Source: Spirochaetae bacterium HGW-Spirochaetae-4 | GTDB taxonomy: Bacteria; Spirochaetota; Spirochaetia; Sphaerochaetales; Sphaerochaetaceae | Assembly (NCBI GenBank): GCA_002839335.1 | Contig: PGXU01000025.1 | Coordinates: 1-41,624, forward strand | Length of the DNA: 41,624 nucleotides | Direction of reading: 5' to 3' | In this document: piece by piece, positions 1 through 41,624 of the stretch | Position numbering within the stretch: position 1 is the first letter of the stretch | How the letters are laid out: each line of letters begins with the position of its first letter | Position numbers and translations under genes: made by a program | Notes under the pieces: model-generated | Told to the model about the DNA's origin: nothing | Seen by the model: only the letters and a program-made list of their open reading frames with translations | Databases searched by the model: none

Positions 1-490
1 TTAGTGTTAATAGCCTTTCCAGCAGTGGCTTTCAGCGTGATTCGCCTAGGCCATGCGCATTAAGGACTTCCAGAGCTTAGCCGTGATTGCCAAGGCCGCA
101 AAGCCCGTCGCAGAGCCTTCGCCACCATCAACGCGAAGATTTGTCGGCTAGTTATCCTAAAGTGCAATTCACGCGAGCGATAAGGCTTGCCAAATCTGCC
201 GAATGCGGCGTCCGGCGTTGCGCAACAACGACGCCAATCGCATCCACGGATTCGCCTCGCGCCTACGAGACGGCGCGCAGAGAGCGTTACCGCAAAGGAA
301 CGATGAGACGAAAGGAAACAGGCGAGACGGGCGCGGGCGGTTACAACCGCAATCTGGACCAAGGATCAGTCGATCAAAGCCCCACGGGAGCCGGGCCAGA
401 CCGCAAACTGCGACGTTGCGTCACAGCGAAGCGAGCGCATTTTGAAGGGGGTGCATGGCCCGACGAGCGAGCCATGCTAGGCACTCCCGT
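1..490. other. GC-rich non-coding stretch with several stem-loops
   Basis: No reading frame here has a recognisable product; the overlapping frames on both strands are rich in Arg, Ala and Ser, as expected of GC-rich non-coding DNA. What can be seen is secondary structure: perfect or near-perfect inverted repeats at 214-235 (GGCGT...ACGCC around TTGCGCAA), 258-277 (CGCGCC/GGCGCG), 337-350 (GCGGTT/AACCGC) and 453-477 (GCATGGC/GCCATGC). It does not match the conserved parts of rRNA, tmRNA, RNase P or SRP RNA that I know. It could be a repeat family, a structured RNA or a decayed element. Confidence 0.4.
453..477. repeat. Perfect 7-bp inverted repeat (stem-loop)
   Basis: GCATGGC at 453-459 and GCCATGC at 471-477 enclose an 11-nt loop. 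It lies just past the 3' end (minus strand) of the DUF5320 gene, so it could stop or protect that transcript, but no T-run follows on either strand. Confidence 0.45.
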
Positions 491-706
491 TTACAGCCCT
501 TTCACCGCGTAGATGCCCGGTGCGTTACGCCAGTAGCCCTTGTAATCCATGCCGTAGCCGAAGCCGCGACCGAATCCGCGCCCCCTTCCCAAAAATCGAG
601 TCCTGCCGTTCATATACCCCGGCAGGTCGAACCCTGCGCAGTATCCCATACCCCTTCCGGTCATGGGGCCTCCGCCATTTCTTCCCGTTCCATCTCCACG
701 TGGCAT
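491..706 (-). CDS. Small Gly-rich DUF5320-type protein
   Basis: A 71-aa protein opening with MPRGDGTGRNGGGPMTGRG, followed by GYCAGFDLPGYMN and a run of Gly-Arg-Phe. This is the signature of the short DUF5320 proteins often encoded beside NifX/NifB-type dinitrogenase-cofactor proteins in anaerobes. Their biochemical role is not established; the conserved Cys in GYCAG could take part in metal binding (inference). The start is supported by AGGAGG 7 nt upstream on the minus strand. It lies 47 bp downstream of the NifX-like gene in the same direction and is probably the last gene of that transcript. Confidence 0.85.
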   Translation of the reverse strand: MPRGDGTGRNGGGPMTGRGMGYCAGFDLPGYMNGRTRFLGRGRGFGRGFGYGMDYKGYWRNAPGIYAVKGL

Positions 707-753
707 ATCTTGCCTCCTATCTGTTATACCTGCTTCGGTATATCCCTATGCGA

Positions 754-1167
754 TCACCGGTCCAACCGGTGCCTTCCATACCCATGGCGGACTCCCATCC
801 CCCGACGCATCCGACGATGCAACGGACACGGACATCCTGGCATCGAATATCCCTGTTGCCGCATGGTTCCCGATTGCCATGCCGCAAGGACATCATCGAC
901 ATCCCCTGCGACGAACGCATCCAGTTCCATCCCGGCTTGTAGGACCGCCTCTTCATACTCGCGGGAAATCGCTCCACAGACGACCGCCTGTACATCCATC
1001 GCGACCAAGGTTTCAACCTTCTGCCCCGGCAACTCGGCATGCATTTCGATGGTGGTCAGCTGGAGGATGGGGTTTCCGAAGCCTTCGGTCTCGACGATCA
1101 GCACATGATGCGCTACATCGAACAAGGGGGCTATCCTACCGTTCCATACGGTTATCGCGAGTTTCAT
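754..1167 (-). CDS. NifX/NifB-type dinitrogenase iron-molybdenum cofactor domain protein
   Basis: A 137-aa protein starting MKLAITVWNGRIAPLFDVA, which fits the PF02579 fold (NifX, NafY, NifB C-terminus and the orange-protein family) that carries metal-sulfur clusters. The body ends near residue 105; the tail is unusual, with a CPCPLH motif and many His, Arg and Gly, suggesting extra metal ligands (inference). No nif structural gene is nearby, so a role in nitrogenase is not supported; Orp-like or cluster-carrier proteins of anaerobes are a better comparison. The start matches the family N-terminus, though the ribosome site is weak (TAGG). The sigma-54-type element at 1179-1194 would begin transcription almost at the ATG. 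The likely regulator is encoded immediately upstream. Confidence 0.85.
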   Translation of the reverse strand: MKLAITVWNGRIAPLFDVAHHVLIVETEGFGNPILQLTTIEMHAELPGQKVETLVAMDVQAVVCGAISREYEEAVLQAGMELDAFVAGDVDDVLAAWQSGTMRQQGYSMPGCPCPLHRRMRRGMGVRHGYGRHRLDR

Positions 1168-1178
1168 GCCTACTGAGA

Positions 1179-1194
1179 TGCATCATGCATGCCA
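1179..1194 (-). promoter_or_regulatory. Candidate sigma-54 (-24/-12) promoter
   Basis: Minus-strand sequence TGGCATGCATGATGCA compares with TGGCAC-N6-TGCA: GG at -24 and GC at -12 have the correct 10-bp spacing, and it is the only such pair between the operators and the NifX-like gene. It lies about 130-200 bp from the paired upstream sites, a normal distance for an enhancer-binding activator. Caution: the predicted start of transcription, about 1168, falls at the ATG, which would leave no leader. Confidence 0.5.
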
Positions 1195-1325
1195 AGTATT
1201 GATGAACCGGAATAATATTGCTTGTTTGATTCTATTATCTCTATGCTTCAAAGAGGTTTGGAATGGTGAATTGGTGCAACGGCCTTTGGTTGGACTGCTC
1301 ATGCGATAGGTGCTGTCGCGCCAAA

Positions 1326-1345
1326 TTGTCGCATTTATGCGACGA
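1326..1345. promoter_or_regulatory. Upstream activator site 1 (TTGTCGC-N6-GCGACGA)
   Basis: Inverted repeat with 7-bp arms and a 6-nt spacer. Its inner 16 bp, GTCGCATTTATGCGAC, is a near-perfect palindrome. It has the same arms and spacing as the site at 1360-1379, so both are probably bound by the sigma-54 activator encoded next to them. Confidence 0.65.
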
Positions 1346-1359
1346 TTGTGCACACCTTT

Positions 1360-1379
1360 TTGTCGCTATCTTGCGACAA
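1360..1379. promoter_or_regulatory. Upstream activator site 2 (TTGTCGC-N6-GCGACAA)
   Basis: Perfect 7-bp inverted repeat with a 6-nt spacer, centred 34 bp from site 1. Extra half-sites (TGTCGC at 1314-1319, GCGAC at 1383-1387 and 1393-1397) flank the pair. Tandem dyads of this kind are typical enhancer sites for sigma-54 activators. Confidence 0.65.
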
Positions 1380-1396
1380 CCCGCGACACGATGCGA

Positions 1397-2761
1397 CTAC
1401 TCGAGCCCGATGGAAAGTGCCTGGATCTTGCGGTAGAGGGTTGACCTGTGCATCCCCAATTCCTGCGCTGCTTCGGAAACCCGCATGCCGTGGCGCTCCA
1501 AGGCAGCGACAATACACTGCCGTTCAACTTCTTCCTTGGCACTGTGGACATCGGTTCGCGCATCCGTTCTATCGTCCCGCTTCGGCGATTGTCCCCCGGT
1601 CTGCAATGGATCAGAGTGGGATCGGGAAATCTCGGCCGGCAGATCGTCCAGGGTTATCTCGTCGCCCTGGCACAACACCACCGCACGCTCTACGGCATTC
1701 TCCAATTCCCTGATATTCCCCGGCCACCCATAGGCGTAGAAGCGACCATAGGCCTCCGCCGAGAACCGCTCGAGGTTCTTGTTGTTCAACACGGAGAACC
1801 GCTGCAGGAACTGGTCGGCGAGCAACGGGATATCCTCCCTACGCTCGCGTAGCGGTGGAATCGTCATGGCAATGATATGGATTCGGTAATAGAGGTCTTG
1901 CCTGAACTTGCCTTGTGCCACCAGTTCCTCGAGGTTCCGGTTTGTCGCACAGACGATACGGGCATCGGTCTTCTCCGTCTCACGACCACCCAACGGCTCG
2001 AATTGCCGTTCTTGCAGGACCCGCAGCAACTTGACCTGCATGGCCTGCGAGATATCGCCGATCTCATCGAGGAACAGCGTTCCGCCCCGTGCCAGAGCGA
2101 ACCGTCCCGGCTTGTCCCTGTCGGCACCGGTGAAGGCACCCTTGCGGTATCCGAACAATTCCGATTCGAGCAGGGTGTCGGGCAACGCCCCGCAGTTGAC
2201 CGCTATGAACGGACCGTGCTTTTGGGTGCTGCAGCCATGGATGGCACGTGCGAGGACCTCCTTGCCCGTACCCGATTCCCCAAGCACCAGCACCGTAGAC
2301 GTACTCTGTGCAACCGCCGGGACCATGGAGAGAACCTTGCGCATGGATTCGCTGTTGCTCACGATGGTACCGAAGCGCTCGCGTGCGCGCAATTTGCGCA
2401 ATTGCTCGAGCTCGCTCAGATCGCGGAAAGTCTCGGCGCCACCGATCACCTTCCCCTCGGAATCCTTGAGCAAAGCGGTTGAGACGCTCACCGGAACCCG
2501 CTTGCCGGCAAGATTCACGATATACCCGCTCTGGTTTATGACCGTATTTCCGGTGGAGAATGTTTCGGCCAGGGGACAACGGCCCTCGCACATGTTCGAC
2601 TTGAATACCTCTGAACAGCGCAAACCGATGGCGTCGGTACGTGAAATACCGGTGATCTGCTCGGCCGCACGGTTGAACGAGGTGATCCGCCAATCGTTGT
2701 CGATGGTGAATACGCCGTCGTTGATGCTTTCAAGAATGGTTTCGGTCGTTACGATATCCAT
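1397..2761 (-). CDS. PAS-domain sigma-54-dependent transcriptional activator (NtrC family, Fis-type HTH)
   Basis: A 454-aa enhancer-binding protein. An N-terminal PAS domain (about residues 1-120) has Cys49, Cys58 and Cys62, which may bind a metal or sense redox state (inference). The AAA+ core has Walker A GESGTGKE (161-168), the sigma-54 contact loop GAFTGA (208-213) and Walker B GGTLFLDEIGD (226-236). A Fis-type helix-turn-helix (VSEAAQELGMHRSTLYRKI) ends the protein. There is no receiver domain, so sensing is direct through PAS. I chose the start at 2761, which has AAGGA 7 nt upstream; a frame-open ATG lies 33 nt earlier. It sits between a GntR gene and the NifX/DUF5320 pair, and paired palindromes follow its stop codon, so it probably activates that pair, as the cognate activator does for Desulfovibrio orp operons. 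Confidence 0.93.
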   Translation of the reverse strand: MDIVTTETILESINDGVFTIDNDWRITSFNRAAEQITGISRTDAIGLRCSEVFKSNMCEGRCPLAETFSTGNTVINQSGYIVNLAGKRVPVSVSTALLKDSEGKVIGGAETFRDLSELEQLRKLRARERFGTIVSNSESMRKVLSMVPAVAQSTSTVLVLGESGTGKEVLARAIHGCSTQKHGPFIAVNCGALPDTLLESELFGYRKGAFTGADRDKPGRFALARGGTLFLDEIGDISQAMQVKLLRVLQERQFEPLGGRETEKTDARIVCATNRNLEELVAQGKFRQDLYYRIHIIAMTIPPLRERREDIPLLADQFLQRFSVLNNKNLERFSAEAYGRFYAYGWPGNIRELENAVERAVVLCQGDEITLDDLPAEISRSHSDPLQTGGQSPKRDDRTDARTDVHSAKEEVERQCIVAALERHGMRVSEAAQELGMHRSTLYRKIQALSIGLE

Positions 2762-2807
2762 AGGTGTGTCCTTCCCCCATCGTATCACAAACAATGGGGA
2801 GACGGAA

Positions 2808-3500
2808 CTATGGTGTGGATTTGAAGTATTCGGGAAATCCTTCGATCAACAGCTTCTGATCACACATGACGTGGTCCAGATGTTGGGACAGGTGGAACTT
2901 TGCCGTGCGGCAATCCCCTGACTTGATCGCATCGAGGATATGCCGATGGTCGCAGAGCAGCTCGTCGGGGTTGAACATTTGCAGGCGCAACATGCGTTCC
3001 CGCGTAAAATGGGGAAAATAGAATCCGATCGCATCGAATACCGTCTCTTTTCCGCAAGCGGTGAACAGGATACGGTGGAACTCGTTGTCCTTCAGGAAAA
3101 AACTGATCAAATCAGGTTTTTTCGCTTCGTGCTCCTGTTCATCCAAGTTCTGTTCAAGCTCTGCCACCTGTTCTGCAGAAAAGGATTTGCATGCCAACTC
3201 CAAGAGGGCCAACTCCACCGTCTCCCGAAGGAACCGCCCCTGGTCCACCAATCGGGCGTCCATAAGCGCTACCCTGGTACCCCGTTGCGGATAGATATCG
3301 ATGAGCCGTTCCCGGCACAAGTCCAACAGCGCCTCGCGAACCGGAGTCCTACTCAGCTTGAGCTTAGTGGATATGTCCTTCTCAACAATCGCCTCGCCCG
3401 GAACCATATCCAACAATAGGATATTCCGTCTTAGTATACGGTACGCATATTGCTTGGCGGATTCTTGCTCCATCCTTTCTGAATATATGACGAAAGGCAT
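2808..3500 (-). CDS. GntR-family transcriptional regulator (FCD/FadR type)
   Basis: A 230-aa regulator. The N-terminal winged helix-turn-helix contains VPGEAIVEKDISTKLKLSR and TPVREALLDL, typical of GntR proteins, and the all-helical FCD effector domain follows, with the Asp/His metal-binding pattern DNEFHRILF and later histidines in DHRHI and LSQHLDHV. The ligand is probably a small organic acid (family knowledge). The start has AGGAGG 8 nt upstream. It ends 46 bp before the sigma-54 activator in the same direction and may be co-transcribed with it; it is divergent from the flavin reductase gene, a possible target. Confidence 0.92.
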   Translation of the reverse strand: MPFVIYSERMEQESAKQYAYRILRRNILLLDMVPGEAIVEKDISTKLKLSRTPVREALLDLCRERLIDIYPQRGTRVALMDARLVDQGRFLRETVELALLELACKSFSAEQVAELEQNLDEQEHEAKKPDLISFFLKDNEFHRILFTACGKETVFDAIGFYFPHFTRERMLRLQMFNPDELLCDHRHILDAIKSGDCRTAKFHLSQHLDHVMCDQKLLIEGFPEYFKSTP

Positions 3501-3604
3501 GACCTTGACCTCCTCTCATGGCCCATCTGATGATAGATCCTTGTGTTGTTCACATTAACGATATATTAGCACACATCCAAAACATGGTACAGTAGCAATA
3601 CAAA

Positions 3605-3616
3605 TTTATCGATAAA
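3605..3616. promoter_or_regulatory. 12-bp palindrome TTTATCGATAAA, candidate operator
   Basis: A perfect palindrome midway between the divergent GntR and flavin reductase genes. Such a site suits a dimeric GntR regulator, but no second copy was found in this region, so assignment is tentative. Confidence 0.3.
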
Positions 3617-3675
3617 AATTTAACGTATATCATACCAAGTGGCTGGGATTTCATACATTTATTTTAAAAATATAT

Positions 3676-3705
3676 TTGACAAAGAATTATCTTCAACCCG
3701 ATACT
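3676..3705 (+). promoter_or_regulatory. Sigma-70-type promoter of the flavin reductase gene
   Basis: TTGACA (3676-3681), 18-nt spacer, GATACT (3700-3705), about 40 bp before the GTG start at 3746. Confidence 0.55.
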
Positions 3706-3745
3706 CACCAGTAGAGAAATTGCACAGAAGGAGCACAAGAAACAC

Positions 3746-4327
3746 GTGAGAAAAATACCTGTCGGAGCCTTTATTCCCCTACCGGTCGCGCCTATCGTCC
3801 TGGTGGGTGCGATGGTGGATGGAAAACCGAATTTCCTCCCCGCCGCCTTCGTCAGCGGAGTGAATGTGGACCCACCGATCGTCTGCATCAGCCTCAACAA
3901 GCACCACCACACCTATCGGGGCATACGCGAGCACGGTGTGTTCAGCATCAACATCCCCCGTACCGGCCAGGTGGTCCCGACCGACTGGTGCGGCATGCAT
4001 AGCGGCAAGGACACCGACAAGAGTGGTATCTTCGCCACATTCTCCGGCACCCTGGAGAACGCCCCCATGATTGTCGATTGTCCGATCACCTGCACCTGCA
4101 GATGCATCGGCGAACACCGGGAATTCGCCATGGATACCGTCGTATTCGCCTCGGTCGAGGAAGTACATATGGATGAGAACCTGCTGGGCCCCGATAGGAC
4201 AATAGATTGCATGAAGGCCGACCCCCTCCTCTTTTGCGGCCTCGAGAACACCTACCGTTCGTTGGGATCGGTTGTGGGACAGGGATGGAAGAGCGGAGCC
4301 GACCACCATTTGTGCAACCAATTGTGA
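3746..4327 (+). CDS. Flavin reductase-like, FMN-binding domain protein
   Basis: A 193-aa protein of the flavin reductase-like FMN-binding family (PF01613), which includes flavoredoxin-type electron carriers. Family hallmarks are PVAPIVLVGAMVDGKPNFLPAAFVSGVNVDPPIVCISL near the N-terminus (substrate/FMN-binding strand and loop) and the following segment GVFSINIPRTGQ. It probably binds FMN in a cytoplasmic dimer and moves electrons; the partner cannot be read from sequence. The start is GTG at 3746 with AAGGAG about 12 nt upstream, a rather long spacing. It is a single gene, divergent from the GntR gene and 73 bp before phoB. Confidence 0.88.
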   Translation: MRKIPVGAFIPLPVAPIVLVGAMVDGKPNFLPAAFVSGVNVDPPIVCISLNKHHHTYRGIREHGVFSINIPRTGQVVPTDWCGMHSGKDTDKSGIFATFSGTLENAPMIVDCPITCTCRCIGEHREFAMDTVVFASVEEVHMDENLLGPDRTIDCMKADPLLFCGLENTYRSLGSVVGQGWKSGADHHLCNQL

Positions 4328-4400
4328 AAAATGTATGAATACACCTGGGGCAATACACAATTTTCTGTTAAAACCTCCGCGATTTTGATAAGCTGGTGTC

Positions 4401-5108
4401 ATGTCAGAGGAAAAAACGATACTTGTGGTGGAAGACGAGCCCGATATCCAGGAACTGATCTGCTACCACCTGCAGAAGGAAGGTTTTGCGACGCTGAAGG
4501 CCGCATCCGGTCGCGAAGCGTTGCAGATCATCGAACGGGACCACCCCGACCTGGTATTGCTCGACCTCATGCTTCCCGGTGTCAGCGGCATGGATGTGTT
4601 GAAGACCGTCAGGTTCACCTGGGGCAAGACGGAACTTCCCATCATCATCGTATCGGCACGGACCGATGAGACCGATGTGATCACCGGACTGGAACTAGGC
4701 GCCGACAACTACCTGCCCAAACCTTTCAGTCCGAAGGTCCTGGTTGCCAATGTGAAGGCATTGTTACGCAGGGCGACCTCTCCTTCCCCAGGTGACACGA
4801 GCGAACCCGATCGGCATATCGCTGTCGGGGAATTGACTATGGACCAGGACCGCCATGAAGCATTCTGGAAGGACCAGGAGATGAACCTCACCGCCAGCGA
4901 ATTCTCGTTGCTGGCCATGCTCGCAGCCTCTCCGGGACGGGTCTATACCCGCAACCAGATCATCACCGGCATGCGTGGAAGCGATTATCCGGTGACCGAA
5001 CGGTCCATCGATGTCCAGATCGCCAGCCTCCGTCGCAAGATGGGCGATGGTGGCAACGCCATCAAGACAGTCTGGGGAATCGGATACTCCTACCAGGACA
5101 AACCATGA
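4401..5108 (+). CDS. phoB: Phosphate-regulon response regulator PhoB
   Basis: A 235-aa OmpR/PhoB response regulator. The receiver domain has the acidic pocket EDE (11-13), phosphoacceptor Asp55 in LVLLDLMLPG and the conserved Lys in LPKPFSPK. The winged-helix DNA-binding domain (about 135-232) ends in the usual RRKMGDGGNAIKTVWGIGYSY. The next gene is a PhoR-like kinase overlapping by 4 nt (ATGA), and the pst-phoU operon converges on the pair, so a phosphate-starvation role is likely. Its probable target is the repeat array before pstS. Confidence 0.92.
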   Translation: MSEEKTILVVEDEPDIQELICYHLQKEGFATLKAASGREALQIIERDHPDLVLLDLMLPGVSGMDVLKTVRFTWGKTELPIIIVSARTDETDVITGLELGADNYLPKPFSPKVLVANVKALLRRATSPSPGDTSEPDRHIAVGELTMDQDRHEAFWKDQEMNLTASEFSLLAMLAASPGRVYTRNQIITGMRGSDYPVTERSIDVQIASLRRKMGDGGNAIKTVWGIGYSYQDKP

Positions 5109-6928
5109 TCGGCAAAAGCATTCGCCAACGGCTGGTCATCCTCACCCTCTTCGTGCTTGCCCTGGCACTGGGCGGGAGCTTCCTCATCGCGAACCGGGCC
5201 TTCTCGAATACCCTGAGGGAGACCACCTATACCCAACTGGCCAACAACGCGACCTACCTCAAGACATTGCTGGAAAACGACACCTATACCATCGAACCGG
5301 ACCGTTTCGATGCCTATGCCCGGGCAACCTCGCTGCGCATAACCATTGTCGGCAAGGACGGATGGGTCCTCTATGATTCCGACTACCGGGCAGCGGATAT
5401 GGACAACCACCTCTACCGCGAGGAGGTCCAGCAGGCGCTGGATACGGGAAACGCGGTCAGCGAACGGCGCAGCGCGACCCAACGGTTGCCTGTCCTCTAC
5501 CACGCCATCCGCATCGACGAGGATCCCGATATCGCTGTGCTGCGTCTCTCGACTACGCTCAACCAACTCACCGGCTACCAGAAGAGCTATCAGAACCTGT
5601 TCCTCGGTGGTCTGGGAATCCTTGTCCTCCTGGTCACAGCCATTACCGCGATAAGCATCGGCATGATCACCCACCCGTTGCATCGGATCAAGGAGACCGC
5701 CGCACGCTATGCGAACGGGGAATTGGATGCCCGCATGCACCTCGACGGACCCAGTGAGATTTCCGAACTCGCCACCACCATGCAGGACATGGCCACCCGT
5801 TTGCGCAACACCATCGACGAGGTCGAATCGAGCCGACAACAGGTCCAGGCTATCCTGGACAGCATGACCGAAGGCATCCTGCTGGTCGACTCCTCGCTGG
5901 TCATCAAGGTCGCCAACCAGGCGGCGAAGCATTTGTTGCTGCAGACATCCGACCATGCCCAGTCGATCGAGGGTATCAGGTTGGTACAGGCGATCAGATC
6001 AACCGAGATCGTGGCGGCTTGCAACGATACACTCCTCGACGGCAAGAACCACGAGGTGACCTTGGCCCACCATGGCCACCTGTTCGGCGAGACCGCCTTG
6101 CTTGTGGGACGGAGCAAGACCAGGATCCTCAGGTTGCTTGCCGTGCCGGTCTGGACCGACGGACAGGTTACCGGTGTGGTGCTGACGGTGAACGACATGA
6201 CCGAGTTGAAACGGTTGGAGCAGATACGCAAGGATTTCGTGGCAAACGTGTCCCACGAGTTGAAAACGCCGATCACCGCCATCGCCGGGTTCTCCCAGGC
6301 GCTCATCGAGGGAGCCCAGGACAATCCGGAGGACCGGACCCACTTCCTTTCGATCATCAACCGCCAGGCAACGCATATGCAGCGTATTGTCGAGGACCTG
6401 CTGTTGCTTTCATCGCTGGAACAACAGAACACGGCACCGACACGCACCTGGACCGCCGTCGGGCAGATCATGGAGGAGACAGTCGAAGCCTGCCGCTTCA
6501 AGGCCGAGCAGAAACACAGCCGGCTGGAAGTCGCGGTGGAAAACCCGGAGAACCTGGAGATCCTCGCCAACGGCATGCTCATCGTGCAAGCGTTGTCCAA
6601 TCTTGTTGTCAATGCGATCACCTACTCGGGGCCCGAAACCACGATCGGCATAGGGGCGACCATAGACGAAACCGATGTGGTCTTCACCGTCAGCGACAGT
6701 GGCCCGGGAATACCCAAGGATGCTCAGGAGCGCATATTCGAGCGGTTCTACCGGGTCGATGCGGCACGCAGCCGCAGCCAGGGAGGAACGGGTCTGGGAC
6801 TATCGATCGTCAAGCACATCGTGGGCGTCCATGGTGGTTCGGTCACGGTGGACAGCGAGCTCGGCAAGGGCAGCACCTTCACGATACGGATGCCGCGTGG
6901 CGCCATGGTACCTGGTTCCACTTTTTAA
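5105..6928 (+). CDS. phoR: Sensor histidine kinase PhoR
   Basis: A 607-aa membrane kinase: transmembrane segment 1 (about 8-29), an extracytoplasmic domain of roughly 135 residues, transmembrane segment 2 (about 166-188), HAMP (189-240), PAS (about 244-365), dimerisation/phosphoacceptor helix with His384 in NVSHELKTPITAIAGF, and a C-terminal HATPase with N, G1 (DSGPGIP) and G2 (GGTGLGLSIV) boxes. The large periplasmic domain is unlike the short loop of E. coli PhoR but is common in PhoR of other phyla. It overlaps phoB by 4 nt. It should phosphorylate PhoB when phosphate is low, with PhoU and PstSCAB encoded opposite. Confidence 0.92.
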   Translation: MIGKSIRQRLVILTLFVLALALGGSFLIANRAFSNTLRETTYTQLANNATYLKTLLENDTYTIEPDRFDAYARATSLRITIVGKDGWVLYDSDYRAADMDNHLYREEVQQALDTGNAVSERRSATQRLPVLYHAIRIDEDPDIAVLRLSTTLNQLTGYQKSYQNLFLGGLGILVLLVTAITAISIGMITHPLHRIKETAARYANGELDARMHLDGPSEISELATTMQDMATRLRNTIDEVESSRQQVQAILDSMTEGILLVDSSLVIKVANQAAKHLLLQTSDHAQSIEGIRLVQAIRSTEIVAACNDTLLDGKNHEVTLAHHGHLFGETALLVGRSKTRILRLLAVPVWTDGQVTGVVLTVNDMTELKRLEQIRKDFVANVSHELKTPITAIAGFSQALIEGAQDNPEDRTHFLSIINRQATHMQRIVEDLLLLSSLEQQNTAPTRTWTAVGQIMEETVEACRFKAEQKHSRLEVAVENPENLEILANGMLIVQALSNLVVNAITYSGPETTIGIGATIDETDVVFTVSDSGPGIPKDAQERIFERFYRVDAARSRSQGGTGLGLSIVKHIVGVHGGSVTVDSELGKGSTFTIRMPRGAMVPGSTF

Positions 6929-6954
6929 TTTTGCATACAGTTTGGCAAAAACAA

Positions 6955-6990
6955 TACCCCGCATCACCATCTGAAGGCGAGTACGGGGTA
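6955..6990. terminator. Bidirectional terminator between phoR and phoU
   Basis: Arms TACCCCG (6955-6961) and CGGGGTA (6984-6990), with T-rich sequence after the stem on the plus strand (TTGCTTTGTCTTTTG) and A-rich sequence before it, which becomes T-rich on the minus strand. It serves the convergent phoBR and pst-phoU transcripts. Confidence 0.6.
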
Positions 6991-7016
6991 CTTGCTTTGT
7001 CTTTTGTATACAATTA

Positions 7017-7700
7017 TTACAATTGGTACCTGGTACTCCCGTTCAATCGTGGTCGTTGCCCCTTGTCCATGTAGACGATCCACCGGCAGATCGTGGTGAC
7101 ATGGTCTCCCAACCGCTCCATCTCCTTGGTCAAATAGAAGAGGTTCAACACCCGTTCCATTTCCCCCGAGCTGGTCGGTTGCATGGCGAACAAGTCGGCG
7201 TTGATCGCATCGCGCATCGCATCCATCTTGTCGTCCATCGCCGCAACCTCGATCGCCTTCTCAGCCTTCACATCCATGAACGCCTCGACAGCCTTGCGCG
7301 TCATCGTCGCCCCCAACAGCGCCATCTCACTGATGCGCTCCACAAAGGGCACGCACTTCTCATATTCCTGTGCGGTCGACATCTTCGCCAAGTGGGACGC
7401 ATGGTCACCCATCCGCTCCAGACTCGACACGATCTTCATGCCAGCGATGATATGGCGCATGTAATGCCCGTAGGGAGCCTCCGAGATCAACAGCCGCACC
7501 CCGTCGTTCTCCACCATATCCTGCAACTGGTCGATGAACCAATCGTTGGCCATCACCTTGCGTGCCAAGTCGATATCGTGGTTGCGGAAGGCATGTTGCG
7601 CCTGATAGATCGCCTCTTCGACACGGTTGACCATCTGGATCAACATCTCTTGGTAGAACCGCATCTTATCATCCAAATTGCTTGCCTTTTTCATATCCAT
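7017..7700 (-). CDS. phoU: Phosphate transport regulator PhoU
   Basis: A 227-aa all-helical protein with the two PhoU repeats, each with the family's metal-contact motif: SLERMGDHASHLAK (first) and EMERLGDHVTTICRWIVY (second). PhoU links the Pst transporter to PhoR and silences the Pho response when phosphate is plentiful. An AGAGGTG ribosome site lies 5 nt before the start at 7700. It is the last gene of pstSCAB-phoU and starts 24 bp after the pstB stop. Confidence 0.95.
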   Translation of the reverse strand: MDMKKASNLDDKMRFYQEMLIQMVNRVEEAIYQAQHAFRNHDIDLARKVMANDWFIDQLQDMVENDGVRLLISEAPYGHYMRHIIAGMKIVSSLERMGDHASHLAKMSTAQEYEKCVPFVERISEMALLGATMTRKAVEAFMDVKAEKAIEVAAMDDKMDAMRDAINADLFAMQPTSSGEMERVLNLFYLTKEMERLGDHVTTICRWIVYMDKGQRPRLNGSTRYQL

Positions 7701-7724
7701 TTCTTCACCTCTTCCTGATACGGT

Positions 7725-8552
7725 TCAACCGAATTTTCCCGAAATATACTCTTCCGTCTTCTTGTGCTGCGGATTGAGGAACAACTGTTCCGTCTCGGCA
7801 TACTCCTGCAGATACCCGGTGCGCTTGTCGTCGACCATGAAGAATGCCGTATGGTCGGACACCCGCGAGGCCTGCCCCATGTTGTGCGTCACAATCACGA
7901 TCGTGTAGTTGTTCTTCAGCTCGAGGATCAGTTCCTCGATACGTCCGGTCGCGATCGGGTCGAGCGCCGAAGCCGGCTCGTCCATGAGGATCACCTCCGG
8001 TTGGACCGCGATGGTCCGGGCGATGCACAAGCGCTGCTGCTGGCCCCCACTGAGTCGCAGGGCATTCTGCTTCAACTTGTCCTTCACCTCTTCCCACAGC
8101 GCCGCCTGTCGCAGGCTCTGTTCGACCAACTCGTCGTAATCGCCCTTGAACCCATTGATCCGGGCACCCCACGCTATGTTCTCGTAAATGCTCTTCGGAA
8201 AGGGGTTTGGCTTCTGGAACACCATGCCGATCCTGCGTCGGATCAGGACGGGGTCGACCTGGTCATCGTACAGATCATGTCCATTGAACAGTATCTTGCC
8301 GTCTATCCAGGAACCACGGATCATATCGTTCATCCGGTTGATGCTCCGCAACACCGTACTTTTTCCACAGCCCGAGGGACCTATGAACGCCGTAACGTGC
8401 TTCTCATAGATTTCGAACGACGCGTCCTTCACCGCTTGGAACGAACCGTAATGGATATTGACGTGCTCCAACTTGAGTACAGTCTTCTTCACCTCGGTTT
8501 CGCTCTGCTCCATGCCAGGTTGCAATACCTGGGCCAATGACAAGCTGTTCAT
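7725..8552 (-). CDS. pstB: Phosphate ABC transporter ATP-binding protein PstB
   Basis: A 275-aa ATPase with Walker A GPSGCGKS (58-65), Q-loop in [20 protein letters not shown], signature LSGGQQQRL, Walker [14 protein letters not shown] and the switch His in [10 protein letters not shown]. The [10 protein letters not shown] stretch is characteristic of PstB. The ATG at 8552 overlaps the pstA stop by 4 nt, so the genes are translationally coupled. The first 25 or so residues are an extra N-terminal stretch. Confidence 0.96.
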
Positions 8553-9826
8553 GCTTCAAGCCTCTTCTTCTTTGTGATTTTGTCTCGGGTATAGATGGCG
8601 GCGCTGTTCATCAGCAGCAACAGGATCAACAACGAGACTATTGCTGCCGCAGCGATATTCCGGTACGCACCCTGGGGACGTGCCGACCATTGGTAAATCT
8701 GTATGGGAAGCGTGGTGAATTTGCTGAAGATGCCCGACGGATCGACACTGATGAAGGTCGAGGCTCCGATCACCACCAGCGGAGCGGTTTCACCCAAAGC
8801 CCTCGAAAGTGCCAGGATCGTACCAGTCAGGATCCGATCCACGCTCACCGGCAGCACCTGGTACCATATGGTCTGCCACTTTGTGGCCCCGACCCCGTAG
8901 GCACTCATCCGCAGCGTATCGGGAACCGCCTTCAACGCCTCCTGGGTATTGATGATTATGATCGGGAGCACCAGCAATCCCAGCGTCATTCCTCCGGAAA
9001 GGATAGTCCGCCCATTGGCTGTGTTGTCCACGGTCCCCATGATGAACGAGCCGCTGGTGACCGGTTCCATGAACCGCACGAATACCGCCAATCCCAACAG
9101 GCCGTAGATGATCGACGGTACCGCCGACAGGTTGAAGATATTCAATTGGAGCATCCGGTTGAGCCGATTGTCCACCGCATATTCCTGCAGGTAGATTGCC
9201 GCTCCGACGCCTATGGGAAAGGCGAACACGAACGTGATGAGGATAATCCACAGCGAACCGAGCAAGGCCGTACGGATACCGGCACGCAACGGGTCGGCCG
9301 ATTGGTCGGCCATGATGAAACTGGGCGTCAACCATGAACGGAAGGTCGCATACGAACCTTCATTCTCGGCGATATACGTTTCGATCGCCTTGCGTTCGGT
9401 CAACGAACCCCAGAATCCCCAGGTCTTGAGCACCTTGGGTTTCACCACATACTCCTCGATGAGCGATACCAGATCCTTGTCACTGCGTTCGGCGATCGGC
9501 TTGTCGTACTCTACCCGACGCAAGATGCCCGAGGAGAGCCGTGTCCGTGCTGTATCCTCCAGTTCAGAACGGCTGAAGGCGGATACCGAATCCTTGCCCG
9601 CAACCAATGCGCTGGGTTCGACATCGTTGCGCAGTACGGCATATCCGAACACCGAATCGATGATGGAGAATACCAGCAGGATTAGAAACAACACGGCCAG
9701 GGTGGTGGAGAACACGAACACGATGTGCCATACCAAGCCGTTGCGCCGTCGTTTTTCCATGAGTGAGGAGACATCGGCGGCATGCCCGAAAGCAGTTTGA
9801 CCATTCAAATCGTTCATATCATTCAT
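8549..9826 (-). CDS. pstA: Phosphate ABC transporter permease PstA, long form
   Basis: A 425-aa permease, longer than the usual 280-300 residues. After transmembrane helix 1 (about 33-60) comes a hydrophilic insert of roughly 120 residues (about 65-185), probably outside the membrane, then the normal PstA core with its permease loop ([21 protein letters not shown]). A long insert at this place is known in PstA of several phyla; its role is unknown. The start could be 9826 or, more likely from the position of AGGAG, the second ATG at 9817; the first overlaps pstC by 8 nt. Confidence 0.94.
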
Positions 9827-10736
9827 ACTCCTGATGGAACATCCGGGAAATTTTCCGCGAGATCATGTTCAAGGTGAACGTGATCAGAAAGAGGATCAGC
9901 CCGAGGGCGAAGATGCTGTTGTAGTCGACGGAGTTGTAGCTCACATCGCCTCCACTGATCCGTACGATGTACCCGGTGATGGTTTCGGCAGCCTCGAACG
10001 GACTGAATGTCAGGTTCGGTCCGGCACCTGCAGCCAAGGCAACGATCATGGTCTCCCCGATCGCCCGCGAAAGCGCGAGCAGGAATGTCGCGGACAATCC
10101 ACTCAACGCTGCGGGAATGACTACCTTGAAGGTAGTCTCCATCTTGGTGCCGCCCAAGGCATACGCGGCCAGCCTCAGCTCCTTGGGAACCGCCCCTATG
10201 GCATCCTCGGCCATGGTCGCGATCATGGGCAACACCAGTATGCCGATCACCAGACCCGCCGAAGCGGTATTGTAGATTTCAACCGTCTCCATGCCGAAGA
10301 TGGATCGGAGCAGCGGGGTCATGAACGTAAGGGCGAAATACCCGTATACGATCGTGGGTATCCCGGCGAGCACCTCGAGGACCGGTTTGAGTATTCCCCG
10401 TGTCTTGTCCGACGCGTACTCGCTGAGATAAATGGCCACGAACAGTCCGACCGGAATCCCCAAGGCCATGGCGATCACACTCGTGGTGAGCGTGGCGTTG
10501 AGCAACGGAAGGAATCCGAAGCGACCGATCATGGGTTGCCATTCCCTGCCGGTAAGGAAGCCCCACAGTTCGACTTCCGGGTCACTGAAGAACAGGTACG
10601 ATTCGCGGATCAGGATGATCGCGATCCCCAGCGTGATCACGATCGACAGGAGGGCGAAGGCGAACAACGTCGACTCGATCAATCGCTCGTGGATCCGCAT
10701 CTTCTTTCCAAACGGGTGTACAGTTGGATCTATCAT
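9819..10736 (-). CDS. pstC: Phosphate ABC transporter permease PstC
   Basis: A 305-aa permease with six predicted membrane helices, the PstC segment FGFLPLLNATLTTSVIAM, and the cytoplasmic loop RLAAYALGGTKMETTFKVVIP that contacts PstB. I chose the start at 10736, which has AAGGA 5 nt upstream; the frame is open for 27 nt further. A start at 10700 (MRIHERL) is possible. It is separated from pstS by about 100 bp holding a strong stem-loop. Confidence 0.94.
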   Translation of the reverse strand: MIDPTVHPFGKKMRIHERLIESTLFAFALLSIVITLGIAIILIRESYLFFSDPEVELWGFLTGREWQPMIGRFGFLPLLNATLTTSVIAMALGIPVGLFVAIYLSEYASDKTRGILKPVLEVLAGIPTIVYGYFALTFMTPLLRSIFGMETVEIYNTASAGLVIGILVLPMIATMAEDAIGAVPKELRLAAYALGGTKMETTFKVVIPAALSGLSATFLLALSRAIGETMIVALAAGAGPNLTFSPFEAAETITGYIVRISGGDVSYNSVDYNSIFALGLILFLITFTLNMISRKISRMFHQEYE

Positions 10737-10749
10737 ACGCTTCCTTTGG

Positions 10750-10764
10750 CATGGTGCCACCATG
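10750..10764. repeat. 7-bp inverted repeat CATGGTG-C-CACCATG
   Basis: Perfect short palindrome just before the pstC ribosome site, next to the larger stem-loop at 10769-10799. It may form a second hairpin in the pst mRNA. Confidence 0.4.
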
Positions 10765-10768
10765 TACC

Positions 10769-10799
10769 GAATACCGCAGGGAAATTCCCTGCGGTATTC
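10769..10799 (-). other. Intercistronic stem-loop between pstS and pstC
   Basis: Arms GAATACCGCAGGGAA and TTCCCTGCGGTATTC are perfectly complementary over 15 bp around one central base; in practice a 13-bp stem with a 5-nt loop. No T-run follows on the minus strand, so it is probably not a full terminator. Such hairpins after a binding-protein gene usually protect its mRNA or allow partial termination, giving much more PstS than permease. Confidence 0.75.
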
Positions 10800-10839
10800 T
10801 CGATACAGTGCGTGTCCCCCACACCGGATCTTTTGGTTC

Positions 10840-11841
10840 TCAATACATTCCCTTCATCGCCTCGAGCCAGGCCGCGCGACCCTTCTGGATGACATCCTCG
10901 TTGGCCGGGAAATATCCCACGTCCACAACCTCTTCGTTCACATAACTGAGGTAGAAGTCGATGAAAGCCGCCACCTGGGGTTTCTCACGCATGATCTGGG
11001 CATCGGAGTAGATGAACAGCGGTCTTGCCAGCGGGTAAGTCCCGTTGTCAACATTCGCAGCCGTCGCTTCGATACCTTCGATAGCCGCAATGTTCAATGC
11101 AGCCTCGTTCTCGGCATAGTAGGCATACCCGAAGAACCCGATTGCGTAGGGGCTACCCTTGATCCCCTGTACGAGGATATTGTCGTCTTCGCTGAGTTGG
11201 AGGTTCGAAGCAGCCAACAAGGGCTCCGCATTGCTCTCGAACACCTCTTCGGCAAAGTAGTCGAATGTACCGCTGTCGGTTCCGGGAATGAAGCGCTGGA
11301 TCGGCTGTGCCGGCCATGCGGGATTTACATCGGACCACATCTGGGCGGTGCTGAAGATTTTCGCAAGCTCCTCCTTGGTTACACTTTTAAGGAAGGTATT
11401 CGCTTTGCTCACCGTCACGGCCAGGGCATCGGTTCCGACCCGGAACTCAATTGGCGTACGCCCGATCTTCTTGGCGTTCTCGATTTCCTTCGCCTTGATG
11501 CCACGGCTGGCGTTGGCGATATCGGTCTCACCTGCTACGGTGAAGCGCTCGAACCCGGCACCGCTACCGATACTGTCGATCGTTATGTTGCCGCTGTACC
11601 CTTCTTCCTTGAAGCGCTCTGCCATTCTCTCCGAGAGGGGAAAAACGGTTGAACTTCCGGCGGTTATGATATTGCCGGTGACCTTCAACGGGTTGACTCC
11701 GGGCAGTCCATGGACACTTGGTCCCTCAATCCAGGCGAGGGAGCTTCCGGCTGCTGCCGGTTGGGCTTTTTCCTGGGCACCACCTGCCACCAACGGGGCA
11801 AGGGCTGCCAATGCAAGAATCAGAACAATAAGTTTTCTCAT
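10840..11841 (-). CDS. pstS: Phosphate-binding periplasmic protein PstS
   Basis: A 333-aa substrate-binding protein with an N-terminal signal peptide (MRKLIVLILALAALAPLVAG) that lacks a lipobox Cys and so is probably cleaved by signal peptidase I, leaving a soluble protein. Phosphate-contact motifs are present: NIITAGSSTVFPLSE, SIGSGAGFERF and PGTDSGTFDYF. The start at 11841 has GGAGG 5 nt upstream. It is the first gene of pstSCAB-phoU and lies just after the Pho-box-like array. Confidence 0.95.
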   Translation of the reverse strand: MRKLIVLILALAALAPLVAGGAQEKAQPAAAGSSLAWIEGPSVHGLPGVNPLKVTGNIITAGSSTVFPLSERMAERFKEEGYSGNITIDSIGSGAGFERFTVAGETDIANASRGIKAKEIENAKKIGRTPIEFRVGTDALAVTVSKANTFLKSVTKEELAKIFSTAQMWSDVNPAWPAQPIQRFIPGTDSGTFDYFAEEVFESNAEPLLAASNLQLSEDDNILVQGIKGSPYAIGFFGYAYYAENEAALNIAAIEGIEATAANVDNGTYPLARPLFIYSDAQIMREKPQVAAFIDFYLSYVNEEVVDVGYFPANEDVIQKGRAAWLEAMKGMY

Positions 11842-11872
11842 CTTTTCCTCCATAGGAATTCTGTTTAACCAG

Positions 11873-11912
11873 AAGGTAGTGGTAAAGTGTGAGAAAAGTG
11901 TTACGAAGACGT
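11873..11912 (-). promoter_or_regulatory. Pho-box-like array of four 7-nt repeats at 11-nt spacing
   Basis: Minus-strand repeats ACGTCTT, ACACTTT, ACACTTT, CTACCTT begin exactly 11 nt apart; the two middle units are identical (plus-strand AAAGTGT at 11884-11890 and 11895-11901). PhoB-family regulators bind 7-nt direct repeats with 4-nt spacers. It lies about 30-70 nt before the pstS start, replacing a recognisable -35 box; a loose -10 (TTAAAC) follows. Confidence 0.65.
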
Positions 11913-12019
11913 GAGAAGAACATGAATTGTCGGAATCCTCGAACGAGGTCTCCGTCCAGTCGGTTCATCCTTTCTTCCAATATAGTACTTCGTATCTAAA
12001 TGGATTGGTAGGGATATCT

Positions 12020-12047
12020 TTGAATAGTTTCCCTAATATGGTAGTAT
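12020..12047 (+). promoter_or_regulatory. Putative promoter of the LarA-like gene
   Basis: TTGAAT (12020-12025), 16-nt spacer, TAGTAT (12042-12047), about 35 bp before the start. An inverted repeat TAGGGA-N15-TCCCTA (12009-12035) spans the -35 box and may be an operator. Confidence 0.4.
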
Positions 12048-12081
12048 GTGCCCCGTCGTCCGCGACAGACAGGAGGATACC

Positions 12082-13356
12082 ATGGTACACACCCGGTTGC
12101 AGGAAGAAGGTGGCATTTCACTTGAAGCGATGAAGAAACACTTCTTCAAGGGACTGAAAGCCCTTGGCAAACGTGAACGGGTCCTGCTGATCCCGCCGGA
12201 TATCACCCGGTTGCACGGTATGGGCGGAACCTTGGCCGTTTGGGCCGTCGAATACTACAAGGATGCCGTGAAAGCGATCCTGCCCGCACTGGGAACCCAC
12301 GTTCCCATGACCGATGCGGAAATCGACATCATGTATCCGGGACTCGACCACGAGCTGTTTGTCGGCCACGACTGGCGCAACGATATCGTAACGTTGGGCA
12401 CGGTTCCCGCGGCATTTGTCGAAAAGGTCTCCGAAGGACGCCTCTCCTATTCGTGGAAAGCCCAGGTGAACAAACTCCTGGTCTCCGGTGGCTTCGACCT
12501 GATCCTCTCGCTCGGACAAGTGGTTCCGCATGAAGTGATCGGCATGGCCAACCATACCAAGAACATCTTCGTGGGTACCGGCGGTTCGGAAGGCATCAAC
12601 AAGAGCCATTACCTCGGTGCGGTCTATGGCATGGAACGGATCATGGGACGCGCTAACTCGCCGGTCCGGGCGATCATGGATTACGCATTCACCCATTTCG
12701 GCTCCGACATGCCGCTCGTGTTCGCCCTGACGGTTGTCGGTCGCAACACCGAGGGAAAAATGACCCCCATGGGATTGTTCATGGGCGATGACCGCGAGTG
12801 TTTCGACCAAGCGTGCACCCTGTCGCTGAAGGTCAACTTCACCATGGTGGACAGACCGTTGAAGAAGGTGGTGGTGTACCTCGACCCCGGTGAATTCAGG
12901 ACCACCTGGTTGGGCAACAAGAGCATCTACCGGACCCGCATGGCAATCGCCGACGGAGGCGAGCTCATCGTGCTGGCCCCTGGTGTGCATACCTTTGGCG
13001 AAGATAAGGAAATCGACCGCCTCATCCGCAAGTACGGGTACAAGGGTACCGATTTCGTCCTCAAGTCTGTCGCCCAGAACGACGAGTTGAAGGAAAACCT
13101 CTCCGCGGCCGCCCATTTGATCCACGGATCGTCCGAAGGGCGGTTCTCGATCCGCTATTGCCCCGGATCCCTGACGACCGAAGAGGTGGAATCGGTGGGA
13201 TACCTGTACGGGGACCTCAAGGTGATGCAGGAACGCTACGTTTCCACACAGACCACCGAAGGCTGGAATACGACGGCCGACGGCGAAGAATACTATTACA
13301 TATCGAACCCCGCGGTCGGGTTGTGGGCACACGCCGACCGTTTCAAAGATGCATGA
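12082..13356 (+). CDS. LarA-superfamily nickel-dependent 2-hydroxyacid racemase/epimerase (probable sugar-acid 2-epimerase)
   Basis: A 424-aa protein of the lactate racemase LarA (DUF2088) superfamily. The key residues of L. plantarum LarA have counterparts: His73 in GTHVPMT (for His108), His150 in VVPHEV (His174), Lys160 in NHTKNI (Lys184, which holds the nickel-pincer cofactor) and His176 in KSHY (His200); the 150/160/176 spacing equals 174/184/200 exactly. The superfamily includes racemases of lactate, malate and other 2-hydroxyacids, and a D-gluconate 2-epimerase. With 6-phosphogluconate dehydrogenase next door, a gluconate/mannonate-type sugar acid is the likeliest substrate (inference). 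No cofactor genes (larB, larC, larE) lie in the window. The start has AGGAGG 5 nt upstream. Confidence 0.85.
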   Translation: MVHTRLQEEGGISLEAMKKHFFKGLKALGKRERVLLIPPDITRLHGMGGTLAVWAVEYYKDAVKAILPALGTHVPMTDAEIDIMYPGLDHELFVGHDWRNDIVTLGTVPAAFVEKVSEGRLSYSWKAQVNKLLVSGGFDLILSLGQVVPHEVIGMANHTKNIFVGTGGSEGINKSHYLGAVYGMERIMGRANSPVRAIMDYAFTHFGSDMPLVFALTVVGRNTEGKMTPMGLFMGDDRECFDQACTLSLKVNFTMVDRPLKKVVVYLDPGEFRTTWLGNKSIYRTRMAIADGGELIVLAPGVHTFGEDKEIDRLIRKYGYKGTDFVLKSVAQNDELKENLSAAAHLIHGSSEGRFSIRYCPGSLTTEEVESVGYLYGDLKVMQERYVSTQTTEGWNTTADGEEYYYISNPAVGLWAHADRFKDA

Positions 13357-13401
13357 AATTCAAAAGAAGCATATACTAAGGCAACCATAAGGAGACCCAA
13401 C

Positions 13402-14859
13402 ATGGGAAAGCAGGCTGACATCGGTTTGATCGGACTGGCGGTAATGGGCCAGAACCTGGTCTTGAACATGAACGACCACGGATACACCGTTGCGGTGTAC
13501 AATCGTACCGTTTCGAAAGTGGACGAGTTCCTCAATGACGCGGCCAAGGGTCGTGATACGATCATCGGCACCCGCTCGATCGAGGAATTGGTCGCATCGT
13601 TGGCAAAACCGCGCAAGGTTATGCTCATGGTCAAGGCCGGCGAAGTCGTCGACTCGTTCATAGACCTCCTGGTTCCCCATCTAGAGACCGGCGATGTCAT
13701 TATCGATGGCGGGAATTCCCATTTCCCCGACACCAACCGACGCACCGCGCAATTGCGTGAAAAGGGTCTCCTCTATATCGGCACCGGTGTCAGTGGTGGA
13801 GAGGAAGGCGCGCGACGCGGCCCATCGATCATGCCGGGCGGAAACAAGGAAGCCTGGCCGTTGGTCAAGAACATCCTCCAGGACATCTCGGCGAAAGTCG
13901 ACGACGGCAGTCCCTGCTGCGACTGGGTCGGTGAAGATGGTGCGGGCCACTATGTGAAGATGGTGCACAACGGGATCGAGTACGGCGACATGCAGATGAT
14001 CTGCGAAGCCTACGACCTGCTGCATACCGGCCTGGGACTGAACCACGAGGAACTCCACGACATATTCTCCGATTGGAACAAGGGCGACCTCGACTCCTAT
14101 CTGATCGAAATCACCCGCGACATCATGCAGGTACGCGACGAGGACGGCAAGCCGTTGGTGGACAAGATCCTCGACAAGGCCGGACAGAAGGGAACAGGCA
14201 AATGGACGGGAATCAGTTCACTGGATCTCGGTGTGCCGGTGACATTGATTGTCGAAGCCGTGTATGCCCGTTGCCTCTCGGCTCTGAAGACCGAACGGGT
14301 CAAGGCCTCCAAGATCATCGGTGGACCCGACCGTGCGATCGAGGGCGACCGGAAGGCTATTGTGGAGGACGCCCGCAAGGCGCTCTTCGCCTCCAAGATC
14401 GTCAGCTACGCCCAGGGGTACATGCTCATGCGCGAGGCGGCCAAGGAGAACGGCTGGGACCTGAACTATGGTGGCATCGCACTCATGTGGCGTGGTGGAT
14501 GCATTATCCGCAGCGCGTTCCTCGGCAAGATCAAGGAAGCGTTCGACAGTGATCCCCAATTGAGCAACCTGCTGGTCGCTCCCTACTTCGTGCAGGTCAT
14601 GGCCGATTGCCAGGGAGCCTGGAGACGGACGGTTGCCCGTGCGGTGACCGCGGGAATTCCCGTGCCCGCCATGAGCTCGGCACTCTCGTTCTTCGACGGA
14701 TACCGCAGCGAGAAATTGCCTGCGAACCTGCTGCAAGCCCAACGCGACTACTTCGGAGCACACACCTACGAGCGCACCGACAAGCCGGCCGGCGAGTTCT
14801 TCCACACCAACTGGACAGGAACCGGCGGCAACGTCTCGTCCTCGACCTACCAGGTGTGA
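13402..14859 (+). CDS. gnd: 6-phosphogluconate dehydrogenase, decarboxylating
   Basis: A 485-aa cytoplasmic dehydrogenase of the long (E. coli-like) class, converting 6-phosphogluconate to ribulose 5-phosphate and CO2 with reduction of NAD(P). Seen: Rossmann motif GLIGLAVMGQNL (8-19), substrate loop GVSGGEEGARRGPSIMPGG, catalytic KMVHNGIEYGDMQ, and the C-terminal sequence FHTNWTGTGG. The start has AAGGAG upstream. It follows the LarA-like gene by 45 bp and ends before a strong terminator, so the two form a unit linking an aldonic acid to the pentose phosphate pathway. Confidence 0.96.
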   Translation: MGKQADIGLIGLAVMGQNLVLNMNDHGYTVAVYNRTVSKVDEFLNDAAKGRDTIIGTRSIEELVASLAKPRKVMLMVKAGEVVDSFIDLLVPHLETGDVIIDGGNSHFPDTNRRTAQLREKGLLYIGTGVSGGEEGARRGPSIMPGGNKEAWPLVKNILQDISAKVDDGSPCCDWVGEDGAGHYVKMVHNGIEYGDMQMICEAYDLLHTGLGLNHEELHDIFSDWNKGDLDSYLIEITRDIMQVRDEDGKPLVDKILDKAGQKGTGKWTGISSLDLGVPVTLIVEAVYARCLSALKTERVKASKIIGGPDRAIEGDRKAIVEDARKALFASKIVSYAQGYMLMREAAKENGWDLNYGGIALMWRGGCIIRSAFLGKIKEAFDSDPQLSNLLVAPYFVQVMADCQGAWRRTVARAVTAGIPVPAMSSALSFFDGYRSEKLPANLLQAQRDYFGAHTYERTDKPAGEFFHTNWTGTGGNVSSSTYQV

Positions 14860-14880
14860 TTCCAAATCACGTATTCCCTT

Positions 14881-14907
14881 GAAAGGAGGCGCCCGGCGCC
14901 TCCTTTC
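14881..14907 (+). terminator. Terminator after gnd
   Basis: Perfect 13-bp arms GAAAGGAGGCGCC (14881-14893) and GGCGCCTCCTTTC (14895-14907), 22 bp after the stop codon. The T-run is short (within the arm), so termination strength is uncertain, but the stem is very stable. Confidence 0.65.
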
Positions 14908-15024
14908 GTGTTCCCACACCCGTATGGCACATCGCGCCGGTGATCGCGACCAGTGGTCCGTACCTGTCCGGTCCGCTCCAGGCGAAGGTACACGTTTTTG
15001 CTGGCACACATCACGGGAAATCTA

Positions 15025-15053
15025 TTGACATGGAGGGTAAAATACCCTATTAG
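15025..15053 (+). promoter_or_regulatory. potABCD promoter with internal operator
   Basis: TTGACA (15025-15030), 17-nt spacer, TATTAG (15048-15053). The spacer holds an inverted repeat AGGGTA-AAA-TACCCT (15034-15048) that a repressor could use to block RNA polymerase. Confidence 0.6.
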
Positions 15054-15122
15054 TATCGCGTGCTTGCAGTAGTCCCCCGTCTCCTTTGTACAGGATGTCG
15101 GGCAACACGGCTACAAGGAGGA

Positions 15123-16259
15123 ATGGGAAAAAGATTGAAAGGTTTTGACGTTACGGTTAAGGACGTATCGCGGGCGTATGGAAATTTCAAGGCCCTCGAT
15201 GACGTAAGTATTGAAATCAGGAAAGGAGAGTTCTTCTCCCTTCTCGGTCCTTCCGGTTGCGGAAAAACCACACTCCTGCGGATCATTGCCGGCTTTGATT
15301 CGCCAGACAATGGAGTGGTCTTGTTGGATGGCAAGGACATCCTCCCGCTACCCCCCGACAAACGGCAGGTGAACACCGTCTTCCAAAGCTACGCGTTGTT
15401 TCCCCATCTGAGCGTCTACGAGAACGTCGCGTTCCCCTTGCGCCTACGTAAGGTACCGGCAGGCAAGCTCGACGCCAAGGTACGGGACTACCTGCACCTG
15501 GTGCAACTCGACAACCACATGGACAAGAAACCGAGCATGCTCAGCGGCGGACAGAAGCAACGTGTCGCCATAGCCCGGGCGTTGATCAACGAACCGAGTG
15601 TGCTGTTGCTCGACGAACCGCTTTCGGCGCTCGATGCGAAGCTGCGGCAGAACCTGCTCGTCGAACTCGACCATCTGCACGACCAGATCGGCATCACTTT
15701 CATCTACGTGACCCACGACCAGAGCGAAGCGCTGTCGGTAAGCGACCGTATCGCTGTCATGAACCAGGGCAAGGTCCTGCAGATCGGCACACCCTATGAG
15801 ATCTATGAGAGCCCGGCCACCGATTTCGTCGCACGGTTCATCGGCGAGACGAACCTCTTTCCGGCGGTCGTGAAGCAATGCGACCCCTACGAGGACTACT
15901 ACATGACCACCTTGGATATCCCCGCGTTGGGAACCGAGATCAAGGTCACCGACTACGACAACCTCGCGGTCGGCCAACACGTCTCGTTCACCGTCCGTCC
16001 CGAGAAGCTGAAGATCACCGGACACCAACCGACACGCGTCGGCAAGGACATAAACCTGTTCCGCGGCATTGTCGAGGAACCGATCTACAGCGGATTCCAG
16101 TCGAAGTACTACGTGAGCCTGGAGAACGGAACAGTCATCAAGGTTATCCAACAGCACGCCAACTACATGGACGAAGGTCCCGACATCGATTGGAAGGACC
16201 AGGTCTTCGTATCGTGGAGCGCCGAGGACGGCTATATTGTCGAGGTGGTCGATTCATGA
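15123..16259 (+). CDS. potA: Spermidine/putrescine ABC transporter ATP-binding protein PotA
   Basis: A 378-aa ATPase with Walker A GPSGCGKTT, Q-loop VFQSYALFPHLSV, signature LSGGQKQRVAIARAL, Walker B LLLDEPLSALD and switch-region THDQSEAL. A C-terminal TOBE-type regulatory domain follows (about 255-378). In the start region, GGAGG lies only 1 nt before the ATG at 15123, so initiation at the TTG at 15135 is also possible; the frame is open back to 15060. Its stop overlaps the potB start by 4 nt. It energises uptake of polyamines through PotB and PotC. Confidence 0.92.
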   Translation: MGKRLKGFDVTVKDVSRAYGNFKALDDVSIEIRKGEFFSLLGPSGCGKTTLLRIIAGFDSPDNGVVLLDGKDILPLPPDKRQVNTVFQSYALFPHLSVYENVAFPLRLRKVPAGKLDAKVRDYLHLVQLDNHMDKKPSMLSGGQKQRVAIARALINEPSVLLLDEPLSALDAKLRQNLLVELDHLHDQIGITFIYVTHDQSEALSVSDRIAVMNQGKVLQIGTPYEIYESPATDFVARFIGETNLFPAVVKQCDPYEDYYMTTLDIPALGTEIKVTDYDNLAVGQHVSFTVRPEKLKITGHQPTRVGKDINLFRGIVEEPIYSGFQSKYYVSLENGTVIKVIQQHANYMDEGPDIDWKDQVFVSWSAEDGYIVEVVDS

Positions 16260-17158
16260 ATAGCCACATGCAGGAAAAACGCGGCCGACGGTTGGGAATC
16301 ACCTACTCGGCGCCGATGGGTTTGTGGCTGACATTTTTTTTCCTCGTGCCGCTGTGCATCATCATCCTCTACAGCTTCCTGAAGAAGGGCCTCTATGGTG
16401 GTGTCGAGTGGGAATTCACCCTCACCGCCTATCGGCAGATGTTGAACCCGAACTTCATGCGGGTGTTCCTCCGCACCTTGTGGGTGGCCGCCCTCTCCAC
16501 CGTGATCACCATCACGTTGGCCCTTCCCTGCGGGTACGCCATGGCGCGCAGCCGGCACCAGGTCATGTGGCTCGCACTGGTGATCATCCCGTTCTGGACC
16601 AATTCGCTCATCCGCATCTACGCGTGGATCGCAATCCTCTCCAGCGAGGGGTTTGTCAACGAAGCGTTGAAGGCTTTGGGTGTCATCGGGGAGAGTCTTC
16701 CGCTCATCTACAACCAGGGGGCTGTGATCACCGTCCTCATCTACATGTATATCCCGTTCGCCATCCTGCCGCTGTTCACCACGATCGACAAGTTCGACTT
16801 CCAGCTGCTCGAGGCTGCCCGCGACCTGGGGGCTTCGAAACCGGAATCGATCTTCAAGGTCCTGATACCGAATATCCGCAGCGGCATCATCACCGCGGTC
16901 ATCTTCACCTTCATACCGATCTTCGGGGCCTATACCGTTCCGTTGCTCGTCGGTGGAAAAGACTCCTACATGATCGGCAATATCATCGTCGACCAGGTCA
17001 CCAAGACACGCAACTGGCCGCTCGCCTCCGCTTTTAGTCTGGTCATCACGGTGGTCAGTACCATCGGTGTCATCTGGATGATGACCTCGACAGCCAGCGA
17101 ACGGGCACGCTTGAAGGCACCGGCGCAGGTCGTCGATGCCAACGGAGGTATCTCATGA
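16256..17158 (+). CDS. potB: Polyamine ABC transporter permease PotB
   Basis: A 300-aa permease with six predicted membrane helices and the cytoplasmic EAA-type loop LLEAARDLGASKPESIFKVLIPNIRSG, which docks on PotA. The N-terminal helix (about 19-42) and the stretch IIPFWTNSLIRIYAWI are typical of PotB. It overlaps potA and potC by ATGA on both sides, indicating translational coupling. Confidence 0.94.
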   Translation: MNSHMQEKRGRRLGITYSAPMGLWLTFFFLVPLCIIILYSFLKKGLYGGVEWEFTLTAYRQMLNPNFMRVFLRTLWVAALSTVITITLALPCGYAMARSRHQVMWLALVIIPFWTNSLIRIYAWIAILSSEGFVNEALKALGVIGESLPLIYNQGAVITVLIYMYIPFAILPLFTTIDKFDFQLLEAARDLGASKPESIFKVLIPNIRSGIITAVIFTFIPIFGAYTVPLLVGGKDSYMIGNIIVDQVTKTRNWPLASAFSLVITVVSTIGVIWMMTSTASERARLKAPAQVVDANGGIS

Positions 17159-18087
17159 GCACCTCCCCGAAAGTGAAGTCCGCCGCGGTCGCGGCAAAAC
17201 TGAAGAAACAGCCGAAGAAGATGCGGTTGGAACCATCGCGGTTGGTCGAGGCTCCGAAGGGAACTCCGGGACCGTACAAGCTACCGAAGAACCAGATGTT
17301 CCAGGACCACCGCAAGTTCGGATTCTCGAATATCATGCTGGTGTTGGTGATCGCATTCCTGTTCATGCCGCTGTTCGTGGTGGTGACCTATTCGTTCAAC
17401 GCCTCCAGGGGGATGCGCTGGACCGGGTTCTCGCTCGAGTGGTACTACAAGCTGTTCTTCGATTCGAAGGAGCTGTGGCGTGCGTTCGCCAATAGCTTCG
17501 TCATCGCGATCACCAGCTCGATTGTCGCGACGTTCCTGGGTTCGCTCTCGGCGATCGGTATCAAATGGTACAAGTTCAAGTCGCGCTCGTACATCCAGGT
17601 CGTCAGTTTCCTGCCCATGGTCCTGCCCGAGGTGATTATCGGTATCTCCATGTTGATCTTCTTCACCGCGGTGAAGATTCCATTGGGCATGTTCTCGATC
17701 TTCGTGGCACACACCACATTCAACCTTCCGTTCGTATTCCTATTGGTCTCGGCACGCCTGGAGGAGTTCGACTTCTCGGTCATCGAAGCGGCCCGGGATT
17801 TGGGTGCGACCGAACGGCAGACCTTGATGAAGGTGATCGTACCGTCGATCATGCCGGGTGTCATGTCCGGCCTGCTCATGGCGATCACGATGAGCTTGGA
17901 GGATTTCGTCATCACGTTCTTCGTATCGGGTCCCGGGTCCACCACCCTGCCCCTGTACGTCTACTCGATGATCCGTTACGGGGTTTCACCGGTGATCAAT
18001 GCCCTCTCGCTGGTACTCATTTTGGGTATTATGCTGTTGGCATTGGGCTTCAGGCGTTTCCTCAAGACGATCGCGGCGTCGAGTTAG
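17155..18087 (+). CDS. potC: Polyamine ABC transporter permease PotC with Lys-rich N-terminal extension
   Basis: A 310-aa permease; the core (about 60-310) has the PotC pattern VVTYSFNASRG and the coupling loop VIEAARDLGATERQTLMKVIVPSIMPG. Unusually, about 55 residues of hydrophilic, Lys/Pro-rich sequence precede the first membrane helix; typical PotC has only a few. The ATGA overlap with potB fixes the start, so the extension is translated. Its function is unknown; it could interact with membrane lipid, RNA or a partner (speculative). Confidence 0.93.
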   Translation: MSTSPKVKSAAVAAKLKKQPKKMRLEPSRLVEAPKGTPGPYKLPKNQMFQDHRKFGFSNIMLVLVIAFLFMPLFVVVTYSFNASRGMRWTGFSLEWYYKLFFDSKELWRAFANSFVIAITSSIVATFLGSLSAIGIKWYKFKSRSYIQVVSFLPMVLPEVIIGISMLIFFTAVKIPLGMFSIFVAHTTFNLPFVFLLVSARLEEFDFSVIEAARDLGATERQTLMKVIVPSIMPGVMSGLLMAITMSLEDFVITFFVSGPGSTTLPLYVYSMIRYGVSPVINALSLVLILGIMLLALGFRRFLKTIAASS

Positions 18088-18170
18088 GTTTTCCCACACA
18101 GTCGATAGCGTCCCAGGGTATGGCCGTATGGTTGTCCTGGGCGTTCAAATACCCTCTTAAGGAGGATACT

Positions 18171-19250
18171 ATGGAAAAGAAAGCGTTCACTAGAGGTTGG
18201 ATAGTCGCCGTGGCTGCCACACTTCTCGTCGTTTCTCTGTTCTTCGCAACCGGATGCTCGAAAGACGAGGCATCCTCGAAAGGCAGCGGCAAGACGCTGT
18301 ATCTCTACAACTGGACCTATTACACCCCGGAATCCGTAATCGAGAAATTCGAGCAGGAATACGGCGTGAAGGTCGTACTGGACTACTTCGCCTCGAACGA
18401 AGACATGTTCGCCAAGCTCAAGGCCGGTGGAAGCGGGTACGATATCGTATTCCCATCGCAGGACTACACCTCGATCATGATGGCCGAGGACATGTTGCTG
18501 CCGATCGACAAGAGCAAGATTCCCAACCTGCAGTACATCAGTCCCCTGGTGCTCGGCAAAGCCACCTACGATCCCGATATGTCGTGGTCGGTACCCTACT
18601 TCATGGGTGCGAGCGGTATCGCGGTCAACAAGACCAAGGTTGCCGATTATGCACGCGATTGGAGTATCTTCGCCGATACGAAGCTTGCCGGACGCATGAG
18701 CATGCTCGACGATATGCGGGAGGTCATGGGTGATGCCTTGGCGCACCTCGGTTATTCGGTCAACTCCACCGACGATGCCGAACTCGCAGCCGCACAGCAG
18801 CTGGTGAACGAGCAGTGGAAGCCCAATCTGGTCAAATTCGACGCGGAAGGGTTTGCCAAGAGTTTCTCCACCGGTGAATTCTGGGTAGTGCACGGGTATG
18901 CCGAAGCAGTGTTCGAGGAGCTTGAGGAAAACCGTTGGGACGAGGTCGATTTCTTCCTCCCACCCGAAGGCGGTCCGATGTACCTCGACTCCATGGTCAT
19001 TCCCAAGGGGGCCAGGAATGTCGAGCTGGCACACCAGTTCATCGACTTCATCCATCGCCCCGAGATCTACGCCGAGTTCCTCGACCGGTTCCACTTCCCC
19101 GCTTCGGTCCACACCAAGGCCGCCGAGCTCATGACGGTCGAACCGTTCTATCAGGGTGAGGATCTGGCGAACTATGAATTGAAGAACGATGTCGGTGCCG
19201 ACCTCGAGAAATACAACGAGATCTGGCAAACGATCCGGTATGTCGACTGA
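18171..19250 (+). CDS. potD: Polyamine-binding lipoprotein PotD
   Basis: A 359-aa extracytoplasmic binding protein with signal peptide and lipobox ATGC (Cys near residue 29), so it is predicted to be lipid-anchored. The mature start LYLYNWTYYTPESVIEKFEQEYGV and the later segments VPYFMGASGIAVNK and LDSMVIPKGARN are PotD/PotF family signatures. The start has AAGGAGG 5 nt upstream. It is the last gene of the operon, 83 bp after potC, and is followed by a terminator. Confidence 0.95.
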   Translation: MEKKAFTRGWIVAVAATLLVVSLFFATGCSKDEASSKGSGKTLYLYNWTYYTPESVIEKFEQEYGVKVVLDYFASNEDMFAKLKAGGSGYDIVFPSQDYTSIMMAEDMLLPIDKSKIPNLQYISPLVLGKATYDPDMSWSVPYFMGASGIAVNKTKVADYARDWSIFADTKLAGRMSMLDDMREVMGDALAHLGYSVNSTDDAELAAAQQLVNEQWKPNLVKFDAEGFAKSFSTGEFWVVHGYAEAVFEELEENRWDEVDFFLPPEGGPMYLDSMVIPKGARNVELAHQFIDFIHRPEIYAEFLDRFHFPASVHTKAAELMTVEPFYQGEDLANYELKNDVGADLEKYNEIWQTIRYVD

Positions 19251-19275
19251 CCGCTACCACACGACGTGATGATTC

Positions 19276-19301
19276 GGGGGATGCCTTTCGGGGTGTCCCC
19301 C
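19276..19301 (+). terminator. Terminator after potD
   Basis: GGGGGA (19276-19281) pairs with TCCCCC (19296-19301), with inner CC/GG pairs, followed by TTCCTTAT. It lies 25 bp after the potD stop. Confidence 0.6.
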
Positions 19302-19324
19302 TTCCTTATCCCAACACCAGACAT

Positions 19325-20125
19325 TCAGGCCCCGATATCCAGCCATTTCCCTTGTGATCTTGTCCACCGTTTGTACAATACCATCGTTATGAACGTACGG
19401 GGCAGCAAGTGCCCGAAAAGCGACAGGATGCGGTTGGCAATTCCGGGAATGTAGACTAGTTTTCCGGCCAGGGCCCTGTCGATGGTGTTCCGGGTGACAA
19501 CCTCGATCCTGTTGGTTGTCATGTCTCCCCAAATTCCCTGCGCCTTGATACCATCCATCGCATCCCGGGTAGTCACCAATCCGCCCGGACATACAGCCAG
19601 AACATGTACGTGGCGATTTTTCAGTTCTTCTCCAAGAGCGTAGGCAAAATCAAGCAGGAATCGTTTGGATGCAGCATAGGTGGCTTTCAAGGGAATGGGA
19701 TACTGGGATGCCAAACTGGACACGAACACCAGTGAGAATGATTTTCCTATTGCCCGCCGGGAAAGGATGGCATGGGTTATCCGCAATGTGGCGCAAATGT
19801 TCAGCGAGACTATGGTCAGCACATTTTTTCGCGATTGTTCGAGAAAGCCTCCCTCGAAGTCCAATCCGGCCACATTGAGCAACATATCGAATTGGATACC
19901 ATACGTGTCGAGATGTGCGAGAAGCCTGTCCACATCCGTATCGTCGGTGAGATCGCACGCCATGGTCGCGACAACCACCGGGAATTGTCGCTCCACACCA
20001 TTGCGCAGGGATTCCAGACCCGTTTTGTTGATATCGGTTAAAAACAGGTGGTAACCCCGACGGGCACACTCGATTGTCAATGCCCGTCCCAATCCACCAC
20101 TGGCACCGGTGATCAGGACATTCAT
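19325..20125 (-). CDS. Short-chain dehydrogenase/reductase
   Basis: A 266-aa classical-type SDR: cofactor motif TGASGGLG (near residues 6-13), Asp of DLTD, NVAGLDFEGG, catalytic Ser in SSLAS and the YAASK tetrad. The C-terminal 45 residues are hydrophobic and basic, a possible membrane contact. The substrate cannot be read. The ATG at 20125 overlaps the stop of the upstream SDR by 4 nt and has GGAG 7 nt before it. Confidence 0.9.
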   Translation of the reverse strand: MNVLITGASGGLGRALTIECARRGYHLFLTDINKTGLESLRNGVERQFPVVVATMACDLTDDTDVDRLLAHLDTYGIQFDMLLNVAGLDFEGGFLEQSRKNVLTIVSLNICATLRITHAILSRRAIGKSFSLVFVSSLASQYPIPLKATYAASKRFLLDFAYALGEELKNRHVHVLAVCPGGLVTTRDAMDGIKAQGIWGDMTTNRIEVVTRNTIDRALAGKLVYIPGIANRILSLFGHLLPRTFITMVLYKRWTRSQGKWLDIGA

Positions 20126-20976
20126 GATACATCTCCATAGGTAATGGCACATAACCGTTCGCTGAGTGCGAACAGTCGCCGCGCGTTGTCATCCGTTACT
20201 TGATGACTGTACGATTGTTCCTTGCACCCGTAGTAGTAGAACCCCGACGGATATTCCTGTTGTGTACAAAGATACCGGTAGGTTTGGGCGGGAATGCTTG
20301 GAGCGACCCCAAATCTTTTCCGTATCGACCATATCAGGCTTACCATGCTTCCGGTCTGCTTGTTCCCGATATCGGTCTGCACCAATCCGGGATCCACCGC
20401 ATAAGCACGCAAACCTAGGGAACCATAGCGGCTGTTCAGTTCCTTCGTGAACAGGAGGTTGCACAGTTTGGATTGTTTATAGGCCAGAAGTGGATTGTAA
20501 CTCCGTTCCAACATGATATCGTCCCAATGGATACTTACTCCCTTGTGTGAATTGCTCGAAGTCATGACAACCCTTCCCCTGGCAGCAAGCACATACGGCA
20601 GCAATCGGCTGGTCAACAGGAATCCTGCCAGATGGTTGAGTGCGAACTGCTGCTCATACCCCTCTTCGGTCGTTGCATACCAGCTCCTGACGCCACCGAC
20701 GTTGTTAATCAAGGCGTGCACCTTGCCCCCACAGGTTTGGACTATATACGGTTCCAGTTCATCGGCGATGCGATGCACCTCCCGTTGTTGCATAAGATCG
20801 GCGGCCTTGAATAGACATTCACCCGTGGGATCCGAGGCATGTACCAATTGTTCCGCTTTGCGGCAAGACTGTTCGCTATGCCCTATCCCTATAACCCGGT
20901 ATCCATCCATAGCCAGTGTCGTAGCGATAGCAAGTCCTATCCCGGAAGTTGCTCCAGTGATGATGATGGTTTTCAT
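20122..20976 (-). CDS. Short-chain dehydrogenase/reductase, retinol-dehydrogenase-like
   Basis: A 284-aa SDR with TGATSGIGLA, DLMQQREV, NNVGG (in place of NNAG), catalytic Ser in MTSSNSH and YKQSK. The layout (late SNSH, YKQSKLCNLLFTKEL, DPGLVQTDIG) resembles the retinol dehydrogenase/protochlorophyllide reductase-like group. The start at 20976 has AAGGA about 9 nt upstream; an ATG 9 nt earlier is in frame. It is coupled to the next SDR, so the two may act on one lipid-like or carbonyl substrate. Confidence 0.88.
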   Translation of the reverse strand: MKTIIITGATSGIGLAIATTLAMDGYRVIGIGHSEQSCRKAEQLVHASDPTGECLFKAADLMQQREVHRIADELEPYIVQTCGGKVHALINNVGGVRSWYATTEEGYEQQFALNHLAGFLLTSRLLPYVLAARGRVVMTSSNSHKGVSIHWDDIMLERSYNPLLAYKQSKLCNLLFTKELNSRYGSLGLRAYAVDPGLVQTDIGNKQTGSMVSLIWSIRKRFGVAPSIPAQTYRYLCTQQEYPSGFYYYGCKEQSYSHQVTDDNARRLFALSERLCAITYGDVS

Positions 20977-20990
20977 TCCCTGCATTCCTT

Positions 20991-21701
20991 TTATCGGACA
21001 AACCAGTTCCAAACATGCCAGAACCCCAAGGCACCGGCTTTCGTAGCGAGGACCGCATACCCTATGGTAAAAAAGATGACGAACACCACAATCGATACTT
21101 GCAAGGTCCGTTTGAATACGTTGGCTTTTGTTCCCGACAGGTGGTACCCCCAAGGCAATGGAGGATACTGGGCTCCGGAAAGCATCCTCTTGTGCCACCG
21201 GATACTTGCCTTGATCATTTGCCCAACCTGCATGACCAGGCGGTAGACACAAAGTGCCAGCACGAGAGCAAGACCAAGGCAAGATACCCCTAGCAACACA
21301 GCACCAGAATAAGGCATAGGTGGGATAATCTGCGCAATATCGATGTCACTTATCAGAAGTATCCCCAGTACAGCGAAGGCCAGGGCCGAGGCTGCCAGCA
21401 ATGTCACCAAACCAGCGAGCAGCAGGTATCCCGCTCCTTCACCGATCGATGCAAAGAACAGCCCGATCCGCACGGTCCAGGAGTCTTCCGGTTTCCCTGT
21501 CACGTCCCCTTTCTCCAGAACGTATTGTGCAGCGATTTCTTGTGGAGCCCCTAGTTTTGCAGCCACTTCCTCCTCGGTATGTCCATCGGACAACTTGAAG
21601 GCAAAATGTTGTTCGTATTCAGAGAGAATATCTTCGATATCCTCGACATCCATCTTTTTCAACTCACTCTTCAATTGATTGAAATACTCACGCCTTGTCA
21701 T
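20991..21701 (-). CDS. HAAS/DUF1700 membrane protein
   Basis: A 236-aa protein with an N-terminal helical HAAS-type domain (about 1-70: YFNQLKSELKKM, DIEDILSEYEQHF, EEEVAAKLGAPQEIAAQY), then four probable membrane helices. Proteins of this type are regularly encoded after a PadR regulator, as here, and modulate its output or respond to envelope stress. It overlaps the padR stop by 14 nt; AAGGAGG is 6 nt before the start. Confidence 0.88.
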   Translation of the reverse strand: MTRREYFNQLKSELKKMDVEDIEDILSEYEQHFAFKLSDGHTEEEVAAKLGAPQEIAAQYVLEKGDVTGKPEDSWTVRIGLFFASIGEGAGYLLLAGLVTLLAASALAFAVLGILLISDIDIAQIIPPMPYSGAVLLGVSCLGLALVLALCVYRLVMQVGQMIKASIRWHKRMLSGAQYPPLPWGYHLSGTKANVFKRTLQVSIVVFVIFFTIGYAVLATKAGALGFWHVWNWFVR

Positions 21702-22014
21702 ATCGTTCCTCCTTGAGCAATTCCCCTACTATTTTTGCGAAGGCCAAGTAGTCGGCACAATCCTTGTCATACATGGAGCGTCCAAGCAGTGTCAAAGAGT
21801 AGTACTTCCTTGGTGGACCTCCGCTTTCCTCAGAAAGATAGGTAGTGACCAACCCATCGCTCTTGAGCTTCCTCAGAATCGGATACACCGTCCCATCGGC
21901 AATATCGATATGTCTGGACAGGTATTCCGATATCTCATATCCGTACCTATCCTGTTTCTTGAGCAGGGACAGGACACAGAGTTCCAGGACGCCTTTTTTG
22001 TATTGAATATTCAT
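21688..22014 (-). CDS. PadR-family transcriptional regulator
   Basis: A 108-aa winged-helix regulator: LELCVLSLLKKQDRYGYEISEYL, then GTVYPILRKLKSDGLVTTY and RKYYSLTLLGR, the normal PadR pattern in a short (subfamily-2-like) protein. The start has GAGGAG 7 nt upstream. It heads the minus-strand operon padR-DUF1700-SDR-SDR and probably represses it through the dyad at its promoter. Confidence 0.92.
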   Translation of the reverse strand: MNIQYKKGVLELCVLSLLKKQDRYGYEISEYLSRHIDIADGTVYPILRKLKSDGLVTTYLSEESGGPPRKYYSLTLLGRSMYDKDCADYLAFAKIVGELLKEERYDKA

Positions 22015-22059
22015 CCGACAACTCCTCGATATAGCACACACCAATAGTAAATCTAGAAC

Positions 22060-22082
22060 ACTACTGGCCATTATATAGTAGT
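22060..22082. promoter_or_regulatory. Dyad ACTACT-N11-AGTAGT, candidate PadR operator
   Basis: Perfect 6-bp arms that enclose the -10 box of the padR promoter, well placed for autorepression. Confidence 0.5.
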
Positions 22083-22097
22083 TATGGAAAACGTCAA
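22070..22097 (-). promoter_or_regulatory. padR operon promoter
   Basis: On the minus strand TTGACG (22097-22092), 16-nt spacer and a consensus TATAAT (22075-22070), about 56 bp before the padR start. Confidence 0.65.
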
Positions 22098-22236
22098 GCC
22101 CCACCTCGACTATTGCAGGTTTTTTCCCGATGATCGGATGCTATTTCTTTCGGACCTATATGGAGAAGTTTCCGAACCCATCGGATAATTTGTAATCGCA
22201 AATTTGTATTGGAGACGGTTTGGGTAGTGAGAATCA

Positions 22237-23361
22237 CTACATCAACAACGCCATGACGACCGAATCATGGAAACTCCCGTTGCTGTACATTGTCCGGCTG
22301 ATTCTCCCTTCGGTCACGAATCCACACCGTTCGTACAATGCGATGGCCCGGGTGTTCTCGGCGCGCACTTCCAATCCGATGCGGTGGATTCCTACCTGGG
22401 AGGCCCAATTGACCAGCCGTTGCAGCAACGCGGTTCCAATCCCATGGCCCTGGAATGCTTGCAGCACCGTCAGACTGAATTCGCCGGCGTGGCAGGTCCG
22501 TCTCCGGTTCCCGGCGGCGAACGACAGTGCCCCGACCAACGTTCCCCCGTTTGTGAAGGCGCCGATATACAACTTGCGCTCGTCCTGCAGGTACTGCGAG
22601 AGGATCGCCTGCTCCTCGGTGCGGGACAACTGCAGCCCCTCGGTTCCCAGTTGCAGGTAATCGGTCTCGGTGACGATCTGGTCAAAATAATCGAGGATCG
22701 CTTGGGCGTCGCCAGGCTGCAATTCCCGGATTGCGATAGGTCCTTGCAGGGCAATCCGCTGTGGCGCAACTTCGGAGACGGCTGCGTTCGCATAGGATAC
22801 ATCCGATTCTTCGGACGATGCATCGCCAAGTGCGAGGCCCATCCACAACAGGTCGACATAATCGCCCCGGATGCGCAGCACATGCCGCAGGACCGCCTCG
22901 TCGACAAATCCGAACTTGCGGTAGAGGGCAATGGCCCGTGGATTGTCGGTACGGACTTGCAGGTGGATCTTTCCGATCCGGGCCTTTTCGGCCCAGGTCA
23001 CCAGAACCTGCACGAGTGCCGATCCGATCCCCTTGTCCCACCAGGTGCGCTCCACGGTAATACCGAACTCGCCGATGCGCTTCACCTTCGGACGGGTCCC
23101 CCCGATGAAGGTGAGACTGCCGACAATCGCACCTTCGTGTTCGGCGACCAGTGCAAGGGCGTTGGGCGAAGTCTCCAGATTCTCCAGGAACATCGCCTCG
23201 TCGGCAAACATGGCCGTTTCGTCGGGCTCGAAGGTGAGGTTGTCCGATTGCGCGGTGACCGCAAGGAAATAATCGACCAGGGCCTCGGCATCGTCCGCTA
23301 CGGCCGAGCGGATCACCACGTCATGCCGATGAAGCACTACCGGTTTCTCCAAAAATGCCAT
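22237..23361 (-). CDS. Double GNAT-domain acetyltransferase
   Basis: A 374-aa protein made of two GNAT domains in tandem. Each has the acetyl-CoA loop: TWWDKGIGSALVQ (first, near residues 105-117) and AFQGHGIGTALLQ (second, near 300-312), each followed by NPRAIALYRKFGF or NTRAIALYERCGF. The halves resemble each other enough to suggest duplication and fusion. The acceptor is unknown. It begins 9 bp after the phosphorylase stop in the same direction, so it may act on a nucleoside or sulfur metabolite, or be only a passenger. Confidence 0.9.
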   Translation of the reverse strand: MAFLEKPVVLHRHDVVIRSAVADDAEALVDYFLAVTAQSDNLTFEPDETAMFADEAMFLENLETSPNALALVAEHEGAIVGSLTFIGGTRPKVKRIGEFGITVERTWWDKGIGSALVQVLVTWAEKARIGKIHLQVRTDNPRAIALYRKFGFVDEAVLRHVLRIRGDYVDLLWMGLALGDASSEESDVSYANAAVSEVAPQRIALQGPIAIRELQPGDAQAILDYFDQIVTETDYLQLGTEGLQLSRTEEQAILSQYLQDERKLYIGAFTNGGTLVGALSFAAGNRRRTCHAGEFSLTVLQAFQGHGIGTALLQRLVNWASQVGIHRIGLEVRAENTRAIALYERCGFVTEGRISRTMYSNGSFHDSVVMALLM

Positions 23362-23370
23362 GGCTCTCCC

Positions 23371-24117
23371 CTACTGCCCTGGTTGGGTGAATGTCACGGA
23401 CAGGGCGCTTTCCACCAGCGTGGTCAACCGGTCTATGATCCGGTCGGAGATCTCATCCTCGATAAAACTGAGTCCTTCGGCGTCCAACCCGGCCGCCCAG
23501 TTGATCGAATAGACGGTCCCGGCGAACTCGATGCCCGTTTCGTTGGCAAGGATCGTCTCGGTCGCCGCTGTCATACCCACATAATCGGCGCCCCATTTGC
23601 GGAACATGCCGATTTCGGCCGGAGTCTCCAATCGTGGTCCGTTGGTACAGACATACGTTCCCTTGGTCGCGATGGAGATGGACAAGCGGGCCGCTTCCTT
23701 GATCAGCGCTGCCCGCAACCGGCTACTGAACGGTGCAACCATGGGGATATGGCGTACGCCGGTACCGTTTCCGGTGAAGAAGGTCGCCTCGCGACCCCCT
23801 CCGGTAAAGTCGATGAATTGGTCCATGATTCCCAAGGTTCCCGGCAACACGACACTGGTGATCGAACCCACGGCATAGATGCCGATCGCCTGGGTGACTC
23901 CCAGTTGTTTCAACGCGGTGATATTGGCGCGGTAATTGACCAGATGCGGCGGCACCACATGCCCCTCGCCATGGCGCAGCAACAGGTACAACGTGTCGTC
24001 GCCGCGCTTGCGCTCGAAGACCACCGCCAAACCGTAGGGTGTGGAAATCTCGTGCCGAACCGCATCGTCACCAACAATACGTTGGCAACCCGTCCCTCCA
24101 ATAATCGCCGATATCAT
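23371..24117 (-). CDS. MtnP-family phosphorylase, probable methylthioinosine (6-oxopurine) type
   Basis: A 248-aa nucleoside phosphorylase of the PNP/MTAP family, starting MISAIIGGTG with the phosphate-site sequences RHGEGH and GPRLETPAEI. Adenine-specific MTAP has Asp-x-Asp (human Asp220 and Asp222) to hold the 6-amino group; here the aligned residues are Asn206 and Ala208 (SINWAAG), and GPRLET is PNP-like rather than the MTAP form. This pattern fits 6-oxopurine substrates, as in the methylthioinosine phosphorylase of Pseudomonas aeruginosa. A nucleoside deaminase lies in the same operon, so the route is probably deamination then phosphorolysis. The start has AAGGAG 7 nt upstream and overlaps the isomerase stop by 4 nt. 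Confidence 0.85.
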   Translation of the reverse strand: MISAIIGGTGCQRIVGDDAVRHEISTPYGLAVVFERKRGDDTLYLLLRHGEGHVVPPHLVNYRANITALKQLGVTQAIGIYAVGSITSVVLPGTLGIMDQFIDFTGGGREATFFTGNGTGVRHIPMVAPFSSRLRAALIKEAARLSISIATKGTYVCTNGPRLETPAEIGMFRKWGADYVGMTAATETILANETGIEFAGTVYSINWAAGLDAEGLSFIEDEISDRIIDRLTTLVESALSVTFTQPGQ

Positions 24118-25196
24118 GGAATATCTCCTTGTCCCGCCGTTGTGGCCACACCGTACAGTGCGCCGATTCCGGCCGGGGTCGTCAGACCTCTTGGGGTTAT
24201 GATCGCGTCCACCAGGAACGCCGGTATACAATCGAATGCGGGATATCGTCCCACCATGCTCTCGAGAGTGGTGGGTACTCCGTTGAAACGCAGGATTTCC
24301 GCACCGTCGCGTTCCTCCATGACGATATCCGACAAGCCCGCCTTGGTAATGTCGGGCGACATGGCGAACACGTGGTAGGGAATATGGTAATAATCGGCTC
24401 CCACCGCATTGGCCAAGGTACCGACCTTGTTCACCACCGTTCCGTCCATGGCCACCAGGTCGGCGGCGGTCATGTAGTGCGATACCACTCCCTGGGCCAT
24501 CATATGGACACCCATGCCGTCGGTGATCAGATAGGCTTGGATACCCAGTTCGGCCAATGCCGGTGCGGTCAAGCGGGCACCCTGCAGATAGGGACGGGTC
24601 TCCGGGACATAGATGGTTATCCGTTTGCCCTGCTCCCGCGCCTTCACGAGGCTGAGGATAAACGAGTGCTCGGCGAAACAGGTGGTCAGGATCCCCTCCC
24701 CATCCACAATGGTGGCGGCTCCGATATCGCCCATCGTATCGTAGTCGGTATCGAAGCGTTGTTCATAGGAATCCACCACGGCGTCGACAAACGCGACGAA
24801 ATCGTCTCCATAGGCCTGTTTCATGTCACCGCATCGGTACCATGAGGCTATGTCGACGACCATGCTGTCGAGCGTACGGTGCATGGTGGTGTTGGTGGGT
24901 CGGGCAGCCGACAATTGTCGCGCCGCATCGAGGAAGGTTCCCATGGATGCCGAAACGGTCCCTTCATGGATCTGTCGGGCCAGAAACCGCATGGTGGTCA
25001 TGGCGACTTGGAGCGGGCCTCCGCCCTGGGTGACCATATCCCGGATTGCCCGGGCGATATCGTCGACCGAAGCGCACGAAACGAACGTATGTTCCCACGG
25101 ATACCGCCGCCGGTCTCCGATCAGCAAGGAGTTTCCCGATATCCGAGCGATATTGGCTTTTTTCAACAACGAGGGAAGTCGCGAGTCCACGTCCAT
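24114..25196 (-). CDS. MtnA-like methylthioribose-1-phosphate isomerase family protein
   Basis: A 360-aa member of the MtnA/eIF2B-alpha family, which converts methylthioribose-1-phosphate to the ribulose form. Seen: an early GGG loop (TQGGGPLQVAM for the usual RGAPAI), ARPTNTTM for the RPTAVNL segment, a candidate catalytic Cys in LTTCFAEHSF, and catalytic Asp with AMDGTVVNKVGTLANAVGADYYHIPYHVFA. These differ enough from standard MtnA that another phosphorylated pentose is possible. The start at 25196 has GGAG 7 nt upstream. The product would be made from MTR-1-P supplied by the next enzyme. Later Met-salvage genes are absent here. Confidence 0.82.
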   Translation of the reverse strand: MDVDSRLPSLLKKANIARISGNSLLIGDRRRYPWEHTFVSCASVDDIARAIRDMVTQGGGPLQVAMTTMRFLARQIHEGTVSASMGTFLDAARQLSAARPTNTTMHRTLDSMVVDIASWYRCGDMKQAYGDDFVAFVDAVVDSYEQRFDTDYDTMGDIGAATIVDGEGILTTCFAEHSFILSLVKAREQGKRITIYVPETRPYLQGARLTAPALAELGIQAYLITDGMGVHMMAQGVVSHYMTAADLVAMDGTVVNKVGTLANAVGADYYHIPYHVFAMSPDITKAGLSDIVMEERDGAEILRFNGVPTTLESMVGRYPAFDCIPAFLVDAIITPRGLTTPAGIGALYGVATTAGQGDIP

Positions 25197-25251
25197 AGCG
25201 ATTCTCCACACCAGGCGGGGGTTCGGCGAGACACCCCCGGCCGAACAACGG

Positions 25252-25758
25252 TCAGTCCCAGAACCCTTCGTGGTCCTTCCCGATACGTTGGGCAAGATCG
25301 GCATCATCCACCGGACCGACCACCACGATATCCTTTTGTCCCCGGGCCAGCACCTCCCTGCACGGGAGATCGAAGGTGGGATTCTCGGGGTTGCTTCCGG
25401 TCATTTCGAGCAACCGGTGCTCGGTAAGTCCATACACCAGCCGCCCGACGTTCGCCCAATAGAGGGCCCCGGCACACATGGCGCAGGGCTCGATGCTCGT
25501 ATAGAGGCTACACGTGGCGAGAAAATCACGGTCGAACGCTTTCGATGCCCGCATGAGGAGCATCGTTTCGGCATGGCCGCAATCGTTGTGTCCGGTCACC
25601 ACTTCGTTGTACTGTTCCATGAGGATGTTGCCGTCGGCATCGGCGAGCAAGGCTCCGAACGGATGGTTTCCCCCAGAACGGGATTCGGTGGCGATTCGGG
25701 CAGTCTCGTACAACAACCCGATATCCTTATGTGTAGGTTCTGTGGTGATCACAGCCAT
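25252..25758 (-). CDS. Zinc-dependent nucleoside/purine deaminase (CDA fold)
   Basis: A 168-aa cytidine-deaminase-fold enzyme with HPFGALL, the zinc/proton-shuttle motif CGHAE (His62, Glu64) and PCAMC (Cys92, Cys95). Length and motifs match TadA/guanine-deaminase-like enzymes. A tRNA-editing role is less likely given its operon; it could deaminate methylthioadenosine or adenosine to the inosine form used by the phosphorylase, or be a guanine deaminase. GGAGG is 5 nt before the start. It is the first gene of the operon, 55 bp before the MtnA-like gene. Confidence 0.85.
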   Translation of the reverse strand: MAVITTEPTHKDIGLLYETARIATESRSGGNHPFGALLADADGNILMEQYNEVVTGHNDCGHAETMLLMRASKAFDRDFLATCSLYTSIEPCAMCAGALYWANVGRLVYGLTEHRLLEMTGSNPENPTFDLPCREVLARGQKDIVVVGPVDDADLAQRIGKDHEGFWD

Positions 25759-25834
25759 GGGAGCCTCCGTCGCAATACAAATAATGAAAGGTTCCTTTCG
25801 TCACCTTACGTTGCCTGCACTCGCTCGGGAGAGT

Positions 25835-25849
25835 GACCACTTCGTGGTC
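25835..25849. repeat. Hairpin GACCAC-TTC-GTGGTC
   Basis: Perfect 6-bp stem with a 3-nt loop inside GTGACCACTTCGTGGTCC, in GC-rich sequence with repeated CTCGC/TCTCGC words. It looks like a short interspersed repeat, but no second full copy is in the window. Confidence 0.4.
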
Positions 25850-26031
25850 CCTTTCCTCTCGCTTCGTTTGGCAATCAGTCCAGAACCAACCATACCACAT
25901 AGCAACGACATGGAAAAGCAGTATCCTGTGGCAGATGTGCGGGGAAATGTCCGTAATTACCAACATTGCAACTTTCGTTTTTGGGTTTTTTACGGTAAGG
26001 TTTGCACAGCAAGGTTTCCTAGTAGTACACT

Positions 26032-26056
26032 CTGGTACTTCTTGTTATACTACCAG
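26032..26056. promoter_or_regulatory. Inverted repeat CTGGTA-N13-TACCAG around a -10 box
   Basis: Arms at 26032-26037 and 26051-26056; the spacer ends in TATAC, giving a TATACT -10 (26046-26051). It is a plausible autoregulatory operator about 70 bp before the XRE-type gene; the -35 is poor, which suits a regulated promoter. Confidence 0.4.
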
Positions 26057-26123
26057 TTGAACAATTCGTGAACGGCAACGGGAATACGACCGTGACCGTG
26101 AACAAAACATAAAGGATAGCAGT

Positions 26124-27695
26124 ATGCAATTCAACGAAAAGATAAATTTGTTGATGAAGATGGCAAACACCACCAACACGAAACTGGCCGATGCATTGGG
26201 TATAGACCCCTCACTTGTCAGCCGTTGGAGGACCGGGGCACGGGAACCCAGCGACGATTCCCGATATATCCAATTGATCGGTATCTATTTCGCCTCCCAG
26301 GCCAAACAGGATTTCCAACGGGTCGCCATGCTGGAACTCACCGGACACCAGATGGAGGACAAGAATGTCGGCGAACCGATCATAGCGAACTACCTCACCC
26401 GGTGGTTGTCCGACGAATCGAAAATCAGTCCCAAGTCGATCCAGGTCCTGTTGGACAGCATCGGTTCGGCCGGAAACACGGTGCAGGCCATCCATGAGGT
26501 ACCGTTGCCATCCGAACCCTCCGGACAACCGGTCCATACCCAATCGTTCAGTGGGATACAGGGGTTGCGGGCCGCTACGGTCAAGCTGCTCATGCATGCG
26601 TTGAATTCGCCCAAGAAGCAGACCAAGCTCTACCTGTACAGCGACGAATCCATGGATTGGATCATCGAGGATCCCGAGTTCGCCAAGCAGTGGATATTCC
26701 TCATGAGTGCGAATATCCGCCGAGGCATGCACATAGAGATCATCCATACACTTTCCCGCGACAGCAATGAATTGGCCGCCGCGGTCCAGCGCTGGTTGCC
26801 GTTCTACATGACCGGTTCGATCGTGAGCTACTATTACCCGGAGAAACGGGACGACATGTTCAACCACACCTCGTTCGTGCTCGAAGGGGAAGCCACGGCA
26901 TTCTCGACCAGTGTACGCGGACAGAACCGCGATACGATCCGATACATCTACGCCACCGATCCCTCCGTGGTATCTGGTGGTGAAGAGACGTTCAAGCGGC
27001 AACTGCAATTGTGCAAACCTCTGGTGAGGACCGCAACCGGCCGCAATACCCGCAGCTATGTCGACGAACAGATTTCCCTGTTCAGTTCGGCAAGTGGAAG
27101 CGGTGTAGGCATGCAGGGTATGCTCCTGTCGGGTATGCCTCCCGAACTGCTCGATCGCATGTTGCAGCGTCATGAAATTCCCGGGGAGGAGCGAACGACG
27201 ATCCTCGAACAACAGCAGAAACGGCTGGAGCTCATGCACCAGCATTTGGAGCGAAAGGATTTCCAGATGGTGATCAGCCTACCGCGCATCACCGATGTCC
27301 TCAAGGGCAAGGTCACGGCGATTGTCCCCGAATTGATCACACAACAACCGTTCACGTATCTTCCCATGGAATACCACGAGCATCTCATGGCCGTCATCGA
27401 CCTGTTGGAACGGCATGACAGGCTGGAGATTTGCATCCTGCCGAACAAGCATATGCTGCACAATGTCCAAATCTTCGCCATGCAGAATTCGGGACTGCTC
27501 GTCCTCAAGCACCGCGATCCGAAGTTCGTGTTCATTTCCGAACAGAAGGACCTGATCAGCGCTATGATCGGCTTCATGCGCCAAGTCTCCTCACGCATCC
27601 CCAAACGCGAGCGCAACAAGGCCTATGTGCTGGAAAAATTGCGCGATTTCGCCAAACGGGTCGAGGAAGGATCGGCGATGCGGATGCTTCCGTAA
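26124..27695 (+). CDS. XRE-type HTH protein with large unrecognised C-terminal region
   Basis: A 523-aa protein. Residues 1-60 form an XRE/Cro-type helix-turn-helix (TKLADALGIDPSLVSRWRTGAREPS). The rest, about 460 residues, I do not recognise: it has no enzyme motif, signal peptide or membrane segment. A central part (about 150-280) has alternating strands and helices with conserved-looking pieces such as MDWIIEDPEF, IEIIHTLSR and SYYYPEKRDD; a basic coiled stretch (about 350-385) and a second alpha/beta part follow. It may be a one-component regulator with an internal ligand or protein-binding region. AAGGA is 7 nt before the start, and a strong terminator follows. It is a single gene between two metabolic loci. 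Confidence 0.85.
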   Translation: MQFNEKINLLMKMANTTNTKLADALGIDPSLVSRWRTGAREPSDDSRYIQLIGIYFASQAKQDFQRVAMLELTGHQMEDKNVGEPIIANYLTRWLSDESKISPKSIQVLLDSIGSAGNTVQAIHEVPLPSEPSGQPVHTQSFSGIQGLRAATVKLLMHALNSPKKQTKLYLYSDESMDWIIEDPEFAKQWIFLMSANIRRGMHIEIIHTLSRDSNELAAAVQRWLPFYMTGSIVSYYYPEKRDDMFNHTSFVLEGEATAFSTSVRGQNRDTIRYIYATDPSVVSGGEETFKRQLQLCKPLVRTATGRNTRSYVDEQISLFSSASGSGVGMQGMLLSGMPPELLDRMLQRHEIPGEERTTILEQQQKRLELMHQHLERKDFQMVISLPRITDVLKGKVTAIVPELITQQPFTYLPMEYHEHLMAVIDLLERHDRLEICILPNKHMLHNVQIFAMQNSGLLVLKHRDPKFVFISEQKDLISAMIGFMRQVSSRIPKRERNKAYVLEKLRDFAKRVEEGSAMRMLP

Positions 27696-27717
27696 CCTTC
27701 CAGGCAGTGCAAACAAC

Positions 27718-27756
27718 AAAACCCCAACGTGGAGTCCCACTCCTGTTGGGGTTTTT
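27718..27756. terminator. Bidirectional rho-independent terminator
   Basis: Stem CCCCAAC (27722-27728) with GTTGGGG (27745-27751), extended by flanking A and T runs, and with a small inner GTGG/CCAC stem. TTTTT follows on the plus strand and TTTTGTTGTTT on the minus strand, so it serves both the XRE-type gene and the ABC operon. Confidence 0.85.
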
Positions 27757-27780
27757 CTTGTGTAGGCACCGTATGTGCCG

Positions 27781-28596
27781 TCAGCCCTTCACAGCTCCCA
27801 TCGTCAGGCCCTTCACCACATACTTCTGGAACACCATGGTCAAGATGATCGCCGGTGTCATGATGGCGACCGTAGCTGCCATGACCCCACCCCAATCGAC
27901 TTCGGCATACGACATGAAGTTGTAGACCGCGATCGGGAGCGTCCTGGTCTTCTCCATGCTCAACACCTGGCTGAACATGAAGTTGTTCCACGAGAAGATG
28001 AAGCTCAACGTGGTGGCGGTCACGATACCCGGCACCGAAAGCGGCAGGATGATCGAGACGAACGCACGCTGTTGGGTGGCCCCGTCGACCATAGCCGATT
28101 CCTCCATCTCCATGGGTACCGATTCGAAGTAACTGGACATGATCCAGACGACGACCGGCAAGGCGATCAATATGTGCGAGAGGATCAATGCGGTATAGCT
28201 GTCCATGAGACCAAGACGTGAGAATACGATGTACCAGGGCATGAGGAACGAGATTCCCGGCATCAACCGGGCCACCAGGATCATCATGGAGAGGCGTTTC
28301 TGCTTGAAGCGCGCGATCGAGTAGGCCGCGGGCAAACCGAGCAGCAGTGAGACGAAGACCGCCGCGACACCGACAATGATCGAGTTTTTCAGGTACAGGA
28401 GGAAATTCTGTTCGTTGAACACCTTGTTGAAGTTCACCAGTGTCGGAGAGAAGAGGAACTTTGGCGGCCAGGAGATGATATCGACCTGGGTCTTGAAGGC
28501 ACTCATGAACATCCATATGAAGGGGAAGATCATGGGGATCACGATGGCCACGATAAGCAGGGGGAAGCCGACTCTGAATTTCAGGGAATTTTTCAT
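27781..28596 (-). CDS. Carbohydrate ABC transporter permease (MalG type)
   Basis: A 271-aa permease with six predicted membrane helices and the EAA loop EESAMVDGATQQRAFVSIILPLS, of the MalG/UgpE class. The start has GGAGG upstream in GGAGGAGGTAACC. It begins 12 bp after its partner permease. No ATPase gene is in the operon; CUT1 importers often share an MsmK/UgpC-type ATPase encoded elsewhere. Confidence 0.93.
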   Translation of the reverse strand: MKNSLKFRVGFPLLIVAIVIPMIFPFIWMFMSAFKTQVDIISWPPKFLFSPTLVNFNKVFNEQNFLLYLKNSIIVGVAAVFVSLLLGLPAAYSIARFKQKRLSMMILVARLMPGISFLMPWYIVFSRLGLMDSYTALILSHILIALPVVVWIMSSYFESVPMEMEESAMVDGATQQRAFVSIILPLSVPGIVTATTLSFIFSWNNFMFSQVLSMEKTRTLPIAVYNFMSYAEVDWGGVMAATVAIMTPAIILTMVFQKYVVKGLTMGAVKG

Positions 28597-28608
28597 GGTT
28601 ACCTCCTC

Positions 28609-29487
28609 CTACAACTCGAACAACTTGCGGATCTTCGTCACTCCGATACTGAACAGCAGCACGATGAAGAAGAGGAACACAAGGATTGACGATGCCTGGC
28701 CCATATTGAAGTATTCGAAGCTGAATTTGTACGCCAGGATATTGAGGGTCTCGGAGGAGTATCCCGGACCACCGCCGGTCATGGCGTAGATGATGTCGTA
28801 GGTCTTCAGCGCGTCGACCGCCCGCAGGATGATTGCGGTGAGGATCGTCGGCATGACCATGGGAAGCGTGATATGCACGAAGGTCTGTACCGATGTGGCA
28901 CCGTCTACCTTGGCCGATTCATAGGGTTCGTTCGAGAGTCCGGCCAGTCCGGCCAGCACGATGAGTGAAATCATGGGGGTCCATTGCCAGATATCGACCA
29001 ACATGAGCGAAGGGAGCACGGTGGATGATGCGGTCACCCATCCGCTTTGGGGAAGTCCCAGGACACTCAGGATATAGTTGAGGAATCCGATCGTCGGGTC
29101 GTAGAACAGGTTGAAGACGATACCCACGGCGACGGGAGTCGCGACCAAGGGGAGCAACAGGATGAACTTCAAGGTATTCTTTCCACGGAATTCCCGATTG
29201 AGGACCAATGCGATGGTGGTACCGAGCACTGCTTCGGCCAGAACCGCACCGATGGTGAAATAGAACGTCCGTCCGACAGCATCCAGAAAGCGCGGTTCGC
29301 CCATGATCTTCAGATAACTGCCGAGTCCGGCGAATTTCATCGGTCTGCCCGAAGTCAGTGTCCAGTCGGTAAAGCTGACGAACAGCGTGTACAAGACGGG
29401 AAACACCATAAGGAGCAGGACAAAAAGCAATGCCGGCAGCGGGAACAGGTACTTCAGATTCCTCTCGAAGAAACCGCTTTTGATCAT
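28609..29487 (-). CDS. Carbohydrate ABC transporter permease (MalF/UgpA type)
   Basis: A 292-aa permease with six predicted membrane helices and the EAA loop EPYESAKVDGATSVQTFVHITLPMVMP. The ending part TGGGPGYSSETLNILAYKFSF is typical of CUT1 permeases. AGGAGG is 7 nt before the start. It is the second gene of SBP-permease-permease. Confidence 0.93.
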   Translation of the reverse strand: MIKSGFFERNLKYLFPLPALLFVLLLMVFPVLYTLFVSFTDWTLTSGRPMKFAGLGSYLKIMGEPRFLDAVGRTFYFTIGAVLAEAVLGTTIALVLNREFRGKNTLKFILLLPLVATPVAVGIVFNLFYDPTIGFLNYILSVLGLPQSGWVTASSTVLPSLMLVDIWQWTPMISLIVLAGLAGLSNEPYESAKVDGATSVQTFVHITLPMVMPTILTAIILRAVDALKTYDIIYAMTGGGPGYSSETLNILAYKFSFEYFNMGQASSILVFLFFIVLLFSIGVTKIRKLFEL

Positions 29488-29525
29488 GGAATACCTCCTG
29501 GAACACGTAGCCTGGATATGGAGAC

Positions 29526-29553
29526 AGGGGACCGGAGGCTAATCCGATCCCCT
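29526..29553 (-). other. Intercistronic stem-loop after the SBP gene
   Basis: AGGGGACCGGA (29526-29536) pairs with TCCGATCCCCT (29543-29553) with one mismatch. No T-run follows on the minus strand. As in the pst operon, the hairpin lies between binding protein and permease and probably raises SBP output. Confidence 0.6.
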
Positions 29554-29573
29554 GAAGGAGTCATACAAGACGG

Positions 29574-30845
29574 TTATTTTCCGCCATACTCGCCGTCGGC
29601 CTTCAATAATTCGTTGACAGCCTTGGCTTTCTCGGTTGCGAGAGCGGGAAGCCGGGTCGATGTTCCCTTGGTGTCGATAGCTTCGACAATCACTTCACCG
29701 ATCAGATCACGGGCCTGTCCGACAGCGCTCATGAACGGGCGATCCAAAGGATAGCCATTCTTCGCGGCATGGGCTTGTGTGGCGATCAGTTCGGCATTCA
29801 TGTTCTTGCGAACCGTATCGTTGGCCCAAGCGGAGTCGCGGGACATCGGGATATTGGCAAGCATTCCCTTCACTGCCAATTCCTTGCTGGTCGCCCAGTT
29901 CAGGAACTGCAAGGCCGCATCGGGATTCTTGCTCTTGCTCGACATCGCCATACCCCAGGAAGTCACTATGAAGGGACTGTCACCATTGGGACCGGCGGGA
30001 AGCTGTGCGACACCGATATCCTCTGCGGGAATGTTGGTCTTGGTGGGGTCGACAACCTGTCCGAGGAAGACGGAGGCATCGGTCCACATGGCCAATTTTC
30101 CAGCTTGGAATACGGGCATGAGGTTTTCCCACGACATGGAGGCGATACCCTGTGGGCCATAGTTGCCCAACAGGCGACCATAGTAGCGGAAACCTTCGAG
30201 CGCTTCGGGACTGTCGAAGACCGCCACGTTGTTCTCTAGGTAGTTGCCTCCGAAGTTGTAGATGAAACTGGAAATCTGGGTAACTGCGGCAGCACCTTTT
30301 CCACGGGAACCGAATCCAGCCACGCCGTCTTTGGTGAGGGCTTTGGCAGCTGCTTCAAGCTCGACAAAATTTGTCGGAACCTTGACTCCAGCCTTCTTGA
30401 AGAGGTCCTTGCGGTAATACATGACCTGCCACTCGATTACGAGGGGAACGATATAGGGAACGCCATCCTTGCGTCCAAGGTCGACCGAAGCGGCAGGATA
30501 GTCGCCGAAATCGTACTTGGCCAAAGAGCCGTACCAACCGTTCTTGATGAACAGAAGACCTTCCTGCAACGGACGGGTCATGAATACATCGACGGTGGAT
30601 GAACCGGTCGCGAACTCGGTGGTCAACTTCTGGGTCAGCTGCGATTCCTGCAGACTCTCGTAATTGACCTTGATGCCACTCTGGGCTTCAAATTCGGGGA
30701 TCAATGGTTTCAGCAATTCACCGTAGGGGTGGTTTGCCAACAGGACTCTGATCTCTTGCTGCTTTGCCGGGGCTTCCGATGCACCCTGGGCAAAAACAAC
30801 GAAAGAAAGACTTACGATGAGCAACACTGCAAGTATTCTTTTCAT
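29574..30845 (-). CDS. Extracellular solute-binding protein of a carbohydrate ABC importer
   Basis: A 423-aa family 1 SBP with a signal peptide (MKRILAVLLIVSLSFVVFAQG) and no lipobox. Mature features include FEAQSGIKVNYESLQESQL, YRKDLFKKAGVKVPTNFVEL, PVFQAGKLAMWTDASVF and LQFLNWATSKE, as in CUT1 sugar-binding proteins. The sugar is unknown; the downstream kinase and dehydrogenases suggest a sugar, uronate or polyol. The start at 30845 has AAGGAG 8 nt upstream. It is the first gene of the minus operon and divergent from the RpiR gene. Confidence 0.93.
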   Translation of the reverse strand: MKRILAVLLIVSLSFVVFAQGASEAPAKQQEIRVLLANHPYGELLKPLIPEFEAQSGIKVNYESLQESQLTQKLTTEFATGSSTVDVFMTRPLQEGLLFIKNGWYGSLAKYDFGDYPAASVDLGRKDGVPYIVPLVIEWQVMYYRKDLFKKAGVKVPTNFVELEAAAKALTKDGVAGFGSRGKGAAAVTQISSFIYNFGGNYLENNVAVFDSPEALEGFRYYGRLLGNYGPQGIASMSWENLMPVFQAGKLAMWTDASVFLGQVVDPTKTNIPAEDIGVAQLPAGPNGDSPFIVTSWGMAMSSKSKNPDAALQFLNWATSKELAVKGMLANIPMSRDSAWANDTVRKNMNAELIATQAHAAKNGYPLDRPFMSAVGQARDLIGEVIVEAIDTKGTSTRLPALATEKAKAVNELLKADGEYGGK

Positions 30846-30891
30846 GGTTTCTTCTCCTTTTGTATGTTCTGGGGCCAATGGCCACGTCCTC

Positions 30892-30920
30892 AGTATCACG
30901 CTGAAACCTTTCCATGTCAA
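30892..30920 (-). promoter_or_regulatory. Promoter of the ABC importer operon
   Basis: Minus strand TTGACA (30920-30915), 17-nt spacer, GATACT (30897-30892), about 47 bp before the SBP start. Confidence 0.6.
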
Positions 30921-30932
30921 ATCAATTTTGAC
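30916..30932. promoter_or_regulatory. Inverted repeat GTCAA-N7-TTGAC, candidate operator
   Basis: Perfect 5-bp arms covering the -35 box of the importer promoter and lying just upstream of the divergent rpiR promoter, a good place for the RpiR protein to control both. Confidence 0.45.
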
Positions 30933-30945
30933 TTATTTATTTCAT

Positions 30946-30974
30946 TTGCATGAATATTTTTTTCATAGTATAAT
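30946..30974 (+). promoter_or_regulatory. Promoter of the RpiR-family gene
   Basis: TTGCAT (30946-30951), 17-nt spacer, consensus TATAAT (30969-30974). Transcription would begin near 30981, one base from the ATG at 30982. Confidence 0.6.
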
Positions 30975-30981
30975 CCCCCCC

Positions 30982-31848
30982 ATGAAGGATCATGACCGCT
31001 CGCAATCGATAGACTCCGGATGCATATACACGATAAAGACGATGTATCCCCGACTGAGTGTCAAGGAGAAGGCGATCGCCGACCATATCCTCTCGAATCC
31101 CGCGCAGGCAGTGCACCCGAGCATCGACCAGCTGGCCGACAAGATCGGTATCTCCGAGTCCACCCTCGTCCGCTTCGTGCGCAAGTTGGGCTATAGCGGA
31201 TACCAACGGTTCCGCATCGCCTTGGCGACCGAGGCCATCGGGCCTGCCTCCCGGCTGTACGAGACACGCGTCGACGGTACCCAGGACGATGTCGAGCTGG
31301 TGTTCGGCAATGCCATGAACACCCTTGCGCTGACCAAGGGAATCCTCGACCGCAAGGCGATCGAGAAGGCCCGGGACCTCATGACCCACGCCAGACGGGT
31401 GTTGATCTTCGGTCTCGGCGGCTCCAATATCGTGGCCCAGGATGCCTTCCACAAGTTCATCCGCACGGGGCTCGACTGTGTCATGGTCGAGGACTACCAC
31501 ATGCAACTCATGCTGGCCAGCCAGACGTGCGAAGAGTGTGTCGCCCTGATATTCAGCCATACCGGCACCAACATGGACACCATCGCGATCGCCGGCGAGT
31601 TGCGCAGCCGCAACTGCAAGATAATCGTTGTGACCACCAGTTCCCGGTCGAGCCTCGCCCGTATGGCAACGGTCACCCTCCCCGTCGCGGTCGCGACCAG
31701 CGGATATGTCTCGGAGGCATTCTCGGCCAGGATTGCCCAACAGGTGGTCATAGATGTCCTGTATGTGTCGTTGATGAAACATATGGGACCCGATTCGGTC
31801 GAGCATTTGGATGCCATGCGCGAGGTGATCGCAAAAAGAAGGACATGA
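30982..31848 (+). CDS. RpiR/MurR-family transcriptional regulator
   Basis: A 288-aa regulator: N-terminal HTH of the RpiR class (IADHILSNPAQAVHPSIDQLADKIG, then ISESTLVRFVRKLGYSGYQRF) and a C-terminal SIS sugar-phosphate-binding domain (VLIFGLGGSNIVAQDAFHKF, IFSHTGTNMDTIAIA). It should sense a sugar phosphate made in this pathway and control the importer and downstream enzymes. No ribosome site precedes the ATG (CCCCCCC instead), and the promoter places the RNA 5' end at the start codon; the frame is open further upstream but the family N-terminus fits this start. Confidence 0.9.
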   Translation: MKDHDRSQSIDSGCIYTIKTMYPRLSVKEKAIADHILSNPAQAVHPSIDQLADKIGISESTLVRFVRKLGYSGYQRFRIALATEAIGPASRLYETRVDGTQDDVELVFGNAMNTLALTKGILDRKAIEKARDLMTHARRVLIFGLGGSNIVAQDAFHKFIRTGLDCVMVEDYHMQLMLASQTCEECVALIFSHTGTNMDTIAIAGELRSRNCKIIVVTTSSRSSLARMATVTLPVAVATSGYVSEAFSARIAQQVVIDVLYVSLMKHMGPDSVEHLDAMREVIAKRRT

Positions 31849-31881
31849 TACGGCCAAACGGCTGTAATCAAATCATACAAC

Positions 31882-31900
31882 ATGGTAGGATTGCTACCAT
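31882..31900. promoter_or_regulatory. Inverted repeat ATGGTAG-N5-CTACCAT before the kinase gene
   Basis: Perfect 7-bp arms, ending 28 bp before the kinase start. It could be an operator or an mRNA hairpin close to the ribosome site. Confidence 0.5.
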
Positions 31901-31928
31901 AATAGAGCATTTGACCAGGAGGATGCAC

Positions 31929-33050
31929 ATGGGGAAATTGAGTATACCGGCAGCAAAGGCTGTGGAGCGGACAGTGTTGGAGAAACCGTACGATTTCGTG
32001 ACGTTGGGAGCATTGGTGACCCGACTCGATCCGGGAATCATCCCATTCGAATATGCCGACCGTTATGATATCCATGTCTCCGGTGGAGAATTCAACGTAG
32101 CCGCGAACCTTGCCCGGGCCTTCGGAATGAAGACGGCGGTGGTCTCGGCCATGGTCGACTACCCTATCGGAAAGAAGATCGAAGCCGATGTGCGCAAGAT
32201 GGGTGTGGACTCGTTCTATGCGCGTTTCAAGCACAACGGTGTGCATGGACCGAACATGGCTCAGGTATGGAGCGACCAGGGTGGCGGCGTGCGCGCACCG
32301 GTGGTATTCTACAACAGGGCCAACGAAGCCGCCGCGCTGTTGAAGCCCGGTTCTTTCGATTGGAAGGCGATCTTCGGCCATGGCGTGCGCTGGTTCCACT
32401 CCGGTGGTATCTTCAGCGCCCTGAGCGATACGACCCCCGAAGTGGTGATCGAAGGCATGAAAGCCGCCCATGAGGCTGGAGCCGTGGTCTCCCTGGATTT
32501 GAACTACCGCGCCAAGCTGTGGGCAGCCAATGCCGCGAAGGGAGTCGATCCCGTCGTGCAGGCCCAGACAATCCTGAGCAGGATCGTAGAACATGTCGAT
32601 GTGCTGGTTGGAAACGAGGAGGATCTGCAGATGGGCCTGGCCCTCGAAGGTCCCAAGGTGGATAAGCATTCCAAGCTCGACCCCTCGGTGTTCTTCGGCA
32701 TGATGGAGACGGTGGCGAAACGCTTCCCCAACATCAAGGCTGTCGCGACCACGATGCGCGAGGTCCGATCGACCAACCGCCACGACTGGAGTGCGGTATT
32801 GTGGCTCGACGGCCAGGCATACCAGGCACCCACCTGTTCGCTGGACGTGTACGACCGCGTCGGTGGTGGAGACGGATTCGCCGCGGGGCTGATCTACGGT
32901 CTGCTCTCGGGCAAGACCCCCGAAGAGGCATTGCGTCTCGGTTGGGCCCACGGTGCGCTGTTGACCACATTCCCCGGGGATACGACCATGGCTACCTTGG
33001 AACAGGTCGAGGCATTCGCCCAGGGCGGATCGGCACGGATACAACGCTAA
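31929..33050 (+). CDS. PfkB-family sugar kinase, 2-keto-3-deoxygluconate kinase-like
   Basis: A 373-aa ribokinase/PfkB kinase. Substrate loop GGEFNVAANLARAFG (near residue 50), VVFYNRANEAAALL as in KDG kinases, and the C-terminal active site DRVGGGDGFAAGLIYGLL with the catalytic Asp. The substrate could be 2-keto-3-deoxygluconate or a related keto sugar; the assignment rests on family resemblance. The start at 31929 has AGGAGG 6 nt upstream; an ATG 6 nt earlier is too close to it. It follows the RpiR gene by 80 bp and precedes two dehydrogenases, forming a catabolic unit. Confidence 0.88.
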   Translation: MGKLSIPAAKAVERTVLEKPYDFVTLGALVTRLDPGIIPFEYADRYDIHVSGGEFNVAANLARAFGMKTAVVSAMVDYPIGKKIEADVRKMGVDSFYARFKHNGVHGPNMAQVWSDQGGGVRAPVVFYNRANEAAALLKPGSFDWKAIFGHGVRWFHSGGIFSALSDTTPEVVIEGMKAAHEAGAVVSLDLNYRAKLWAANAAKGVDPVVQAQTILSRIVEHVDVLVGNEEDLQMGLALEGPKVDKHSKLDPSVFFGMMETVAKRFPNIKAVATTMREVRSTNRHDWSAVLWLDGQAYQAPTCSLDVYDRVGGGDGFAAGLIYGLLSGKTPEEALRLGWAHGALLTTFPGDTTMATLEQVEAFAQGGSARIQR

Positions 33051-33080
33051 GAGATACGATAGTATAGGAGCGACAAGCAT

Positions 33081-34115
33081 ATGAAAGCACTGGTGATGGA
33101 GAAATACAAGCATCTGACGTTCAAGGAGGTGCCCAAGCCTTCCGTCGCCGGTGCCCACGATGTGTTGGTACGCGTGAGGGCCGCAGCGATCTGCGGCTCC
33201 GACGTCCATGGGTTCGACGGCAGTACCGGCCGACGCATTCCGCCGGTGATCATGGGACATGAGGCTTCCGGCGATATCGTCGAGGTCGGCAGTGGCGTGA
33301 CCACGGTCGCTGTCGGAGACCGGGTGACGTTCGACTCCACGATCTTCTGTGGTACATGCCGGCATTGCCGCGTGGGCGAAGTGAACCTGTGCGACAACCG
33401 CAAGGTGCTCGGAGTATCCTGCGACGAATACCGCCAGGACGGGACCTTCGCCGAATACGTGCTGGTTCCCGACCATATCATCTACCCGCTTCCTGAAGGA
33501 CTCTCGTATGTGGAGGCTGCCCTGGCCGAACCGGCCGCGGTTGCCGCCCATGCCTTGCACATCACCCCGGTGGGACTGAACGATACGGTCGCGGTCGTGG
33601 GGACGGGCTTGATCGGCCTGTTGCTGATCCAGGTCCTGAGAGCCTCGACCAGTGGTAGGATCATTGCCCTCGATACCGATGCGGGACGTCGCAAGACCGC
33701 CATGGAATTCGGTGCCGATGCCGCTTTCGATCCGGCGGATCCGAATCTGGCAGCATCGGTCGCCACCGCCGCAGGTATTGGTGGAATCGATCGGGTATTC
33801 GAAGCGGTAGGTGCCACTGCTCCCATAAAGACAGCGATCTCGATTGTCCGCAAGGGTGGCTCGGTCACCTTGATCGGCAATGTCAGTCCAACGATAGAAC
33901 TGCCGTTGCAACCGGTGGTGACGCGTCAGATCACCTTGTACGGCTCGTGTGCCATGGCCGGCGAATATCCGCTGGTCCTCGACCTCATGGCCCGCAAGAA
34001 GATCGATGTTATGCCGCTTGTCAGCGCCAGCGCTCCCCTTTCGGAGGGCCAGCAGTGGTTCGAGCGACTCTACGCACGTGAAGCCGGATTGCTCAAGGTC
34101 GTCTTGGAACCGTAG
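33081..34115 (+). CDS. Zinc-dependent alcohol/polyol dehydrogenase (MDR family)
   Basis: A 344-aa medium-chain dehydrogenase. Catalytic zinc ligands in AAICGSDVH and GHEASGDI, structural zinc cysteines in CGTCRHCRVGEVNLC, and the Rossmann motif VVGTGLIGLL followed by Asp (ALDTDAG), which suggests NAD rather than NADP. It resembles sorbitol/threonine dehydrogenases and galactitol- or gluconate-type 5-dehydrogenases. AGGAG is 10 nt before the start; the gene follows the kinase by 30 bp. It probably oxidises a hydroxyl of the imported sugar or polyol. Confidence 0.92.
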   Translation: MKALVMEKYKHLTFKEVPKPSVAGAHDVLVRVRAAAICGSDVHGFDGSTGRRIPPVIMGHEASGDIVEVGSGVTTVAVGDRVTFDSTIFCGTCRHCRVGEVNLCDNRKVLGVSCDEYRQDGTFAEYVLVPDHIIYPLPEGLSYVEAALAEPAAVAAHALHITPVGLNDTVAVVGTGLIGLLLIQVLRASTSGRIIALDTDAGRRKTAMEFGADAAFDPADPNLAASVATAAGIGGIDRVFEAVGATAPIKTAISIVRKGGSVTLIGNVSPTIELPLQPVVTRQITLYGSCAMAGEYPLVLDLMARKKIDVMPLVSASAPLSEGQQWFERLYAREAGLLKVVLEP

Positions 34116-34124
34116 GAGGATTAC

Positions 34125-35201
34125 ATGGATACGATTCGTTTCGGTTTGATGGGATATGGAAAGGTCGCCCACTTGCATGCTCAGGCCTTGCGCGAGGCGT
34201 TCGGCGGCCAACTGGTATCGGTGTGCGGACGGAACAGTACCCGTCGCGACGAATTTGCCGCCAAGTGGAATATCGCCAGCAGGCAGACAGTCGCCGACAT
34301 GGTGGAACTGGACCATATCGATGCGGTGATCATATCCACACCCCACCCCCGCCACCATGACGATACACTGGAGGCTTTCGCCGCCGGGTGCCACGTGTTG
34401 GTGGAGAAACCCATGGCACTCACCGAGGCCGAATGCACCGATATGATCCTGGCCGGCGAACGGGCGGGAAAACTGTTGTCGGTGGTGAGCCAACGCCGTT
34501 GGTACCCGTCGACCATGCGCATCCGCGAGGCGATCGACAGCGGCAAGCTCGGCAAACCGGCCCTTGCCCAAGTGGTCATCCTGGGCTGGCGTGACGAACA
34601 GTACTACAGCAGCGACCCGTGGCGCGGCAAGTGGGATACCGAAGGTGGTGGCGTATGCATCAACCAGGCACCCCACCAGTTCGATCTGCTGCACTGGTTC
34701 ATGGGCCCGATCTCCCGTATCCAAGCCGAGTGGGACAATGTGAACCACCCCTATATCGAAGTCGAGGATTCCGCTGTCGCGACCATCAGGTTCGCCAACG
34801 GAGGCATGGGCTCGATCCTGGTGAGCAACTCCCAGAAACCAGGAATCTACGCGAAGGTCCATGTGCATGGCTCCAGCGGTGCGTCGGTGGGTGTCCAAAC
34901 CGATGGCGGTGCCATGTTCATTGCCGGTATGAGCGGTGTGGCCGAGCCACCGGTGAACGATTTGTGGACGATTCCGGGTGAAGAGGCACTTCTTGCGACC
35001 TTCAAACAGCAGGACGAGGCCTTCTTCAAGACCGTGGATGCGACCACCTACTTCTTCGCCCGGCAAATCGAAGACCTGGTGCGTGCCATACACGAAGGGT
35101 CCATACCCCTGGTCACCGGGGAAGACGGCAGGGAGACGGTCCGGATCATAGAGGGCATCTACCGCAGCGGACGGACTCACGAAGCGGTTGCTTTTTCTTG
35201 A
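34125..35201 (+). CDS. Gfo/Idh/MocA-family oxidoreductase
   Basis: A 358-aa oxidoreductase: N-terminal Rossmann motif GLMGYGKVAHLHA, the family signature VEKPMALTEAEC with its catalytic Lys, and the second-domain motif GGGVCINQAPHQFDLLHWFMG (with catalytic Asp/His). Relatives act on inositols, sugars and glycosides. AGGAGG lies before the start, 9 bp after the dehydrogenase stop. With the MDR enzyme it may carry out oxidation and reduction on one sugar ring. Confidence 0.93.
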   Translation: MDTIRFGLMGYGKVAHLHAQALREAFGGQLVSVCGRNSTRRDEFAAKWNIASRQTVADMVELDHIDAVIISTPHPRHHDDTLEAFAAGCHVLVEKPMALTEAECTDMILAGERAGKLLSVVSQRRWYPSTMRIREAIDSGKLGKPALAQVVILGWRDEQYYSSDPWRGKWDTEGGGVCINQAPHQFDLLHWFMGPISRIQAEWDNVNHPYIEVEDSAVATIRFANGGMGSILVSNSQKPGIYAKVHVHGSSGASVGVQTDGGAMFIAGMSGVAEPPVNDLWTIPGEEALLATFKQQDEAFFKTVDATTYFFARQIEDLVRAIHEGSIPLVTGEDGRETVRIIEGIYRSGRTHEAVAFS

Positions 35202-35235
35202 CGTACTCTCCACTTGCCGATAGAGTTCGGGTATC

Positions 35236-36780
35236 ATGGTGCATGTGAAAAGGTTTTTCCCTATGGTCCGTTTGCTTGTGGTACTTGCCGGTGTGGCCCT
35301 CGTGTCCATCGGCTGCACCGGTATGGACCGCATCGTAATCGACGGTGAGGCCGCCCAGCAGATGGCCAACAGGATAAACGACCAGTTGTTTGATCCCGAG
35401 GGCGCGTTGCGGGGTAATTCGGCCTCCAACATGCGTAACGGCGGCTATGTGCAGATCCACGACAAAGCATTGCTGGTGATCAACTCCATGACGTTCGAGG
35501 ACGGCTCGGTTGTCCGGTATCTCCAGCACCTTCCGGTCTCGCAGATCGGCAGCTCCAACGCCCGCAACGATATCCTCGCACCGCTCGACGGTACGCTCGT
35601 TGGCATGCACGGTAGGCATATCGTCTACATCGATGCCGCCGACAACAACTATCTGTTCAGCTTGGATACGCAGACTTTCGCGGTAGCGCAATTGCTCGAC
35701 GTATCGGTCGAATCGGCCCACATGCTCGGCGACACCGTCTATGCGAGCACCTTGGGTGATGGGAACCTGTGGAGCATCCAACTGGTCGACGATGCCGAGG
35801 GACTCCAATTGGGGCTCCCCCAACTGGTGTACAGGAATGCAGGTGACCTGGTCGGTGTCTCGCAGGGAATCGCCTATATGCTGGCGAATACGGGCGGGGC
35901 TTCGGTGATCAGACGCATCGACATTGCCAAAAAGATGATGGCCGGACGTCTGGTCGGCGGTCCATACGAGGATATCCAGCTGGCCGGATCGTGGCTCTAC
36001 TACAAGCAGGGGACGACGCTCATGCGCCAACAGCTTGTCGGGGGGTATCCCGAGAAGGCGTTCTACCAGGATGTAGACGAGTATGCCGTCTGGGGCCACT
36101 GGTTGGCTGCCACCTGTACCAACGGCGGCATATATGTCAGTCATTTGGATGGTTCCGCTCTTGCCAGGATCGTCTCCGATGGTGCCACGGGTTTGCAATT
36201 GCTCGACAACAAGGTCTTCTACCGCAATGCCAACGACAATGGGACCGTCTACGTGTTCGACTTGGTGGAGGGTACGCGCTCGGCGTTGCTCGGACCGACG
36301 GTGACCGACGGCGGGTTGCAGTTCTCAACCATACAGGGGCAGGATTTGGATCTTTTCGCCGCTGCCTTCACACCTTTTGTCACCGAGGTTGCCGACAAGC
36401 ATTCCCTTGGGGACCAGTATTGGGGTGACTTGCAGGGCGAGGTGTTGTTCGTCGAAATTCCGGCCGATGGTTCGCCCCTGCTTTTCCACCGCCATACGGA
36501 CGATGCGTTCACCCCCGACCAGGTGGGTGCGCTGGTGGTGGTATCGACGGTCAATACGGTCTTGGGCCAGTACACCGACGGTGGTATCGCCTACCGCCAG
36601 GATGCAGCGTTGACGCTCTTCGGCCCTGACGACGATATGCCGCATCTCACCTGGATCGTGGAGGGTCGTCCCCCTTCGGAGATCAAGATCGGCAGTGGCG
36701 ACCGCTATGGGATTCCCCTCCCCTGGGACCAGAAGGCGTTGGACCTGCGTGATCTGGTACGATCGCGTCAAGGTCGTTGA
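35236..36780 (+). CDS. Predicted lipoprotein with beta-propeller-like repeats (DUF5050-like)
   Basis: A 514-aa exported protein: signal sequence (about 1-27) and lipobox VSIGC, so it is predicted to be lipid-anchored. The rest is a series of beta-rich units of about 40-50 residues with recurrent patterns such as GRHIVYIDAADNNYLFSLD, LAGSWLYYKQGTTLMRQ and LDNKVFYRNANDNGTVYVFD, as in DUF5050 and similar propellers that display loops for binding. No catalytic motif. A ribosome site is not evident at 35236; the ATG at 35263 is an alternative. It follows the oxidoreductase by 34 bp and could belong to that operon. Confidence 0.82.
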   Translation: MVHVKRFFPMVRLLVVLAGVALVSIGCTGMDRIVIDGEAAQQMANRINDQLFDPEGALRGNSASNMRNGGYVQIHDKALLVINSMTFEDGSVVRYLQHLPVSQIGSSNARNDILAPLDGTLVGMHGRHIVYIDAADNNYLFSLDTQTFAVAQLLDVSVESAHMLGDTVYASTLGDGNLWSIQLVDDAEGLQLGLPQLVYRNAGDLVGVSQGIAYMLANTGGASVIRRIDIAKKMMAGRLVGGPYEDIQLAGSWLYYKQGTTLMRQQLVGGYPEKAFYQDVDEYAVWGHWLAATCTNGGIYVSHLDGSALARIVSDGATGLQLLDNKVFYRNANDNGTVYVFDLVEGTRSALLGPTVTDGGLQFSTIQGQDLDLFAAAFTPFVTEVADKHSLGDQYWGDLQGEVLFVEIPADGSPLLFHRHTDDAFTPDQVGALVVVSTVNTVLGQYTDGGIAYRQDAALTLFGPDDDMPHLTWIVEGRPPSEIKIGSGDRYGIPLPWDQKALDLRDLVRSRQGR

Positions 36781-36785
36781 GGCTT

Positions 36786-37460
36786 CTACTGCAAGGCCTT
36801 CTCATGCAACGTGAAGTGGTTGCGCTCACTGCTGATTATTCCCTCGTAGATCATGTTCGATATTTCCCGTGAGAGTGCGCTGCGATTCACACAGAGGTAG
36901 TCTGCCAGTTCGTCGCGGTTGAAGGGTATGTCGAATTCGTTCGACATCTTGTCCTGGCTTTGCCATGCCAAGAATGTCAGCAGCTTGTCGCGCATCGTGC
37001 GTTGGGACAGGATGGTCAGCTTGCGGTTCATCATGAGGTTCCGGTCCGACAGGACGTTCATCATGTTCTCTATCACCCGTGAATGGAATGAGCATGCCCG
37101 TGTGCAGGGTGCGACGAGTTTGTGGAACTTCAGCAGTAAAATCTCGCTGTCGGTGTCCGCCATGACCGAGACGGGACTCGATGCGGCCTTCTTGCTTGCC
37201 GCGACTTGGCCGAACAGTTGTCCCGGTCCCAGTTTCGCCGTTATGGACCGGTTGCCGAGGAAGTCCTCGGTGATTATCTGCACCTGGCCTTGCAACACGA
37301 TGCCGAGGTCCTCGGTCACGTCGGTTTCATGGATGATGAATTCCTTCGCTTCGTAGGTTTTCTTGCGGGCATTCAGACAATTGAGCATATGGGGAAGTTC
37401 ATCCGCGGTCAGCGAATTGAACAGCGGCGTCTGCATGAGCATGTGATTGTATGGTTCCAT
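36786..37460 (-). CDS. Crp/Fnr-family transcriptional regulator
   Basis: A 224-aa regulator: cNMP-binding-type beta-barrel (about 15-120, with GIVLQGQVQI and LGPGQLFGQ) and C-terminal HTH_Crp (RDELADYLCVNRSALSREISNM). It lacks the N-terminal Cys cluster of Fnr, so direct iron-sulfur sensing is unlikely; the ligand is unknown. I chose the start at 37460, which has AAGGA 7 nt upstream; the frame stays open for 60 codons more. It converges with the lipoprotein gene (5 bp apart) and is divergent from the tRNA. Confidence 0.92.
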   Translation of the reverse strand: MEPYNHMLMQTPLFNSLTADELPHMLNCLNARKKTYEAKEFIIHETDVTEDLGIVLQGQVQIITEDFLGNRSITAKLGPGQLFGQVAASKKAASSPVSVMADTDSEILLLKFHKLVAPCTRACSFHSRVIENMMNVLSDRNLMMNRKLTILSQRTMRDKLLTFLAWQSQDKMSNEFDIPFNRDELADYLCVNRSALSREISNMIYEGIISSERNHFTLHEKALQ

Positions 37461-37535
37461 GTTGTTTCCTTCTTCGTTGCAAAAGCAACACCATACGGAG
37501 ATACTAGCGGTTTTCATTTTCTGTTTCAAGTCATA

Positions 37536-37564
37536 TGGACAAAACAGTGATTTTCCCGTACGAT
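37536..37564 (+). promoter_or_regulatory. tRNA-Val promoter
   Basis: TGGACA (37536-37541), 17-nt spacer, TACGAT (37559-37564); transcription would start a few bases before the tRNA. Confidence 0.6.
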
Positions 37565-37577
37565 ATCCCAAGTACAA

Positions 37578-37649
37578 GGGCGCGTAACTCAGCGGGAGAG
37601 TGCTACCTTCACACGGTAGAAGTCGTTGGTTCAAACCCAATCGCGCCCA
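37578..37649 (+). tRNA. tRNA-Val (anticodon CAC)
   Basis: A 72-nt cloverleaf: acceptor stem GGGCGCG/CGCGCCC, D arm ACTC/GAGT, anticodon stem CTACC/GGTAG with loop TTCACAC and anticodon CAC at 37610-37612, T arm GTTGG/CCAAT with TTCAAAC, discriminator A. CCA is not encoded. Codon GTG is read. Confidence 0.95.
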
Positions 37650-37655
37650 TCAAGC

Positions 37656-37685
37656 AACAACCAGTCGAACAGGCTGGTTGTTTTT
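37656..37685 (+). terminator. Terminator after tRNA-Val
   Basis: AACAACCAG (37656-37664) pairs with CTGGTTGTT (37674-37682), followed by a T-run. Confidence 0.85.
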
Positions 37686-37700
37686 GTCGAGGCATGTGGC

Positions 37701-37725
37701 TGCTACCGTGTGAAGATTTAAGTCG
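37701..37725 (+). other. Degenerate copy of the tRNA-Val anticodon arm, possible att site
   Basis: TGCTACC (37701-37707) and AAGTCG (37720-37725) repeat tRNA positions 37601-37607 and 37620-37625, exactly 100 bp away. Between them the 7-nt tRNA loop TTCACAC is replaced by its reverse complement GTGTGAA, followed by GATTT in place of GGTAG. As a result 13 nt (37703-37715) are also an inverted copy of 37607-37619. Many integrases use a tRNA anticodon loop as crossover, so this may be an attachment site or scar at the edge of the AT-rich segment. Confidence 0.6.
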
Positions 37726-37958
37726 GATCAGGATTATGTTTAGGATTTCCACAAACCTCTCTAGAAATGCCCTACAAGCCCACTTTTCTCTAGTTATGGA
37801 TTTTTTTCCTAATATCGATCGTCTTCACGATGTTCCAGCCATGCTCGTACAGCATATAGTCCGTATGCACCAAAACAAGATATTCATTTGTGCTATTCAC
37901 TTAGTTGTCTTATGATTAGTTTAAGTTGCTTTTAAAAACAACTTTGGAGGCATACCAA

Positions 37959-38933
37959 ATGACCGTTCCTAATTTGTATTGGCCTATATATAAAAATTTG
38001 GAAAACGAGTGTTTAGCTGTTGCAAATTACATCCACTTTGCTGACGATCAGCTAGGGGTATATTCGGCAATTATTGCAGATCTAATTGTTCGTTGTTCTA
38101 TAGAGATTGAGGCTCTTGCTAAAGATCTTTACCAACAACTTGGAGGGGACATGTCACCAATTGACGATATTGCGGGAACCCCTCGCGACCCATATTTTGA
38201 TACTGATTGTCTAGATTTATTAGAACAGAAATGGAAACTGAGTAAGAAACAATTAAAGCTTACCTCCATAAATTTCTATTTCACAGATATTAAACATCAG
38301 ATAATTAACCCTTTGCATAAAGCTAATAAGCGAGGAACAAGCGGAAGCAAATGGAAACAAGCATATCAAGCAATAAAACACGATCGAAAAAATTCCTTAG
38401 CTAAAGCGAATATTTGCAATTTGATTCACTCTATGGGGGCTCTATATATTTTAAATTTATACTATAAAGATGATAGAATTGATATTGGTCGGGTTTATCT
38501 TAATGATGCTAATTTTGATAGCCGAGCAGGATCAGAAATTTTTTCAACATTTACTGTTAAAGCAACAAGTTTATCCATGTCTAAAGATATGGATGATTCA
38601 AACATCCAGGGATCCTCAGAAAGTGATTTAGAAAAATCAATATTTATTATTAAGTATGATGACAAATCTTTTTTTGAAATGCACGAGAGCCATATAAAGG
38701 ATCTTGAAATTACCGTACAAAATTTTAGGAATTCAAAAGAAATCCAAACGTATTTTGAGAAATATCCTGAATCGCAATTTAAATCAATAAATCAAGCGTG
38801 TTTTGAAATAGGTGGTATAGGTCTATTAAGTCGGATTGTTTGCACAAAGCATACAATGCAATTAAAAACCCATAGATTGGAGGCAAAACTAAACAAACAC
38901 AACAACATTTACCCAAAGGTACCTGAATCATGA
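37959..38933 (+). CDS. Orphan AT-rich gene, possible HEPN-like protein
   Basis: A 324-aa hydrophilic protein that I do not recognise firmly. It is mostly helical; residues about 35-60 (AIIADLIVRCSIEIEALAKDL) and 135-170 (WKQAYQAIKHDRKNSLAKAN) resemble HEPN-type helical bundles, in which a polar pair on one helix can form an RNase site, but the classical R-x4-6-H is not clear. No signal or membrane segment. Its base composition and codon use (many AAA, ATT, TTT) differ sharply from the core genes, pointing to recent transfer. GGAGG lies 8 nt before the start at 37959. It stands alone between tRNA-Val and a gene-free stretch, so an anti-phage or mobile-element role is conceivable only. Confidence 0.75.
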   Translation: MTVPNLYWPIYKNLENECLAVANYIHFADDQLGVYSAIIADLIVRCSIEIEALAKDLYQQLGGDMSPIDDIAGTPRDPYFDTDCLDLLEQKWKLSKKQLKLTSINFYFTDIKHQIINPLHKANKRGTSGSKWKQAYQAIKHDRKNSLAKANICNLIHSMGALYILNLYYKDDRIDIGRVYLNDANFDSRAGSEIFSTFTVKATSLSMSKDMDDSNIQGSSESDLEKSIFIIKYDDKSFFEMHESHIKDLEITVQNFRNSKEIQTYFEKYPESQFKSINQACFEIGGIGLLSRIVCTKHTMQLKTHRLEAKLNKHNNIYPKVPES

Positions 38934-39355
38934 TTAGTTCGAATTTGAAGGTTCTATCATCCTGACCTTGACTACTATTGCTATCGAAATTTTTCTCCAG
39001 GGCTTTTTTTTCTGAGAATGCTTGCCCACTGATTGGAAGGTTTTGTTGTTTTCTTTATATTGGGATCAAAAGCAATCGATCTGGTTAACCATACGCTGAT
39101 TCATCCGCGGGATCGTAGCCAGGCTAAATATAATGATACAATAAAAAGTTTTATAACATATATGTATATTGGAAGAAGCAATCAATATTGCTCCTCCGCA
39201 AGACGTTCAATATGGAAGATTACTAAGGATACCTGATATGTTGGGTAGGAATCATCCGAAGTAATACATCATCAAGAAGTTCGGACGAAGCAGCAAGGGG
39301 CTCTTCGCCCCCTGCACTCCCTTAATGGTAAAATAGATAAATCGTTGAATGGCTC
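38934..39355. other. AT-rich gene-free stretch between convergent genes
   Basis: About 420 bp without a convincing gene; one 67-codon frame (39033-39236) lacks a ribosome site and any family pattern. It contains T8 near 39005-39012, an inverted repeat AGCAAT-N4-ATTGCT (39177-39192) and the hairpin at 39293-39316. It may hold the worn end of the transferred segment. Confidence 0.5.
39293..39316 (-). terminator. Hairpin after the surface-protein gene
   Basis: GCAAGGGGC (39293-39301) pairs with GCCCCCTGC (39307-39315) with one mismatch. It lies about 40 bp past the minus-strand stop, but the T-run on that strand is weak. Confidence 0.45.
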
Positions 39356-41623
39356 CTAAAAAACCCGTACGGGCCGAACTTTATATGCGTTAGCTCGACC
39401 ACCGAACGCGTAGTCATACTGCCCTCCATTTTGGAATTCGTGGATCCATGCAAATTCATCGTTACTCTCTGAGGAACTCCAGTAGTAGTTCCAGGAAAAA
39501 CCTCCTTTACTTTGCATTTGAAGGTTTTGGTACATGAAATTCAACTCATCCTTAGAAGGAAGGAACCAGTCGTCGTAAATTACCCCCTCATTTTCAATTG
39601 AGAATTCATCACATATTTTCGCCGCTACCGTTCCATCATTCCCCTCATAATAATCTTTAGGATTGGCGTAATAATCTCCCTTCTCTGGATACAATGTCCA
39701 CAAAGTATCATGATAACTTATAATATTTGCAGTGTTTTTCGCCCCAGTCCCTATTCCAGTAGCAGTTGCAGGAGGATCGACCGTATATCCTTGAGCACCC
39801 CATTGAATATATGGATCATCATCTCCTATATAGGTTCCAGCAGAATGAGTTTCCTTATCATACCATCCATACGGTGCTGCCTCCAGATACCTCCAACCAT
39901 CAATTTCGTAATTCGGATTATCATAGAACACCAATCCACCAGCGGGTCCAACAATAACATCGAAAGTCCACTTGGCATATAGTGTCCGATCTATAGTACC
40001 GGTGAAAACAGTCGATTCGGTCACCAGACTTCCAGTTCCATCAAGTCCTGTCCACCATCCAGAAAAGTTATAGCTTTCACGGGTTGCTATAGGTAATTCG
40101 CCATACATCTGCCCATACGTCACTATCATGGTATCTGAGCCGTCATAAAGTCCTCCCTGAGCATCAAATGTTATGGTTTGTGTATTGGGCTGCCATACCG
40201 CATAAAGTATGTGATCTGCATTAATCGCGACAATCGTATCTGGGGTGACTTCACCTCCCTCTCCTTCTGGATCCACATGCCACCCTTGGAATGTATGCCC
40301 AACTTTTGCTGTATTTGCCAGCTCTCCATACGCCAATCCATACCCGACCGTTATATAAGTTGGACTTGGATTAAGTCCTCCTTGACTGTTGAAGCTGATC
40401 CTGTAGCCATCGCCCCACTTCGCATTGAGAGTAATATCGCCATCTACATAATCATGGATGAAATCCCATTGGTCTGTCAGTTCACTATCTGTGAACCATC
40501 CTTCGAAGCTGAATCCCACCCTGGTGGGGGCTGTTGGCTCGCCTACTGTATATCCCCAGTATACGGTTTGGGGATCCACCAAGCTTCCTCCATTACTGAC
40601 GAAGGTAACCGTCTGCTCTTGCAAAATGATCTTCACCGTCAATGAAAAAGTCTTGGTTTCGCTAATCCCGCCTCTACTGATTGTCGCAGTGAGCACCACC
40701 GTCACATCCGATTCCCCGGTGTAGTCGGGCCTGTTGACTACCCCGCTGGTGGAGATGGTCTCAACCGCACCACTGCTCCATGTAATTGTTGTGCCATTCG
40801 TTCCACTTGACGGGAGATTCACATTTTGGGTGACGTTGTCCGCGTTGTCCAAACCTGCAAATCCGACTTCCAACAATTCCTTGTCCGCTGCGACAGCTTC
40901 GGCATCGGTCTGAGGCAGCTTGGCGACAGTTAGTGTAAAACTTTTGGTCTCCGCAACAGTTCCACGCGTGACTGTTGCTGTAAGTTGTACTGCCGCGTCT
41001 CCAGCAGAATGGGCCGGTCGTGTCACCAATCCACTACAGTTGACTAGACTTTCATCACTGCTGTTCCACGTGATATGTGTCCCATTCAACCCAGTAACAG
41101 GTAAAATCACATTTTCCGTCACGTTCGCAGAGGTATCCTCCCCTGCATACCCAATCTCAAGCGATGCAAGGTCAGCGGCAACTTCCGTGGTGGCCTGGAG
41201 GACCTCCACCGGTTGCCGATGACCGCCAACAACTTCCCCGTCACTCACAAGAAGGCTGATGTTATAAAGGCCGGCAGAATTGGAAGAAAATATGTATTCA
41301 TTTGCATTTATACCTCTACTTCTGCCATTCACAAACCATCGGAATGTTGCTTCATCCCCGTATGTGCCTACGGCCATCACCGTCACATCTTCCTCTTCTT
41401 TTACCGACTCAGGCAAACCGGTAAAAGATACGTCGAAAGGGTTGTCCATTTCCTCCTCAATGGTCAGAGTAACACTCCCAATCCCTAAGCTAAACTCTTC
41501 CTCGGATATCACAACGATTCCACTCGTTATCTCATCGTTAACAATCCGCAATGTATAGACTCCCTGCCAAACAGGCTCATCCTCACTTCCAGGAATACCC
41601 TCGTACATCTCGACTTGTACCAC
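39356..41623 (-). CDS. Large surface protein with Ig-like and InlB-type repeats and DUF1566-like end (5' end outside window)
   Basis: At least 755 residues; the frame runs off the window, so the N-terminus and any signal are missing. In order: a PKD-like part (about 55-145), two atypical bacterial Ig-like units (each with LLEVGFAGLDNADNVTQNV-type start, ITWSS and TLTVA), three Listeria-Bacteroides (InlB B-type) repeats of about 70 residues ending FEGWFTDSEL, FQGWHVDPEG and FSGWWTGLDG, and a C-terminal DUF1566-like domain (WFLPSKDELNFMYQNL, YWSSSESNDEFAW, KVRPVRVF). Such proteins are exposed on the cell surface and bind glycans or host/other cells. GC is lower than in the core genes. Confidence 0.9.
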   Translation of the reverse strand: MVQVEMYEGIPGSEDEPVWQGVYTLRIVNDEITSGIVVISEEEFSLGIGSVTLTIEEEMDNPFDVSFTGLPESVKEEEDVTVMAVGTYGDEATFRWFVNGRSRGINANEYIFSSNSAGLYNISLLVSDGEVVGGHRQPVEVLQATTEVAADLASLEIGYAGEDTSANVTENVILPVTGLNGTHITWNSSDESLVNCSGLVTRPAHSAGDAAVQLTATVTRGTVAETKSFTLTVAKLPQTDAEAVAADKELLEVGFAGLDNADNVTQNVNLPSSGTNGTTITWSSGAVETISTSGVVNRPDYTGESDVTVVLTATISRGGISETKTFSLTVKIILQEQTVTFVSNGGSLVDPQTVYWGYTVGEPTAPTRVGFSFEGWFTDSELTDQWDFIHDYVDGDITLNAKWGDGYRISFNSQGGLNPSPTYITVGYGLAYGELANTAKVGHTFQGWHVDPEGEGGEVTPDTIVAINADHILYAVWQPNTQTITFDAQGGLYDGSDTMIVTYGQMYGELPIATRESYNFSGWWTGLDGTGSLVTESTVFTGTIDRTLYAKWTFDVIVGPAGGLVFYDNPNYEIDGWRYLEAAPYGWYDKETHSAGTYIGDDDPYIQWGAQGYTVDPPATATGIGTGAKNTANIISYHDTLWTLYPEKGDYYANPKDYYEGNDGTVAAKICDEFSIENEGVIYDDWFLPSKDELNFMYQNLQMQSKGGFSWNYYWSSSESNDEFAWIHEFQNGGQYDYAFGGRANAYKVRPVRVF

Positions 41624-41624
41624 G

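Follow-up and report, generated by a model that had tools for sequence, protein, structure and literature searches.

Exactly 100 bp behind the anticodon arm of its tRNA-Val(CAC) gene, the window (the whole stretch of 41,624 nucleotides analysed here; its genome is designated G000) carries a second copy of this arm in which the loop is inverted. According to the sequence comparisons of this study, this copy, which we call core' ("core prime"), is one end of a recurring site where Sphaerochaetaceae stack whole anti-phage defence systems without an integrase of their own. Core' probably represents the distal of two cores in a unit of ~120 bp, carried by integrase-less modules that would integrate in the anticodon loop of tRNA-Val(CAC) through a recombinase acting in trans. 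The anatomy of the loci, as far as it can be read from sequence, shows that integration takes place in the anticodon loop, that the unit regenerates the tRNA, that modules are stacked, and that cargo is bounded by the core and core'. The features of the window are listed in Table 1.

Table 1. Features in and around the attachment unit of the window (positions are those of the window).
Feature	Position	Strand	Basis
tRNA-Val(CAC) gene, whose anticodon arm serves as primary attachment core	37578..37649	+	ARAGORN; crossover in the loop from G145 and G148 versus empty site G150
Primary core: arm GAGTGCTACC, overlap TTCACAC (37608-37614), arm GGTAGAAGTC	37598..37624	+	Sequence; half-tRNA junctions from the loop in G145, G128 and G148
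Intrinsic-terminator-like hairpin and T run behind the tRNA, part of the repeated unit	37656..37686	+	Sequence; predicted fold; equivalent terminators in other units
Attachment unit: tRNA 3' half, terminator, spacer, core'	37608..37724	+	Alignment of 12 units or unit fragments
Core' (inverted-loop copy): arm GGCTGCTACC, inverted overlap GTGTGAA (37708-37714), arm GATTTAAGTC	37698..37724	+	Sequence; G001 comparison; unit alignment
Final stretch common to the window and G001; homology stops	37725..37745	+	94% over query 1-176; match ends at 37745
AT-rich downstream segment, probable cargo, right limit approximate	37746..39300		GC about 0.34-0.38 versus 0.56-0.60 to the left
ORF of 324 aa (335 aa from upstream TTG at 37926), sole sizeable ORF of the AT-rich segment	37959..38933	+	No family match

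The anticodon arm of the tRNA reads TGCTACC (37601-37607), TTCACAC, GGTAG and AAGTCG (37620-37625), and the copy reads TGCTACC (37701-37707), GTGTGAA, GATTT and AAGTCG (37720-37725). The original prediction, made from the letters of the window, had described precisely this: two shared blocks at identical spacing around a reverse-complemented loop, and a perfect inverted repeat of 13 nt (37607-37619 and 37703-37715). Both descriptions are confirmed, and the repeat extends to 16 nt (37607-37622 and 37700-37715) if one mismatch is allowed. The 13-mer is present only at these two sites of the window in the entire genome, in a search that allowed up to one mismatch. The right arm of core' in the window is decayed relative to that of the nearest relative, G001, where it still reads GGTAGAAGTC.

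At the equivalent place G001 has TGCTACT-GTGTGAA-GGTAG-AAGTC, i.e., a complete anticodon arm with its loop reversed. Core' lies 94-112 bp from the primary core at tRNA-Val(CAC) in G000, G001, G138, G145 (twice), G148, and G149, in these relatives on the same side of the tRNA and at a similar distance as in the window, and displaced copies occur in G004 and G128. Among 395 genomes of the class, a strict search with a gap of 64-94 retrieved the exact pattern from five genomes of two genera only, and the reversed control gave zero. A mismatch-tolerant search of 139 genomes of the family, which also matches the tRNA itself, found inverted-loop copies in the genus of the window and in one other genus, g3. 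Of 87 distinct tRNA loci that were read, 45 were tRNA-Val(CAC); a close inverted copy was confined to these and always lay downstream, with none convincing beside the 42 other tRNA loci. The comparison of related tRNA-Val(CAC) loci that had been proposed as a check thus yielded five relatives with the copy and an empty site in G150. In G002, the third genome of the window's genus, core' is absent and an integrase gene stands behind the tRNA instead. Carriers of the unit were found neither in viral contigs, searched with two patterns, nor in plasmids. A solitary core' was observed at G129:C1:1660544-1660560, between 9-bp direct repeats AAGGTTTTA and with no part of a tRNA nearby; the intergenic region that holds it exceeds that of relatives by about 85 bp.

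The crossover point follows from the empty site of G150, where the tRNA is directly followed by chromosome. G145 and G148 match G150 up to the 3' end of the tRNA, and the match resumes at the anticodon loop after 40.6 kb in G145 and 21.4 kb in G148, which places the crossover at TTCACAC; both have at their far end the displaced tRNA 3' fragment that characterises genomic islands of the anticodon loop, and half-tRNA junctions beginning at this loop are also seen in G128. The suggestion of a tyrosine-recombinase-type core on the anticodon arm, with the 7-bp loop as overlap and the stems as arms, is borne out by this comparison; an anticodon loop serving as 7-bp overlap is known (PMC8371274).

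The unit recurs at the tRNA and between tandem modules. In G145 the tRNA is followed by unit 1 and a 28.7-kb BREX segment, then by a half tRNA with unit 2 and a Fic gene, then by decayed unit 3 and an McrBC-like segment, and finally by a half tRNA and the chromosome. Cargo starts directly after core', ranges from about 2 to 29 kb, and includes BrxA, BrxB, PglZ, BrxL, a methylase, McrBC, and Fic, several of the gene names in the arrays (e.g., BrxC and McrB) being assigned by eye only. G148 has two C5 methyltransferases directly after the unit and an MzaC/Z1 protein slightly further, and in G149 and G140 a decayed unit comes after the Fic module. In G140 the half tRNA borders a gene pair that looks IS21-like by eye, and this element may have cut it. 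In G004 a gene of 5.9 kb, encoding a DUF4011-helicase-MTES_1575 protein, separates the tRNA from a displaced tRNA end with terminator and core', and therefore another crossover, nearer the 3' end of the tRNA, was probably used there. G128 contains a phage-like element with an integrase, and its half tRNA and unit are displaced 26 kb away. The tandem arrangement of BREX, Fic, and McrBC-like modules at tRNA-Val(CAC) in G145:C1:2459784-2500427 marks a defence hotspot of genus g3.

In complete genomes the unit of ~120 bp consists of the tRNA 3' half, the terminator, a spacer, and core'. The alignment of twelve units or unit fragments starts at the anticodon loop and holds as far as the end of the core' right arm; beyond it the sequences were unalignable. 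The 7-bp overlap is inverted in 12 of the 12 sites read (mean 6.7/7 inverted versus 2.0/7 direct); it is the exact reverse complement of the tRNA loop in nine sites and matches at 5-6 of 7 positions in G128 and the two most decayed copies, and the alignment shows the loop conserved across units while the spacer diverges. Decayed copies are unit 3 of G145 and unit 2 of G140. At nearly all sites the arms of core' fit the directly oriented tRNA arms at least as well as the inverted ones; the sole right arm preferring the inverted form is that of G004. The left arm of core' resembles the 5' arm of the tRNA, not the complement of the 3' arm. Since the two tRNA arms are alike at 8 of 10 positions, this distinction rests on two positions per arm, though it is consistent. 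An inverted overlap between direct arms is, judging from these alignments, a general feature of the sites.

Core' had been thought to be an att site or scar. The former is upheld, because integrase-less modules start at core' and integrase-bearing elements lack it; an accidental scar of one element does not agree with a conserved component of a repeated unit. Likewise, the coincidence with the start of AT-rich DNA is a boundary to foreign DNA, but the copy is not tied to the AT-rich segment found in the window, because in G001 it precedes different DNA; homology between both genomes continues for ~20 bp past the copy. No far attachment site or second unit was found in the rest of the window, up to the contig end at 41624; as this draft contig ends before any far boundary, only one module end is seen in G000. 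With its decayed right arm and its far module end outside view, the unit of the window is probably old, and G000 and G001 may hold fossil units. An inverted tRNA 3' half, the anticipated outcome of recombination between the two cores, was seen at none of the loci read. On the minus strand, positions 39356-41623 of the window hold an open-ended ORF of 755 aa that by eye resembles a repeat-bearing surface protein and matches PHROG families of unknown function only.

In G145 and G148 the stretch from the tRNA to the ancestral flank gave no match to PF00589, and neither did the locus of G149; the tyrosine recombinases of these three genomes all lie outside the arrays. Integrase-bearing elements directly behind tRNA-Val(CAC) occur in G136 (integrase confirmed as PF00589), G137, G128, and G002, each without core' there, and the expected integrase with GTGTGAA in its attP was not found. 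Nearly every g3 genome searched contains a stand-alone tyrosine recombinase of about 400 aa, located about 550-670 bp downstream of smpB wherever smpB was recognised in these loci. It shares 33-34% identity (183-228 bits) with the tRNA-Val integrases of G136, G137, and G128, versus 106 bits for one other integrase compared; in a wider search other integrases scored similarly to the tRNA-Val ones. This enzyme is a weak candidate for the one acting on the unit, and a candidate only, because in g3 it occurs in genomes both with and without arrays and it has no close relative in G000 and G001, where the closest proteins share 23-28% identity. No convincing att-like cores were found near it. A role as ssrA integrase was considered and rejected, as no tmRNA was found between smpB and the recombinase gene. 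In G145 this recombinase is encoded at G145:C1:2212271-2213485 (L154:5272-6486; orthologues in L199-L214), the gap between it and smpB is very AT-rich, and an inverted repeat TACTTACTGTGACACAGTAAGTA lies upstream of it (L200, about 1350-1380).

By analogy, CTXphi is the most specific known parallel of the two-core unit. Its attP1 and attP2 are inverted, about 90 bp apart, and pair in single-stranded DNA into a site for host recombinases, and once integrated it retains one functional site beside two att copies that are non-functional (PMC3089051). The unit similarly has two opposite cores about 90-110 bp apart, for which pairing in single-stranded DNA is predicted; the element encodes no recombinase, and one full core stays near an end after integration. 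It differs in its target, the anticodon loop of tRNA-Val with a 7-bp overlap rather than dif (by eye, its core bears no resemblance to the dif sites, used by host XerC/XerD, that are given in PMC3089051), and in its cargo, which consists of defence systems and not of a filamentous phage, while the single-strand stage of the unit is predicted only. With tRNA islands and CIMEs the modules share the displaced tRNA 3' half as direct repeat, the tandem stacking, and the lack of an integrase: G145 and G148 have att ends and no PF00589, and the integrase inside the island that is typical of tRNA-targeting islands is lacking in G145, G148, and the locus of G149. Here, however, the repeated unit extends further, to the terminator and, where the cargo begins, to a second core whose overlap is inverted. 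Integron arrays also have cargo modules separated by a repeated site with inverted cores and a recombinase outside the cassettes, but the core here is tRNA-derived, and in G145 a distance of 287 kb separates the candidate recombinase from the array. Moreover, no IntI-type integrase was found (the candidate scores 24.8 bits versus a cut-off of 265 for integrase_gron), and by inspection the attC consensus boxes RYYYAAC and GTTRRRY are absent, the unit ending in the tRNA-arm cores TTCACAC and GTGTGAA.

In the mechanism that we propose, a tyrosine recombinase would act in trans to join the module to the tRNA core, and this joining would rebuild the tRNA. The module may be recombined as a folded single strand, in which the core would pair with core' into a duplex site, as attP1 and attP2 of CTXphi do. 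Predicted single-strand folds contain a core/core' stem of 12-14 bp on both strands, for the window as well as for the junctions of G145. That the inverted second core exists for such folded recombination is a tentative idea, drawn from this analogy; it is weakened by large modules such as the 28.7-kb BREX segment, which have no obvious single-stranded stage, and the hairpin is not the sole reading, since pairing with the primary core is not what the arms of core' are optimised for. Equally likely, and quite possible in its own right, is a double-stranded attP of the ordinary kind that carries one more core, inverted: core' would be an additional recombinase-binding site in the left end of the element, involved in directionality or autoregulation, and the modules would be mobilised in trans by integrases of neighbours at the same tRNA, in a CIME-like accretion. 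This predicts an identical integrated anatomy, and the tandem accretion in G145 and the related integrases at the same tRNA in G128, G136, G137, and G002 speak for it; cis-mobilizable elements have been discussed before, as has accretion at a tmRNA gene (PMC3146451). Alone, however, it leaves unexplained that unrelated cargos all start directly after core', that the overlap is inverted every time, and that core' is missing from integrase-bearing elements.

Rather unlikely, in our estimation, is a hairpin-mediated microinversion, in which the anticodon arm was duplicated directly, the 7-nt loop of the duplicate flipped between its 5-bp inverted stems, and the product was then inherited. Inversion of short hairpin loops is a known class of mutation, and direct arms with an inverted loop would arise in one step, but this covers the origin of core' and not its retention in two genera, and it is silent on the recurrence at module boundaries and on the conservation of the loop beside a diverging spacer. 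Both alternatives share our main claim, that core' is part of an attachment site, and differ on its working or origin. A further alternative is an RNA function as anti-tRNA, to which the 7/7 complementarity of a hairpin loop GUGUGAA to the anticodon loop of tRNA-Val and the CTACC/GGTAG stem of some copies might point; it is very improbable, given that the copy sits behind the terminator of the tRNA, that the stem is broken without compensation in core' of G000, unit 1 of G145, and G149, and that the site coincides with cargo boundaries. The probability of chance similarity, which was from the outset considered very unlikely and which nothing but the shortness of the match favours, is negligible: from base composition, ~2e-6 such 13-mers per locus are expected within 250 bp downstream of a tRNA, and the recurrence in several genomes, a stronger argument than this probability, refutes it.

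Returning to the two-core unit with a recombinase in trans, a further and speculative extension, which we consider unlikely, is an integron-like capture of defence genes based on a tRNA: a chromosomal stand-alone tyrosine recombinase related to the tRNA-Val integrases would insert whole defence systems, folded as single strands, into the anticodon loop of tRNA-Val, the two-core unit regenerating the tRNA each time. Direct arms, an inverted overlap, and a fixed distance from the tRNA provide a signature of the boundaries of integrase-less defence islands. The movement of such islands thereby becomes testable with regard to the presence or absence of core', a single- versus double-stranded substrate, and the recombinase involved. 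If the hairpin reading is true, CTXphi-style single-strand integration would no longer be confined to filamentous phages but would also cover tRNA targets and defence cargo of large size.
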